The translations under genes and the position numbers were made by a program. Below are positions 1 through 64,000 of a stretch of 64,000 bases of DNA, piece after piece. The first letter of the stretch is position 1, and every line of letters starts with the position of its first letter. The notes beneath the pieces are model-generated. The model saw only the letters and a list, made by a program, of their open reading frames with translations. It was not told where the DNA came from and made no database searches. Source of the stretch: Terriglobales bacterium (GTDB lineage Bacteria; Acidobacteriota; Terriglobia; Terriglobales; Acidobacteriaceae); NCBI GenBank assembly GCA_025980765.1, contig JAICXB010000008.1, positions 24,627-88,626 of the forward strand, read 5' to 3'.

Positions 1-1
1 T

Positions 2-586
2 CTCGCGCCGGCAACCGCGGATGTTGCCACCCTGCTCGACGCAGCCGGAAAAGACGTGGTGCTGGTCGAGACCGTCGGCGTTGGCCAGGATGAGATCGAC
101 ATTGTTCGTCTGGCCGATGTCACCATTGTCATCCTCGTTCCCGGAATGGGAGACGATGTGCAGACCATCAAAGCAGGCATCATGGAGATCGCCGACATCT
201 TCGTGATTAACAAGAGCGACCGCGAAGGCGCCGAGCGCGTCGAGCGCGAGATTCGCGCCATGCAGACGCTGGCCATCCGCCGCGACGACTGGACTCCACC
301 TATTCTGAAGACCGTCGCCACCGAAGCCATCGGCATCCCAGAATTGGCAAAAGCGATTGATGGGTACCGGAAGTATCTTGAAGGCAAGCAGCTGCTGATG
401 GCGAAGAAGGTGAGCAACTGGCGTGAGCGCCTGATCGAGATGTTACGCAAGGCGCTGCTCGATCGGATGATGCGCGAGCGCCTGGATGCTGCGCTGCTCG
501 ACCGCTACGCCCGCGAAATCGCTGAGCACCGCCGCGATCCGTATTCTCTGGTTGAAGAACTGGTAACAGGGACGGTTGCCGGCTAG
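2..586 (+). CDS. meaB: MeaB/ArgK family GTPase (methylmalonyl-CoA mutase-associated), 3' part; gene starts before window
   Basis: Open frame from window edge; VVLVETVGVGQDEIDIVRLADVTIVILVPGMGDDVQTIKAGIMEIADIFVINKSD is typical of the family; followed by methylmalonyl-CoA epimerase. Confidence 0.9.
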   Translation, partial: LAPATADVATLLDAAGKDVVLVETVGVGQDEIDIVRLADVTIVILVPGMGDDVQTIKAGIMEIADIFVINKSDREGAERVEREIRAMQTLAIRRDDWTPPILKTVATEAIGIPELAKAIDGYRKYLEGKQLLMAKKVSNWRERLIEMLRKALLDRMMRERLDAALLDRYAREIAEHRRDPYSLVEELVTGTVAG

Positions 587-694
587 CGTTAATCTCGCAG
601 CACGATTGCAGGAAAAACCAGTCGTGCACTCAGGCGAGCAGACGGGGCATACCCCGTTTCTACCCTGTATTGGTCTGCAGTTTTAGAGTACAGC

Positions 695-1102
695 ATGTAT
701 AAAGTCGATCATCTCGGAATCGCGGTGAAGAGCATTGCCAGCGCGCGGCGCTTCTACGAGCAACTCGGCTTGGCTGTTGTTGGCGAAGAGGTCGTTGAAC
801 ACGAGAAAGTCCGTGCCGCGATGCTGCCTGTTGGTGAAACCCGCTTTGAACTGCTGGAGCCCACTTCCGAGGACTCCGTGATCGCCAAATTCATTGCCAA
901 ACGCGGCGAAGGACTGCACCATGTTGCCGTGCACGTGAATGACATCTCGGCAACTTTCGAAGACCTCAAGCGCCGCGGCGTGCGCCTTATCTCCGACGAA
1001 ATCAAGGTTGGGGCGGGCGGCCATCTGTATATCTTCGTTCATCCCTCCGCAACCGGCGGCGTCCTGCTTGAACTCTGCCAGGACCCGATCAGCGCGGTTT
1101 AG
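695..1102 (+). CDS. mce: methylmalonyl-CoA epimerase (VOC fold)
   Basis: MYKVDHLGIAVKSIASARRFYEQLGL...GEGLHHVAVHVNDI...; next to meaB. Confidence 0.92.
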   Translation: MYKVDHLGIAVKSIASARRFYEQLGLAVVGEEVVEHEKVRAAMLPVGETRFELLEPTSEDSVIAKFIAKRGEGLHHVAVHVNDISATFEDLKRRGVRLISDEIKVGAGGHLYIFVHPSATGGVLLELCQDPISAV

Positions 1103-1103
1103 A

Positions 1104-1805
1104 ATGCTGCTGCTCGCTGTGGACACCTCCGGTCGCCAGGGCGGTATCACTCTTGCCGGCGGCAGCGACAGCGAATTCCAAATCATCGAATCATTGGGAA
1201 TTCAAGGCGGAACATTTTCCGCCGAACTGATTCCACAGATTTCTGGCCTGCTTGCCCGGCACAGGCTTTCCGCGCAGGACCTTGAAGGGCTTGTGGCAGT
1301 CACCGGCCCCGGATCGTTCACCGGATTACGCGTGGGGCTCACCGCCGTCAAGGGTCTGGCAGAAGCTCTGAATTTGCCGATCGCGGTGGTTTCCGCGCTG
1401 GAGCTACTGGCATTTTCTGCGGCTGGTGGCTGCGTGGCACTGGCAGAACCGGCGTCGGCTGTGTCAAAGCCGATCCTGGCGATAATTGATGCCGGAAGAA
1501 ATGAGGTTTACGCCGGCATTTACGAGCAAAGGGGGAACGAGGTTCACATGCGCGTCGAATCGCTCCTGTCTCTTTCTGAGGCGCAGGAGCAGGCCGGCAG
1601 AGGCGGGTTCCGCGCAATCACACGGGACCAGGCAATCGCAGCGAAGTTTTCCCATATCGAAATCGTGGCGTATCCCGGCTGTCAAACAGCGGCGAAATTG
1701 GGCCTGCAAAAGCTGCTCACCGGAGACACGGTGGACGTGCTCGCGCTCGACGCCAATTACATCCGCAAGTCCGAAGCCGAGTATCTGCGGAAAATGCAGA
1801 TATGA
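1104..1805 (+). CDS. tsaB: tRNA threonylcarbamoyladenosine biosynthesis protein TsaB
   Basis: MLLLAVDTSGRQGGITLAGG...GLVAVTGPGSFTGLRVGLTAVKGLAEAL; start set at ATG 1104 inside longer ORF 939..1805. Confidence 0.9.
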   Translation: MLLLAVDTSGRQGGITLAGGSDSEFQIIESLGIQGGTFSAELIPQISGLLARHRLSAQDLEGLVAVTGPGSFTGLRVGLTAVKGLAEALNLPIAVVSALELLAFSAAGGCVALAEPASAVSKPILAIIDAGRNEVYAGIYEQRGNEVHMRVESLLSLSEAQEQAGRGGFRAITRDQAIAAKFSHIEIVAYPGCQTAAKLGLQKLLTGDTVDVLALDANYIRKSEAEYLRKMQI

Positions 1806-2260
1806 AAATTGCAATAATCCGCTGCGCTAGTTGTGCTGACCTGCCCTCCATTCTCGATATTGAGCGCGCCTCGCCTGCGGCTGCGCACTGGCCCGACTCT
1901 GAGTACACCAGTGCCGTCGACTACCCTGCTCGTCTGCTCCTCGTTGCCGAGCAGAACTCCCAAGTCGTGGGTTTCGCGATCGCTTTTACAGCAATCGCAG
2001 AGTGGGAGTTGGAGAACATTGCCGTTCATCCAGGCTCTCGCGAACAAGGCATCGGACGTGTTCTGATGAATGCCTTGATTGAGGCCGCCAAAGCAGCCGG
2101 AGCCACCGAGATCCGCCAGGAAATCCGGGCGTCAAACCTTCCTGCACAGCGCCTGGCGCAATCCTGCGGATTTGTCCAGGATGGCAAACGGGCCGCCTAC
2201 TACAGAGAGCCGGTGGAGGAGGCGATCTTATTTAAGTTCATCATGGTCCCCGCCTCGTGA
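1802..2260 (+). CDS. rimI: ribosomal-protein-alanine N-acetyltransferase RimI
   Basis: GNAT fold: WELENIAVHPGSREQGIGRVLMNALIEAAKAAGA; 4-bp ATGA overlap with tsaB. Confidence 0.85.
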   Translation: MKIAIIRCASCADLPSILDIERASPAAAHWPDSEYTSAVDYPARLLLVAEQNSQVVGFAIAFTAIAEWELENIAVHPGSREQGIGRVLMNALIEAAKAAGATEIRQEIRASNLPAQRLAQSCGFVQDGKRAAYYREPVEEAILFKFIMVPAS

Positions 2261-2337
2261 TCATCGGGTGATCGGGTCATCGGGTCATCGGGTGAAGTCA
2301 GATCGCCCGATCACCCGATGGCCCGATCACCCGATCT
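2259..2337. repeat. Inverted repeat with 8-bp periodic arms, (T)GATCGGG(T)CATCGGG / CCCGATCACCCGATGG
   Basis: tcatcggg-tgatcggg-tcatcggg-tcatcggg-tgaagtcaga-tcgcccga-tcacccga-tggcccga-tcacccga. Confidence 0.9.
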
Positions 2338-2474
2338 CAACTTCTGCTCTGGAAAATGATTGAACGACCTCCGCCCCTTGTGCTAACTTTCAACTCCCAA
2401 GGCCTTTTGAACCCGGCAAAGCCCGGCAACGGGATTTCTGGGCATGGGGCTTCTGGCCAGGAGGTCCTTAAAGG

Positions 2475-2702
2475 ATGGCAAATTCCCTCCGCGAAGAGCT
2501 TATGGCCAGCCACGATGAATTCCGTAGGCTGGCCGAGGAACACTCACGATACTGTCAACGTCTCGAAACTCTCATCCAAAAGCGGTACCTCTCCGACGAC
2601 GAAAAACTGGAAGAAGTCCGACTCAAGAAGCTAAAGCTGCGCGTTAAAGACGACATGGAGTCGCTGGAAGCCAGTCTCCGGCAACAGCACCAGGTCGCTT
2701 AA
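2475..2702 (+). CDS. DUF465/YdcH-like small coiled-coil protein
   Basis: [52 protein letters not shown] pattern. Confidence 0.65.
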
Positions 2703-2799
2703 AAGACCTTCATTGGGAAATGCACGGCGCGAGGCTCACTCGCGCCGCTCGCGTCTAGGCCCATACCTGGCCAAAGCCGATATAATCTCCTCATCCCCT

Positions 2800-3447
2800 A
2801 TGGTTCGCGATGGAATTTTTTACGGCTTGGGTGCGGCGGCCGCGGCTGTACTTCTCGGTCTGCTTACGAATCCCTGGTGGGCCCTTCCGGCGGTGCTGCT
2901 GGGAGCATTCTTTCTGTGGTTTTTTCGCGACCCAGAGCGCTCGATTCCGGATGCGCCCGGCCTGGTGGTCTCTCCTGCCGACGGCAAAGTGACCGCCATT
3001 GTTGATTTCGAGCAGGGCGGAAAACGCCTGCGCCGCATCAGCATCTTCCTGAGCGTATTCAACGTTCATGTGAACCGCTCCCCGATTCAAGGCACGATTA
3101 CCGGCATTTGTTACCGGAAGGGGAAATTCGGCAATGCCATGGGTGGCAGCTCGTCGGAAGCCAACGAGCAGAACATTGTCACTATGCAGGGCGAAGGGCA
3201 TACGGTCGTCTTCAAGCAGATTGCCGGGCTGCTGGCGCGGCGCATCGTGTTTACCGGACGCACAGGCGATAAGCTCGCCCGCGGACAGCGCGTCGGCCTG
3301 ATCAAGTTCGGATCGCGCGTGGATGTGGTGCTCGACAGCTCTGCTGAGCTGAAGGTAAAGATCGGAGACCATGTCGCCGGTGGTTCTTCCGTGCTCGCCG
3401 CGGTGCCGGTCCCTGCTAACCTCGAGCGCGCAGAGTTGGTGCGATGA
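2800..3447 (+). CDS. psd: phosphatidylserine decarboxylase proenzyme (short form)
   Basis: [12 protein letters not shown]...[18 protein letters not shown]...[13 protein letters not shown] (GS autocleavage motif); start likely at ATG 2800 in ORF 2713..3447. Confidence 0.92.
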
Positions 3448-4322
3448 ATCTGCAACGCCCATTCCGCCGCAAGGATGATCCCAAGCAGCCGCATCGAATG
3501 CGTCGCGGCATGTATATCCTGCCGTCACTCTTTACCGCCGGCAATATTGCCGCGGGTTATTACGCGCTCTCGCAAACCATCCAGGGCAGCGCCGGCGCCT
3601 TCTGGCATTTTGATAACGCTGCAAAGGCCATCGGCTTCGCCGTTGCATTCGACGGACTTGACGGCCGCATCGCGCGCATGACCAACACCACCAGCGATTT
3701 TGGACGCGAGTTGGACTCCCTTGCCGACGTAATCGCATTTGGCGTCGCTCCGGCCCTGCTGGCGTGGATGTGGGGGTGTCATATGCTCCCGGAGCTGTGG
3801 AATCCAGATCTGCGCACGAAGCTCATTCAGCTCGGCGCGATTGCGACCTTCATCTTTCTCATCGCGGGCGCCAGCCGTCTTGCGCGCTTCAATATCAGCA
3901 AGAACCCGCAACCGAAAAATCCTGGGCGGCCGGACCGCAAGTATTTCGTCGGCATGCCAATTCCAGCGGGCGCAGCCATGATCGCGGCCACCGTTCACTT
4001 CGGCGATGGCTCACCGCTCGACAAATGGTGGCAGACGGTGCTCTGGATGGCTTTCGTAGTGCTGATTGGTTATTTGATGGTCAGCACCTGGCGTTTTTGG
4101 AGTCCGAAAGGCATTGACCTGCGGGCGCGCGCGCCCTTCTACCTGATGATCCTCATCTGCGGCATCATTGCGCTGGTGTGGTTCTTCTCCGAGTATGTGC
4201 TGTTTGCGCTCGCGCTGCTGTATCTTGTCTCCGGAGTCCTGGCGCGCTTCGCGTACTCGTTCCGGCGGCGGCCGCCTTCCTCTCCCCAGCCTGAACCGCA
4301 GCCGCGGGTGGACATGGCATGA
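3444..4322 (+). CDS. pssA: CDP-diacylglycerol--serine O-phosphatidyltransferase
   Basis: CDP-alcohol phosphatidyltransferase motif region [27 protein letters not shown]; coupled to psd. Confidence 0.92.
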
Positions 4323-5377
4323 AACGCACGATCGGCGGAAATGGCTTTCGCGTAGCGATTGTGGGCGCGGCCACGCTCAAAGGGCGCGAGCTCAAGGATG
4401 TCCTCGACGAGATGAATTTTCCCGTGGTGGACGTGAAGCTGCTCGATGACGACGAATCGCTGGGCCAGGTCGAGAGCGTCGGCGAGGAAGCGACCTTCAT
4501 TCAGCCGACAGATCCTGAGCACTTCCGCAATGTGGACTTCGCGTTCTTCACCTCCGACGCAGCCTTTACTAAACGACATTGGCGCAGCGCGCTGGAGTCC
4601 AGCAGCACCGTCGTGGATCTGTCCTATGCGCTCGATCAGCAACCCGACGTGAGCATTCGCTCCCCCTGGATCGAAAAGGAACTGGAACGAGAATCCGGCC
4701 AGCGCCCGGAGCGCGAAGACCTGACCACCACGGCCGTGGTCATCGCCCATCCCGCAGCAACGATTCTTGCGCTGCTGCTGCTCCGTGCGCGCAATGCCGG
4801 CGCAATTCGCACGGCGGCGGCTACGGTCTTTGAGCCGGTTTCGGAACAAGGCAAGCGCGGCATGGACGAGTTGCATCAGCAAACCGTAAATCTGCTGTCG
4901 TTTCATTCGTTGCCGAAAGAGGTCTTCGACGAGCAGGTTGCCTTCAACATGCTGGGCCGCTTCGGCGAGGGCTCTTCGATTTCCTTGAAAGCAGTAGAAG
5001 ACCGCGTAGCCGCACACTTCGAGAAGATCAGCGAGGGACGTCTGCCGGTGCCTTCGGTGATGCTGGTGCAGGCTCCGACCTTCCACGCGCATGTCTTTTC
5101 CATCTACATTCAGTTTGAGCGCGAACTCCCGATATTGGAACTGGCGAGATCGCTGGCAGGAGAGCACGTAAGCTTGACCAGTCCGGGCGAGGATGGTCCG
5201 AGCAACGTGATCGCCGCCGGACAAGCCAACGTGCTGCTTGCGGTGCGACCGGACTCGCGCAATCCCAACAGCTTTTGGCTGTGGGCCGCGTCAGACAACC
5301 TGAAGATCGCCGCCATCTCCGCCGTCGAGTGCGCAGCCACACTGAGCGCCATGCGGCCCATGGGGAAGGTGCAGTAA
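4319..5377 (+). CDS. aspartate-semialdehyde dehydrogenase-like protein (catalytic Cys apparently absent)
   Basis: RVAIVGAATLKGRELKDVLDEMNFPVVDVKLLDDDESLG... Asd fold; HPAAT at the position usually NPNC. Confidence 0.75.
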   Translation: MKRTIGGNGFRVAIVGAATLKGRELKDVLDEMNFPVVDVKLLDDDESLGQVESVGEEATFIQPTDPEHFRNVDFAFFTSDAAFTKRHWRSALESSSTVVDLSYALDQQPDVSIRSPWIEKELERESGQRPEREDLTTTAVVIAHPAATILALLLLRARNAGAIRTAAATVFEPVSEQGKRGMDELHQQTVNLLSFHSLPKEVFDEQVAFNMLGRFGEGSSISLKAVEDRVAAHFEKISEGRLPVPSVMLVQAPTFHAHVFSIYIQFERELPILELARSLAGEHVSLTSPGEDGPSNVIAAGQANVLLAVRPDSRNPNSFWLWAASDNLKIAAISAVECAATLSAMRPMGKVQ

Positions 5378-5381
5378 GGGC

Positions 5382-5602
5382 AGCGATAAGCGAAAAGCGA
5401 TAATCGATAAGCGATAAGCGATAAGCGAAAAGCGAAAATACAAAATCAGCAGCAAAATCTCACACGGATCGCACGGATGTTACGGATCGCACGGGTACAC
5501 CACATCATGAGCTATAGCTTGATCCGTGAAATCCGTTCCATCCCTGTTATCCGCGTGAGATTTTGGTTTTGCTTATTGCTTATTGCTTATTGCTTGTCGC
5601 TT
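5382..5602. repeat. Nested inverted repeat: outer 7-bp periodic arms (AGCGATA / TGCTTAT), inner 9-bp periodic arms (CACGGATCG / GATCCGTGA)
   Basis: Outer 5382-5437 pairs with 5570-5602; inner 5453-5496 pairs with 5520-5564. Confidence 0.9.
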
Positions 5603-6082
5603 GGCGTTGGATGCGGTTATCACACCTCCAGCCACGCGCAAGTAAACCTGCCGCAGGGGATCAACACGGTTGCGATTCCCATTTTTGTGAACAAGACGCA
5701 GAGCTATCGCGTCGAGCAGGTGCTGACCCAGGCGGTAGTGCGCGAGTTTACCAGCCGCAGCGCCTACAAGGTCGTCAACAACGACGACGGCACCTCCGAC
5801 GCTGTGTTGAAAGGCACCGTCGTTTCCACGCAGCTTTCTCCTCTGACCTACGACTCGCAGACCGGACGCGCTTCGAGCGCGATTGTGCAGATCGTGGTCG
5901 ATGTAAAGGTGCTTGACCGGCATGGTAAGACGCTGTTCGATAATCCCAACTACAACTTTCGCGGCCAATACCAGGTGAGTCGCGATGTCTCCACGTTCTT
6001 CGACGAGAGCCCGCTCGCGGTCGATCGCCTCGCGCGCGATTTCGCGCGCAGCCTGGTTGCCGATGTGCTGGAGGGCTTTTAG
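5477..6082 (+). CDS. lptE: LPS-assembly lipoprotein LptE-like
   Basis: Lipoprotein signal (...LLLIAYCLSLGVGC), GYHTSSHAQVNLPQGINTVAIPIFVNKTQSYRVEQVLTQAVVREF; upstream of holA; start codon uncertain. Confidence 0.78.
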   Translation: MLRIARVHHIMSYSLIREIRSIPVIRVRFWFCLLLIAYCLSLGVGCGYHTSSHAQVNLPQGINTVAIPIFVNKTQSYRVEQVLTQAVVREFTSRSAYKVVNNDDGTSDAVLKGTVVSTQLSPLTYDSQTGRASSAIVQIVVDVKVLDRHGKTLFDNPNYNFRGQYQVSRDVSTFFDESPLAVDRLARDFARSLVADVLEGF

Positions 6083-7212
6083 TGCCGGGGCGAAGTTTCG
6101 CGGCGACCGAACGGTTCGTCTCCGAGATTTCGGCGCGCAAGCTGAAACCCGCATACGTGCTGGTCGGTGATGAAGTGTTCTTTCGCGACCGTTGCCGGGC
6201 GGCGCTGTTGCAGCATCTGGTCACGCCGGAGCTGCGCGACTTCAGCCTGCACGATCTCGATCTGGCAGACACGCCGGTTGCCGAGGTGCTCGACCTGGCG
6301 CGCACTCCATCGCTGATGTCGCCGTTTCAGGTCTTCTTCATTCGCGGCGTAAAGGCGCTGTATGGACGCGGGTCGCACGCGGAAGAATTCGCTGCAATCG
6401 AGGCCTATTCTCGCAATCCCAATCCCGATGCGGTACTCATCTTCGTCGCCGACCACATCAGCATTCCCGCCGACGCGCGCCGCATGGAGATGCAGGACAA
6501 AGAGCGTTACGAACGCATCCGCGAGACCCTCGGCGAGTTTTGCGCGGTCATCGAACTGGCGCGAGTAGAGGAAAGCGATGGCATCCGCTGGGTGGTCGAA
6601 CACGCCACCAAAGAAGCGGTGAAGGTGGATGCCGACGCAGCGCGCGAACTCGTGGATGCACTCGGCGCGGACATGACGCTCATCGCCAACGAGCTCGAGA
6701 AGCTCATCCTCTATGTCGGTCAGAAAAAACGAATCACGATCGGCGACGTCGAGACCATGGTGCTCGCCGCCAAGCAGCGCTCGCTGTATGAACTCACCGA
6801 CGCGATCTCCGCCAAAGATCGCGTGCGCGCGCTCGCCGTGCTGGACGCGCTCCTGTCCAGCGAAGAGGGAGAAGAGGCTGCCATTGGACACATCTACATG
6901 CTGGCCCGCACCTTCCGCCAGATGCTGGTGATCCTGGAAAAAAATGTGCGCGATTCGCGCGCCATCTGGCAGGCGCTGTGGCAAGGCTTCCGCGTGCCGC
7001 CGTTTGCCGCGGAAGACATTATTCGCCAGGCCCGCCGCTACAAATCGCGCCGCGAACTCACCCGTGCCCTCCGCCTGCTCGCCCGCGCCGACCTCGCCCT
7101 GCGCTCTAACCCGCCAAGCAAACGCCTGGTGCTGGAAAAGCTGGTGATCGATCTCTGCGCTGAGTCAACCAACCCGCCGCTGCATTCGATGCAGGAAGAG
7201 TTGGTGTTGTAA
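6082..7212 (+). CDS. holA: DNA polymerase III subunit delta
   Basis: AYVLVGDEVFFRDRCRAALL...; ELEKLILYVGQKKRITIGDVETMV; conserved lptE-holA order; GTG start. Confidence 0.9.
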   Translation: MPGRSFAATERFVSEISARKLKPAYVLVGDEVFFRDRCRAALLQHLVTPELRDFSLHDLDLADTPVAEVLDLARTPSLMSPFQVFFIRGVKALYGRGSHAEEFAAIEAYSRNPNPDAVLIFVADHISIPADARRMEMQDKERYERIRETLGEFCAVIELARVEESDGIRWVVEHATKEAVKVDADAARELVDALGADMTLIANELEKLILYVGQKKRITIGDVETMVLAAKQRSLYELTDAISAKDRVRALAVLDALLSSEEGEEAAIGHIYMLARTFRQMLVILEKNVRDSRAIWQALWQGFRVPPFAAEDIIRQARRYKSRRELTRALRLLARADLALRSNPPSKRLVLEKLVIDLCAESTNPPLHSMQEELVL

Positions 7213-7214
7213 AA

Positions 7215-7292
7215 GCCGCTGGCTACCCGCTGCGAGCAAAATCACATGTGCAAGATGTTGCTAGCAGCCAGCAGCAAGCAGCGAGCAGCTAT
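7215..7292. repeat. Inverted repeat with 7-bp periodic arms (CTAGCAG/CCAGCAG word family)
   Basis: gctggctacccgctgcgagc ... ctagcag-ccagcag-caagcag-cgagcag-ct. Confidence 0.8.
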
Positions 7293-8263
7293 TCCAACAC
7301 ACACTCTCGCGGCTCTTTATCTTTCCTCAAGCCCTCGAATACCGGCGCGCGCATCTTCAGCCCGCCGCCTTTGCTGTCGCTTTCGTGGGTCCACTCGGTG
7401 AATTTGATTTCGGCGACCAGATCCGGCTTTACCCAATGCGTCTTGCGCGGGCTATCTACTTTGCCGAAAAAGGGATTCTCTTTGCTTTCGCGCTGGTGCA
7501 GCAGCTTCCACATGTTGGCATGCGAGTTGTGGGTAAATCCGCTGCCTGCCTGCCCTACAGGAATCAGGCGTCCTTGTTTGTCGTACAGCCCTAAGATCAG
7601 CGAACCGAAATTTTCGCGGCTGCCGCGAGGATCGGTGTAGCCGCCGATGACGCATTCCTGCCGCTGTGTGATTTTGATCTTTTGCCACTCCCGGCTGCGT
7701 TTTTCGATGTAACAGCTCTTACGCCGCTTGGCGACAATGCCTTCCAGGTTCTGCTGGCGCGCGGCCGCGAGCAGCGCTGTTCCGTTTCCTACGAAATGCT
7801 CGGAGATGCGCAGCAGCTCATTGGGCCGCACCACCTCGGCCAACAGGCGCTTGCGCTCTTCCAGATCGACGCGCAACAGCGAATATCCGTCGAGGTAAAG
7901 AAGATCGAAGACGTAATAGACGATGAAGATGCTGCGGTCGGGGGTACGCCGCTTGCCCTCGAGCGATAAGCCGCTGCGCTGCTGCATGAGGCTGAACGAG
8001 GCGCGCCCGTTCTCGTCGAGAGCGACGATCTCGCCATCGAGGATGCACTGCCCGCATTCGAGCTGTCCGGCAATCGAGTGCAATTCTGGGAAGTCGGCGG
8101 TCTGCTCGTTCTGATTGCGCGACATCATGCGGAACGAGCCGTCATTCTCGCCGTAATGGACGATGGAACGATAGCCGTCCCATTTGATCTCGTAGAACCA
8201 CTCGTCGCTGTCGAATACTGCATCGACGATGGTCGCCAGCATGGGATGGATGGCGCGCGGCAT
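7289..8263 (-). CDS. ligD: ATP-dependent DNA ligase, LigD ligase domain; probably the 3' half of a frame-broken ligD
   Basis: YEIKWDGYRSIVHYGENDG (ligase motif I K-DG), LDGEIVALDENGRASF, EGIVAKRRKSCY; adjoining 3'-phosphoesterase ORF in another frame. Confidence 0.88.
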   Translation of the reverse strand: MPRAIHPMLATIVDAVFDSDEWFYEIKWDGYRSIVHYGENDGSFRMMSRNQNEQTADFPELHSIAGQLECGQCILDGEIVALDENGRASFSLMQQRSGLSLEGKRRTPDRSIFIVYYVFDLLYLDGYSLLRVDLEERKRLLAEVVRPNELLRISEHFVGNGTALLAAARQQNLEGIVAKRRKSCYIEKRSREWQKIKITQRQECVIGGYTDPRGSRENFGSLILGLYDKQGRLIPVGQAGSGFTHNSHANMWKLLHQRESKENPFFGKVDSPRKTHWVKPDLVAEIKFTEWTHESDSKGGGLKMRAPVFEGLRKDKEPRECVLE

Positions 8264-8283
8264 GGGCGCCTTGGCTGCGCCTT

Positions 8284-9138
8284 TCAGGCGGTCAAGCGCG
8301 TAGTTTTTTTTTTGACGCGAGAGGATGGAGTGGATCTCTCAGAAGCCGCAACCGCTGCCGCGGTTGGTACTGACTTCTTTCGCCCAGCCGCTACTGCGGT
8401 TGGTACTGACTTGCGAGCTCCAGCCTGATGCGGTAAGCGGTCGTGTTTCGCTACCGATTCGGCTAGCCAGGAGTTCTTTCCCGTGACTTTTCCCGAAGCG
8501 GGACGATTGCTTTGCCACTCCGCCGCGCCCTCATCCCCGGCGATTTCGTCCAAAGACCGCTTGGACAGCACTGAATAATCGTATTCGTCGATATCGTAGC
8601 CGGCCTGGACATCGTCATCGCGCTTCTTGATCAGCAGCCACTCGGTGCCTTTCGACCCAGGACGCCGCGAGCGCATCTTGGCCAGCACAAAGTCTCCACG
8701 CAACTTCGCGCCGTGAAGACGAAACTTTAAATCGCCTTTGGCGAGCATGGCGGTTGCTGCTTTTTCCTTGTCGGCGCGGCTCTTGTGATCGGAGTAGTCT
8801 TCCTGCAGCGGCTCCCATGTGCCGGTGTCCCACACCATGACCGTGCCCGCGCCGTAGTTGTCGGGAGGAATGATCCCCTCAAAATGAAAATACGACACCG
8901 GATGGTCTTCTACCTGCATGGCCAGGCGCTTGTCAGCGGGATCCAGTGAAGGCCCCTTGGGCACTGCCCAGGACTTGAGCACACCCTCCATCTCCAGGCG
9001 GAAGTCGTAATGCAGCCGGGTCGCGCGGTGCTTCTGCACCACGAACCGGAATCCCTTTTTGGGATCGAGCTTGGGCGGCGGCTCCGGCGTGCGGTCAAAG
9101 CTGCGTTTGCGTTTGTATTCCTCGAGGGCCATGGGCAA
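8284..9138 (-). CDS. ligD: LigD 3'-phosphoesterase domain; probably the 5' half of a frame-broken ligD
   Basis: [76 protein letters not shown]. Confidence 0.88.
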
Positions 9139-9162
9139 TCAGTTTTACCACGAAGCCAGGGA

Positions 9163-9233
9163 GAAGATCGGGTGATCGGGCCATCGGGTGATTTAACTTC
9201 GCCCGATGACCCGATGGCGCGATCACACGATTG
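9163..9233. repeat. Inverted repeat, 8-bp periodic arms (ATCGGGTG family)
   Basis: agatcgggtgatcgggccatcgggtgatttaacttcgcccgatgacccgatggcgcgatcacacgat. Confidence 0.88.
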
Positions 9234-9242
9234 TCCTCACGT

Positions 9243-9392
9243 CTATGCCGCTTTCACATACTGCTGCGGATTGTGTTTGAATTTGTCGGCGCAATTTTGC
9301 GAGCAGAAATAAAAATCTTTGCCGCTGTTACTCACTTTGGCGGCCGCGTTTTTCTCATCGACCTGCATTCCACATACTGGATCTGTGTGCAT
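9243..9392 (-). CDS. YHS-domain mini-protein (49 aa), not in supplied ORF track
   Basis: Manual translation MHTDPVCGMQVDEKNAAAKVSNSGKDFYFCSQNCADKFKHNPQQYVKAA*; strong SD AAAGGAGG upstream of ATG. Confidence 0.88.
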   Translation of the reverse strand: MHTDPVCGMQVDEKNAAAKVSNSGKDFYFCSQNCADKFKHNPQQYVKAA

Positions 9393-9464
9393 GGATTCCT
9401 CCTTTACTTAATTGGAAGATGGGCAGGATGGATTTGCTGCCTCAGTCACAGCGGGGACTTAGAA

Positions 9465-9794
9465 CTATTGTTCCGCGTTTGGATCCCAGGTGAGTTCCAC
9501 TCCGGAGCCTTCCTTCACTTTGCCTGACAAGCCCGTCGGTTCTTCCGGAGGCAGGCCGGCGAGTTCGCGTTTGTGCGCCTGGATTTCGCGCAGCTCGCGC
9601 AGAATTTGGGCTTCCTGCTCAACATATTGATCTTCGTCGATCTTGCCTTCTTCGAGATCCACCTGAAGCTGCAGCAGGCGCTCCTTCAGGGGAGCATCAT
9701 CGGTGTACTGCTCTTCCGCAACTTTCACCAGCGTCCGCAGGATGGACTTGAAGCCAGTGAAGGGAAGCAGGAGGAGGTCGTCGACAAAGAGCAT
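9465..9794 (-). CDS. gvpG: gas vesicle protein GvpG
   Basis: MLFVDDLLLLPFTGFKSILRTLVKVAEEQY...LQVDLEEGKIDEDQYVEQEAQILRELREI; start reset to ATG at 9794. Confidence 0.85.
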   Translation of the reverse strand: MLFVDDLLLLPFTGFKSILRTLVKVAEEQYTDDAPLKERLLQLQVDLEEGKIDEDQYVEQEAQILRELREIQAHKRELAGLPPEEPTGLSGKVKEGSGVELTWDPNAEQ

Positions 9795-9805
9795 ATTGCA
9801 CCTTT

Positions 9806-9890
9806 GAATCGGGTGATCGGGCCATCGGCTCATCGGGCGAAGTTAAATCACCCGATGACCCGATGACCCGATGACCCGATGACCCGATTA
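9806..9890. repeat. Inverted repeat, 8-bp periodic arms (ATCGGGTG / CCCGATGA x5)
   Basis: aatcgggtgatcgggccatcggctcatcgggcga...tcacccgatgacccgatgacccgatgacccgatgacccgatt. Confidence 0.92.
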
Positions 9891-10796
9891 GCTTGCGGTT
9901 CCTCTCTCCAGCTTCAGCCGGATATTTACGAAATTGTATGGCGGCCAGGGTCCGGTGTATCGGAAGTTCAGACGATCTCCGAACTTCTGCGCTACCACGT
10001 TCACGGCCGCATCGAATTCGGTTTCTCTATCCTTCTGGACGAGGAAGGCAGCGTTCATGATCATCTTGTCGCCAATAACTTTGTTGTCCCGGGAAGCCAC
10101 GCACACTGCGCGCAAGCCATCGTAAATTTCCCGCACGACTTCCGCCGCGCGTTCGGCCAGGGCCTTGTCAATCATGCGCCCGAGCTGCATGCGGGCAAAG
10201 TAGGTGGACTGCAGGTGCTTGCGCGTGAGCTCGTGCTGGAAGCGATGGATTTCGTCGTTATCGCGCTTGAGTTCTTCAACAATGCGATCGCGGTCCCAGG
10301 TAACTCTCAGGCCGAACTCCAGCTTGTTGGCCATCTGCTTCAGCACGTCTTTGAGCGATGGATAGATACTCTTCAGCACTTCGCGAACGTCGTCGTCGGT
10401 GCGGAAGACGGTCCCGAAACTCATAGGAATGATGGTATTGCTCTTCATCACCGTTTCAATCACATGTTCGTGGGCCAACGCGTTCTCGCGAGTGGGATCG
10501 AAGATGAACACCGGCGTCTTACTCAGGACCGCGGCAACATCGGCATGGTGCACGGTGTAGACGCTCTCGCCCATTCCGCCAATTCCAATTTTGCCGAAGC
10601 TGAGCGGCTCCCGCGATTCCAGCACACCATAAACATAGCGGCCTTCCTGCTGCTGTGTCTGTGAGCGTCCGCTAGTCTGCGCGCCGGACGCTTCCAGCGC
10701 CTCGACCGGTTCGAAGCTGTGTACTTCCTTTCGCGTCTCCATCTTCACTCGCGCCGGGACGCTCACCTTCTTCTTCGGGGCCTTGGTGGGACTCAT
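9888..10796 (-). CDS. gvpF: gas vesicle protein GvpF/GvpL family
   Basis: GRYVYGVLESREPLSF...VYTVHHADVAAVLSKTPV...MKSNTIIPMSFGTVFRTDDDVREVL; C-term FRYTGPWPPYNFVNIRL. Confidence 0.92.
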   Translation of the reverse strand: MSPTKAPKKKVSVPARVKMETRKEVHSFEPVEALEASGAQTSGRSQTQQQEGRYVYGVLESREPLSFGKIGIGGMGESVYTVHHADVAAVLSKTPVFIFDPTRENALAHEHVIETVMKSNTIIPMSFGTVFRTDDDVREVLKSIYPSLKDVLKQMANKLEFGLRVTWDRDRIVEELKRDNDEIHRFQHELTRKHLQSTYFARMQLGRMIDKALAERAAEVVREIYDGLRAVCVASRDNKVIGDKMIMNAAFLVQKDRETEFDAAVNVVAQKFGDRLNFRYTGPWPPYNFVNIRLKLERGTAS

Positions 10797-11172
10797 AGTC
10801 TTCCCTCAGTAGTTTCTCGATCGTACTGAAGAACTCTTCAATATCGATCGGTTTGTACAGGACTGCGATTCCGTCCTGCCGCGCCTGTTCCGCAGTTTCC
10901 TTGCTGGCATAGCCGGTGAGAATGGCCGATCTCACACCCGGCTTTTTCTTACGGGCGTAATCGATGACCTCAAAGCCAGTGTGCTCCTGTTCCAGCGAGT
11001 AGTCGCACAACAGCAGATCGAAATCGCGGTGGTCCAGCGCCTCGATGGCTTTCGCGGATGAGATTGCCGTCTCCACGTCATAGCCCTTCCTGGACAGAAT
11101 CAGACCATAGGTCGTGAGCACCGCGCGCTCATCGTCCACTACCAGAATCGAAGATTTGGGGCTCTCTGCCAT
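10672..11172 (-). CDS. single-domain response regulator (CheY-like receiver) with low-complexity tail
   Basis: SSILVVDDERAVLTTYGLILSRKGYDVETAISS...DLLLCDYSL...AILTGYASKETAEQARQDGIAVLYKPID. Confidence 0.9.
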   Translation of the reverse strand: MAESPKSSILVVDDERAVLTTYGLILSRKGYDVETAISSAKAIEALDHRDFDLLLCDYSLEQEHTGFEVIDYARKKKPGVRSAILTGYASKETAEQARQDGIAVLYKPIDIEEFFSTIEKLLREDYESHQGPEEEGERPGASEDGDAKGSTQLRTGRGAGSVRRAD

Positions 11173-11185
11173 CGCTAAACCCGGG

Positions 11186-11320
11186 TGAACACGAAGGACA
11201 CGGAGGTCACTGAGGCAAACCCAAAAACAAAAATTCAGTTTGTGACCACACCATTTTGCAACCCAATCTTGTTCTGTCCTTTGCTTTCCTTCGCGCCCTT
11301 CGTGACCTTCGTGTTAACCA
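11186..11320. repeat. Inverted repeat, 9-bp periodic arms (AACACGAAG-GACACGGAG-GTCACTGAG)
   Basis: Left 11187-11216, right 11287-11319 (ttccttcgcgcccttcgtgaccttcgtgttaac). Confidence 0.85.
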
Positions 11321-11325
11321 AAGGG

Positions 11326-13461
11326 TCATTTCGCCGCCGGCAGTTCGATTTTGAAGATCGTGCCGCTGCCCAGCTTGCTGCGTACAGAAATTTTTCCGCC
11401 ATGATTGCCAATGATGCCGCGAACGATCCAGAGCCCTAATCCTGTTCCTTTTTCGCCCTTTGTCGTAACAAATGGCTCGAAAATTGAGTCGAGCAGTTCT
11501 TTCGGGATTCCGGCCCCGGTATCAGCGACCATGATGCGAATGTTGCCCAGCGGGAAATCCTTGTTGCTGCGAACGTGACGGGTGCGAACGCGCAGCTTGC
11601 CCCCATCCGGCATGCTGTCTTTCGCATTGATTACCAGGTTCGACAGTACCTGGCGAAGCTGGTCGGCAGCCACAACCGCATCTGGCAGGTCCCCCAATTC
11701 CATTGTGACTTCGATATTGGTGCGTTGCAGTTGCCGATTCAGAAGCAGGACCGTATCTTCCACCAGAGTGTTCACATTGATGGGCTTGACCTGCTCGTTG
11801 TTGCGATAGAGACCCAGCATCTGGCGCACGATGCGGGCCACGCGCTCGGTCTCGGCTTTGAGGATGTCATACACCGGCTGAGCTTCGGGCTTTACGGAAT
11901 CGCTCAACAGGTAAATCGCGTTCTTGATCGCCTCCATCGGATTGTTGACTTCATGGGCGATGGTCGCGGCGAGTCGTCCTGCGGCGGCAAACTTCTCAAT
12001 CTCCAGCATGCGCCGCTCAACCCTGAGCTGTTCCACGCGGCGTAAAGCAGTGAGGTCGCGCAGCACCGTAACAGTGAAAGCCACCTGTCCACGCTCGTCG
12101 TAGATCTTGCCGGAGCGGGTGTCGTATTCGATTTCTTGCCTGCTGTTGGGATCGGTCAGCCTAAGTGTGCCGCTCTCTTTGTCGCCAAAGCCAAATGTGA
12201 ATGCGGTCACGTAAGCATCCAACTGCGCCTGGTTCTTCAGCTTCACGGCACTGGGAGCGGGTTCTTTTTCGCCGACAAAAAGATTTTGCGCCAGCGGATC
12301 GAGCAAGACGATCTTGGCGAAACCGTCGCATACCACAATGGGATCGCCGACACTCTCGATGATCACGTTCAGGCGGTCGCGGTCCTGGCGCACCAGTTCT
12401 TCCGCCGCGCGCAGGCGGTCGTAGTTCGAGCGCAGCTCCTGATCGGCACGGCGCAAGTCCGTGACGTCGCGCATCACAGTGACCATTCCCAGCGGCAAAC
12501 CATCGCGGGCAAAGGTAGGCGTACAAACCGCTTCGAAGAGCATCTCTTCGCCTTCGATGGCATCCACCAGCGTGAGATCGCGGGATGCCTCCACGCCGGA
12601 CACAGCAACCGAAGACAACGCTGCGGAGAACAGCATGTTGTTGAGTTCGACTGCGCGGGCCAGACCTTCGGTGAGGCCTTCCGCGACGGTGCTGTCGGGA
12701 ATCTTGAAAAATCTCTCCGCGGCTTTGTTTTGGACAATGACGCTGTAATGGTTGTCCGTCAGGATCACCGGGTCGCTCATCGACTGCATGACGGTTTGCA
12801 GTTGAGCGATGGTCACATCCATATCGGTCATCCGGTTGTAGTAGTGCTCGACCTTGAACAGGCGGGAGAGATAGCGATTGGCCATCTCGATCAGATCGGC
12901 AAGCCCAACGATATCGCCGGCGTCTTTGCTGGGTAATTCGACTGCGACCAGCGCGGCATAGGCACGCATATTGCAGGTGCCGCAGACCTGACTTTCCAGG
13001 CTCATTTTGCGGCGGTGCATGGCGTTGTCGACCGCCAGACACTCGCTGCGGCGGGCACGTTCGGCTTCCCAGCAAACCGTAGTGTTGCTGTAGAGGATGG
13101 GATGGCAATACAACGAGCGGTGGTGCAGGGAGGAGTCTTTGATCACGCTCGGACGCTGCGAATTCAGCACATCCACCACCGGGTTTTCCGCGATAAAGAG
13201 CGAACTGCGGAAGCGCTCCAGATAGTTCTTCGAGCAGTTCAGAGACGCCGAGGGGAGCACTTCCCCGGTCTCAAAATCCACGGCAACGATGAAGGTTCGT
13301 TCAAATCCCAGCGCCACCACTTCTTCCAGCAGGATGGGATAGACCTCTTCCGAACGTTCTGCCTGCAGCAAACGAAGCGCGGCGGGCACACGTCGGGACG
13401 ACAAACGCAGGCGACGTTTGACCAGCTCGGGTTTATGCAGGCGAAGTTCAGGCGTTGCCAT
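11326..13461 (-). CDS. sensor histidine kinase with Cys-rich (GAF-like?) N-terminus and PAS regions
   Basis: AATIAHEVNNPMEAIKNAIYLL (H-box), VVAADQLRQVLSNLVINAKDSMPDGG, DTGAGIPKELLDSIFEPFVTTKGEKGTGLGLWIVRGI. Confidence 0.93.
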   Translation of the reverse strand: MATPELRLHKPELVKRRLRLSSRRVPAALRLLQAERSEEVYPILLEEVVALGFERTFIVAVDFETGEVLPSASLNCSKNYLERFRSSLFIAENPVVDVLNSQRPSVIKDSSLHHRSLYCHPILYSNTTVCWEAERARRSECLAVDNAMHRRKMSLESQVCGTCNMRAYAALVAVELPSKDAGDIVGLADLIEMANRYLSRLFKVEHYYNRMTDMDVTIAQLQTVMQSMSDPVILTDNHYSVIVQNKAAERFFKIPDSTVAEGLTEGLARAVELNNMLFSAALSSVAVSGVEASRDLTLVDAIEGEEMLFEAVCTPTFARDGLPLGMVTVMRDVTDLRRADQELRSNYDRLRAAEELVRQDRDRLNVIIESVGDPIVVCDGFAKIVLLDPLAQNLFVGEKEPAPSAVKLKNQAQLDAYVTAFTFGFGDKESGTLRLTDPNSRQEIEYDTRSGKIYDERGQVAFTVTVLRDLTALRRVEQLRVERRMLEIEKFAAAGRLAATIAHEVNNPMEAIKNAIYLLSDSVKPEAQPVYDILKAETERVARIVRQMLGLYRNNEQVKPINVNTLVEDTVLLLNRQLQRTNIEVTMELGDLPDAVVAADQLRQVLSNLVINAKDSMPDGGKLRVRTRHVRSNKDFPLGNIRIMVADTGAGIPKELLDSIFEPFVTTKGEKGTGLGLWIVRGIIGNHGGKISVRSKLGSGTIFKIELPAAK

Positions 13462-13485
13462 TCAGGTCCCTAAAAACGGCGAGCC

Positions 13486-13797
13486 TTACCGCCGCGTTCC
13501 TCCCGCACGGCGCACCCGGGCCGGTCGAGTGGTGGTAGTCGGTTCCTCCACAAACTCAGTTTCTTCTGCGGTGGTCGCCGCGATTTGCGGACGACTGACG
13601 ATTCCCGTCAACCCCACCGCATCGGCATACTTCAGGTAAGTATCGATGGAGGCCACCACCACGCGCGCCTCAACCGTGATCAGGTCAATGCCGACGAGCG
13701 AAATGCGCACCCAGGCATCAATGACGATGCCTTTGTCCAGCACGCGATCAAGTACATCAATCAGGCTCGATCCACCGGACATTCTCTCAACAGCCAT
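13486..13797 (-). CDS. gvpA: gas vesicle structural protein GvpA
   Basis: [55 protein letters not shown]. Confidence 0.94.
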
Positions 13798-13832
13798 CTG
13801 AGGTCCTCCTCCTCAAATCTCTTCCCATGCTT

Positions 13833-14165
13833 CTACTGTTTTCTCTTTCTGCTCGGCGAAGCTCGTTTGGCCCTCGTCTGTGCAGCGCGGGTACTCGCCG
13901 ACGCCGGCGCCGAACGCGGCAACGAGCGTGTTTCGCTCGCCAGCGGCGCCGCCCGCGTCAGGTTCGGATCGAACTTCCACCAGTTCAAACCAATCTGCTC
14001 GGCTTTATCTACGGAACAAACTAGAAGGCGGATGCGGACGGTAAGAAGCTCGACATTGGCCAGCGATATGCGGATGTCGCCGGCAATCACCAGTCCTTTG
14101 TCGAGGATGCGGTCCAGGATGTCCACCAGATTGGTGGTGCCAGAAACAGTTGGTATGCGTTCCAT
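13833..14165 (-). CDS. gvpJ: GvpA-superfamily protein, GvpJ-like
   Basis: TTNLVDILDRILDKGLVIAGDIRISLANVELLTVRIRLLVCSVDKAEQIGLNWWKFDP (GDIRISL rather than DAWVRISL). Confidence 0.85.
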   Translation of the reverse strand: MERIPTVSGTTNLVDILDRILDKGLVIAGDIRISLANVELLTVRIRLLVCSVDKAEQIGLNWWKFDPNLTRAAPLASETRSLPRSAPASASTRAAQTRAKRASPSRKRKQ

Positions 14166-14651
14166 CTGCCGGAGCGACGACCCTTCCCTCTCCTCCGCCG
14201 CAAGCTCGCCTGAAGAACGGCAAAACTAAAGCAAATCTCGATCACGAGCAAGTTGCCGGAGACATAAACAATTTACAAGTTCTTGTGATTCTAAATGCCG
14301 GAGCGGGGGGATGCATCCGGTGCAGCGAAAAAAGCCAAATATTGCTGCGCCAAAACATGCCTTTTATGCAGTCTGTGTGCTTCGATGCAGACCCGCCAAC
14401 CAGAGTTGCTCCTGCCTGAGAACAATTTACGGCAAAAAATGGAATGCCAAGTGAAGCAAGCGGCGAGTAACGTAACACGGATGTTTGCAGCGGTGCAAAC
14501 CGCAGAGGCAGCCAGGATCGCTGAAGCCCAGCATAGATTATAGAGTATGTGGCACTACCCGCCCTCGCTTGTGTCGGCCGCTGCGGTAGACTAGATGGTT
14601 GCGGCTGTCGGGATTGATGGCCGCCATACACCTTCCTACAAGGATCCCTCT

Positions 14652-16250
14652 ATGGCAGCAACTGTCGAAATCGTGCCCCCTATTTCTACCCGTGAGCCTC
14701 ACGGTGAATTTCGCAATTCCGTATTGACCGACTTCTCTCGCGAAGACAATGCCCGGGCCATGCGCGACGCCTTGCGCAAAGTGCATTCTGAACTCGGCCG
14801 CGAATATGACCTGGTCATCGGCGGCAAGATGGTGACGACCAAAGACAAAATTAAATCGGCGAATCCGGCGCGCCCGTCGGAAGTAGTGGGCGTGCATCAA
14901 AAAGCCGGGGCCGAGCACGTTGAGCCGGCCATGCAGGCGGCCATAAAGGCCTTCGAGTTCTGGCGGACCACTTCATGGCAGGAACGCGCTTCCCTGCTGC
15001 TGAACGCGAGCGCACTTATCCAGCAACGCCGCTTCGAGTTCAATGCCTGGATGGTCTACGAAGTCGGCAAGAACTGGGTTGAGGCCGACGCCGATACTGC
15101 GGAAACCATCGACTTCCTCGAGTTTTACGCGCGCGAAGCGCTGCGCCTGGCCAAGAGCACGGCGCCGGTACAACTCGCCGGAGAACGCGATCACCTGCAA
15201 TACATTCCTCTAGGCGTCGGCGCCGTAATTCCACCCTGGAACTTTCCCTGCGCCATCATGGCGGGCATGACCTCCGCCGCGATCGTCTGCGGCAATACCG
15301 TCATCCTGAAGCCTTCCAGCGATTCCCCGACCATCGCTGCCAAATTCTTCGAAGTGCTCCAGGAAGCAGGAATGCCCGACGGCGTGGTGAACTTCTGTCC
15401 CGGATCGGGAAGCACCTTCGGCAACGCTCTGGTGGAGCATCCCAGGACGCGATTCATTGCTTTCACCGGCTCGAAGGAAGTTGGGTTGGACATCAATGCG
15501 CGCGCCGCGCAGCCGCGCAAAGGACAGCTTTGGATCAAGCGCACCGTTCTCGAGATGGGCGGCAAAGACTCGATCGTGGTTGATGCCGATTGCGATCTCG
15601 ATTCCGCAGTCGAAGGAGTTGTGGCCTCGGCCTTCGGCTTTAACGGGCAGAAGTGCTCTGCTTGTTCGCGGGCGATCGTAGAGGAGTCAATCTACGATGT
15701 GTTTCTCGCGCGTCTGCGTGACCGCGTGGCCAAGCTGAGCCTGGGCGATCCGGTGGAGAACAAGAATGCCGGCCCGGTGGTGAATGAAGGCGCAATGAAG
15801 TCGATCCTGAACTATATCGAGATCGGCAAGCAGGAGGGGCGTGTGATTGCGGGCGGCGCGCGCGCCACCGAAGCCGGGGATGGATATTTCATCCAGCCGA
15901 CTGTCATTGCCGACATCGCTCCCAATGCCCGGCTCTCGCAGGAAGAGATCTTCGGTCCGGTGCTGGCGGTGATTAAGGCGCGGAATTTTGAGGATGCGCT
16001 CGAAATCGCGAATAACACCGAATATGGCCTGACCGGCGCGATCTATACGTCGTCTGCCGATAAGATCGAGCGCGCCAAACGCGACTTCCATGTGGGCAAT
16101 CTTTACATCAACCGCAAATGCACCGGCGCCATGGTGGGCGCACATCCCTTTGGCGGCTTCAATATGTCCGGCACCGACTCAAAGGCCGGCGGCCCTGATT
16201 ATCTGTACCTCTTCACCCAGGCAAAATCGATTGGCGAGAAGGTGAAATAA
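14652..16250 (+). CDS. L-glutamate gamma-semialdehyde (1-pyrroline-5-carboxylate) dehydrogenase
   Basis: ALDH motifs [59 protein letters not shown]; start at ATG 14652. Confidence 0.9.
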
Positions 16251-16254
16251 GCAC

Positions 16255-17538
16255 ATGAACGAGCGCATGGCGCGTCCGCTCTCCGAGGCCGATCCCGAAG
16301 TATTTGCCGCGATTGAAAACGAACAGCGGCGCCAGCACGAAGGCCTGGAACTGATCGCCTCGGAAAACTTCGTCAGCGAGGCCGTGCTCGAAGCCGCAGG
16401 CAGCGTCTTCACCAATAAATACGCCGAAGGATACCCGGGCAAGCGCTATTACGGAGGCTGCGAGTTTTCCGACGTTGTCGAGAGCCTCGCGCGCGATCGC
16501 GCCAGGCAGTTGTTCGGCGCGGACCACGCCAATGTGCAACCGCATTCCGGATCGCAGGCCAACGCTGCAGCCTATTCTTCCGTGCTGCAGCCCGGCGATA
16601 CCATTTTGGGACTGGATCTGGCGCATGGCGGCCATCTCACGCATGGCCACAAGCTGAATTTTTCGGGAAAGCTGTATCGCGTCGTGTCTTATGGCGTCCG
16701 CAAAGATACCGAGACCATCGATTACGACCAACTTGAAGAGACAGCGTTGCGGGAAAAACCAAAGCTGATCATCGGCGGCGGCAGCGCTTATCCCCGCTTC
16801 TTCGATTTTCCCCGCATGCGCCAGATCGCGGACAAAGCCGGCGCGCTGTTGCTGATCGACATGGCGCATTTTGCCGGACTGGTCGCTGGAGGAGCGCATC
16901 CTTCGCCAGTTCCGCACGCGCAGTTCGTAACCACCACTACCCACAAGACCCTGCGCGGCCCACGTGCGGGCATGATCCTGTGCAAGCAGGAATACGCCGC
17001 TGCCGTGGACAAGAGCGTCTTCCCCGGCCATCAAGGCGGACCACTGGTGCACATCGTCGCCGCCAAGGCCGTCGCATTCAAAGAAGCGTTAGAGCCGTCG
17101 TTCCGTGACTACGCCCGGCAGATTGTCGCCAACGCCAAAGTGCTGGCGCAGACGCTCCAGGACGAAGGCTTCCGCATCATTTCCGGCGGGACGGATACTC
17201 ACCTGATGCTGGTGGACGTCTTTGCCAAAGGCATGCTGGGAAGCGAGGCTGAGAGCGCTCTGGGTAAGGCCGGAATCACCGTAAATAAGAACGCAATTCC
17301 CTTCGATACAAACCCGCCGCTCAAGCCCAGCGGCGTCCGCATCGGCACGCCTGCCGTGACCACCCGCGGAATGCGGGAACAAGAGATGCGCCAGATTGGC
17401 CGCTGGATTTCCGATGCCCTGACTCACCGCTCCGACGACGGCGCCCTCGCCCGCATTCGGCGCGAAGTCTTCGACTTGGCCGAGCAATTCCCGCTTTACG
17501 CCGAGCGCAGATCACGAAGCGGAGTGGCCGTCGGGTAG
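16255..17538 (+). CDS. glyA: serine hydroxymethyltransferase
   Basis: [51 protein letters not shown]. Confidence 0.97.
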
Positions 17539-17662
17539 CAACTGTGGCCACTGAACCTTTGTTCCGGCTCCGCCCAACGAAAATACCCCGCCACCAGCCT
17601 TCCCCGAGGCGTCTTTCCGCTTCTAATTACTTGCACGCTCCTGAACATTTGGAGTTCTTGGA

Positions 17663-18463
17663 ATGCTGGGCGCTGAATTTCGCTATAAATCGACTGTCAC
17701 CACCGCCGCAGTTTTGGCGGTCATTCTGGTTGTGCAGGTCTATGCATCTGCGGCCGAGCCCAATGCTCAGAGCGTCAACAGTCCACCTGATTTGGCTACC
17801 CTGATTCAGAACATTACCAACGCCCAGATCGCGAACCGCATGCATATAAAGCCCTATTCGGTGGTTCGCGAATACAAGGTCTTCGAGGCCGGCGCCGAGC
17901 GCCCGCGCACGCAGGTCGTGGCGCGGGTAAGCTTTCTGCCGCCGGACCAAAAAAGCTATGAGATTGATCGCAGTACCGGCGGAATGGGGGGAACTGTAAT
18001 CCGCCACATTCTGGATCATGAAGTCGACGCCGCCCGCGATCCCAGAGAACTGATTGTCAGCGGCGACAACTACAAATTCGAATACCTGGGCGAAGGCATG
18101 CTCGATGGCCAGCCTTGCCACAAGCTGCGAATTTCGTCCAAGCACGATCGCAAGGAGCTGCTGAACGGGACCATTTGGGTGGACAAGGCGAATTACCGCA
18201 TTCTGCGCATGGAAGGCGAACCGGCCAAAAGCCCGTCATTCTGGGTGAAGGACGTGCACATAGTGCTCGAATTTAGAGATGTCGCAGGAATGTGGCTGCA
18301 GAATGCAACTCACGCCACGGCGCATGTTCGCTTTGGCGGCGAGTACAACGTCACATCCCAGGATTTGAATTATGACGTTGGCAGCGCAGTGGCCGCGAAT
18401 TCACGTCTTAACCATCACCATCGCCGCGCATTGATAGCGGCAGACGTACAGGCCTTGCGCTGA
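17663..18463 (+). CDS. exported protein, outer-membrane lipoprotein-sorting (LolA-like) fold
   Basis: Signal-like N-terminus; YKFEYLGEGMLDGQPCHKLRISSKHDRKELLNGTIWVDKANYRILRMEGEPAKSPSFWVKDV. Confidence 0.6.
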   Translation: MLGAEFRYKSTVTTAAVLAVILVVQVYASAAEPNAQSVNSPPDLATLIQNITNAQIANRMHIKPYSVVREYKVFEAGAERPRTQVVARVSFLPPDQKSYEIDRSTGGMGGTVIRHILDHEVDAARDPRELIVSGDNYKFEYLGEGMLDGQPCHKLRISSKHDRKELLNGTIWVDKANYRILRMEGEPAKSPSFWVKDVHIVLEFRDVAGMWLQNATHATAHVRFGGEYNVTSQDLNYDVGSAVAANSRLNHHHRRALIAADVQALR

Positions 18464-18540
18464 TTCTGGAGCACCAAACCTGCGGCACAGACTGACCTCA
18501 GCTGTGTCTTCCATGCCACAGCATAGGCGTGCGGCATCTG

Positions 18541-18780
18541 TTCTTTCACGGCTTGGAAGCTATCCTGTTCCTTTCCTGATAATTTCCTGAATTTTCGTTA
18601 ATCGGTTAATTTAAGTGTCAGAATCGGAATGGTTTACGCAGTTTTTCCGGCCTTTCCTGCTCCTATCCTGTTCCTTTCCTCAGCCAACCGGTGAATTTGC
18701 GTTTTTTGGGCAGAATTCGACGATTCAGGAAACCGAGTGTTAAATTTTCCTGTATTTTTTCCCTGTTCTCAGGAAACGGC
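18541..18780. repeat. Intergenic region with dispersed TTTCCTG/CAGGAAA words and an 18-bp direct repeat
   Basis: ctatcctgttcctttcct at 18560-18577 and 18663-18680. Confidence 0.7.
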
Positions 18781-18795
18781 AACAGTTCGACGATC

Positions 18796-20856
18796 TTATT
18801 TTGGTCTTACCACTACCACGGTCGGCGTGAAACTGACGCTGATCTGGGTGGCATCGGCCGGGCCAGTGGATTGCGTCAGGTCGATACGGTGCACCTGCGG
18901 GCCAGCGCCGCCAATGCCAACGTAAAGCGAGTGCCCGTCTGGGGTGATGCTGCCCGCCAGAACTGGTCCTCCTGCCCCGGCGAGCGTTACTGCTCCGGTG
19001 GTTCCGTCGGCCAGATGATAGAAGGGAATACTGGTTGCCGGTGGGGTGCTGCTGGTGAAGGCAGTAACGTAGGCGTTGGAGTCGTCCGGCGCGACCACGA
19101 TCTGGGCTGGAGCGGTGACGAACGGCTGTAGAGCGGCCGTGAGCGCGGTATTGCTGGCACTTGGCGGGCATCCGTTGCTGTTGTCCACCATGTACTTCAA
19201 GTCGATCCAGCCGGCGGTTCCCAGGCCAATCATGTGGGTCCCGTCGGGGGTGGGAGCAAGCAGATTCACGGCGCCGGCTGCGGAATCGACCTTATTGTCA
19301 TTGCAGGCGGCCAGACCGGTAATCGCCGCGCCGCCAATGTAGGCCACCGCCTCCTGCGGTGTGAATGCCACGCCATCGCCTGCCAGATTCAGTGTGCGCA
19401 ATCCGGCTTTCGGCGAATAGACGAAAACAGAAGTTCCGTTGGTGAGATAAGCCTTGCTGCTGTCCCCATCGAAACTGGCGAAGTCGACGTTGGGCTCGTC
19501 GAAATTTTCCTGCGTGTTTGCGCTGGTGTCGAAGACAAACACCTTGCCCACGGAGACGTCCGAGACAATGACCTTCACCCCATCGGGCGAAACCGCCAAT
19601 ACTTTGCCTGTCACCGACGATACGCTGGCCGTAACTGGAGTTGTCGCCACCGGATCGAATTCAATCAGCCCCCCTGAACTGCCCAGAAAAGCCTTGGTAC
19701 CCGCGTTGTTAAAGACCATTGAATTCGCGGCAAAAGGCAACGTAATCGAAGTGCCTGCCGTGTTGGCGGCTACGTCGATCGGGATGAGGCTGGTATTGGC
19801 AGATCCGTCTGGATTGGTCGGACCCGTCACGTAGACGCTGCTGGCGGTGGTTCCGGTAACCGTCGCCGTAACTGGGTTGCTGTAAACGGCGAGTCCCACG
19901 CCGGTTCCGTTGAAGTTTACGTCGGGCCCGGCGGCCGCGTTGCAAGTTGGCGGCGTACAGGAAGCGACAATGGTACTCACGCCTGCGCCCGGCGTGGTAA
20001 CCGCTCCTCCCGCGGAGACAGCCGCAGCCGTGGATGTGTAGCTGCCAAATGTAAGAGGAATGCCGCTGATCGGCTGTCCCAGAATGTCCGTGACAGTGGC
20101 AGTAAGGCTCTGCGCAGTTCCTGTAGCGACATTGAAACTGGTTTGCGTTCCTCCGGTAACCACCAGAGAGATGTTCTTGGGCGGGCAAGCAAGAAACAAG
20201 GCCGGAGTTCCCGTGGCATTGCCAACCGATGCGACGATGGTAGTCGCGCCGGGAGACTTCGAGGTAGCAATCCCATTTGCGTCAACGCTTGCGATGAGTG
20301 AACTGCCGCTAGTCCAATTGAACGGTCCCACGGTCGAGGTGATGTCGTTGGGCCCGTTGAATGCCTTGGCCGTGAACTGTTCAGTTTGATTTTGGGAAGC
20401 GCACACCGGAGGATTCGTCGGCCCAGAGACGGTAATGTTGTCCACGTGCGCATGAACGAATACGGGAATCGTGGCGGTAAGCCCGTCAGAGGTCACCATG
20501 ACATTGGCGGTGCCATCCGCCAGCAGATTGCCGTTGCTGTCCCTGGTCTGACAAACAATATTGTTGGCGTCAAAAACTCCGGCACAGATCAGTCCAGCCG
20601 AACTCACCGTAACAACGCTGGTATTTGATGAACTGAATGTAGAAGTCGGAGTCGGGGAGATCACTTGGTTGTTCGAATCCAGCACCTGGATCGAGCTCAA
20701 TTGCACTACTTGACCGTGCTGAAGGGAAAAACTTGTAGGACTCACGCTGATCGTCTTAGGGGTGACAGTCGAGGTTGAGGAATGATGACCACACGATGCC
20801 AACGCCACAGCCGCGCCTATGATCAGCGCGAATCGAACCAACCGCGAAAAACGCAT
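18796..20856 (-). CDS. lipoprotein with bacterial Ig-like region(s) and C-terminal beta-propeller-like repeats
   Basis: MRFSRLVRFALIIGAAVALASC lipobox; ISVSPTSFSLQHGQVVQLSSIQVLDSNNQVI; VLAVSPDGVKVIVSDVSVGKVFVFD; start reset to 20856. Confidence 0.78.
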   Translation of the reverse strand: MRFSRLVRFALIIGAAVALASCGHHSSTSTVTPKTISVSPTSFSLQHGQVVQLSSIQVLDSNNQVISPTPTSTFSSSNTSVVTVSSAGLICAGVFDANNIVCQTRDSNGNLLADGTANVMVTSDGLTATIPVFVHAHVDNITVSGPTNPPVCASQNQTEQFTAKAFNGPNDITSTVGPFNWTSGSSLIASVDANGIATSKSPGATTIVASVGNATGTPALFLACPPKNISLVVTGGTQTSFNVATGTAQSLTATVTDILGQPISGIPLTFGSYTSTAAAVSAGGAVTTPGAGVSTIVASCTPPTCNAAAGPDVNFNGTGVGLAVYSNPVTATVTGTTASSVYVTGPTNPDGSANTSLIPIDVAANTAGTSITLPFAANSMVFNNAGTKAFLGSSGGLIEFDPVATTPVTASVSSVTGKVLAVSPDGVKVIVSDVSVGKVFVFDTSANTQENFDEPNVDFASFDGDSSKAYLTNGTSVFVYSPKAGLRTLNLAGDGVAFTPQEAVAYIGGAAITGLAACNDNKVDSAAGAVNLLAPTPDGTHMIGLGTAGWIDLKYMVDNSNGCPPSASNTALTAALQPFVTAPAQIVVAPDDSNAYVTAFTSSTPPATSIPFYHLADGTTGAVTLAGAGGPVLAGSITPDGHSLYVGIGGAGPQVHRIDLTQSTGPADATQISVSFTPTVVVVRPK

Positions 20857-21031
20857 GAAACCTCCCCGCTGGACAGAGCTCAGCGGCTTCATCCAAATCG
20901 AAGGATTGGGGAAACCTGAGCAGAGCAAGCAGCGGACCAGTATGAATAAAGACTGAGTTGCTGAACCTATTCAGTTTAGAGGGCATAGCCTGACGGGGCA
21001 AGCAAGAGCTCTTCCCGCACAAAGGGAAATG

Positions 21032-21186
21032 CCTTTTTGCCACGGAGGCACGAAAAACACCGAGGGACGGGTTGTCATTTTAAGAGCCAGATTGACTCTC
21101 GCAAACAAATTGGACGGAGGTTGTCTAAAAATCCGGACCATCAATCGACTTCTCTCCGCCGTCTTCGTGTCTCCGTGGTGAAACAG
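21032..21186. repeat. Inverted repeat, 9-bp periodic arms (CCACGGAGGCACGAAAAACACCGAGGG / CTTCGTGTCTCCGTGGTG)
   Basis: Left about 21032-21065, right about 21150-21184. Confidence 0.75.
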
Positions 21187-21230
21187 GTGATTCTGCCTCT
21201 GCAACCCTGTGCTACACTCCGCCCTAAAGC

Positions 21231-22433
21231 ATGGTCAACCTGGTCTTTCGCTGGACAATGGCGATCTGTTGTTTCCTCGTCGCCTGCGACCCTGCGTTCA
21301 GCCAGAATCTCGGCCCCGCAGCCGACCAGTTCGCCTCCCGCATCACCGAACGCGCTGCTACTCCGGCTCCGGTTTTCCTTTCCCTTAAGAATCTTTCGTC
21401 ATTGAGCAGCCAGGCTGTTTCAGAGATTCGCGAAGAACTTCTGCGCCAGCTTCAGGCGCAAGGCTGGAAACTGAAGAAGAGCGAGGATGCCGAAGTTGCG
21501 ATCAGCATCAGCCTTGCGGAGAACCTGCGCGATTACGTGTGGACTGCTGAAATCGCTAATGGCAACAGCCGTGACTACGTGTTGTATGAAATGCCTCGGC
21601 CCGCCAGCCCGACGGCGTCATCTGGAAGCAGAACCAGCCTCTCGCGTACGCTGCTCGCAGCTTCCGACACGCCGCTTCTCGATGCCACTCTCTTAGAAGG
21701 CAAAGCGGTTGAAGGCGCTCACTTGCTGGTTCTGGAGGCTGCCGCAGTGGATCTCTACATTCTGCAAGCCACTCGCTGGCAATTCGTGCAACGACAGCCG
21801 CTCGGTCGCGAGGCAATAAGCGCGCGCGATCTGCGAGGCCGGATCGTGCCCGACGTAGGCAACAGCTTCGACGCTTTCCTCCCGGGAACTCACTGCACCG
21901 GCGTGGTGGCTTCGTCGCTCTCGATCAACTGCCGTGACAGCGACGATCCCTGGCCGCTTTCCGACGATCGGCGCACTCTGGCTTTCTACGCTGGGTCTCG
22001 CAATTATTTCAATGGAGTGCTTTCCGGCCCGGGCTTGCAAGGCAGCAATATCGATCCTTTTTATTCGATGGCCATCTTCAGCGTTGCAAGTGTCTATAGC
22101 AATGTGGACGGCCGGGCGCGGCTGCAGCAGGGCAACCGTCATCCGGTGCTTCTTGGAGAAAAATGGGGCAGCGCCTTGGCCGGAATACAAAATGCGTGCG
22201 ATGCGTCGGAGCTCCTGCTCACAACGCAGGGATCGGACTTTACTCAACCCGACGCGATCACCGCTTACCATCTTGTCGGCCCGGACGCAGTTCCGGCCAC
22301 CGATCCGCTTGCATTTGCCGGACCCGTGCTCAGCCTGAAGACCTCAGCCGACTATCAACAGGCCTTTGCCATTGTGGGAACAAATTCAGGACGTTATGAA
22401 GCCTATCTCATTGCTGCTCGTTGCGGCGCTTAA
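21231..22433 (+). CDS. exported hypothetical protein
   Basis: Signal-like N-terminus; overlaps next CDS by 38 bp; first gene of a four-gene run. Confidence 0.65.
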   Translation: MVNLVFRWTMAICCFLVACDPAFSQNLGPAADQFASRITERAATPAPVFLSLKNLSSLSSQAVSEIREELLRQLQAQGWKLKKSEDAEVAISISLAENLRDYVWTAEIANGNSRDYVLYEMPRPASPTASSGSRTSLSRTLLAASDTPLLDATLLEGKAVEGAHLLVLEAAAVDLYILQATRWQFVQRQPLGREAISARDLRGRIVPDVGNSFDAFLPGTHCTGVVASSLSINCRDSDDPWPLSDDRRTLAFYAGSRNYFNGVLSGPGLQGSNIDPFYSMAIFSVASVYSNVDGRARLQQGNRHPVLLGEKWGSALAGIQNACDASELLLTTQGSDFTQPDAITAYHLVGPDAVPATDPLAFAGPVLSLKTSADYQQAFAIVGTNSGRYEAYLIAARCGA

Positions 22434-23787
22434 TTTTTTTTGTCTGGCATCGGCGCGGGCGGCGACTCGTCCACGCTACGGCGGCACGCTGCAGATGGAA
22501 GCCCGCGGGGTGCTTACTTCCCTCGATACACAATCGAGCGACAGCTATGCGGATCGCCAGGCGCTGCGCGATCGCGTGGTCAGCGCGGTCTGCGATCGAC
22601 TGGTAACGCTCGATAACGCCGGCAATCCCCACGCGTCACTGGCGAGCGCCTGGCGCTCAGAACGCGAAGCCCGCTCCTGGTATTTCACTCTTCTCTCTGG
22701 AGTTCTTCTGCACAGCGGCAGCGTGCTCGCACCGCAACTGGTGGTCACGGCTCTATCCGGAGCCAATCCAAACTGGCATATCCGCATGCAGGATGGCGAG
22801 ATGCTCATCCAATCGGACCTAGCGGTTACGAACATGCTTGCGCAACTGGCGCAGACCCGCAATGCAGTATGCATTCGTGGCGACTCCGGGCAGTGGATCG
22901 GCACTGGACCATTCTTTATGGCCGATTTTCAGCCGGGCAAGAGTATTCAGTTGCGCGCGTTTAACGATTGCTGGCGCGGACGACCTTTCCTCGATCGCAT
23001 CGATATCGAAATGGGAAAGTCGCTCAGTGAGCAGGCCAGCGATGTCGAACTCGGCCGCACAAATGTGGTCGAAGCCGATCCAACCCAGCCGAAAGTCCAG
23101 TCGACCGCAGTCGTAAGTGCCAGCGCGCCCGACGAACTGCTGGCATTGGTGTTCTCTACCAGCAGGCCTGCCGCTCAGGATGAAAAGCTTCGAGAAGCGA
23201 TAGCCAAGTCCATCGACCGCAGCGCGATCTTCCAAGTTCTGCTGCGCCGTCAAGGAGAGCCCAGCGCTTCTCTGCTTCCAGAATGGATCTCCGGCTATGC
23301 GCATCTTTTCAACGGCGCTCAGGACCTTGCGGCTGCGCGACAGTTGCACGCAGAGCTGACTTCCACCGCTCCGCTGTCACTGGCTTACGATGCATCAGAC
23401 GCCATCGCAAAGCTCATCGCCGAACGCATTGCGGTGAACGCTCGCGAGGCGGGAATCATCCTGCAAACCTATGGCGAAGTCCTCGCGGCCAGAGCCCCCA
23501 ATGCCGACCTCAAGCTGGTCCGTATCCGCATCGATTCGCCGGACCCGGCGCTGGCGCTTGCCCGAGTCGGGGAAATATTGACACTCCCTTCGCTGCAGAA
23601 AATCGCAAATGGGCAATCGATCGAGAACTTATACCTCGCTGAACGCGAGGCTTTGAAGGATTACACGATCATTCCCATCGCCCATCTCTCGGAAGCTTTT
23701 TCTCTTGTCCCAAATCTGCACGATTGGAGCATTTCGTCCTGGGGCAGCTTGCGTTTCGACGATCTCTGGATCGAGGCAGCCCCATGA
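22396..23787 (+). CDS. family-5 (peptide/nickel-type) extracellular solute-binding protein
   Basis: RPRYGGTLQMEARGVLTSLDTQ..., FTLLSGVLLHSG, GTGPFFMADFQPGKSIQLRAFNDCWRGRPFLDRIDIEM, LREAIAKSIDRSAI. Confidence 0.85.
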   Translation: MKPISLLLVAALNFFCLASARAATRPRYGGTLQMEARGVLTSLDTQSSDSYADRQALRDRVVSAVCDRLVTLDNAGNPHASLASAWRSEREARSWYFTLLSGVLLHSGSVLAPQLVVTALSGANPNWHIRMQDGEMLIQSDLAVTNMLAQLAQTRNAVCIRGDSGQWIGTGPFFMADFQPGKSIQLRAFNDCWRGRPFLDRIDIEMGKSLSEQASDVELGRTNVVEADPTQPKVQSTAVVSASAPDELLALVFSTSRPAAQDEKLREAIAKSIDRSAIFQVLLRRQGEPSASLLPEWISGYAHLFNGAQDLAAARQLHAELTSTAPLSLAYDASDAIAKLIAERIAVNAREAGIILQTYGEVLAARAPNADLKLVRIRIDSPDPALALARVGEILTLPSLQKIANGQSIENLYLAEREALKDYTIIPIAHLSEAFSLVPNLHDWSISSWGSLRFDDLWIEAAP

Positions 23788-25625
23788 GTCTGCGGACAAA
23801 GCTGCTGCTGATTTTTGGCGGCATCGTTGTAATCGCCGTGGCTTTGGTTTCGTTTGCCGTGTCTGCCGGCGCGGGCCGCGCATTTCAGCGGCTCGATGAA
23901 CAACGTACCGCAGCGCTGGTAGGCCAGTTCCGCCGCGAGTTCCAACTCCAGGGAGAGTCCCTGGCTGTACGCGCCGCCGCGATTACAAATTCACCCGCGG
24001 TTCGAGAGATGGCGATCTCCTTGAGCCGGCCATCTGCAGATCCCGCGCCATACCTGAACCTCGCGCCGACACTGGCATCGGAACAACAGCTCGATTTTCT
24101 GGAGATTCTCGAACAGGACGGCACCATCATCTCCTCGGCGCAATGGCCCGCGCGCTTCGGGCTGCGTGAATCCTGGCCCACTTCGGTCGCGGACTGGAAC
24201 CACCAATCCGCGTTTCTCCGTTATGAGGAGACTCCGCAGGGCAGTCAACTGGCCTTGCTTTCGGTAAGGCAATTCAGCGGTCTGGATCACGGCTTTTATC
24301 TGGTGGCCGGACGAAAGATCGATTCGAATTTCCTGCGCACGCTGGTTCCGCCGGAAGGGACGCGGTTGTTGCTTTGGCAGCAGCCTCCGGACGCGGCTTC
24401 CGGCCAGCTTGAGGACTCCTCGGGAGCGATCGATACATCGTCCGACCTGAGTGCCAGACTGGGAAACATCGGCAAATCCGGTGAGATGACGACGACGCTG
24501 CGGCTGAATCATAGCGCCGATCCCTTGATCGCGCACACCCTTCCGCTTGCCGGTCGCGACCCATCGCACGTCCTGGCGACTTTGATTGTGGCCAGCAGCC
24601 GGCGCGAACTCACCGGATTGCAGAACAACATCCGCAACATCGGGGCGCTGATTGCGCTGGTGGGAATTGCATTCAGCATTCTTGCCAGCGGATGGTGGGC
24701 CACTCGCATCAGCCGTCCCATTTCAGAACTCTCCGACGCGGCGCAGGACGTGACCGGCGGCAACTGGGACCGCAAGGTCTATCTGGACGAGTCCTTGCGA
24801 GAGAACGACGAAGTGGCGGTGCTGATTGGCTCGTTCAACCGCATGACCGAAGAGCTGGAGCGTCAGCGCGATCGGGCGGTGCAAGCGGAACGCGTGGCTG
24901 CATGGCGGGAACTGGCTCGCCGATTGGCGCATGAGTTAAACAACCCGCTGTTTCCGCTGCAAATCACGGTGGAGAACCTGGTCAAGGCCCGCCAGCAAGA
25001 CTCCCTCGAGTTCGGCGAAATCTTCGCCGAGAGCACAGCCACGCTGCAAGCCGAGTTGCGCAACTTAAAGGCAATCGTTGTCCGTTTCAGCGACTTTTCT
25101 AAAATGCCAACTCCGCAATTGCGGCGCGTCGATCTAAACCAACTGGTCAGCGAGACGGCGCGCCTGTTCGCGCCGCAGCTCGCCGCACGAAGCGAAGCCA
25201 TTAAGCTGGAGACTGTTCTTACTTCCGCCGATGCGCGCGTCGGCGCCGATCCCGACCTGCTCCGGCGCGCATTTGAGAACCTGGTACTCAATGCCATCGA
25301 CGCGATGCCGAACGGAGGACAGCTCACGATCCGGACCATCGCCCAGAGCGCTTCCGTGGTGGTGGAAGTCTGCGACACCGGCACCGGACTCACGCCGGAA
25401 GAATGCAGCCGCCTTTTCACTCCGTACTACACCACGAAGCAACACGGCACCGGGCTGGGATTGGCAATCGTACAGGCAGTGGTCAGCGATCATGGGGCGC
25501 GAATTTCCGTATCCAGCCGTCCCAATGTGGGCACAACATTTCGCATGGAGTTTCAGCGGCATCCAGCGATCCGTGACATCGTGGATGCGGGCGCCCCCGC
25601 ACGCGCCTTCATGCGGAGCCAATAA
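23784..25625 (+). CDS. membrane sensor histidine kinase, NtrY-like (HAMP region + HATPase)
   Basis: RISRPISELSDAAQDVTGGNWDRKV (HAMP), RLAHELNNPLFPLQITVENLV, DTGTGLTPEECSRLFTPYYTTKQHGTGLGLAIVQ; ATGA overlap with SBP. Confidence 0.92.
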   Translation: MSLRTKLLLIFGGIVVIAVALVSFAVSAGAGRAFQRLDEQRTAALVGQFRREFQLQGESLAVRAAAITNSPAVREMAISLSRPSADPAPYLNLAPTLASEQQLDFLEILEQDGTIISSAQWPARFGLRESWPTSVADWNHQSAFLRYEETPQGSQLALLSVRQFSGLDHGFYLVAGRKIDSNFLRTLVPPEGTRLLLWQQPPDAASGQLEDSSGAIDTSSDLSARLGNIGKSGEMTTTLRLNHSADPLIAHTLPLAGRDPSHVLATLIVASSRRELTGLQNNIRNIGALIALVGIAFSILASGWWATRISRPISELSDAAQDVTGGNWDRKVYLDESLRENDEVAVLIGSFNRMTEELERQRDRAVQAERVAAWRELARRLAHELNNPLFPLQITVENLVKARQQDSLEFGEIFAESTATLQAELRNLKAIVVRFSDFSKMPTPQLRRVDLNQLVSETARLFAPQLAARSEAIKLETVLTSADARVGADPDLLRRAFENLVLNAIDAMPNGGQLTIRTIAQSASVVVEVCDTGTGLTPEECSRLFTPYYTTKQHGTGLGLAIVQAVVSDHGARISVSSRPNVGTTFRMEFQRHPAIRDIVDAGAPARAFMRSQ

Positions 25626-25725
25626 AATGGACAAAGTGGACCGCGTAGATGCAATGCACGTAAACAGGATATCGGTGTATCTGCTTTTGCTAGCGGTCCG
25701 GCGGACTAGCAGCCAGTAGCTAAGA

Positions 25726-27105
25726 ATGACAAAAGCCCATCTCCTGATCGTGGACGACGAGCCCAACACTCTGGCTTCGCTGTCCCGTGCCTTCCGCCTC
25801 GCCGGGCATGAAGCCACTGTTTGCGATCAGCCAGCTCGCGCGCTGGAACTGGTAAAGAACCAGCACTTCGACCTGATTCTCTCCGATGTCGTTATGCCGG
25901 GCAAAGACGGCATTGCTCTGCTCGAAGAAGTCAAGAGCTTGGGCGTGACCACGCCGGTGGTGATGATGTCGGGACAGGCGCACATAGAGATGGCGGTGCG
26001 CGCGACGCGGCTGGGTGCGCTCGACTTCCTGGAAAAGCCAATCTCGACGGAAAAGCTGCTGCTGACGCTCGAAAATGCGCTGCGCCTCACGCGCCTGGAA
26101 CAAGAGAATCGAGATCTTCGCGGATCCCTGGGCAAACACGAACTGATCTGGAAAAGTTCGACCATGGCGGCATTGATGGCCCAAGTGGAGCGCGTTGCCG
26201 CCAGTGAGACGCGCGTCTGCATCCTCGGTGAGACCGGGACGGGAAAAGAGCTGGTATCGCGAACGCTGCACCAGAAGAGCCAACGCAGCGCCGGCCCATT
26301 TGTGACATTGAATTGCGCGGCAGTGCCGGTCGAGCTGATCGAGTCTGAACTCTTTGGACACGAGAAGGGCTCATTCACCGGGGCGGCCGCGCGCCATCTG
26401 GGGAAATTCGAGCAGGCACATGGAGGCACGCTCTTCCTGGATGAAATTGGAGACATGCCGCTGCCCATGCAAGCCAAGCTGCTTCGCGTGCTGGAAGAAG
26501 GCGAGCTGGAGCGCGTGGGCGGTAGTGGAACAGTGAAGGTGGATGTCCGCGTGATCGTGGCTACGCATCGCGATCTCGCGGAACAGGTGCGCCAGGGAAA
26601 ATTCCGGCAGGACCTGTTCCACCGGATCTACGTCTTCCCCCTGATGCTTCCGCCGTTGCGAGAACGACGCGACGACATTCCCATTTTGGTCGAACACTTC
26701 GCCGCGCAGATCGTGCGGCAAAACAACTGGAAATCAGTCACGTTCAGTCCCCAAGCCATTGCCGATCTGAAGAAACATTCCTGGCCGGGCAACGTCCGCG
26801 AATTGCGCAACACGGTGGAGAGGCTACTGCTGCTGGCGTCAGGCAACGCAGTGGATACATCCACGGTGCGATTGGCGTTGCCGCTCGCGTCCTCCACGGA
26901 AGCAACTTCGTCTCCGCTGCAACATGGCACACTGGCCGAGCGCATCGATCAGGTCGAGAGAGAAATTATTCTCCAAGAGCTCGAGCGGCAACAACACCAC
27001 ATCACCAACACCGCCAAAGCACTGGGGCTGGAACGCAGCCATTTGTACAAGAAATGCCAGCAGCTCGGAGTTGAGCTGTCGAGCGCGAAAAAAGCCCCGG
27101 AGTAA
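25726..27105 (+). CDS. sigma-54-dependent response regulator, NtrC family
   Basis: Receiver; GETGTGKELVSRTLHQKS, ELFGHEKGSFTGA, HGGTLFLDEIGDMPL; Fis-type HTH at C-terminus. Confidence 0.96.
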   Translation: MTKAHLLIVDDEPNTLASLSRAFRLAGHEATVCDQPARALELVKNQHFDLILSDVVMPGKDGIALLEEVKSLGVTTPVVMMSGQAHIEMAVRATRLGALDFLEKPISTEKLLLTLENALRLTRLEQENRDLRGSLGKHELIWKSSTMAALMAQVERVAASETRVCILGETGTGKELVSRTLHQKSQRSAGPFVTLNCAAVPVELIESELFGHEKGSFTGAAARHLGKFEQAHGGTLFLDEIGDMPLPMQAKLLRVLEEGELERVGGSGTVKVDVRVIVATHRDLAEQVRQGKFRQDLFHRIYVFPLMLPPLRERRDDIPILVEHFAAQIVRQNNWKSVTFSPQAIADLKKHSWPGNVRELRNTVERLLLLASGNAVDTSTVRLALPLASSTEATSSPLQHGTLAERIDQVEREIILQELERQQHHITNTAKALGLERSHLYKKCQQLGVELSSAKKAPE

Positions 27106-27232
27106 AAAGTTTCTCCTAGTCAGGGAAACGCCAGCTTCCTCTATAAGCCCTTGGCAAACCTGAGATGAGGTATGGGGCCGCCTTGCCTCCTCCAATGCCT
27201 CACAGCCAATGTGCGAGGTCGCACACCTGCTT

Positions 27233-28159
27233 CTATTTCGGGTTGCCGCTGCCGTTATTCGGTTTGTTCTGGTCAGGAGCGGTGTTGTTGGTGATATCGG
27301 TCCCGCCATAGATGATCTTTACGTCTGAACCGAAGCGCCGGTAGTTGGTGTACTTCACCACCATCCTTACGTGCACATCGCCGTTGCTGAAGTGCAGGAA
27401 GTCGTCAGCTTTGGTATAGGTCGGGAACCAGTACTTGCCGTCGATCTGCTCGCGATACGTCACGAACCGGGGAAACAGGTTTTCGTTCTCCGGGTGCTTC
27501 CTTTTCTTGGTCGGGTCTACACCAATATCGGGCACGCTCTTGCCATAGGTCTTCACGATCTGCAGGTCCTGGTTGTCAACCCAAATGCGTCCCTGGAAGT
27601 AGCGCTTACCCTTCTCCATTTGTTTTGGCGCAACATCGAAGACATAAGTGTCCAACTCGTCGACCTTCTGCTGGCCCACGTAAAGCACCTGATACTCCGG
27701 CAATTTGTCGGTAGTGAGAGAGAAGGGAAATTTGTTGCGAACATCGTCCAGGTCTTCCTTGGTCAGCGAAATACGCTGCAAGGTGGACTGCGGAGCGAAG
27801 GTCACGTTCTCCACGCGCCGCCCCTGATCGTCGTAGACGATGTCCGTGACTTCGCGGAATTCGCCATCGGGAGTATCGCCATCCAGAGTTTGGAGCTTCA
27901 CGTCCTGAGTCCAGGTGTAATGATCGCGTGCTTCTTTGAATTCCTGTTCTTTGGCCGCAAACTTCTGGATGATCTGCTCTGGGGTCAAACCCTTCGGCGG
28001 GGCGGGATTGATGGGGCCAGCCCCCTCGTCCTCAATCGAAGTGGATTGCGACTTCTGTGTGGGCTGATCGGAGCCGATGGTGAACTGCGCCTGGGCAACG
28101 CCCGCAGTGAGCGCCAATGCCAGGAATAATGAGGGAAGGTATCGTAAGAATGACTTCAT
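27233..28159 (-). CDS. exported protein, outer-membrane lipoprotein-sorting-like
   Basis: Signal peptide; GRIWVDNQDLQIVKTYGKSVPDIG; KYWFPTYTKADDFLHFSNGDVHVRMVVKYTNYRRF. Confidence 0.6.
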   Translation of the reverse strand: MKSFLRYLPSLFLALALTAGVAQAQFTIGSDQPTQKSQSTSIEDEGAGPINPAPPKGLTPEQIIQKFAAKEQEFKEARDHYTWTQDVKLQTLDGDTPDGEFREVTDIVYDDQGRRVENVTFAPQSTLQRISLTKEDLDDVRNKFPFSLTTDKLPEYQVLYVGQQKVDELDTYVFDVAPKQMEKGKRYFQGRIWVDNQDLQIVKTYGKSVPDIGVDPTKKRKHPENENLFPRFVTYREQIDGKYWFPTYTKADDFLHFSNGDVHVRMVVKYTNYRRFGSDVKIIYGGTDITNNTAPDQNKPNNGSGNPK

Positions 28160-28253
28160 GAAAACGCCTACATTGACATTGTAGACGTTCGGGAAGGCCG
28201 GTAAGTCGCAGAATTAGCGCGAGCTACCAGCTTGTGCCAGTAAATCATGTCTC

Positions 28254-30488
28254 CTAATGCTGCTTTTCCAGCTGTTTCGCTCCCTCTAGCGGCTTTCTCG
28301 CAAAGTAGTACAACGAGGCCGCGAGCAGCAGGAACGTAATCACCGCAAGTGCATCGTTATGTGCCAGCCAGGGAATGCGCGTGCCCCAGGCAATGGAATT
28401 CTCCGGCAGCTTACCGGTGCTCTCGATCAGCTTGATCCCGATGCCGATCAGGCCCATGATGCCGCCAGCGGCGATCAGTCCACTGGCATACAGCGAGCCC
28501 GGGCTCACTTCGCTCTCCGTAGCTTCTTCGCCGGCCTTCTTCGCGGATTGTTCTACCAGCCAGCGCGTGGCGCCTCCTGCGAAGATTGCGAGCGTAGTTC
28601 CAATCGACAGGTACGCGCCCACAGCAAATGCCAGCGACCGAATTCCCAGCAACTCGACGACGATCACCAGGAACACGCCCAGCATCACCAGTCCCCAGGG
28701 CAGTTTTCGCGTCAGGATTCCGTTAATAACTGTGGACATCAACTGCGCCTGCGGCGCCGCTGCACGTTCGCTTCCGATTCCCTGGATCCACTGCACTTCA
28801 ATCTCTCCGGTCTTGGGGCTGTAAAGATACTTCCCATTGGCGACTTCCGGCGAATTGATCGCGTTAAGCAGGTAATAGTCGCTGCCCGAGCCGGTGAGCT
28901 CTTTGCCGTCCGATGTCTTATAAGTGAACCTTCCTCGATCGAAGCTGGGATTGCCGTTTGTCTTCTCCAGGGTTACGCCCGGCGGCAGATGATTGATGTC
29001 CACCTGCTTTGTCAACGCGCGAAACTCTTCCAAGCCTTTATTCATGCCCGTAAGGGTGTACCCGACCGCGAAGGTCGAAATGGTCACCCCAATCAGCAGC
29101 GCTGCCTGCTGCGCTCGTGGCGTGGCGCCAAGCAGATAGCCGGTCTTTAGGTCCTGCGAGGTGTCCCCGGCATTCGCCGAGGCAATGCAGACCACGCCGC
29201 CAATGGACAACACCAAAGCTCCGAACGCCGGCGCCGTCCAACCCAGGGCGAGGAAGATGGCGGAAGTGGCCATTAACGTCGCGATTGTCATTCCGGAAAC
29301 GGGATTCGCCGAGCTTCCAATCAATCCGGTAATACGCGAGGAGACGGTGACGAAAAGAAATCCGAAGATGACCACGAAGATCGCGGCTAGAACGTTTGCG
29401 CCCGCCGTGGTGTATGCCCCCGGGACCGGTTTGAAGGTAAGGAACGCCCACATGGCGACGATGAGCAGCACCGAACCGCCGAGCGTGACCGACACCGGCA
29501 GATCGTTCTCGGTGCGGGAACTCGATTGCTGGCCCTGGCTTTTTCCCATTTGCGCCAGGCTGGCCTTCAACGCCGACACGATCGTCGGCACGGTTTTCAG
29601 CAACGTAATCAGTCCGGCGGCAGCCACGGCGCCCGCCCCCATGGGGCGCACATAGGTGCGCCAGAGATCGGTAGGCGTCATCTGCGCGATCGGCAAAGTG
29701 CCCGGATACACCGCCGTTGCCAGCCCCGCCCCGAAGAAGTGAATGGCCGGCATCAGCACCAGCCAGGAGAAGACGCCGCCTGCGAGCAGCACTCCCGCAA
29801 CGCGCGGGCCGATGATGTAGCCCACGCCCATGTATTCCGAGGTGGTCGAGGCGCGAATCGAAGATCCCGGATACTTGGCAATGTCCCAAGTCGGCGTGCT
29901 CGGCCAGGCAGAGAAGAGATTTTCATTTTGGAACAGCGTGTAGAGGCCACCCAGGCCCAGCCCCCAAAACACCCGGCTGGCAAAGCTGCCGCCCCGGTCC
30001 CCTGCGATCAGCACGTCAGCGCAGGCGGTGCCTTCGGGATATGTGAGCACGCCGTGTTCTTTGACGATGAGCTGTCGTCGCAGGGGAATCATGAAGAAGA
30101 CGCCGAGCAGTCCGCCCACCAGGCTAAGCAGGAAGATGCGTGCGACTTCCAGCTTGAAGCCGAGGAAGATCAGCGCCGGCAAGGTGAAGATCACCCCCGA
30201 GGCTACCGATTGGCCAGCGTTGCCGGTAGTCTGGACAATGTTGTTTTCGAGAATGCTCGACTTGCCGAAGGCGCGCAGAATGCTGATCGACAACACCGCA
30301 ATGGGTATGGACGCCGAGACTGTAAGCCCCGCGCGCAGCCCCACATAGACCGTCACTGCGCCAAACAGAATGCCGAAGATCGACCCGAGCACCAGCGCCC
30401 GCGCCGTGAATTCCGGCAGTTTGGTGCCCGGCGGCACGTAGGGTTGAAAACCGCTCTCTGGAGTCTTGGGTTCGACGATAGTGGCCAA
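28254..30488 (-). CDS. OPT family oligopeptide transporter
   Basis: FTARALVLGSIFGILFGAVTVYVGLRAGLTVSASIPIAVLSI; LTYPEGTACADVL; many TM segments. Confidence 0.93.
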   Translation of the reverse strand: MATIVEPKTPESGFQPYVPPGTKLPEFTARALVLGSIFGILFGAVTVYVGLRAGLTVSASIPIAVLSISILRAFGKSSILENNIVQTTGNAGQSVASGVIFTLPALIFLGFKLEVARIFLLSLVGGLLGVFFMIPLRRQLIVKEHGVLTYPEGTACADVLIAGDRGGSFASRVFWGLGLGGLYTLFQNENLFSAWPSTPTWDIAKYPGSSIRASTTSEYMGVGYIIGPRVAGVLLAGGVFSWLVLMPAIHFFGAGLATAVYPGTLPIAQMTPTDLWRTYVRPMGAGAVAAAGLITLLKTVPTIVSALKASLAQMGKSQGQQSSSRTENDLPVSVTLGGSVLLIVAMWAFLTFKPVPGAYTTAGANVLAAIFVVIFGFLFVTVSSRITGLIGSSANPVSGMTIATLMATSAIFLALGWTAPAFGALVLSIGGVVCIASANAGDTSQDLKTGYLLGATPRAQQAALLIGVTISTFAVGYTLTGMNKGLEEFRALTKQVDINHLPPGVTLEKTNGNPSFDRGRFTYKTSDGKELTGSGSDYYLLNAINSPEVANGKYLYSPKTGEIEVQWIQGIGSERAAAPQAQLMSTVINGILTRKLPWGLVMLGVFLVIVVELLGIRSLAFAVGAYLSIGTTLAIFAGGATRWLVEQSAKKAGEEATESEVSPGSLYASGLIAAGGIMGLIGIGIKLIESTGKLPENSIAWGTRIPWLAHNDALAVITFLLLAASLYYFARKPLEGAKQLEKQH

Positions 30489-30505
30489 ATGGTTCCTCCC
30501 CGGGA

Positions 30506-30795
30506 TAGCTGCTGGCTAGTACCTTACTAACTGCTGGCTGATTTCTCATTTAGCCAGAAGCTTGCGTCGTTCTTCGGTTGCACGCGGATTACAGCCGGAT
30601 GATTCTACTTCGACCACCAGCTTCCGGCTACCAGCTACCTTACCCGACGATTTGTTGTCGGATGGAGCAGCATTGCTGGAAATCAATAGCCGGCGGCCCG
30701 GCAGTCTTCCTCTTGCCACTCCGGTTATACTGTTCTTTCGTAGTCGTAAGCTTCTGGTTTGAGGCTAGTAGCCAGCAGCTAGAAGCTAAAAGCTA
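30506..30795. repeat. Separated inverted repeat, 7-bp periodic (TAGCTGCTGGCTAG ... CTAGTAG-CCAGCAG-CTAGAAG-CTAAAAG)
   Basis: 30507-30520 versus 30763-30795. Confidence 0.65.
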
Positions 30796-30840
30796 TCCTG
30801 GAGGGTCGTCTTCAGCAGTACTGGTGACCTAAATCCGGCA

Positions 30841-31719
30841 GTGGCTGTAGCGGCGATTGCGTCGCCCAGCAGCAGGTGGATGGACGCGTCACGCCGTTCC
30901 TTGCGCACCCTGCTCGACAGTTTCGCCGCTCTGGTCTTCCCTTCCGATTGCCGCATCTGCGGCAACCCCCTGCTCCGGCTCGCACGTCTCCCGGTTTGTG
31001 ACCAATGCCTGAGCTCGCTGCTTCCTGCAGACGTCATCGCCTGCTCGGTTTGCGGAGAAATCCTTGCCCCCGCGGCAGTCGAGTTTTCATCTCTGTGTGG
31101 GCTCTGCCAACGCGCGCATCCGCGCTTCGATTTCGCGGTTTCCTTCAGCGGATACGACGGCAAGCTGCGCCGTCTGCTGCATCTATTCAAGTACGAGCAA
31201 CTCCGTCCAGCCGCCAATGTGCTGGGCCGGAAATTGGCGGAAGCCATTGCTCGGCGAGAAATAGCCGACTCGCAACCGCTGCTGCTGGTTCCGGTTCCCT
31301 TGCATCGCTCCAAGCGGCGGCAACGGGGATTCAATCAGTCAGAGTTGCTGGCACGGATAGCCTTGCGCCATCTGGAGCGCTCCAAATTTGCATTGCACGC
31401 CGGCAACCTGCGGCGCGTGCGCGCGACAGTTTCGCAGACGGGATTGACTCGTCACCAGCGCCGCGAGAACGTGCGCGGAGCCTTCGTCGTGAGCGCGCCG
31501 GAGCGTGTGCGCGACCGCTCGGTCATCGTCGTCGATGACGTGTACACCACCGGCACTACGCTGAACGAGTGCGCGCGCGTGTTGCGCGCTGCCGGAGCGA
31601 AACACGTGGTCGTGGCCACAGTCGCAAGGGTCTATCGCTCGGTTGCGGAGATCGCGCCGGCGAAACTGCAGCAGGAGGGGAAACCGGCCGGCGCCTGGCA
31701 AGCGGCGACCGCAGAATAG
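30841..31719 (+). CDS. comF: ComF family phosphoribosyltransferase-like protein
   Basis: [21 protein letters not shown] zinc-ribbon; [49 protein letters not shown]. Confidence 0.92.
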
Positions 31720-31723
31720 GGCC

Positions 31724-32338
31724 ATGTCGAGACACAACATCACGCACCGTCACCACTCGGGTCCGCATCACGCAACGCGTCCGCAAACTTCCGTCGCTGT
31801 CGCGCCCAGCGACAATCAGCGTCTGCCCATGCAGTTGCCGGTGTTGGTGCTGAACGCCTCGTATGAGCCCATCAACATCTGCGCCGCGCGCCGAGCGCTG
31901 GTGCTGGTGCTGAAGGGCGTAGCCATCACCGAAGAAGAGAACGGACACTATTTGCACTCGGCCCGCCTGGCCATTCGTCTGCCATCGGTAATCCGTTTGC
32001 TCGAATACCGCCGCATCCCGCACCAGACGCGCGCACTCTCACGTAAGAACATCCTGCTGCGCGACCGCAATACCTGCCAATACTGCGGGGTAATCCTATC
32101 TTCGTCGGACCTGACGCTCGACCACGTGGTCCCGCGCTCGCGCGGCGGAGTGTCAACCTGGGAAAACCTGGTGGCGTGCTGCCATCCCTGCAATCACCGC
32201 AAGGGCAATCATCTTCTCGGCGAGATCAACATGCGCCTGCTGCGCGAACCCCGCGCCTTCAGCCTGCACACCAGCCGCCACATCATGCGCATGATTGGTA
32301 GATCAGACTCGAAGTGGCGCAAGTATTTGTTCTATTAA
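31724..32338 (+). CDS. HNH endonuclease
   Basis: [50 protein letters not shown]. Confidence 0.93.
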
Positions 32339-32349
32339 TGCCGAACAAC

Positions 32350-32421
32350 GGTGGACGTTGTGGACGCGATGGACTTGATGGACAGGTTTGTCCACAGAGT
32401 CCACTCAGTCCACAAAGTCCA
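32350..32421. repeat. Inverted repeat, 9-bp periodic arms (GTGGACGTT / TTGTCCACA)
   Basis: gtggacgttgtggacgcgatggacttgatggacaggtttgtccacagagtccactcagtccacaaagtcca. Confidence 0.92.
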
Positions 32422-32467
32422 GAACACCTGTGCTTAGAGAAGCACCAGCAAGCTCAGCCACTGATGC

Positions 32468-32635
32468 TTAAGGAAGCTTGGCCTTATCCACCAGCATGAC
32501 CGGGATGTCATCCACGATGGGATACACGCGGCCACAGGCGCTGCAGCGCAGGCCGTCCTTCTGCTCAGTCAGCTTTACCGGCTGTTTATCCAGCGGGCAT
32601 ACCAGGATGTCGAGCAGTTCTTGCGAGACTGGCAT
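32468..32635 (-). CDS. Trm112 family protein
   Basis: LLDILVCPLDKQPVKLTEQKDGLRCSACGRVYPIVDDIPVMLVDKA; start reset to 32635. Confidence 0.88.
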   Translation of the reverse strand: MPVSQELLDILVCPLDKQPVKLTEQKDGLRCSACGRVYPIVDDIPVMLVDKAKLP

Positions 32636-32727
32636 GGCAGCATTGTAAATGCCGCGGCCGGGGTGCTCGCCGGTGAATCTCATTTAAGATGATCGGTTAC
32701 TCACGACGGGAGAGAGCCACCTATCGA

Positions 32728-33654
32728 ATGTCTGCCATTATCCTCGACGGGGCAAAAATCGCAGCGCAAATTAAGGAAGAAGTCGCAGTACAGGTAACGG
32801 AGTCGGTCGCGCAAGGCACTCGGCCCGGCCTTGCGGCGGTGCTCGCGGGGAACAATCCGGCCTCGGAAATCTATGTGCGCAGCAAGGTAAGAGCTTGCGA
32901 GGCCTTGGGAATTTATAGCGATCAGATCACGCCTCCCGGTTCGGTGACCACCGACGAGCTGCTGGAACTGATCGAAACGCTGAATGCGCGCCATGACATC
33001 GATGGCATCCTGGTGCAGCTCCCGCTGCCGCCACAAGTGGATTCCAAGCGGGTGCTGCTGGCAGTCTCGCCGGCAAAAGATGTGGATGGATTTCATCCTG
33101 TGAACGTCGGTAATCTTTCCACGCAGCGTCCCGGCCTCACACCCTGCACGCCCGCGGGGATAATCGAAATCCTGCAGCGCAGCGGCATCGAGATTTCCGG
33201 CCGGGATGCTGTAGTACTGGGGCGTAGCGACATCGTAGGCAAGCCAGTGGCGATGATGCTGATGAACCGCAATGCCACCGTGACCGTCTGTCATAGCCGC
33301 ACTTGCGATCTCGCCGGACACACGCGCCAGGCAGACATCCTGGTTGCCGCCATAGGCAAGCCGGCGATGGTCACACCGGAGATGGTCAAGCCCGGTGCGA
33401 CCGTGATCGACGTCGGCATCAATCGCGTGGTCGATAAACAGAAACTGCGCGAATACTTTGGCGAGAATGAAAAACGGCAACTGGAGTTTGAGAGAAAAGG
33501 TTCGACTTTAGTCGGCGACGTGCACCCCCGGGTTGCAGAAGTGGCTGGAGCCATCACGCCGGTTCCAGGCGGAGTCGGCCCGCTGACGATCGCCATGCTC
33601 ATGGCCAATACCGTCAAAGCGGCACGCATGCGCCGCGGTCTCGCCGTAGCATGA
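32728..33654 (+). CDS. folD: methylenetetrahydrofolate dehydrogenase/cyclohydrolase FolD
   Basis: IDGILVQLPLPPQVD, SPAKDVDGFHPVNVG, VLGRSDIVGKPVAMMLMNRNATVTVCHSRT. Confidence 0.96.
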   Translation: MSAIILDGAKIAAQIKEEVAVQVTESVAQGTRPGLAAVLAGNNPASEIYVRSKVRACEALGIYSDQITPPGSVTTDELLELIETLNARHDIDGILVQLPLPPQVDSKRVLLAVSPAKDVDGFHPVNVGNLSTQRPGLTPCTPAGIIEILQRSGIEISGRDAVVLGRSDIVGKPVAMMLMNRNATVTVCHSRTCDLAGHTRQADILVAAIGKPAMVTPEMVKPGATVIDVGINRVVDKQKLREYFGENEKRQLEFERKGSTLVGDVHPRVAEVAGAITPVPGGVGPLTIAMLMANTVKAARMRRGLAVA

Positions 33655-34316
33655 GCCTGCGCGTTGGAATTACCGGCGGGCTCGCCAGCGGGAAGTCCAC
33701 AGTCGCGCAAATGTTCTCGGCGCTGGGCGTTCATGTGATGCACGCCGATCTGGTGGCTCACGATCTGATGAAGCCAGGATCCGCCGTCTACGAAGAAGTC
33801 GTGAGACGTTTTGGACCGACCATCGTCCATCCAGACGGAACCATCAATCGCCAGAAGCTGGCGGAAATTGCATTTGGAAGCGGGCGCATCGAGGAACTGA
33901 ATCGCATTGTCCATCCCGCAGTCGGCAAGCGTATGCAGGAATGGATTGAGGAGATCACCACTCGCGAGCCCAAGGCGATTGTGATGGTCGAGGCTGCCTT
34001 GATTCTCGAGGCTGGATTGGGCAAATTTTTCGATAGGTTAATAGTCGTCAGCAGCCGACCGCAGCAGAAACTGGAGCGCTTTGCCTCGCGAGTGCTGACA
34101 GACCGCCGCCGCGCCGACAAGGAACACGCACGCGCCGTGCAGGAGGCGGAGAGGCGCTTGGGCGCGCAGCTCTCCGAAGAAGAGAAAATCGCCGCCGCCG
34201 ACTACGTGATCGACAACTCAGGCACACTGGCGGAGACCGAGCGGCAAGCGAATAAGCTCTTCAAAGAGCTGCAAACGTTGGCGCGCACATCCGATGGAAG
34301 CAGGTCAGAAACATGA
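33651..34316 (+). CDS. coaE: dephospho-CoA kinase
   Basis: RVGITGGLASGKSTVAQMFSALGVHVMHADLVAH. Confidence 0.93.
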   Translation: MSLRVGITGGLASGKSTVAQMFSALGVHVMHADLVAHDLMKPGSAVYEEVVRRFGPTIVHPDGTINRQKLAEIAFGSGRIEELNRIVHPAVGKRMQEWIEEITTREPKAIVMVEAALILEAGLGKFFDRLIVVSSRPQQKLERFASRVLTDRRRADKEHARAVQEAERRLGAQLSEEEKIAAADYVIDNSGTLAETERQANKLFKELQTLARTSDGSRSET

Positions 34317-35476
34317 AAACTATCCGTCCTCTCATCTTTGCTATTGCTCTGGTTGCCGGCTTTTACATTGCCACCACCCATGGACGCGGCGGGTTCCTTC
34401 CCTTGCGTGAGGCCAGTTGGGTTACCCGGCCGTCAAAGGTTGATGTCACCCAGGCAGCAGGTCCGATCGCTTTGGATCCGGAAGAGCAGAACAATGTCAA
34501 TGTGTATCGCAAGGTGATTCCCGCGGTGGTCAACATCACCTCCACCGCGGTTTCTTTCGATTTTTTCTACGGACCGGTGCCGCAGCAGGGGCAGGGATCG
34601 GGATTCATTATCGATTCAGATGGCCACATTCTCACCAACTACCATGTGATTGCCGGGGCGCGCCAGGTCGAAGTCACGCTTTCGAACAAGAAGAAGTATC
34701 GCGCCGCGGTGGTCGGATATGACAAGCCGCGCGACCTCGCGGTGGTGCAAATCCCGGCGAAGAACCTGACGCCGGTCACGCTGGGCGATTCCAAGACGCT
34801 GGATGTAGGGCAGAAGGTGTACGCCATCGGCAATCCTTTCGGGCTGAACGGCACTATGACGAGGGGCATCATCAGTTCGATTCGGTCGATCCGAGGCCCT
34901 GAAGGCAATGCCATTGATGAAGCAATCCAAACGGACGCCTCGATCAATCCCGGCAACTCCGGCGGGCCGCTGCTGAACTCTCACGGCGAGGTTATCGGGA
35001 TTAACAGCATGATCCTGACTGGCGGCGTCGAGCAGAGTGCGGGAGTGGGATTTGCCATTCCTATCAATTCCGCCAAAGCCGTGCTGAACGATCTGGTGCA
35101 GTTCGGGCGGGTGCGGCGTCCCAGTCTGGGAATAGCAGGACTGCTGCCGATCGGTCCTGAACTCGCCGACCAGATGGGCCTGCCCGCCGATGCCGGCGTG
35201 CTCCTGCAGCAGGTAGTCCCGGGAGGAGCAGCCGAACGTGCCGGGCTGCGCGGCGGCCATGAACGCGCCTACCTGGGAAATACGCCGATTTACATTGGCG
35301 GCGACCTGATTGTCGAAATCGATGGGCACGACATCGAGAGCCCGCAGGACATCTCCAATGTTCTCGACAGCCACCATGCTGGCGACACGGTCAAAGTTGT
35401 GGCTTATCGCGGGAAGGAGCGAATGACGTTCAACGTAACTCTCGACGAATCCCACGGCCAGCAGCGCGCAACGTAA
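34313..35476 (+). CDS. HtrA/DegP-like trypsin-like serine protease with PDZ domain
   Basis: GSGFIIDSDGHILTNYHVI, QTDASINPGNSGGPLLNSHGEVIGINSMI. Confidence 0.95.
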   Translation: MKTIRPLIFAIALVAGFYIATTHGRGGFLPLREASWVTRPSKVDVTQAAGPIALDPEEQNNVNVYRKVIPAVVNITSTAVSFDFFYGPVPQQGQGSGFIIDSDGHILTNYHVIAGARQVEVTLSNKKKYRAAVVGYDKPRDLAVVQIPAKNLTPVTLGDSKTLDVGQKVYAIGNPFGLNGTMTRGIISSIRSIRGPEGNAIDEAIQTDASINPGNSGGPLLNSHGEVIGINSMILTGGVEQSAGVGFAIPINSAKAVLNDLVQFGRVRRPSLGIAGLLPIGPELADQMGLPADAGVLLQQVVPGGAAERAGLRGGHERAYLGNTPIYIGGDLIVEIDGHDIESPQDISNVLDSHHAGDTVKVVAYRGKERMTFNVTLDESHGQQRAT

Positions 35477-35501
35477 TGGTCGACTTCCAGCGTCCGGATA
35501 G

Positions 35502-35612
35502 CTTTACCACAGAGGACGCAGAAAGGCACTGAGGAAAAGAAAGCGTTAAACTTACACCACGAAAAATGATTTCCAGCTTTCCTCAGTGTTCTCTGTGTCC
35601 TCTGTGGTAAAA
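35502..35612. repeat. Inverted repeat, 9-bp periodic arms (ACCACAGAG-GACGCAGAA ... GTGTCCTCTGTGGTAA)
   Basis: Left 35502-35538, right 35578-35610. Confidence 0.88.
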
Positions 35613-35687
35613 ACAAATCGTGTTCGTCCCGCGCAACGCTGCATCCTGAGCCGCGACTCGTGTAATCTCTAATTCCCTGCTTGCACA

Positions 35688-37163
35688 ATGCTGCGTCCTT
35701 CACTGAAAGATTTTCAAACGCTCGCGCGAACCGCGACCCTGGTTCCGGTGGTGAAGACCGTGATGGCCGACCTGCTCACGCCCGTCTCAGCGTTTCTCAG
35801 CATCGCCGCCGGGGAACCGGACGCCTTCCTGTTGGAATCGGCCGACGGCGGCGAGCGTATCGGGCGCTACACGTTTCTGGGAGTTCGCCCTTATATGGTG
35901 CTGGAGTGCCACGGCGAGCACATCGCCATTACACGCGGTCGCAGCATTGAACGCAGCAAAGGCAAGCTTTTTGAAGTACTAAATCGATTGCTGCGCGAGC
36001 ATCGGCCGGCGACTTTGCCCGATCTGCCTCCATTCAATTGCGGCGCTGTGGGGTTCGTGGCCTATGACGCAGTGCGCCAGCTCGAACGCCTGCCGGCGAA
36101 GGCGCAGAACGACCTCAAAGTCCCGGACTGCATGATGATGTTCTTCGACCGCGTGCTCGCCTTCGATCATCTGCGCAAACAAATCCATATTATTGCGACC
36201 GCCGATGTCCGGCGTGAGAGTCCCAAAATGGCATATGAACGCGCTCAGCGGGACATTGCTGCACTCGAGAGAAAACTTGCTCGCGGAGTTCCGCGAAAGC
36301 GGGGACGCCTGCGCAAAGAAAGCTATAAGCTGCGCGAGACGGTGGGTCGTTCGTCATATCTAAAGGGTGTTGCCAAAGCCAAGCAGTACATCAATGCCGG
36401 CGATGTTTTTCAGGTCGTGCTCTCTGAGCGTATGGAGCTTGAACCCGGCGTCCCGCCGTTCGAAATCTATCGTGCCTTGCGGACTGTAAACCCTTCGCCA
36501 TATTTGTACTTTCTTCAGACTCGCAAGTTTCAGGTGCTCGGCTCTTCGCCCGAAATGCTGGTGCGCGTGAATTCCGGCAAGCTGGAATACCGGCCCATTG
36601 CCGGCACTCGTCCGCGCAGCATGGACGCGGAAGAAGATCGCAGACTCGAAACCGAGCTCCGGGAAGACGAAAAAGAACGGGCCGAGCATGTGATGCTGGT
36701 CGACCTGGGCCGCAACGACCTGGGACGAGTCAGCGAATACGGCTCGGTGCAGGTAAAAGATTTCATGTTTGTGGAGCGCTACTCGCACGTGATGCACCTG
36801 GTATCGGCAATCGAAAGCAAGCTGCGGCCGGAAAACAATGCAATCGATGCGCTAGCCGCAGCCTTCCCTGCGGGGACGCTTACTGGTGCGCCGAAGGTGC
36901 GCGCCATGGAGATCATCGATGAACTCGAGCCGGTGCGCCGCGGCATCTACGGCGGCGCAGTTCTCTACGCAGACTTTGCGGGCAATTTGGATTCCTGTAT
37001 TGCCATCCGCACCATGTGGATTCAAGGGCGACGCGCGTACGTACAGGCGGGCGCCGGAATCGTCGCCGATTCAGTTGCCGAGAATGAATATCGGGAGTGC
37101 CTGAACAAAGCCAAAGCCCTCTTGCGGGCGGTAGGCATGGCCCGGGAAGCAGCGGGAGTGTGA
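35688..37163 (+). CDS. trpE: anthranilate synthase component I
   Basis: FQVVLSERMELEPGVPPFEIYRALRTVNPSPYLYFL, PIAGTRPRSMDAEEDRRLE, GAPKVRAMEIIDELEPVRRGIYGGAV. Confidence 0.95.
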   Translation: MLRPSLKDFQTLARTATLVPVVKTVMADLLTPVSAFLSIAAGEPDAFLLESADGGERIGRYTFLGVRPYMVLECHGEHIAITRGRSIERSKGKLFEVLNRLLREHRPATLPDLPPFNCGAVGFVAYDAVRQLERLPAKAQNDLKVPDCMMMFFDRVLAFDHLRKQIHIIATADVRRESPKMAYERAQRDIAALERKLARGVPRKRGRLRKESYKLRETVGRSSYLKGVAKAKQYINAGDVFQVVLSERMELEPGVPPFEIYRALRTVNPSPYLYFLQTRKFQVLGSSPEMLVRVNSGKLEYRPIAGTRPRSMDAEEDRRLETELREDEKERAEHVMLVDLGRNDLGRVSEYGSVQVKDFMFVERYSHVMHLVSAIESKLRPENNAIDALAAAFPAGTLTGAPKVRAMEIIDELEPVRRGIYGGAVLYADFAGNLDSCIAIRTMWIQGRRAYVQAGAGIVADSVAENEYRECLNKAKALLRAVGMAREAAGV

Positions 37164-37164
37164 T

Positions 37165-37356
37165 TTAGCTGCTGGCTACTAGCTGCTGGCTGAAGCTTGT
37201 GTTGTGGGCTCGCAAGCACCTTGCTCAGGCGACTCTTGTGGGAGTTGACACTGTGACTTTCACACTTGCTTCAGCGATTGAAGTGCCGCCATGTCGCCAA
37301 GACTGCAAAAGCTTTTCGCTAGCGGCTAGCAGCTAGCAGCCAGCAGCCAGCAGCTA
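37165..37356. repeat. Inverted repeat between trpE and trpG, 7-bp periodic arms (TAGCTGC-TGGCTAC / CTAGCAG-CCAGCAG)
   Basis: Left 37165-37196, right 37318-37356; right arm ends 2 nt before trpG ATG. Confidence 0.9.
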
Positions 37357-37358
37357 AT

Positions 37359-37928
37359 ATGATCTTCGTCCTCGACAACTATGATTCCTTTACCTTCAAC
37401 CTCGTCCAGTACATCGGAGCGACGGGAGAAGAGGTCGAGGTGCGCCGCAACGACCAGATCACCGTTGCCAAAATTGAGGAGATGCGGCCACGACGAATCG
37501 TGATCTCACCCGGTCCTTGCACTCCGGAACAAGCCGGCATCAGCGTGGCGCTTGTGCGCGAACTTGGACCGAAGATTCCGATTTTGGGAGTATGTCTCGG
37601 TCATCAGGCCATTGGAGCGGCCTTCGGCGCCCGGGTCGTGCGTTCGCGACGCATCATGCATGGCAAAACCAGTTTGGTAGAGCATGATGGCCTCACGATT
37701 TTTCGCGGGCTGAATTCTCCCCTAGTTGCCAATCGTTACCATTCTCTGATTGTGGAGGAGAGAAACCTGCCCAACGATCTCGAGGTTTCTGCCCGCAGTA
37801 ATGAGCTTGGCGAATCCATCATTATGGGATTGCGGCATCGCCGGTTCCCAGTGGAGGGCGTGCAGTTCCATCCTGAGAGCGTCCTAACGCCCGAAGGCGA
37901 GAAACTGATTCTTAATTTCTTAAACTGA
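37359..37928 (+). CDS. trpG: anthranilate/aminodeoxychorismate synthase glutamine amidotransferase
   Basis: MIFVLDNYDSFTFNLVQYIG, ISPGPCTPEQAGIS, ILGVCLGHQAIGAAFG, GVQFHPESVLTPEG. Confidence 0.95.
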   Translation: MIFVLDNYDSFTFNLVQYIGATGEEVEVRRNDQITVAKIEEMRPRRIVISPGPCTPEQAGISVALVRELGPKIPILGVCLGHQAIGAAFGARVVRSRRIMHGKTSLVEHDGLTIFRGLNSPLVANRYHSLIVEERNLPNDLEVSARSNELGESIIMGLRHRRFPVEGVQFHPESVLTPEGEKLILNFLN

Positions 37929-37938
37929 AGAAAAGCTT

Positions 37939-38091
37939 TTTCACCACGGAGGCACGCAGAACATGGAGAACTCTGAATGTTGGACATTGAATTCTTGATT
38001 GCATATGGAGAGCGGCCATCATTCACAATTCAAAAGATCAAGAATTCAAAACTTTTTTCTCGGTGTTCTCCCTGTCTCCGTGGTGAATAAA
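37939..38091. repeat. Nested inverted repeat between convergent genes: outer 9-bp periodic, inner 7-bp periodic
   Basis: Outer accacggaggcacgcagaacatggag / ctcggtgttctccctgtctccgtggt; inner gaatgttggacattgaattcttgatt / attcacaattcaaaagatcaagaattc. Confidence 0.9.
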
Positions 38092-38093
38092 GT

Positions 38094-39713
38094 TCAGACT
38101 TCATCCCGCAGTTTCCTCCTCAGAATCTTGCCTGACGGATTACGCGGAATGGCCTGCACGAACCTGATTTCACGTGGCTGCTTGTAGCGGGTCAAGCGCT
38201 CGCCGACGTAATTACAGAGCTCGTCGGCCAATCGTGGGTTGCCGGTATGGTTGTCGCGAAGCACCACGAAAGCACAGGGGAGTTCACCCACATCCGCGTC
38301 CCGCTTCCCCACCAGTCCACAATCGCGCACCATCGGATGCTCCAAAAGCACGGCCTCTACCTCTGCCGGAGCAATCGGAAAGCCCTTGTACTTGATCATC
38401 TCCTTCACGCGATCGACGATGTGGTAAAAGCCGTCTGCATCCACCGTCGCGATATCGCCGGACCAATACCAGCCGTCGCGCAAAACCGACGCTGTGGCCT
38501 CGGGAGCGTTCCAATAGCCCAGCATCATTTGTGGGCCGCGCATGACTAGCTCGCCCGCATTCGCAGACTCGCCGCCTTCGAGACGGCAGTCCGTCAACGC
38601 GACTGCCTGCCCAATCGAATCAGGACGATACAGCTCGCGCTCGATGTATCCCAAATGAGTCACCGGCGAGGCTTCAGTCATGCCATATCCCTGGCGTAAT
38701 CGAATGCCGGTCAGCTCAGTAAATCGCCGCGCCAGCTCTGGAGCCAATGGAGCGGCGCCGGATTTGGCATAGCGAATGTGGTGTTCGTGCGGGAACTGTC
38801 CTTGCTCTGCCGCTTGCGATAAGCAGTTCACCAGCGGCGGCACCAAAGGCATGAATGTCGCGCCTTCTTCTCGAATCAGCGAGCACAACCGCTCCTGGTC
38901 GAAGCGCGGCATTAGCACGAGAGTTGCACCCGCGGCGAAGACTGGATTCAGAACCACGTTCAATCCGTAGATGTGATACAGCGGCAAACAGCAGAGAGCG
39001 ACGTCGTCTTGCGTATAGGTTGACTCCTCTCCTGGTGAGAGGAATTGATACACGTTTGTCACCAGGTTCGAGTGCGACAACATCACGCCTTTGGGCAAGC
39101 CGGTGGTGCCGCTGGAATAAGGCAGCGCCGCTAAAGTGTGATGCGGATCATCGTCCTGCGCTCGCCGAGCCTGCAATCCAGGGCCACGTAACATCTGCGC
39201 GAAATCTTCCGCACCGAGCGCAGCCTGACGAATAGTAAAAACGTTTCGCAGCTTCGGCAGGCCGGAGAGACTCATGTCTTTGATCAACGTGCCGTCGGTC
39301 ACCAGCGCAGCCGCCCCGGAATTCCCGAGTTGGTAATGGACTTCACGCTCGCGATAAGAAGGATTGAGGAGCGTGGGGATGCATCTCGCGAGGGTCGCCG
39401 CGTGATAAGCGACGGCAAATTCCCAGGAGTTAAATAAGAAAATCCCAATCACCTCTCCGGGTTCGAACTTGCTGCTCAGCCCGGCCGCAAGCCGCTCAAC
39501 CAGGTCTCCATATTCGGCATAGGTGATGCGCTGCGAAGGAACTTTCGAAGCATCGACAATCGCTAACTTCTCGCCAAAGCGGCGGCAAGCCCCAAGCACT
39601 ACATCATGAACGAACAATCCATCCGGATCGCGGTACAGAGCCCGACGCGCGGGAGGGCGAAGGATTGGGTGACTTCGCGGTTGGGTGATTTCGTGATTTG
39701 GATTTTCAATCAC
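38094..39713 (-). CDS. AMP-dependent acyl/aryl-CoA ligase (4-coumarate:CoA ligase-like)
   Basis: ALPYSSGTTGLPKGVMLSHSNLV, RQGYGMTEASP, GWYWSGDIATVDADGFYHIVDRVKEMIKYKGFPIAPAEVEAVL; N-terminus uncertain. Confidence 0.92.
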   Translation of the reverse strand: MIENPNHEITQPRSHPILRPPARRALYRDPDGLFVHDVVLGACRRFGEKLAIVDASKVPSQRITYAEYGDLVERLAAGLSSKFEPGEVIGIFLFNSWEFAVAYHAATLARCIPTLLNPSYREREVHYQLGNSGAAALVTDGTLIKDMSLSGLPKLRNVFTIRQAALGAEDFAQMLRGPGLQARRAQDDDPHHTLAALPYSSGTTGLPKGVMLSHSNLVTNVYQFLSPGEESTYTQDDVALCCLPLYHIYGLNVVLNPVFAAGATLVLMPRFDQERLCSLIREEGATFMPLVPPLVNCLSQAAEQGQFPHEHHIRYAKSGAAPLAPELARRFTELTGIRLRQGYGMTEASPVTHLGYIERELYRPDSIGQAVALTDCRLEGGESANAGELVMRGPQMMLGYWNAPEATASVLRDGWYWSGDIATVDADGFYHIVDRVKEMIKYKGFPIAPAEVEAVLLEHPMVRDCGLVGKRDADVGELPCAFVVLRDNHTGNPRLADELCNYVGERLTRYKQPREIRFVQAIPRNPSGKILRRKLRDEV

Positions 39714-39744
39714 GGAATCATGAAATCACAAAATCACGAAATCT
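39657..39744. repeat. Inverted repeat, 8-bp periodic arms (GTGATTTC / AAATCACG)
   Basis: gattgggtgacttcgcggttgggtgatttcgtgatttggattttcaatcacggaatcatgaaatcacaaaatcacgaaat. Confidence 0.9.
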
Positions 39745-39754
39745 GCCGCTGAAA

Positions 39755-40603
39755 TCAGTGCCCGATATGCTTATAGAAGAAGTCCACCAGATGTTGGAGC
39801 AGTGTCTCGCCGCCCACTTCGAAATTGAGCGGGATACTGTGTCCCATTCCTTCGATGATGAAAGTCTGGTGTGGTAGCCCTACCTCGCGGGCGCGAGCGT
39901 CAATCTGCCGCGCAGCGCTCACGGTGATCGTGTCGTCCTCCGTGCCGTGCACGATGAACAGCGGCGCACCGCCTTTCTTGATCCAGGTGACGCGAGGTCC
40001 CATGGTCCCCCAGAAGTCCGCGACCGCACGCACACGCGGTGCTTTGTGCTCCGGATTATAGGCATACAACATCGACACCACTGCTCCAGCCGATGAGCCT
40101 CCGATGAACAGGCGCCCCGCGTCAACGTGATACTTAGCCGCGTTCTCTTCCATCCAGTGCGCGGCATGAGAGGCGTCATCGACGGCAGCCATCACCGTGC
40201 GCGTGTACTGATCTTCAGTTTTGGCTTCGCCGGATTTGGCTTTGCCTGGAGGATCGTCGGGAACAAGCCGATAATTGATGGAGGCGCAGACGTAACCGCG
40301 CGCCGCCATTTCGCGGCAGAGGTTTGTCATTTCGCTCTTGTCGCCGAAGAGGAAACCGCCTCCGTGGATGGCGATCATCGCCGGACGCTTCGTTGGCACA
40401 TCGCTCGCCGGTTCGTAGAGATCGAGAGAAAGGGTGCGTTTGCCGGCTGCGGGCTGATTCACGGCCCCAGTCGCGTACTCAAGATTGCGCACAACCTTCA
40501 CTTTGAACTGCGGATCGCGGTAGAGAGTAGTGGCTTGTGCGGCCGTGATCAGAAAGGTAGTCGCGCAGAGGAATGCAAGTAGTCGGAAGATGGTTTTCAT
40601 CAC
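39755..40603 (-). CDS. exported alpha/beta hydrolase (esterase/lipase-like)
   Basis: MIAIHGGGFLFGDKSEM, FIGGSSAGAVVSMLYAY, FIVHGTEDDTITVSAA. Confidence 0.9.
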   Translation of the reverse strand: MMKTIFRLLAFLCATTFLITAAQATTLYRDPQFKVKVVRNLEYATGAVNQPAAGKRTLSLDLYEPASDVPTKRPAMIAIHGGGFLFGDKSEMTNLCREMAARGYVCASINYRLVPDDPPGKAKSGEAKTEDQYTRTVMAAVDDASHAAHWMEENAAKYHVDAGRLFIGGSSAGAVVSMLYAYNPEHKAPRVRAVADFWGTMGPRVTWIKKGGAPLFIVHGTEDDTITVSAARQIDARAREVGLPHQTFIIEGMGHSIPLNFEVGGETLLQHLVDFFYKHIGH

Positions 40604-41322
40604 AATTTACAACTTCTGTATTGGATGATACGGCGAGCAGAACCTGCTGCGCACCAGGTCCCCGACGGTCGGGAGCGAGTTTCGTCGTCGAGGTTCTCTC
40701 CGCCTGGGCGCTGATTGAGGCCACACTGTGGACATCTGGACGAATCCAGCTTCGTCTCTTTTGGATTACGGCGGCATTCATCGTCATTACCACCGCCATT
40801 CATCGCCCGAACGTCACTGCCCTCGGATTAGGCCTGCGCGGCCTGAGGCAGTCATTGTGGGTGATTCCTGCGATTCTGCTGATCGCGGCGGCTGCGATGG
40901 GAATCGCGGGCGTTCTCGGGACCTTGCATCCTTTATTTGGAATCCGAAATGCCGTCTGGCACTCCGCCAGCTATATCGTATGGGCGATCTTTCAGCAGTT
41001 TATATTGCAATCGTATTTCTTTCTCCGGCTGGAAAAACTCGTAAAATCTGCCCATTTGGCCGTGGTTTTGAGTGCAGGATTGTTCGCGCTGGTGCACATT
41101 CCGAATCCGGTGCTAGTGAGTGTGTGTCTGCTGGCAGGATGGTGCGCGTGCGAGATATTCCGGCGAGTCCGAAACATTTACGCACTGGGGGTGGCGCATG
41201 CCATTCTGGGACTGACCATCGCCATCACCGTGCCAGACCAGGTGCAGCGCCACATGCGCGTGGGCATCGGATATCTTCACCACCCCCGGGTTAACACGAA
41301 GGTCACGAAGGCAAGGCCCTAA
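40573..41322 (+). CDS. CPBP-family membrane protein with degenerate catalytic motif
   Basis: WAIFQQFILQSYFFLRLEKL and LFALVHIPNP in CPBP-like arrangement; start uncertain. Confidence 0.65.
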   Translation: MQVVGRWFSSQFTTSVLDDTASRTCCAPGPRRSGASFVVEVLSAWALIEATLWTSGRIQLRLFWITAAFIVITTAIHRPNVTALGLGLRGLRQSLWVIPAILLIAAAAMGIAGVLGTLHPLFGIRNAVWHSASYIVWAIFQQFILQSYFFLRLEKLVKSAHLAVVLSAGLFALVHIPNPVLVSVCLLAGWCACEIFRRVRNIYALGVAHAILGLTIAITVPDQVQRHMRVGIGYLHHPRVNTKVTKARP

Positions 41323-41396
41323 GGACACGGAGAATCCTTTTCTAAAGAACTTCCGTGAACTCATCTTTGTTCCCTCACGTCCTTCGTGTTAGCCCA
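41288..41396. repeat. Inverted repeat, 9-bp periodic arms (AACACGAAG-GTCACGAAG ... CCTTCGTGTTA)
   Basis: Left 41291-41333, right 41370-41393; lies between convergent genes. Confidence 0.82.
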
Positions 41397-41399
41397 AGG

Positions 41400-42401
41400 T
41401 CATCGCAACCAGATCGACCAAGTCAGATCTACTGTTGTGTGAGTAATCGCCGCGGCCAGCACCCGTCGCTTCGCCATCCACGCTCGTCCATAGAAGATGC
41501 CCGCGATTGCCGCCAGCAGAACGTACCTCCAGTTGAATCCCAGTGCGACAGAAGGCAGGCGTTTGTTGAAATGCGAAAGTCCGAAGATGACTGAGGTGAC
41601 TAGCAAGGCCGTCGTAGACCCAAAGCGCCGCGCCAGCAGATTTTGTATCAGGCCACGAAAGAAAAGCTCTTCCGGAATCGCGATGAACAGGAATGTGAAA
41701 AGCCATCCGCCGATAACCGCGATGGCCGAAGGAATCGCGGAGTGCCAATGCAGGAATCCAAGCGCCAGGCCCAAAACAACCGCGATGGGCGCATAGAACC
41801 CATACTCACGAAGACCGATGCTGACATCATGTACTCGCGCACGAAGATCGTATCCGACTCCGTCGAGACGGCGGACTACCAGATATCCGTAAAGCGCCAC
41901 GCCGACAAGCAGTAGCTTCGAAAAGCCGCCAATGCCCGGATATGGCCATGCCGACCGAAAAAATCGAAAGTCCACCGACAGGCCGAGTGTTCCGAGCACA
42001 ACCAGGTCCTGCCATCCGCCATTGGATTTTCCCCGCGCAGATTCTAGCAGCGCGCAACTGCCCACGGAGATGATCAGAAATCCCGCAGCAAGACTCCAGC
42101 GAAACTGAAGGCGCGGCACCGCGAAGATCACATAGGGCGCAATCAGCAGGGCTGAAGCCGCTATTCTCACTGTTGCGTTTGGCAAGATGGGAAGAAGCCA
42201 TTCGGCTGCGCCGAAACCGAAGAACCAAATCGGCGCGAGCAGAAGCGCAAAACTGGCAAACGCCGAAGGAAAATGCCCGCCGATTCGCGCCGGTACTCCC
42301 GCACGCAGTGCTAGCGAGTAGCCAATCGCTACCAATATGACGAAGAGCAGCACGGGCAAGACACGGCGGAAGTTCATGACCGAAATGAGTCCAGGAACCA
42401 A
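41400..42401 (-). CDS. CPBP-family intramembrane metalloprotease
   Basis: AIPEELFFRGLIQNLLARRFG and SVIFGLSHFN motifs. Confidence 0.88.
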   Translation of the reverse strand: MVPGLISVMNFRRVLPVLLFVILVAIGYSLALRAGVPARIGGHFPSAFASFALLLAPIWFFGFGAAEWLLPILPNATVRIAASALLIAPYVIFAVPRLQFRWSLAAGFLIISVGSCALLESARGKSNGGWQDLVVLGTLGLSVDFRFFRSAWPYPGIGGFSKLLLVGVALYGYLVVRRLDGVGYDLRARVHDVSIGLREYGFYAPIAVVLGLALGFLHWHSAIPSAIAVIGGWLFTFLFIAIPEELFFRGLIQNLLARRFGSTTALLVTSVIFGLSHFNKRLPSVALGFNWRYVLLAAIAGIFYGRAWMAKRRVLAAAITHTTVDLTWSIWLR

Positions 42402-42414
42402 GTCACATCATATT

Positions 42415-42557
42415 CATCACGGGGCACGGGGCAGGAGGGAATTCTTAATTTTGAATGTTGAGTTTTGAATTTTGAATGAACACCGCTCCCGGCTGACACC
42501 TACATTCAACAATTCAAAACTCAGAATTCACAATTCCTGCGTGTCTTCGTGGTTAAA
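42415..42557. repeat. Nested inverted repeat: outer CACGG(G)GCACGGGG / TGTCTTCGTGG, inner 7-bp periodic (AATTTTG-AATGTTG / ATTCAAC-AATTCAA)
   Basis: Inner 42440-42479 and 42503-42539. Confidence 0.85.
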
Positions 42558-42565
42558 TCATTCCA

Positions 42566-43807
42566 ATGTCCGACCGCATGGTCTTCCATATCGACATGGA
42601 TGCCTTTTTCGTCTCTGTGGAAGAGCTGTTCGATCCGTCGCTTAAGGGCAAACCGGTGATCGTTGGCGGGGCCAAGGACCAGCGCGGCGTGGTCGCCGCC
42701 GCTTCTTATGCTGCGCGAAGGTTCGGAGTGCATTCGGCGATGCCGCTGCGCACTGCCGCAAAACTCTGCCCTGATGGCATCTATCTGGACGGGCACCCTG
42801 ATCGATACCGCGAGTACTCGCGCAGAGTCCACGACATTCTCTGCCGCTTCTCACCGAAGGTGGAGATGGCATCGGTCGACGAAGCCTACATGGATATGAC
42901 CGGTACGGCGCGTTTGCTGGGTCCGCCGCTTAGGTCGGCGCACGATTTGCACGCCTGTATCGGGAACGAACTCAACCTTCACTGCTCGATCGGCATTGCA
43001 GCATCACGTGTGGTCGCGAAGATTGCGTCTGATCTTGCCAAGCCGAATGGTGTGTTTTTCGTCTGGCCCGGACATGAGCAGCGCATGCTTGCTGACCTGC
43101 CCGTTCGCAAAATGCCCGGCATTGGAAAAGTGACCGAGGCGCGGCTGCACGAGTGTGGCATCCGGACGTTTGCCGACCTCACTGGTCGCGACGATCTCGA
43201 AAAAATGTTCGGGGCGTGGGGCACAGCCATGGCCGGCAAGGCCCGCGGCGAGGATGCCGGCGGTTGGTTCAACGAAGACATCGGCGAGAGTGTGGCTAAA
43301 TCCATCAGCCACGAGCACACCTTCGACGAAGACACCGCCGATCAGCAGATTTTGGAGACAACTCTCGCCCGCCTCACCGAAATGGTTGCGAGGAGGTTGC
43401 GTGAGCAGCAGTTCGCGGCGCGCACCATCCAGCTGAAGCTGCGCTACTCCGACTTCCACACCATCACCCGCGCGCATTCCTTCGCCGAACCGACGAGCAG
43501 CGACCATGCCATTCTGATCCAGGTGCGCTCGTTATTTCGCGCGAATTGGCGAAGCGGAGCTAAGGTGCGACTGCTCGGGGTACACGCTTCTGGGTTTGAG
43601 GCATCCGGCGGGAGCGCCTCGTTCGATTTTGACGGCGCCGAACGGTGGGAACACGCGCTCTCGGCAGCCGATCGCCTGCGCGATAAATATGGCGAGGCCG
43701 CTGTCCATATGGGCAGCGCACTCAAAGCCGATATCCGGGAGCGCACCCACGAGGCAATGCCGGAAGCTCCCAGCCTAAGCAAAGACAAGAAGTCGGGGAT
43801 TCCGTGA
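42566..43807 (+). CDS. dinB: DNA polymerase IV
   Basis: FHIDMDAFFVSVEELFDPSLKGKPVIVGG, ASVDEAYMDMTGT, LHCSIGIAASRVVAKIASDLAKPNG. Confidence 0.96.
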   Translation: MSDRMVFHIDMDAFFVSVEELFDPSLKGKPVIVGGAKDQRGVVAAASYAARRFGVHSAMPLRTAAKLCPDGIYLDGHPDRYREYSRRVHDILCRFSPKVEMASVDEAYMDMTGTARLLGPPLRSAHDLHACIGNELNLHCSIGIAASRVVAKIASDLAKPNGVFFVWPGHEQRMLADLPVRKMPGIGKVTEARLHECGIRTFADLTGRDDLEKMFGAWGTAMAGKARGEDAGGWFNEDIGESVAKSISHEHTFDEDTADQQILETTLARLTEMVARRLREQQFAARTIQLKLRYSDFHTITRAHSFAEPTSSDHAILIQVRSLFRANWRSGAKVRLLGVHASGFEASGGSASFDFDGAERWEHALSAADRLRDKYGEAAVHMGSALKADIRERTHEAMPEAPSLSKDKKSGIP

Positions 43808-43891
43808 GCTTGGCTCAACCGCACGCTTACGGAATCCATACAAAATTTCGTCTTGCTCTACAATAGGGAAAAGCAAGCGAGTTTCGACTGA

Positions 43892-45403
<1,512 letters not shown>

Positions 45404-45411
45404 GCGCGCAG

Positions 45412-45909
45412 TTGAAATCAGACTCTAGTCCAAACATACTGCGCTACTGGGCGCCGGCGATTCTGTGGCTTGCTGTGATAGCCGTGGAGTCATTTACACT
45501 CTCCGGCAATGTCACCGGCGCATGGCTGCAGCACGTGCTCGGTTGGGTGCATATCCATTTGTCACCCGCCGCGTTCTCAGAATTTCATCACGCATTGCGT
45601 AAAACCGGTCATGTCACGGGCTATGGAATCCTTTGCCTGATGCTCTTTCGGTCTTGGTTTCACACGCTCGCCGGGGAAACAGGTCTGCGTAGTCAACGGT
45701 TCAGGTGCGCGGCGTTAGCGCTCAGTTCTACCCTGTTGACTGCCATCCTCGACGAATGGCATCAAAGCTTCGATCCCACGCGCACTTCTTCCCCGATTGA
45801 TGTTGGGCTGGACATGTGCGGAGCAATCGTGTTTCTTTGCTTGGCACTTTTTGTCTTCCGAGCGTGGCATCGCGTTCCCAGCGAAGAGATGGAACCCGTC
45901 TCGGCCTGA
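45412..45909 (+). CDS. VanZ family membrane protein
   Basis: ALRKTGHVTGYGILCLMLFRS...ILDEWHQSFDPTRTSSPIDVGLDMCGA; TTG start. Confidence 0.85.
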   Translation: MKSDSSPNILRYWAPAILWLAVIAVESFTLSGNVTGAWLQHVLGWVHIHLSPAAFSEFHHALRKTGHVTGYGILCLMLFRSWFHTLAGETGLRSQRFRCAALALSSTLLTAILDEWHQSFDPTRTSSPIDVGLDMCGAIVFLCLALFVFRAWHRVPSEEMEPVSA

Positions 45910-45922
45910 GACGTTCCCCACC

Positions 45923-45956
45923 CGGCGATATGATCCGACCAATCGGATCATCGCCG
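45923..45956. repeat. Short near-perfect hairpin cggcgatatgatccga/tcggatcatcgccg
   Basis: Direct reading; between convergent vanZ and rplQ. Confidence 0.75.
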
Positions 45957-46010
45957 TCGTTGACCATTTGCCCTTCTAAGAATTCAGCACTTGGAAATTT
46001 GGAAGCCGGC

Positions 46011-46042
46011 AAAAAGAAAAGGCACAGAAGTTTCTGTGCCTT
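46011..46042 (-). terminator. Rho-independent terminator of the ribosomal superoperon
   Basis: Minus-strand AAGGCACAGAAACTTCTGTGCCTTTTCTTTTT downstream of rplQ. Confidence 0.9.
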
Positions 46043-46065
46043 GAGTCGGTCCACGGAGGCAAGTC

Positions 46066-46572
46066 TTATTCCGAGGGGCCGGGTTCGCCTTCTCCCGCTG
46101 CCGGGCCGCCGCTTGCCTCGAGGTTTGCCTGCTGCTCCTGCATCGCCTTTTCCATCTCCTCGCGGCGCTTGGCGCGCAGTTCGGCGCGTTTCTCGCGACG
46201 CTCGTCGAGAATCTTCTCCGAACCGAGCAGCTCGATAAAAGCCTTCTCGCCGCCATCTCCCTGGCGGAATCCGGTACGGACGATGCGCAGGTATCCACCA
46301 TTGCGATCGCCATATCGCGGAGCTACTTCGCCAAACAGGCGATCCACCGCCCGTCGCGAGGTCAGAAACGATGCCGCCAAACGACGTGCAGCGAGGTCTC
46401 CACGCTTGCCGAAAGTGATCATCTTCTCGACATGCGGACGCATGGCTTTCGCCTTTGCGACGGTAGTCTCGATGCGCTCCTCCAGAATGAGAGAGCTGAC
46501 CAAATTGCGCAGCAGCGCGCGACGGTGGCTGGTGTTACGTCCAAGCTTCCAAGTTGCTTTTAAGTGACGCAT
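46066..46572 (-). CDS. rplQ: 50S ribosomal protein L17 with charged C-terminal extension
   Basis: [42 protein letters not shown]; start reset to 46572. Confidence 0.96.
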
Positions 46573-46604
46573 AAGGTTTTTCCTGAATTGAACCAAGATT
46601 TCGT

Positions 46605-46694
46605 CTTCGTGGACTTGACGGACGTTATGGACGACGCAATGGACGAAGATCCGCCTCATCCACTTGTGTCCACCAAGTCCACTTTGTCCATCAA
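46605..46694. repeat. Inverted repeat, 9-bp periodic arms (GTGGACTTG / CACTTTGTCC) between rpoA and rplQ
   Basis: gtggacttgacggacgttatggacgacgcaatggac ... gtgtccaccaagtccactttgtcca. Confidence 0.85.
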
Positions 46695-46700
46695 ACGCTT

Positions 46701-47777
46701 CTAAAACTCTCCGCCCGTGGGTTCCTCAACATCCAAATCGTCGTCCTCACCCACATAGCTGCCGACATTGGCCAGCACCGTTGCCGGCAACTGGCTGGTT
46801 GGGCCGGGCACGGCATTACCATGCTCGTCGATTTTCATGCCAAGGCTGAGTCCCATCTGGGCCAGAATTTCCTTGATCTCATTGAGCGACTTACGCCCGA
46901 AGTTCTTCGTCTTCAGCATTTCAGCTTCTGACTTCTGGACCAATTCGCCGATCGTCTGAATGTTCGCGTTCTTCAGGCAGTTGTAGCTGCGGACCGAAAG
47001 TTCAAGTTCCTCGACAGAGCGATTCAGGTTTTCGTTACGAATTTCCGGTTTGCGCTCGTCGCCGCCCTCGCTCTCCAGTTCCTCTTCGAAGTTGATGAAG
47101 ATGTTCATATGGTCCTTCACCAGCTTGGCTGCCAGGCCGATCGCGTCGGCTGGAGCGACGGCGCCATTCGTCCAAACCTCAAGCGTCAATTTGTCGTAAT
47201 CGGTGATCTGGCCCAGACGCGCGGCTTCGACTGTGTAGTTGCACTTGCGCACCGGGGAATGCACGGAGTCGATGGGAATGAATCCCAATCCCAAATCCTC
47301 GTCGAAGTTTTTGTCAGCGGAAACATAGCCGCGTCCGCGCTTCAGGCGCATCTCGGTGTCGAGCTTGCCGCCCTCACTCACCGTGGCGATGTAGATGTCT
47401 TTATCCAAAATCTCGACGTCTGCATCGGCTTCAATCATTCCGGAAGTAATCACTCCCGGCTGGTCAGTCTTCAGATAAATCGACTTCGGATTGTCGCTGT
47501 TCAACTTAAATGGAACCTGTTTGAGATTCAGGATGATGTCGGTGGCATCTTCGACAACACCGGGTATCGACTGAAACTCGTGGAGGACGCCTTCAATGCG
47601 GACCGCCGTGATAGCCGCGCCTTCGATTGACGAAAGCAGCACGCGCCGCAAGGCGTTTCCAATAGTGGTTCCGAAGCCGCGCTCAAATGGCTGCGCGTAA
47701 AACTTGCCGTATTTATCGGTGAGTGTATCGGTGTCGGATGCGAGTCGTTTTGGTTTTTGAAATCCCTTCCAAAGCAT
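46701..47777 (-). CDS. rpoA: RNA polymerase alpha subunit
   Basis: [38 protein letters not shown]; alpha-[28 protein letters not shown]. Confidence 0.98.
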
Positions 47778-47875
47778 GTGTGTCCCTTTCTGACTATTAG
47801 CTAAAGTTTCCTGCGCAGCGAAACGTCGCGAAGCATTCTGCGGCGGCCGCGCTGAATGTCCTCATTTTTGAAATA

Positions 47876-47991
47876 GCACTCAGCAGTTGGCATTCAGCAT
47901 TCAATTGGAATGCGACCTGCGAAGTGGGGGTTTAATTTGCAGCGCGAGGCACCGAATGAGCTGAATGCTGAGTGCTGAACGCTGATTGCTT
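47876..47991. repeat. Inverted repeat, 7-bp periodic arms (ATTCAGC / GCTGAAT-GCTGAGT-GCTGAAC-GCTGATT) between rpsD and rpoA
   Basis: Left 47876-47912, right 47953-47991. Confidence 0.88.
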
Positions 47992-47993
47992 AA

Positions 47994-48623
47994 CTACTTC
48001 GAATACAACTCGACGATCAACTGTTCATTGACCGGCAAATTGATGTCTTCGCGCTTTGGCAGTGCAGTCATGCGGCCCTTGTAAGCGTCGCGATCGACCT
48101 CCAGCCAGTTCACCGCCGGCTGGTGACTAGTGAAGTCCTTCGCGATTTCCAGCACTGTCATCTTGCGGCTGTTGTCCCGAACCGCAATCTCCTGGCCCAC
48201 GCTGACCTGGTACGACGGAATGTTCACCTTGCGGCCATTCACGGCGACATGCCCGTGGCGCACGATTTGCCGAGCCTGGCGGCGAGAGAGTGCAAAGCCC
48301 AGACGATAAACGACATTGTCGAGTCGCCGCTCGAGTTGCTGCAACAGAACTTCGCCGGTCACGCCTTTGGTACGTGCGGCCTTCTCGAAGTAGTTGCGGA
48401 ACTGCTTCTCCAGCGTGAAATAGATGCGCTTGGTCTTTTGCTTCTCGCGCAACTGAAGACCGTAGCCGACGATCTTGGCTTTTCGGTCTTTTCCGTGTTG
48501 ACCGGGAGCGAAGTTGCGCTTCTCGACCGGGCACTTCTCGCTAAAGCACTTCGTGCCCTTCAGGAATAACTTCATGCCTTCGCGGCGGCAAAGGCGGCAA
48601 ACAGGTCCTTTATATCTTGCCAT
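47994..48623 (-). CDS. rpsD: 30S ribosomal protein S4
   Basis: [44 protein letters not shown]. Confidence 0.98.
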
Positions 48624-48751
48624 TAGTTCTCCAAACCTCGGGTATTACATTATTTAGCCGATCGGTTTACAGGCGGCGCGCCCTTCTTCCCGATCCAGTT
48701 CTCAGTTCAAGCAGGTCCCGCTGCTCTCCGGATTTCGCATTCGCCGAAAGC

Positions 48752-49225
48752 TCATGGCGAATCTTCGAACGACTGCGCGATCATCAAACAATAACCGTCG
48801 GGGTCCTCAACCCGGAATTCCCCTTTCGGCAGATACTCCGGATATGTAATCTCGCCCGGCGCCGACCCACAGGCAATGAGCTGATTCCTCAATGCAACTA
48901 GATCCTGCGCATATAGGTAAAACAAAACGCAGCCATTGGCCGACGGCTCATGGCCAATCGCATCTTGCGCGTCCGGGTTCAGCGAACCAGCGCTGCGCGT
49001 CAGCATTAGATTCGCGCCTATCTTCCAGTTCGGCGCCTTCGGCTGATATAACCATGCCCAGTGCATCGGCGAAGCTTCGCGCGGTACGTAGTTGCCGACC
49101 TCGAAGCCCAGAAGCCGGTAAAACTCTGCAGAACGCTCCACGCTCCTGACATGAGCCATTGCCACGATCGCATTGATCGGAGCACTATCTGTAACGACGG
49201 CGGGTTGTACTGTTGCCTGGCTCAT
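48752..49225 (-). CDS. VOC superfamily (glyoxalase/bleomycin-resistance-like) protein
   Basis: AMAHVRSVERSAEFYRLLGFEVGNYV...FYLYAQDLVALRNQL...YLPKGEFRVEDPDGYCLMIAQ. Confidence 0.85.
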   Translation of the reverse strand: MSQATVQPAVVTDSAPINAIVAMAHVRSVERSAEFYRLLGFEVGNYVPREASPMHWAWLYQPKAPNWKIGANLMLTRSAGSLNPDAQDAIGHEPSANGCVLFYLYAQDLVALRNQLIACGSAPGEITYPEYLPKGEFRVEDPDGYCLMIAQSFEDSP

Positions 49226-49255
49226 TGTCCACAGCCTGCGGACTCTGCGCAGGTC

Positions 49256-49681
49256 TTACACACGCCTCCGCTTAGGCGGCCTGCAGCCGTTGTGCGGGAT
49301 CGGCGTCACGTCGCGGATCATACGCACCTCGATTCCCGCCGCGGCGAGGGCGCGAATTGCCGATTCGCGTCCCGAACCGGGACCGCTGACGCGCACATCG
49401 ACCGCGCGCAGACCATGGTCGCGGGCCTGGTTGGCAGCATTCATCGCTGCCTGTTGCGCGGCAAACGGTGTTCCTTTTCGGGAACCACGGAAGCCGAGCG
49501 AACCCGAACTCTTCCACGAGATCACCTTGCCCTCGTTATCAGAGATGGTCACAACGGTGTTGTTGAAGGAAGCCTGAATGTGCGCCAGTCCAAATGGCAC
49601 GTTCTTGCGCTCTTTCTTCTTGAACTGCTTCTTCTTGCCCTTCTTTTCGGGCGTCGCTCCGGCAGCTGCTGGTTTCGCCAT
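49256..49681 (-). CDS. rpsK: 30S ribosomal protein S11
   Basis: [49 protein letters not shown]. Confidence 0.98.
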
Positions 49682-49682
49682 A

Positions 49683-50069
49683 TTAGGTCTTTGCACTCGC
49701 TTTCTTCTTGTTGGCTACCGTACCCTTGCGCGGCCCTTTGCGGGTGCGAGCGTTGGTGTGGGTCCGCTGCCCGCGGACGGGCAAGTTGCGGCGGTGGCGG
49801 TATCCGCGATACGAGCCGATCTCAATCAGCCGCTTGATGTGCATGGAAATGTCTTTGCGCAGATCGCCCTCGACGCCGCCCTCGCTTTCGATAGCCTGGC
49901 GAATGCGATTGACCTCGTCCTCGTTGAGGTCCTGCACCTTCTTGTTCACATCCACATTGGCGCTGGCGAGAAGGCGCGCAGCACGCGGGTTCCCGATGCC
50001 ATAGATGTAAGTCAGCGCGATATTCACGTGCTTATTGCGCGGAAGATCGACGCCTGCAATACGTGCCAT
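49683..50069 (-). CDS. rpsM: 30S ribosomal protein S13
   Basis: [40 protein letters not shown]. Confidence 0.98.
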
Positions 50070-50075
50070 TCAATA

Positions 50076-50106
50076 GCTCCTAGCTGCTAGCTACTGCTGC
50101 TAGCAA
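50076..50106. repeat. 7-bp periodic TAGCTGC/TAGCTAC element between rpmJ and rpsM
   Basis: cctagctgctagctactgctgctagc. Confidence 0.7.
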
Positions 50107-50148
50107 AACCTCAATGTCACTACTTCTGACCGTCAGGCCAAACAACAG

Positions 50149-50262
50149 TTATCCCTGACGCTGCTTGTGTTTCGAGTTTTCGCAGATCACCCGAACCACT
50201 CCGCGGCGGTGAATGATCTTGCACTTATCGCAAATCTTCTTGACTGATGCTCGTACTTTCAT
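50149..50262 (-). CDS. rpmJ: 50S ribosomal protein L36 (not in supplied ORF track)
   Basis: Manual translation [37 protein letters not shown]. Confidence 0.97.
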
Positions 50263-50263
50263 T

Positions 50264-50403
50264 TAGCTGCTGGCGGCTAGCTACTGGCTGCTAGCTGAAC
50301 CAAGACCCCTCATTCAAAATTTCGCCCTCCAGACGTCATTTGGGCAGACTGGAGGAAATTCCAAACATCAGCTAGCAGCCAGTAGCAAGCCGCTAGCAGC
50401 TAT
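50264..50403. repeat. Inverted repeat, 7-bp periodic arms (TAGCTGC-TGGCGGC-TAGCTAC-TGGCTGC / CAGCTAG-CAGCCAG) between infA and rpmJ
   Basis: Left 50264-50299, right 50369-50403. Confidence 0.9.
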
Positions 50404-50618
50404 TTATATCGATACACGATGCGGCCGCGATTCAGGTCGTAAGGCGAGAGTTCCACCGCTACCCGGTCACCGGGTAGAATTTTGATGAAATTCTTGCGCA
50501 TACGCCCAGAGACGTGGGCGAGAACCTGGTGCTTATTCTCAAGCTCCACCTTGAACATCGCATTGGGCAGCGGCTCGACGACTACCGCCATAACTTCAAT
50601 CGCGTCTTCTTTACTCAA
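50400..50618 (-). CDS. infA: translation initiation factor IF-1
   Basis: [72 protein letters not shown]. Confidence 0.98.
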
Positions 50619-50629
50619 TCAACTCCTAT

Positions 50630-50735
50630 AGCTGCTAGCTACTCGCTGCTAGCTGAAACCATCATCGGTGACCTGCTCCAGCTTGCATCGAGCACCCGGA
50701 GGTGATACCCACACCCAAGCTAGCAGCCCTATCTA
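50630..50735. repeat. 7-bp periodic inverted repeat (TAGCTGCTAGCTACTCGCTGCTAGC / AAGCTAGCAGCC) between map and infA
   Basis: Left 50630-50656, right about 50715-50735. Confidence 0.75.
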
Positions 50736-51485
50736 AGCAGTCAGAACTACCGGCCCATCCTTCGTTACCGCTACCGAATGCTCAAAGTGGGCACTGAAGC
50801 TGCCGTCCACGGTGACCGCGGTCCAGCGGTTGTCCAACAGTCGTGTCTCAGGTTTGCCGACATTCACCATTGGCTCGATTGCCAGCACCATGCCTTCCCG
50901 CAATCGCGGACCGTGTCCGCGAGTTCCGTAATTCGGGACCTGCGGCTCTTCGTGCAGGCGAGTTCCAATTCCGTGCCCAACAAACTCGCGCACCACACTG
51001 AAGCCATTGGCTTCCACCATTTCTTGCACAATCGCGCCAACATCGCCAACGGTGCTGCCGATGCGGGCCGCCTGAATCGCTCGTTCCAGTGAAGCCTTAG
51101 TCACGTCGAGCAGCTTCTTGATCTCCGGCTTCATGTGATTGCCCACGGGCACGGTCACAGCCGAATCCGAGTAGTAGCCGTCGAGGACTACGCCGCAGTC
51201 GATCGAAACAATGTCTCCTTCTTTGAGCTCACGTTTTTCCGAAGGTATGCCGTGCACAATTTCCTGGTTCACCGAGGTGCACAGCACACACGGATAATCG
51301 TAATAGCCTTTGAAAGCCGGCTTAGCTCCGAGTTCGTCGATCTTACGGGCAGCGACGTTCTCAAGATCCATGGTGGTAACGCCCGGCTTTACAGCGGCCA
51401 CGGTAGCGTCTAGCACCTGGCGAACGATGCGCCCGCTGCGACGCATCTTCTCGATCTCACTCGGCGATTTGCACATGATCGCCAT
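50733..51485 (-). CDS. map: type I methionine aminopeptidase
   Basis: VNQEIVHGIPSEKRELKEGDIVSIDCGVVLDGYYSDSAVTVPVG, FVGHGIGTRLHEEPQVPNYG. Confidence 0.97.
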   Translation of the reverse strand: MAIMCKSPSEIEKMRRSGRIVRQVLDATVAAVKPGVTTMDLENVAARKIDELGAKPAFKGYYDYPCVLCTSVNQEIVHGIPSEKRELKEGDIVSIDCGVVLDGYYSDSAVTVPVGNHMKPEIKKLLDVTKASLERAIQAARIGSTVGDVGAIVQEMVEANGFSVVREFVGHGIGTRLHEEPQVPNYGTRGHGPRLREGMVLAIEPMVNVGKPETRLLDNRWTAVTVDGSFSAHFEHSVAVTKDGPVVLTA

Positions 51486-51625
51486 TAAGCTCCTAAACTC
51501 CTAAGCTTCTGAGCTGCTCAAATCTTGTAGCAATCCGCAATGCCAATTACGGCGCAGTATCGCAATCCTTCAATTATATCCGATGACACCGCACTGTTTT
51601 TCGCGCTCGTCCCAAAACGGCCCTG

Positions 51626-53017
51626 TCACCAGCGGCGTCCACGGATGCGCCCGCTGCGCGGAGTAAAGCCCTCGTAATGACGCATCACCAACTGCGCCTC
51701 CACCTGGTTCACGGTATCCATGGCCACGCCAACGACAATCAGGAGCGAGGTCCCACCGAAGTAGAAGTTCACCCCTAACCCGTTTGTGAACCATGCCGGG
51801 AAGCGATCGAAGAAGCTGCCAAAAATGCCGGGCAGATGGTTCAGATGTATGCCCCCAATCATCCACTGCGGAATGATGGACACAATGCACAAATAGATGC
51901 CACCCACCAGGGTCAGGCGGGTAAGGATATCGTTGACGTACTCGCGCGTGCGTACTCCCGGACGAATGCCGGGAATGAACCCACCGTAGCGGCGCATATC
52001 GTCAGCTACGCGAGCCGGATCGAAGATGATCGACACGTAAAAATACGCGAAGAAGATAATGCCGATAATGTAGAGCAGCTCGTAAAGCGGCTCGCCTCCG
52101 CGCAAGGCATCGAAGATCCACCCAATACCACGGGCATTCTTGAAGTAGTTGCCGAGAAAAAGCGGCGCGCTCAGAATCGAGGCCGCGAAGATAACCGGCA
52201 TTACTCCGCCGGCATTTACGCGGAAGGGCATGTAGGTGCTTTGCCCGCCCATCATCTTGCGTCCGACAACCCGTTTGGCGTACTGCACCGGAATGCGTCG
52301 TTCGCTGCTCTCGACATACACAATGAAAGCCACGACGAGGATCATGGCAACGACCAGAATCACCATTGCCGGAACGGTGAATGCTCCCCAGGCGCGGCTG
52401 GAAGCCTTCTCAGCCAGATCGGCGATGCCGCGCGGCAGTCCGACGACAATGCCGGCGAAAATCAGCAACGACATTCCGTTTCCGACTCCGCGTTCGGTGA
52501 TCTGCTCGCCCAGCCACATGACAAACGCCGTGCCGGCGGTGAGTGTAATCACGGTGAGAACCACAAACCCGATTCCGGGATTGGTCACGAACTGCACGCC
52601 GGAATTGCTCTTCTCCAGCGTTAGGGCGATGCCCAACGATTGCAGCGCCCCGAGCACGACAGTGAGATAGCGCGTCCACTGGGTAATCTTCTTGCGCCCC
52701 AGCTCGCCCTCTTTTTGCAGCTTGGCTAGCGGCTCGTATACCACGGTCAGAAGCTGGAGAATGATCGACGCCGTGATGTACGGCATGATTCCGAGGGCAA
52801 AGACCGTGAGCCGGCGCAGATTCCCGCCACTGAACAGGTCGACAAAGCCCAGCACGGTGCCGCGCTGCTGGTCGAAGAACTGCTGCAGCAGATCGGCATT
52901 GATTCCCGGTGTGGGAATATGCCCGCCGAGCCGATAGACCGCCAGCATCGCCATGGTGAACAGAACGCGCACCCGCAGATCGGGAACGCGAAAGATATTG
53001 GCTAACTTCTCAAACAT
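51626..53017 (-). CDS. secY: preprotein translocase subunit SecY
   Basis: RVLFTMAMLAVYRLGGHIPTPGIN, FDLFSGG-type region, YAKRVVGRKMMGGQSTYMPFRVNAGGVMPVIFA. Confidence 0.98.
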   Translation of the reverse strand: MFEKLANIFRVPDLRVRVLFTMAMLAVYRLGGHIPTPGINADLLQQFFDQQRGTVLGFVDLFSGGNLRRLTVFALGIMPYITASIILQLLTVVYEPLAKLQKEGELGRKKITQWTRYLTVVLGALQSLGIALTLEKSNSGVQFVTNPGIGFVVLTVITLTAGTAFVMWLGEQITERGVGNGMSLLIFAGIVVGLPRGIADLAEKASSRAWGAFTVPAMVILVVAMILVVAFIVYVESSERRIPVQYAKRVVGRKMMGGQSTYMPFRVNAGGVMPVIFAASILSAPLFLGNYFKNARGIGWIFDALRGGEPLYELLYIIGIIFFAYFYVSIIFDPARVADDMRRYGGFIPGIRPGVRTREYVNDILTRLTLVGGIYLCIVSIIPQWMIGGIHLNHLPGIFGSFFDRFPAWFTNGLGVNFYFGGTSLLIVVGVAMDTVNQVEAQLVMRHYEGFTPRSGRIRGRRW

Positions 53018-53036
53018 AGTGAATCCACTTCTTAAA

Positions 53037-53483
53037 TTAAGCAGCGCCGATGACTTCTGCCTTGCCTCCGGCCTTAGTGATCTTCTCCTGCGCAGACTTG
53101 GAGAACTTGTGGGCCTGCACGTTGACTTTCTTCTTCAGCTCGCCATCGCCAAGCACCTTCACCAGCTCGCCATTGCGGGCCAGACCCGATTGCATGAACG
53201 TTTCGAGAGTCACATTGGCTTCGTCGAGCTGAGCGATGCGATCCAGGTTTATGACCGTGTACTCGGTCTTGAAGATGTTGGTAAAGCCGCGCTTGGGCAA
53301 TCGGCGATGCAGTGGCATCTGTCCGCCTTCAAAGCCGCGCATCATGCGCGATCCGGAGCGGGAGCCCTGCCCTTTATGTCCGCGGGTCGAGGTTTTGCCC
53401 ATGCCTGAGCCCATGCCGCGCCCCACGCGCTTCTTCTTTTCATTCGCCTTCTTCGGCGCTCGTAAGTTTGAGAGATTCATCAT
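53037..53483 (-). CDS. rplO: 50S ribosomal protein L15
   Basis: MMNLSNLRAPKKANEKKKRVGRGMGSGMGKTSTRGHKGQGSRSG. Confidence 0.97.
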   Translation of the reverse strand: MMNLSNLRAPKKANEKKKRVGRGMGSGMGKTSTRGHKGQGSRSGSRMMRGFEGGQMPLHRRLPKRGFTNIFKTEYTVINLDRIAQLDEANVTLETFMQSGLARNGELVKVLGDGELKKKVNVQAHKFSKSAQEKITKAGGKAEVIGAA

Positions 53484-53489
53484 TTTTCT

Positions 53490-53699
53490 CTATGACACGA
53501 TTTCGAGCAGGTGCGGAATCTTCTTCACCGAACCTCGAATCGAGGGAGTGTCTTCGCGCTCGATTACCTGGTTCAATCGGGTAAAGCCCAGGCCTTTTAC
53601 GATCTTCTTATGTTTCACCGGCGCGCAAATCGCGGAACGCACCCACTTAATGCGGACAACACCTTTACCGGAAGCCACAGGAGTTTTCTTTTCCGCCAT
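53490..53699 (-). CDS. rpmD: 50S ribosomal protein L30
   Basis: VVRIKWVRSAICAPVKHKKIVKGLGFTRLNQVIEREDTPSIRGSVKKIPHLLEIV. Confidence 0.95.
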   Translation of the reverse strand: MAEKKTPVASGKGVVRIKWVRSAICAPVKHKKIVKGLGFTRLNQVIEREDTPSIRGSVKKIPHLLEIVS

Positions 53700-53701
53700 G
53701 A

Positions 53702-54217
53702 TCACAGCTCCTGTGCGGCCTTGCCGCGGAGCGCCGCTACTTCCGCGCGGTCCCGCAGTTTGCTTAGCGCGTCAAAGGTCGCTTTGATTACGTTGTGAGG
53801 GTTGGCAGTGCCCAGCGATTTGGTCAAAACATTCTGAACACCGGCAGAGGTCATTACCGCACGAACTGCGCCTCCGGCAATCACTCCAGTTCCCTCCGGC
53901 GCAGGCTTCAGCAGAACATGACCGGAACCGAAACGCCCTAGCACTGCATGCGGAACCGTCGTCTGCGTCAGATTCACGCGAATAAGGTTCTTCTTCGCCG
54001 ACTCGATACCCTTGCGGATTGCCTGAGGCACTTCCTTGGCCTTTCCTGAGCCGTAGCCAACCACGCCGGCCGATGGATCACCGACCACCACGAGTGCCGC
54101 AAACGACAGGTTCTTTCCGCCCTTAACCACCTTGGTAACGCGGTTGATGGCGACCACCTGATCCTTCAAGTTGTATTGGCCACCGTCAATTCTCTTCTTT
54201 ACAGTTGCTGCCATCAA
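53702..54217 (-). CDS. rpsE: 30S ribosomal protein S5
   Basis: [52 protein letters not shown]. Confidence 0.98.
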
Positions 54218-54585
54218 AACTCCAATCCCGCTTCGCGAGCGGCTTCGGCCAGCGCCTTGATGCGCCCGTGATACAGGTAGCCTCCGCGATCGAAGACCAC
54301 CTGCTTAATGCCCTTCTCCTGCGCGCGTTGCGCAATCAGCTTGCCGACTTCTTTCGCCGAAGCCAGGTTGCCGCCGGTCTTCTTCTTGCCTTTGTCGTTC
54401 TTGCCACCGGCAGTTGTGGCGGAAACCACGGTTACACCTTTGCCATCGTCGATCAACTGCACGTACATATGGTTCAGCGAGCGATAGACGTTCAGGCGCG
54501 GACGCTCTTCGCTCCCCTGCAGCTTCTTGCGAATGCGGGTGTGAACCCGCCGCCGCGTCTCGTCTTTTGAAATCTGAGGAATCAT
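54214..54585 (-). CDS. rplR: 50S ribosomal protein L18
   Basis: [35 protein letters not shown]...[28 protein letters not shown]. Confidence 0.97.
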
Positions 54586-54656
54586 TGTTCTCTTCTGCGA
54601 CGTCCTCGCGGAAGCCGCGTACCTTCCTTCGCCCAGCGCCTTTGCCGCGCGATGAA

Positions 54657-54734
54657 ATTTGGTAATTGTCTAATCGGGTAATTGTGTAATTGAAAACGAA
54701 TTACACGATTACGAAATTTCTCAATTACTCAATC
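54657..54734. repeat. Inverted repeat, 8-bp periodic arms (GGTAATTG-TGTAATTG / GAATTACA-CGATTACG) between rplF and rplR
   Basis: Direct reading. Confidence 0.88.
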
Positions 54735-55274
54735 CTACTTGGCTCCCGTCTTACCCACCTTTTTCTTGAGCCGCTCGCCCACATAACGCACGCCTTTGTT
54801 CTTGTACGGATCTGGCGGACGCAGCGCACGCATATCGGCTGCGACTTGTCCTACTTTTTGCCGGTCGATGCCACTGACCACAAGACGCGTCTGCTTGGGA
54901 TCGATCTGAACTTCAACGCCGGTGGGCAGTGGAAACTCGATGGGATGGGAAAATCCCAGAGTAAACACCACGGTTCCCTTTCCCTTCATTTCCACGCGAT
55001 ACCCGATTCCGACGATCTCCAGTTCTTTCTTCCAACCGTTGGTTACGCCTTCAACCGAGTTAAAGACCAGCGCACGAGTGAGGCCGTGCAACGCCGACTG
55101 AGACTCGTTCTCTCGTGTCGCGACCAGGTGCCCGTCCTTCTGCTCAAGCTTGATGCCGGTAGGGACTCGCGTCTCCAGCTTGCCTTTCGGCCCCTGCACC
55201 GATACAAGATTGCCCTGAATGTTGACTTTCACTACATTGGGCACGGCAATCGGCTTTTTTCCAATTCTTGACAT
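54735..55274 (-). CDS. rplF: 50S ribosomal protein L6
   Basis: [34 protein letters not shown]... Confidence 0.97.
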
Positions 55275-55311
55275 AAATCCTCGTTATTACGGATGGAAGT
55301 TCACAACCATT

Positions 55312-55380
55312 CGCAATTTCGTGATCGGGGTGATTTCGTGATTTTGTGATTTTCAAATCGCACAATCACCCGATCGGCAA
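55312..55380. repeat. Inverted repeat, 8-bp periodic arms (GTGATTTC family) between rpsH and rplF
   Basis: gcaatttcgtgatcggggtgatttcgtgattttgtgattttcaaatcgcacaatcacccgatcgg. Confidence 0.88.
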
Positions 55381-55390
55381 CATGCCTCCT

Positions 55391-55789
55391 CTACCAGACT
55401 TCGCAGAGTATCTCTCCGCCAACGCCGCTCTTGCGCGCCTGGCGTCCAGTCATAACGCCGCGGGGCGTCGTCAGAATGTTGATTCCGAGGCCGCCAAGCA
55501 CCCGCGGAATTTCGGTATGGCCGACATACACGCGGCATCCCGGTCGCGAAACGCGGGACAAGTTCGTAATCGCTGCATCATTATTGGAACCGTATTTCAA
55601 ATACAACCGCAGCACTTTGTGTCCGCCCTCTTCCGTCGCCTTAAAGTTGGAGAGGTACCCTTCCTCTTTCAGAATGCGGGCAATCTCGACCTTCAGCTTC
55701 GACGTGGGGACATCCAGCTTCTGCTGGCGGGCGTTGATCGCGTTGCGAATACGCGTCAACAAATCTGCGACCGGATCGGTCAAACTCAT
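55391..55789 (-). CDS. rpsH: 30S ribosomal protein S8
   Basis: MSLTDPVADLLTRIRNAINARQQKLDVPTSKLKVEIARILKEEGY...GILTT-type C-term region. Confidence 0.97.
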   Translation of the reverse strand: MSLTDPVADLLTRIRNAINARQQKLDVPTSKLKVEIARILKEEGYLSNFKATEEGGHKVLRLYLKYGSNNDAAITNLSRVSRPGCRVYVGHTEIPRVLGGLGINILTTPRGVMTGRQARKSGVGGEILCEVW

Positions 55790-55805
55790 GCGTATCTTCT
55801 CCTCA

Positions 55806-55876
55806 AACTAGTATTCAGTAATCAGTAAATCATTCGTCAGTGCCTTCTGGGACTGAATACTGAGAACGGACTACCC
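55806..55876. repeat. Inverted repeat, 7-bp periodic arms (TATTCAG-TAATCAG / GGACTGA-ATACTGA) between rpsN and rpsH
   Basis: Direct reading. Confidence 0.8.
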
Positions 55877-55889
55877 ACCACTTCTCCCA

Positions 55890-56075
55890 TCACCATGACG
55901 ACTTCGATACTCCGGGGATTTCCCCTCGCAGCGCCAGTCCTCGGAAGCACAAGCGGCAGAGGCCGAACTTGCGCAGATACGCCCGCGGACGCCCGCACAG
56001 CTTGCAGCGGTTATGTTGGCGGGTGGGGAACTTCGGCTTCTTCGCCGCTTTCGCTCTATGAGATGTTCTGGCCAT
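55890..56075 (-). CDS. rpsN: 30S ribosomal protein S14 (zinc-binding type)
   Basis: [46 protein letters not shown]. Confidence 0.97.
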
Positions 56076-56079
56076 TCAT

Positions 56080-56176
56080 TTCCTTAATTTTAAATTTCTT
56101 GAATCTTGAGTTCTTGAATTGCGAATCCGCATGCTTGCCGCGTGAAAATTCCAATTCAAAATTTCACAATTTTCTC
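56080..56176. repeat. Inverted repeat, about 7-bp periodic arms (TTGAATC/TTCTTGA / CAATTCAAAATTTCACAATT) between rplE and rpsN
   Basis: Direct reading. Confidence 0.8.
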
Positions 56177-56721
56177 TACGCCGCCCGAAACGGCATTCCG
56201 AAACTCCTCAGCAACGCGCGCGCTTCATTGTCGGAATTTGCGGTGGTGACGATGGTTACGTTCATCCCTTTCAGCTTGTCCACTTTGGCGTAATCGATCT
56301 CGGGGAAGATCAACTGATCGCGCAGTCCCAGTGTGTAATTCCCACGTCCGTCAAACGATTTTGTAGAGACCCCGCGAAAGTCACGGACGCGCGGCAGAAC
56401 TACATTAATCAGCCGGTCGAGAAACTCGTACATCCGTTCTCCGCGCAAAGTGACCATTGCCCCGATGGGCATACCTTCGCGAACCTTGAAAGCCGCAATC
56501 GACTTTTTGGCCTTGGTGACGACGGGCTTTTGCCCGGTGATCTGGCCGAGTTCGGCCACCGCCGGATCGAGCACCTTCGCGTTCTGCGTTGCCTCGCCAA
56601 CTCCCATATTGACGACGATCTTATGCAGCCGCGGCACCGCCATCGGGTTCTTGAGATCGAGTTCCTTCTGCAGCGCCGGAGCAATTTCTTTGAGAAATCT
56701 CTGCCGTAATCTGGCGGCCAT
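56176..56721 (-). CDS. rplE: 50S ribosomal protein L5
   Basis: [68 protein letters not shown]; start reset to 56721. Confidence 0.97.
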
Positions 56722-56723
56722 GG

Positions 56724-57053
56724 TTACTTTGCCTCCAGCGTGGATTTGCAGCGTTTGCACACGCGCACGCTTTTCTCGCCGTGGCGCTCGTGCGCGATTC
56801 GTACCGGCCCGCAACTGGGACAGATGAGCTTCACGTTCGAGACCGAAATGGGACTCTCCTGCTCGGCGATTCCGCCTTTGATGTTCTTCTGCGGATTGGG
56901 TCGCACGTTCTTTTTGGTCATCATGACGTGCTCTACCAGCACCCGGCCGTCGCCGGGAAACACGCGCAATACCCGTCCTTCTTTTCCTTTGTCCCGTCCG
57001 GCAATGACCTTCACCTGGTCGTTGCGGCGGATGTCATATCTCTTCTGCATCAT
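56724..57053 (-). CDS. rplX: 50S ribosomal protein L24
   Basis: [54 protein letters not shown]. Confidence 0.97.
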
Positions 57054-57086
57054 GGTTCATACCTTCTCTGCCTGCTTGCGACTCGA

Positions 57087-57164
57087 TTGGCAATTCGGCT
57101 GCCGGCTTTTGGCATTCGGCCATTCCAGTCCGTGGCCAAAAGCCGAAAGCCGAGAGCCGATTCA
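57087..57164. repeat. Inverted repeat, 7-bp periodic arms (TTCGGCT-GCCGGCT / AAAGCCG-AAAGCCG-AGAGCCG) between rplN and rplX
   Basis: Direct reading. Confidence 0.88.
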
Positions 57165-57533
57165 CAGCACTTCCGGCGCGAGGGAGACGATTTTCAAAAA
57201 TCGCTTCTCGCGCAATTCACGGGCCACAGGTCCGAAGACGCGCGTACCTACCGGTTCCCCGGCTTCATTGATCAGCACCGCCGCATTCTGGTCGAAGCGG
57301 ATATAGGTGCCATCGCGGCGTCGCGATTCCTTGCGGGTGCGCACTACCACGGCTTTCACAACAGTACCCTTTTTGGCGGTGCCGTCAGGGGAAGCTTCCT
57401 TTACCGCCGCGGTGATTACGTCTCCCAAGCCTGCGCGCAGTCCACTGGAGCCGCCCAGCGGCAGGATCATCTGCAACTTGCGCGCGCCGGAGTTGTCGGC
57501 GACTTCCAACATGCTTCGCATCATTACGGACAT
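57162..57533 (-). CDS. rplN: 50S ribosomal protein L14
   Basis: [46 protein letters not shown]. Confidence 0.97.
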
Positions 57534-57551
57534 TGTCTTGGCTCCTGCCGG

Positions 57552-57878
57552 TTAGCTGGCCTGCTCGAGCTTCTCCGCACCGGGCACGATGGCGGCGCGG
57601 CGAATTACTTCGGCCAGCCTCCAGCGCTTCAGCTTGGAGAGCGGCCGGGTCTCGACGATGCGGACCACGTCGCCTACGCGCGCCGTGTTGTGCTCGTCAT
57701 GCGCATAAAACTTCTTCCAGTTCGCAATCACGCGCTTGTATTTCGAGTGCGCTTTGCGCATCTCCACCTGGACGATGATCGTCTTCGCCATCTTGGTGGA
57801 AACGACATCGCCGATCTTTTCGTTGCGGTGCGTGTCAGTCTTCTGCGATCGCGCGCCGCTGGCCTGCTGAACCATCAT
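57552..57878 (-). CDS. rpsQ: 30S ribosomal protein S17
   Basis: [66 protein letters not shown]. Confidence 0.96.
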
Positions 57879-57896
57879 AAGAATCTCTCCGCGAAA

Positions 57897-58277
57897 TTAC
57901 CTCTTCGCTTTTTTCGCCGTCTTTTTCTTAGCCGCCGGCTTTTTTGCAGCCGATTTCTTGTTCGGAGCCGCCGCCTTCGATGCCGTTTTCTTTGCAGCTG
58001 ATTTTTTCGCGACCGTTTTCTCGGGAGCCGGTTTTGCCTCTGCTGCTGGAGCAGAGCCTGCGGCATTTGCCACGGTCTGAGTCGAAATTCCCAGCTCGCG
58101 TTCCCGAGCAATGGTCTTGATCCGCGCGAGGTCCTTGCGCAGCTCGCGCATCTTCTTCAGTCCGGTGGTCTGTCCCATTTTGAGCTGGAACTTCAACCGA
58201 AAGATCTGATCGGAGGCGTCGCGGTCCTGTGAGCGCAATTCATCAGGTCCAAGATTGCGTATTTTTTCGATATTCAT
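57897..58277 (-). CDS. rpmC: 50S ribosomal protein L29 with about 60-aa Ala/Lys-rich C-terminal tail
   Basis: L29 core ELRSQDRDASDQIFRLKFQLKMGQTTGLKKMRELRKDLARIKTIARERELG, then AKPAPEKTVAKKSAAKKTASKAAAPNKKSAAKKPAAKKKTAKKAKR. Confidence 0.95.
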   Translation of the reverse strand: MNIEKIRNLGPDELRSQDRDASDQIFRLKFQLKMGQTTGLKKMRELRKDLARIKTIARERELGISTQTVANAAGSAPAAEAKPAPEKTVAKKSAAKKTASKAAAPNKKSAAKKPAAKKKTAKKAKR

Positions 58278-58293
58278 TTCAACAAAACCGTTT

Positions 58294-58352
58294 CAAGTCT
58301 CAGCTTCAAGTTTCAGGTTTTTGAAACTAGAAACCTGAAACTCGACACGCTC
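58294..58352. repeat. Inverted repeat, 7-bp periodic arms (GTTTCAA / AACCTGA-AACTCGA) between rplP and rpmC
   Basis: gtttcaagtctcagcttcaagtttcaggtttttgaaactagaaacctgaaactcga. Confidence 0.88.
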
Positions 58353-58359
58353 TTCGTCG

Positions 58360-58773
58360 TTAGTGTCCCGCGCGCGCCACAAACTTGGTCCGCAGCGGCA
58401 GCTTGTGCGATGCCAAACGCATGGCTTCCTGGGCATCGGTATGGCTCACGCCTTCCATTTCAAAGAGAATCTTTCCCGGACGTACCACCGCGACCCAATG
58501 ATCGGGAGCGCCTTTGCCTTTCCCCATACGGGTTTCGGCCGGCTTCTTGGTCACCGGCTTATCGGGAAAAAGACGCAGCCAGACTTTTCCGCCGCGCTTC
58601 ACAAAGCGGGTCATGGCCACGCGGCTCGCCTCAATCTGGCGGTCAGTAATGTGGCCGCATTCCATAACCTTCAGCCCGTAATCCCCGAACGAAAGCTCGG
58701 AGCCGCGCCAGGCCTTACCTGCCATGCGTCCGCGCTGCTGCTTGCGGTACTTAACTTTTTTCGGCATCAACAT
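58360..58773 (-). CDS. rplP: 50S ribosomal protein L16
   Basis: [63 protein letters not shown]. Confidence 0.98.
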
Positions 58774-58776
58774 AAA

Positions 58777-58862
58777 ATTCAGTTTCCAGTACTTAGTGAT
58801 CAGTCGTAAGTTCGCAGTTCAGCTTCAGTTACTATCGAAAACTGAGAACTAACTACTGCGCT
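58777..58862. repeat. Inverted repeat, 7-bp periodic arms (TCAGTTT/AAAACTGAGAACTAAC) between rpsC and rplP
   Basis: Direct reading. Confidence 0.75.
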
Positions 58863-58864
58863 AG

Positions 58865-59527
58865 TCAGAACGCCGTCGCCACCTGCGGCTCGCGCTTCTT
58901 CTGCGCCAGGATTTCTCCCTTGTAAACCCAGCACTTCACTCCAATCACACCGTACGTGGTGCGGGCTTCGCTGAAGCCGTATTCGATGTCGGCGCGCAAC
59001 GTGTGCAGCGGAAGCCGTCCCTGCAGATACCACTCCGAGCGGGCAATTTCATTCCCATTCAAGCGCCCGGAAACTCGCACCTTGATTCCCTTGCAGCCAA
59101 AGCGCAACGCGGAATCTACCGACTTACGCATGGCCCGGCGGAAGCCGACACGCTTTTCCAATTGCAAGGCAATTGATTCCGAGACCAGCTGGGCATCCAG
59201 TTCCGGCTTGTGCACTTCGAGAATGTCGATGAAGACGTCCCGATTTGCGCGCTTCTGAATTTCGGCTTTAAGCTTGTCGATCTCCGCGCCCTTGCGGCCG
59301 ATGATGATGCCCGGACGCGCGGTCTTGATGATGATGCGCAGCTTGTTGCCGGGACGCTCAATTTCAATGGCGCTCACACCGGCCGACTTGAGCTTCTCTT
59401 TGAGCTCTTCCTTGAGCTTCACATCTTCCAGAAGCAGCTTGTCATAATCCCGTTCCACGAACCAGCGCGACTTCCACGGCTTGGTGTAGCCCAGCCTGAA
59501 CCCGTATGGATGTACCTTCTGTCCCAT
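58865..59527 (-). CDS. rpsC: 30S ribosomal protein S3
   Basis: [65 protein letters not shown]. Confidence 0.98.
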
Positions 59528-59529
59528 TG

Positions 59530-60015
59530 CTATCCTTTCGCCGCAGCTTTCTTCGGAGCCGCTTTTTTCTTTACCCCGGCGCTCCGCCCCGCGGCACGAA
59601 CCTTCGCCGCCAGGCCCTGGCTGGTCACGGTAGTCGCCGTGCCTTCCCTGAGGAGCCGCTCACCCAGCGCGATCTCGATGTGGGCCATCCGCCGCTGATA
59701 GCGATAGGCCCGTCCCATTGGCGCCGGGCGGATACGCTTCATGCGCGGACCGTCATTGGCAATGGCGCGCTTTACGTAGAGCTGATCGACATCCACATCG
59801 ATGCCTTTTTCCTGGCCAACATAGTTCGCGTTCTCGATCGCGGAGCGCAGCAGCTTGCCAATCGACGGCGCGATTCCCTTTTTGGTAAATGCCAGGGTGT
59901 TCATCGCGTCTTCCACGCGCCGGCCTTTGATCAGATCCAGCACCAGCCGCGCCTTCTGCGGCGAGACGCGCTGGAAGCGGGCCTGAGCTCGATATTCCTG
60001 TTCGGCAAAATTCAT
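59530..60015 (-). CDS. rplV: 50S ribosomal protein L22 with Lys/Ala-rich C-terminal extension
   Basis: [56 protein letters not shown]; tail [18 protein letters not shown]. Confidence 0.97.
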
Positions 60016-60030
60016 GTTATTTGTCTCCGC

Positions 60031-60360
60031 TTACTTCGCCGGTGCCGGCGCAGCTCCGCCAGGAGCGGGCGCGGGCCGCGCCGCCGTCTCCGTGGCCGCC
60101 GCTTTCACCGAGTGTCCTTTGAAATTGCGGGTGGCGCTGAACTCTCCCAGCTTATGTCCAACCATGTTCTCTGAGATGTACACGGGAATGAACTTGCGCC
60201 CGTTGTGCACCGCGATGGTGTGTCCCACCATGTCAGGATGAATCGTCGAGCGGCGCGACCAGGTGCGCACAACCTTCTTGTCGTTGGCACGATTCATGCC
60301 CTCAATCTTGGTCATCAGATGCCCATCGATGAAGGGGCCCTTTTTTGTGCTTCTTGGCAT
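60031..60360 (-). CDS. rpsS: 30S ribosomal protein S19 with Pro/Ala-rich C-terminal extension
   Basis: [83 protein letters not shown]. Confidence 0.97.
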
Positions 60361-60369
60361 AGTTCCTCA

Positions 60370-60441
60370 AGAAAATTGTGAATTCTGGATTTTTGAATGT
60401 TGATTTCAAATTCAAAAATCAAGCAATCAGGCAATCACAAT
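60370..60441. repeat. Inverted repeat, 7-bp periodic arms (TGAATTC-TGGATTT-TTGAATG / CAAATTC-AAAAATC) between rplB and rpsS
   Basis: Direct reading. Confidence 0.85.
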
Positions 60442-61266
60442 TTATTTTCCTCTGCGGTTCACAATGAACTTATCCGTCCGCTTGTTGTTACGGGTCTTAT
60501 AGCCGCGCGTCGGCTGCCCCCAGGGCGTGACCGGATGACGCCCGCCCGAGGTTTTGCCTTCACCGCCGCCATGCGGATGATCGACCGGGTTCATGGCCAC
60601 GCCGCGATTTACCGGGCGGCGCCCCATCCAGCGCTTGCGTCCCGCTTTGCCGATGGAGATATTTTCGTGATCGGTATTGCCTACTTGGCCGATAGTCGCC
60701 ATGCAATCGATCAGCACGCGACGGGTCTCGCCCGAAGGCAGCTTGAGCAGCGCCCAATCTCCTTCCTTGGCCACCAGCTGCGCAGCGCCGCCGGCCGATC
60801 GCACCATCTGCGCGCCTTTCCCCGGCTTGAGCTCGATGTTGTGGACCGTCGTGCCGGCAGGGATGTTACGTAATGGCAAGGCATTGCCGACGAGGATATC
60901 GGCCTCGGCCCCGCTGACGATCTTCTGTCCGACTTGCAGTCCCACCGGCTGCAGGATGTAGCGCTTTTCCCCATCGGAATACGCGAGGAGCGCGATGCGC
61001 GCCGAGCGGTTGGGATCGTATTCGATGGAAACCACCGTGGCTGGAACGCCGGCCTTATCGCGCTTGAAGTCGATGACACGGATCTTGCGCTTGTGTCCGC
61101 CGCCGCGATGCCAACTGGTAATGTCGCCCGAGTTGCGGCGACCGCCGGTGCGCAGCTTGATCTTGGTCAACGGCTTGTGCGGACGGTCAGTCGTGATGTC
61201 GTCGTTCACCAGCGTCGTCTTGAAACGCAGCGTGGAAGTGATCGGTCTGTATGTCTTAATCGGCAT
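60442..61266 (-). CDS. rplB: 50S ribosomal protein L2
   Basis: [22 protein letters not shown]-type region; [47 protein letters not shown]. Confidence 0.98.
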
Positions 61267-61271
61267 CGTTA

Positions 61272-61350
61272 ATCCATCGGGTGATTTCGCGATTGCATGA
61301 TTTCGCGATTTTCAAATCACAAAATCACCCGATCACGAAATCACAAATTC
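61272..61350. repeat. Inverted repeat, 8-bp periodic arms (GTGATTTC / AAATCACG) between rplW and rplB
   Basis: atcgggtgatttcgcgattgcatgatttcgcgattttcaaatcacaaaatcacccgatcacgaaatcac. Confidence 0.9.
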
Positions 61351-61353
61351 TAT

Positions 61354-61695
61354 TTACGCGTTGTCCGCGTACTCGGGCATCTTCTCGCCCACTTTCAGCC
61401 GGACGTACGCTTTCTTCCAGTCAGGACGATGTCCCGCGAAACGGCCGCGGCGGCGCTCCTTGCCCTGGAAGTTGGCGGTACGAACCGAATCCACTTTCAC
61501 TTTGAAAACCTGCTGCACGGCTTGTCGGATCTCGGTTTTGGTGGCCTTGGCAGCGACTTCAAAGACGAGCTGGCCCGAGGTCGGCTCCTTCTTGCGCGAG
61601 GTCTTGTCCTTCGCGGCCTTGGCATCGAATTCTTTCGCACGCTCAGCTTTCTCGGTAATTACCGGCCGGCGAATGATCTGATAAGCGGACTTCAT
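61354..61695 (-). CDS. rplW: 50S ribosomal protein L23
   Basis: IIRRPVITEKAERAKE...LVFEVAAKATKTEIRQAVQQVFKVKVDSVRTANFQGKERRRGRFAGHRPDWKKAYVRL. Confidence 0.97.
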   Translation of the reverse strand: MKSAYQIIRRPVITEKAERAKEFDAKAAKDKTSRKKEPTSGQLVFEVAAKATKTEIRQAVQQVFKVKVDSVRTANFQGKERRRGRFAGHRPDWKKAYVRLKVGEKMPEYADNA

Positions 61696-62369
61696 TACGC
61701 CACCTCCGCTTTCTGCCGACGGGAGACCGTCCTCTTGAGCGAATCCTGCAGCTTCTCGATGGCGGGCCGGGAGAAGATCGCGCGGTCGTAGCGCAGCAAG
61801 TGATAGGGATGCACTTCATGTCCTGCGACCAACTCCACTCCGTCGAGGTTGCGCGAGCTCAGCCACAGATTGCGGCTGTGTTGGCGGTTCTCCGGATTCA
61901 GATTCGCAACCAGCAGTGAGGTCTTGTCGGCGCCTAGTGTGTCTAATGCCTTTCGCATTTCCTGGGTTTTCGGAGACAGCACTTCCAGGCTCTCAACGAC
62001 CGTCAGCTTGCCATCGGCGAACTTTGTCGCCAGCGCCGAACGCAACGCACCCAGCAACTTCTTGCGCGGAAACTGGTAGTCGTAGCTGCGCGGCTGCGGG
62101 CCGTGCACGGTGCCGCCATGCCGCCAGAGTGGCGAGCGAATGGAACCTACGCGCGCGCGCCCGGTTCCCTTCTGCTTCCACAGCTTCTTTCCCGCGCCGG
62201 AGACCAGCTTCTTATTTTTGGTGGCGTGGGTGCCGGCGCGTTGCGCGGCGCGGTAGTGCGTGACCGCCTCCCACAGCAGATCTTCGTTAATGGTGCCGAA
62301 GACCTCATCGGCGAGTTCGAGACTGCCGACCTTCTTTCCGGTTATGTCTAAGACGTCAATCTTTGCCAT
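61695..62369 (-). CDS. rplD: 50S ribosomal protein L4
   Basis: AQRAGTHATKNKKLVSGAGKKLWKQKGTGRARVGSIRSPLWRHGGTVHGPQPRSYDY. Confidence 0.97.
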   Translation of the reverse strand: MAKIDVLDITGKKVGSLELADEVFGTINEDLLWEAVTHYRAAQRAGTHATKNKKLVSGAGKKLWKQKGTGRARVGSIRSPLWRHGGTVHGPQPRSYDYQFPRKKLLGALRSALATKFADGKLTVVESLEVLSPKTQEMRKALDTLGADKTSLLVANLNPENRQHSRNLWLSSRNLDGVELVAGHEVHPYHLLRYDRAIFSRPAIEKLQDSLKRTVSRRQKAEVA

Positions 62370-62376
62370 TTGAGAC

Positions 62377-62445
62377 TCTTCAGTTTTGAATTCTTGAGTG
62401 TCGATTGTTGAATTTGAAAATCAAAGACTCACAATTCAAAACTTC
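62377..62445. repeat. Inverted repeat, 7-bp periodic arms (TGAATTC/TTGAATT / CACAATT-CAAAACT) between rplC and rplD
   Basis: Direct reading. Confidence 0.85.
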
Positions 62446-62447
62446 AT

Positions 62448-63218
62448 TTATTTCTTGCCTTTTCCTGCTGCCGCCTTCTTCGCCGCCTTTAAGGGATCGA
62501 TGGTCTGCGCGCCGGCGAAGCCGCGGCGCTCGCGCGGCGCTTGCTTCGCGCGGTTGATCACAACGTATCCGCCTTTGGGACCCGGCACTGCGCCTTCCAC
62601 CATCAGCAGGTTGTCTTCAAGATCGATTCCGATAATGCGCAAATTCCGCACCGTGACAGTGTCGACGCCCATATGACCGGACATGCGCTGCCCGGGAAAC
62701 GTGCGCGAGGGAAACGAGGAGGCGCCAATCGAGCCCTGCACCTGAAACATGTGTCCGTGCGATTTCGGACCGCCGCCGAAATGATGCCGGCGCACAACCC
62801 CGGCGAAACCGCGGCCCTTGCTGGTGCCGGTGACATCGACAAACTTTTCGTCCTGGAAGATATCGACCAGAACTTTGTCACCGACTTTGATGGCCCCGTT
62901 GCTCTCGGCCGCGGGATTCTCGCCCTTGGCCTCGTTGCCGGCCGCTTCTTCCGGCGTGGTCACCGCAACTTCCTTCATGAACTTCACCGGTGGCAGATTA
63001 TGCTTGGCGAAGTGCCCCTGCATCGGCTTGGTAATCCGCGAACCCTTCACGAACTCGACCAATCCGATCTGCACGGCGTCGTAGCCGTCGCGGGCCGCGC
63101 TCTTGCGCTGCGTGATCACGCAGGGTCCAGCCTGCAGCACGGTAATGGGACGCACCTCACCGCGCTCGTCAAAAACCTGCGTCATGCCGACTTTTCTTCC
63201 CAGAATTCCCGAAACCAT
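62448..63218 (-). CDS. rplC: 50S ribosomal protein L3
   Basis: MVSGILGRKVGMTQVFDERGEVRPITVLQAGPCVITQRK; GVVRRHHFGGGPKSHGHMFQVQGSIGASSFPSRTFPGQRMSGHMG. Confidence 0.98.
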   Translation of the reverse strand: MVSGILGRKVGMTQVFDERGEVRPITVLQAGPCVITQRKSAARDGYDAVQIGLVEFVKGSRITKPMQGHFAKHNLPPVKFMKEVAVTTPEEAAGNEAKGENPAAESNGAIKVGDKVLVDIFQDEKFVDVTGTSKGRGFAGVVRRHHFGGGPKSHGHMFQVQGSIGASSFPSRTFPGQRMSGHMGVDTVTVRNLRIIGIDLEDNLLMVEGAVPGPKGGYVVINRAKQAPRERRGFAGAQTIDPLKAAKKAAAGKGKK

Positions 63219-63259
63219 TTTGTTACCAACTCCTCATCATCTCCGCCGCGGCGGAGACT

Positions 63260-63338
63260 GCAGGGATTTGCGATCTGGTGATTTCGTGATTTCGTGGTTT
63301 CAAATCACGAAATCGCGAAATCGCAAATCACGAAATTT
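63260..63338. repeat. Inverted repeat, 8-bp periodic arms (GTGATTTC / AAATCACG) between rpsJ and rplC
   Basis: gtgatttcgtgatttcgtggtttcaaatcacgaaatcgcgaaatcgcaaatcacgaaat. Confidence 0.93.
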
Positions 63339-63654
63339 ACTTTCCGAACGCCTTAATCTCCACATCCACGCCTGCAGGCAAGTCGAGCTTCATCAGCGCA
63401 TCGACGGTCTGCTGTGTGGGATCTAGAATGTCGAGCAGGCGCTTGTGCGTGCGGATTTCAAAGGCTTCCCGCGATTTCTTGTCAACGTGCGGAGAGCGCA
63501 GCACGCAATACTTGTTCTTCACCGTAGGCAGCGGGATCGGCCCCGCAACCTGAGCTCCGGTGCGCCGCGCCGTGTCCACGATCTCGCCGGTCGACTGGTC
63601 GAGCACGCGGTAGTCATAAGCCTTCAACCGGATGCGAATTCGTTGTCCTACCAT
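63337..63654 (-). CDS. rpsJ: 30S ribosomal protein S10
   Basis: [73 protein letters not shown]. Confidence 0.98.
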
Positions 63655-63694
63655 TTCATCCTTCTTTCAAAGAACTGTTGCGACCGATGTCGCT

Positions 63695-63768
63695 ACGCAA
63701 ATTTCGCGATTTCGCGATGGGGTGATTTGGTGATTTTCACTCGCGAAATCACGAAATCACGCAATTTA
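63695..63768. repeat. Inverted repeat, 8-bp periodic arms (CGATTTCG/TGATTTGG / TCGCGAAA-TCACGAAA) between tuf and rpsJ
   Basis: Direct reading. Confidence 0.88.
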
Positions 63769-64000
63769 ACTGATGATCTCCGTAATCGTGCCCGCGCCCA
63801 CGGTTCTGCCGCCTTCGCGGATGGCGAACCTCAGGCCTTTTTCCATCGCCACCGGCGTAATCAGCTCAATGGTCAGCGCCACGTTGTCGCCCGGCATCAC
63901 CATCTCCGTCCCGCCCGGCAGCTCCGCCACCCCGGTCACGTCGGTGGTCCGGAAGTAGAACTGCGGACGATAGCCCTTGAAGAACGGCGTATGCCTTCCA
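63766..64000 (-). CDS. tuf: elongation factor Tu, 3' part; gene continues beyond window
   Basis: C-terminal ...[20 protein letters not shown] read on minus strand; adjacent to rpsJ. Confidence 0.96.

Follow-up and report, generated by a model that had tools for sequence, protein, structure and literature searches.

An intergenic repeat element has very probably displaced the ancestral translation start and signal peptide of lptE in a soil Terriglobales bacterium (Acidobacteriota), and now supplies both. The gene lies in assembly GCA_025980765.1 (a 3.5-Mb MAG, 84% complete; G000 hereafter), in a 64,000-nucleotide stretch of contig JAICXB010000008.1 that was analysed as a whole (the window). 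An asd-like gene is followed there by a spacer holding the element, by lptE and by holA (Table 1), which is the gene neighbourhood of Terriglobia. The first-pass annotation had proposed that a spacer repeat was co-opted as a secretion signal of an LptE-like protein. This proposal was found to be supported, and to be more general than first stated, since the repeat unit is genus-wide, the start codon too appears to be displaced, and the phenomenon recurs at other genes.

That lptE is instead decayed or misassembled, and its read-through of the repeat meaningless, is extremely unlikely. The genome is a MAG and repeats are prone to assembly error, but the LptE open reading frame (open from 5477) is intact and matches PF04390 with an E-value of 9.6e-15 (55.7 bits, against a curated cut-off of 23). 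Moreover, the mature protein bears the mark of purifying selection in comparisons with genus mates (dN/dS 0.10-0.15), the asd-lptE-holA order is kept, and the same phenomenon is seen at other genes in independent assemblies. The upstream asd-like protein scores under all NCBIfam Asd cut-offs and carries the segment AHPAATI at what we take to be the position of the catalytic Cys; a Usg-like homologue without catalytic function is one possibility. Elsewhere in the window, a LigD-like minus-strand frame contains a 36-bp direct repeat (8352-8425) that encodes an SVPTA...AAGR motif.

The spacer upstream of lptE is a nested inverted repeat, in which outer arms of 7-bp units enclose inner arms of 9-bp units and a loop. 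Its arms pair over 5416-5494 and 5524-5602, which bears out the earlier assignment of the right arm to a nested palindrome. Tandem Repeats Finder reported 7.7 copies of AGCGATA at 5382-5435 in the left arm, and 3.9 copies of TTGCTTA at 100% identity at 5569-5595 in the right arm, with imperfect units onward to 5603. The 9-mer of the right inner arm, ATCCGTGNN, recurs throughout the sampled G000 genome. The RNA of the element region has a predicted folding energy of -110 kcal/mol (z = -11.4 against shuffled sequences). Searches for promoter-like sites in the element and for terminator-like sites on the plus strand were negative. Direct reading of 5378-5610 revealed neither the GTAG/CGTC tags of REPs (RAYT-mobilised palindromes of 20-40 bp) nor their complements; Y1_Tnp transposase genes, of the REP-associated type, are present in G000. 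The copies of a MITE share a full-length sequence bounded by terminal inverted repeats. No such common sequence was found among the elements built from this unit (consensus TYGCYTA), whose arms have only the degenerate heptad in common and whose loops range from 15 to 444 nt.

Table 1. Features of the asd-lptE-holA region (positions in the window)
Feature	Position	Strand	Remarks
asd-like semialdehyde dehydrogenase gene	4319..5377	+	PF01118 and PF02774 matches
Left outer heptad arm, (AGCGATA/AGCGAAA)n	5382..5437	-	Tandem Repeats Finder and direct repeat; stops when read inward
Left inner arm, 9-bp units CACGGATNN	5461..5494	no strand	Inverted repeat
Loop, 29 nt	5495..5523		Contains ATG 5507, one candidate lptE start
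Right inner arm, 9-bp units ATCCGTGNN	5522..5557	+	In-frame I-R-x tripeptides (IREIRSIPVIRV)
Signal-peptide codons with GTG 5555 as start	5555..5611	+	MRFWFCLLLIAYCLSLGVG, 19 aa
Right outer heptad arm, TTGCTTA	5569..5603	+	Codes for hydrophobic core
Predicted lipidated Cys codon	5612..5614	+	Invariant (C20) in aligned LptE relatives
Mature LptE coding region and stop codon	5612..6082	+	PF04390; single copy in genome
holA (DNA polymerase III delta)	6082..7212	+	TIGR01128, E 1.6e-59; 3' neighbour of lptE

The arm that the first-pass annotation placed at 5566-5625 is indeed translated in frame just before the LptE Cys. Read in the LptE frame (F-C-L-L-L-I-A-Y-C-L-S-L-G-V-G-C-GYHTSS), the right heptad arm gives the hydrophobic core, FCLLLIAYCLSL, which is followed by GVG and then by the Cys. 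The Cys was correctly located in the earlier reading VGC·GYHTSS, but the division was misplaced, as cleavage by signal peptidase II is expected on the N-terminal side of the Cys (LGVG·CGYHTSS). Position -3 of the lipobox is Gly, as opposed to the usual Leu.

Signal peptides were judged by hydropathy, charge, and a PROSITE-type lipobox pattern. Start codons in the LptE frame are ATG 5477, ATG 5507, TTG 5519, GTG 5555, TTG 5576, and TTG 5594. From any start 5' of the array, the array becomes the hydrophobic core. A start at GTG 5555 would give a signal with a single Arg and a length near the 16-20 aa often found among relatives, which fits the PROSITE lipobox pattern and reaches a best 12-residue mean hydropathy of 2.58. 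If ATG 5507, near the apical loop, is used, the inner 9-bp arm adds an I-R-x n-region with a net charge of +3; the right inner arm would likewise form a positively charged n-region from ATG 5477. Starts within the array leave at most 13 residues with zero positive charge. A start after the repeat, which had been named as the observation that would count against co-option, is excluded by the sequence: TTG 5594, close to where the perfect array ends, would leave only the 7-residue remnant M-S-L-G-V-G-C. On these grounds, every start codon that could supply an LptE signal peptide is located within the element. Inspection by eye revealed no Shine-Dalgarno-like sequence before any candidate start, and a hairpin of this stability in the mRNA would hinder translation initiation of lptE.

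Comparison with relatives (Acidobacteriota, mostly Terriglobia, and mostly MAGs) indicated how the gene is usually arranged. An upstream ORF could be recognised in 74 relatives, and in 57 of them its stop codon overlaps a possible lptE start (ATGA or GTGA); where start and stop overlap, the signal peptide is often 16-20 aa long. In G000, 234 nt, filled by the element, separate the upstream stop codon from the LptE Cys. These comparisons support an ancestral state in which the lptE start overlapped the upstream stop codon, a coupling that the element would have broken in G000. Genus mates of G000 are G001-G005, and lptE in three of them (G001, G003, and G005) has an ordinary signal peptide. A conserved non-repeat signal in close orthologs had been named as evidence against co-option; non-repeat signals are literally present there, but they differ among themselves, which points to replacement rather than refutation. 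Other short arrays are found at the asd-lptE junction (GTCGAAT/ATTCGTC in G006, CTGGCTA in G003, and GCTAAGT in G023), and in the G006 gene a different heptad array forms the n-region only. Among 76 Acidobacteriota LptE loci, G000 is the only one in which an array provides the hydrophobic core.

The TYGCYTA unit is an intergenic repeat of the whole G000 genome and of the whole genus, and did not originate within lptE. Arms of at least three units were counted 25 times in 462 kb sampled from G000, whereas eight permuted control units gave 0-1, so that the arrays are not due to chance. Sites with two units number 136 in the G000 genome, compared with 2 for the reversed pattern. Three-unit arrays are present in all six genus members, and occur patchily in the family (10 of 150 sampled genomes). 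Within genus g2, such arrays are absent from G006 and number 18 in G108, which suggests that they are rapidly gained, lost or transferred. Further array families with 7-, 8-, and 9-bp units exist in G000 (237 short arrays in 622 kb; for example ACCCGATC, AAGCAAT, AAATCACG, and AAATCCGTG), and arrays of this kind lie in the window at 2261-2336, 9850-9888, 37318-37356, 39708-39743, and 42439-42477. A given intergenic junction can carry different units by species, for example ACTGANA heptads in G002, TCAATGNN octads in G008, and TYGCYTA in G000, G001, and G003-G005, as if the junction attracts or needs a short-repeat element while the unit gets replaced.

This distribution bears on the idea that the lptE heptads arose locally, by slippage within an existing hydrophobic signal, independently of the intergenic element. 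Hydrophobic runs can be built by tandem duplication, and 7-bp repeats have been tied to polymerase slippage (Mrazek 2007, as cited in PMC4679880). Such an origin is, however, very unlikely, given that TYGCYTA is present in every genus mate and at more than 100 sites in G000, and that a complementary left arm lies 130-190 bp upstream of the right heptad arm. The second locus described below argues against it as well.

Two properties of the unit appear to make it suited to co-option. The first is its composition. TTGCTTA encodes the cyclic heptapeptide LLIAYCL in each of the three frames, in agreement with the first-pass claim of hydrophobicity in all of them, and ranks 21 in hydrophobicity among 1608 stop-free heptad circles; its complement has TAA in every frame. 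The second is polarity. The order on the plus strand was TARGCRA, then TYGCYTA in all 65 nearby opposite-arm pairs (52/52, and 13/13 in further family genomes). With this fixed polarity, the three frames that lead out of an element are almost always hydrophobic and free of stops, while inward reading meets stops: the 134 arms with four or more units offer 402 frames in each direction, of which 376 were open outward and 388 contained a stop inward. A gene that starts beside an element would therefore meet a hydrophobic stretch in any frame.

It is also possible, although unlikely, that the array's main role is that of a regulatory spacer (a terminator, insulator, translational control or phase-variation switch), with its coding role a by-product and with heptad copy number shifting the frame to turn lptE on and off. 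Most arms are untranslated spacers immediately upstream of gene starts and the hairpin is very stable, both in favour of this reading. A 7-bp unit within a reading frame is also inherently frame-shifting: gain or loss of a single heptad would put the upstream lptE starts out of frame, with only TTG starts available in the other frames, so that the array may have a switching role. On the other hand, lptE is present as a single copy in G000, so that an off state would be costly, LptE being required for LPS export in the best-studied bacteria. No terminator-like site is seen on the plus strand, and a regulatory function would in any case be compatible with the coding role. Translational control has been proposed for TAACTGA heptamers adjoining start codons (MacGregor 2015, PMC4679880).

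Co-option of the array as a signal peptide is seen at other genes. Altogether, 188 + 46 arms were examined, with the surrounding genes called by a simple codon-score script, and cleavage sites at the other genes were read from the sequence (in lipoproteins the dot after Cys marks the lipobox, and cleavage falls before it). The second case is an fn3-like lipoprotein on contig C26 of G000, MSLDADRSSSRLSPVAYCLSLIACYLLLIAGCLSLAGC·GTPGAPQP, in which heptads fill the stretch before the Cys; its Pfam match to fn3 is sub-threshold only. The orthologs in G001, G004, and G005 have signals of the form MR(A/T)TSAK...SGC·GTPG, and that in G003 reads MRIYLAIWCGVASLLCCAC·GTPG. In G001 and G003-G005, a TARGCRA/TYGCYTA element, or its left arm alone, is located upstream of the gene, with both flanking genes conserved; in G001, 21 nt lie between the end of the arm and the ATG. 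The element thus lies outside the gene at this orthologous locus, beside an intact ordinary signal, which argues further against local slippage. The locus presents the element both with and without signal replacement, where we infer the direction of change from the majority state.

The third case is an exported protein with the motif NYEIQVYGS, for which no Pfam family was found. Its signals are heptad-encoded in G003 (...LRHTLIANCLLLIAYCWLPTLAHA·QGNYEIQV) and in G001 (...FRLLPIAYCLLLAQSAHA·QGNYEIQV). In G004, the corresponding stretch, ...LALLLFVYCLLTARSVCA·QGNYEIQV, is encoded by TTGCTCT TTGTCTA TTGTCTG, and is apparently a decayed heptad array. More distant relatives have unrelated signals. 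A partial case is provided by a lipoprotein of G119 that starts MRPAYRSALIAGSLALMVCLGLIGC, with heptads in the first half. Signal co-option is uncommon, with three clear cases and one partial case among about 230 arms. The LptE arm stands at the 88th hydropathy percentile among arms, and that of the fn3-like lipoprotein at the 94th, as expected if only good arms are retained. Several other in-frame arms (L061, L062, L113, L248, and others) were rejected as candidates, as an ATG after the arm begins a protein with its own N-terminus.

TYGCYTA, with its many intergenic sites, fits the heptanucleotide intergenic tandem repeats (LSSR/STRR type). Similar heptamers are TAACTGA of Beggiatoaceae and Cyanobacteria (PMC4679880), and GGGAATC of Xanthomonas and GGGGA(T/C)T of Nostoc, for which inverted pairs were described (PMC4692102). 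They share with TYGCYTA the 7-bp tandem unit, many intergenic sets, a frequent position directly before starts, and, for some, inverted pairing; TAACTGA near start codons has stops in all forward frames and leaves the reverse strand open (PMC4679880). The G000 repeat differs in its unit, in that all paired arms are inverted with one polarity, and in its nesting around 9-bp arms. Use of heptamers as signal peptides is not described in the consulted passages of PMC4679880 and PMC4692102.

The closest comparisons at the protein level come from other palindromic repeats. The YPAL/RU-2 element was proposed as the source of a signal peptide in Yersinia YPO1552 (Delihas 2007, as reviewed in PMC2229807). 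As in lptE, a small palindromic repeat is in frame and forms part of the predicted signal peptide of an exported protein. YPO1552, however, involves a 168-bp MITE-like sequence and a putative new protein. In lptE it is a 7-bp tandem array, variable in length, that takes the place of the signal on a conserved envelope protein, and the state without co-option can be seen in orthologs. By the test of an in-frame repeat, as applied to YPO1552, LptE and two further genes would have repeat-derived signal peptides. Rickettsia palindromic elements also lie in frame within conserved protein genes, but they are tolerated inside proteins (reviewed in PMC2229807), whereas the lptE repeat takes over a required targeting function. 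LptE itself is typical of its family in its above-cut-off match, lipobox Cys, and gene neighbourhood; what sets it apart is the origin of its start and signal in an intergenic element, in place of a start that overlaps the asd stop codon. A MITE-derived signal in Yersinia and heptamer repeats at gene starts are known already; within the open-access literature, what is new here is a tandem array replacing the signal of a conserved envelope protein, the recurrence of such replacement, and the intermediate and apparently decayed states.

Taken together, the preferred reading is that an element with 7-bp outer and 9-bp inner arms came to occupy the junction of the asd-like gene and lptE, and that lptE translation would now start inside it, at GTG 5555, ATG 5507 or ATG 5477. 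The right heptad arm would work as an ordinary Sec/lipoprotein signal, with signal peptidase II predicted to cleave before the Cys and the lipidated LptE sent to the outer membrane. Co-option would be easy because the unit is very hydrophobic and encodes one peptide in all frames, and because arm polarity is fixed; these properties allow an array to provide a workable signal core with hardly any constraint on its spacing from a gene start. As a tentative generalization, frame-independent hydrophobic heptad arrays may be a standing genomic source of signal peptides, able to take over targeting when they abut the starts of exported proteins; the DNA would then diverge from the repeat without loss of hydrophobicity, and frameshifts caused by changes in copy number could also turn such genes on or off.

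Signal peptides turn over rapidly, and their raw material is seldom visible. One genus here displays the source, an intermediate in which an intact signal has the element next to it, a replaced signal, and one that seems to be decaying, so that the origin of a targeting signal is open to direct study. The general rule, that a 7-bp repeat confers frame-independent hydrophobicity, is testable in other heptad-rich genomes, and offers a simple route by which new export signals can arise.
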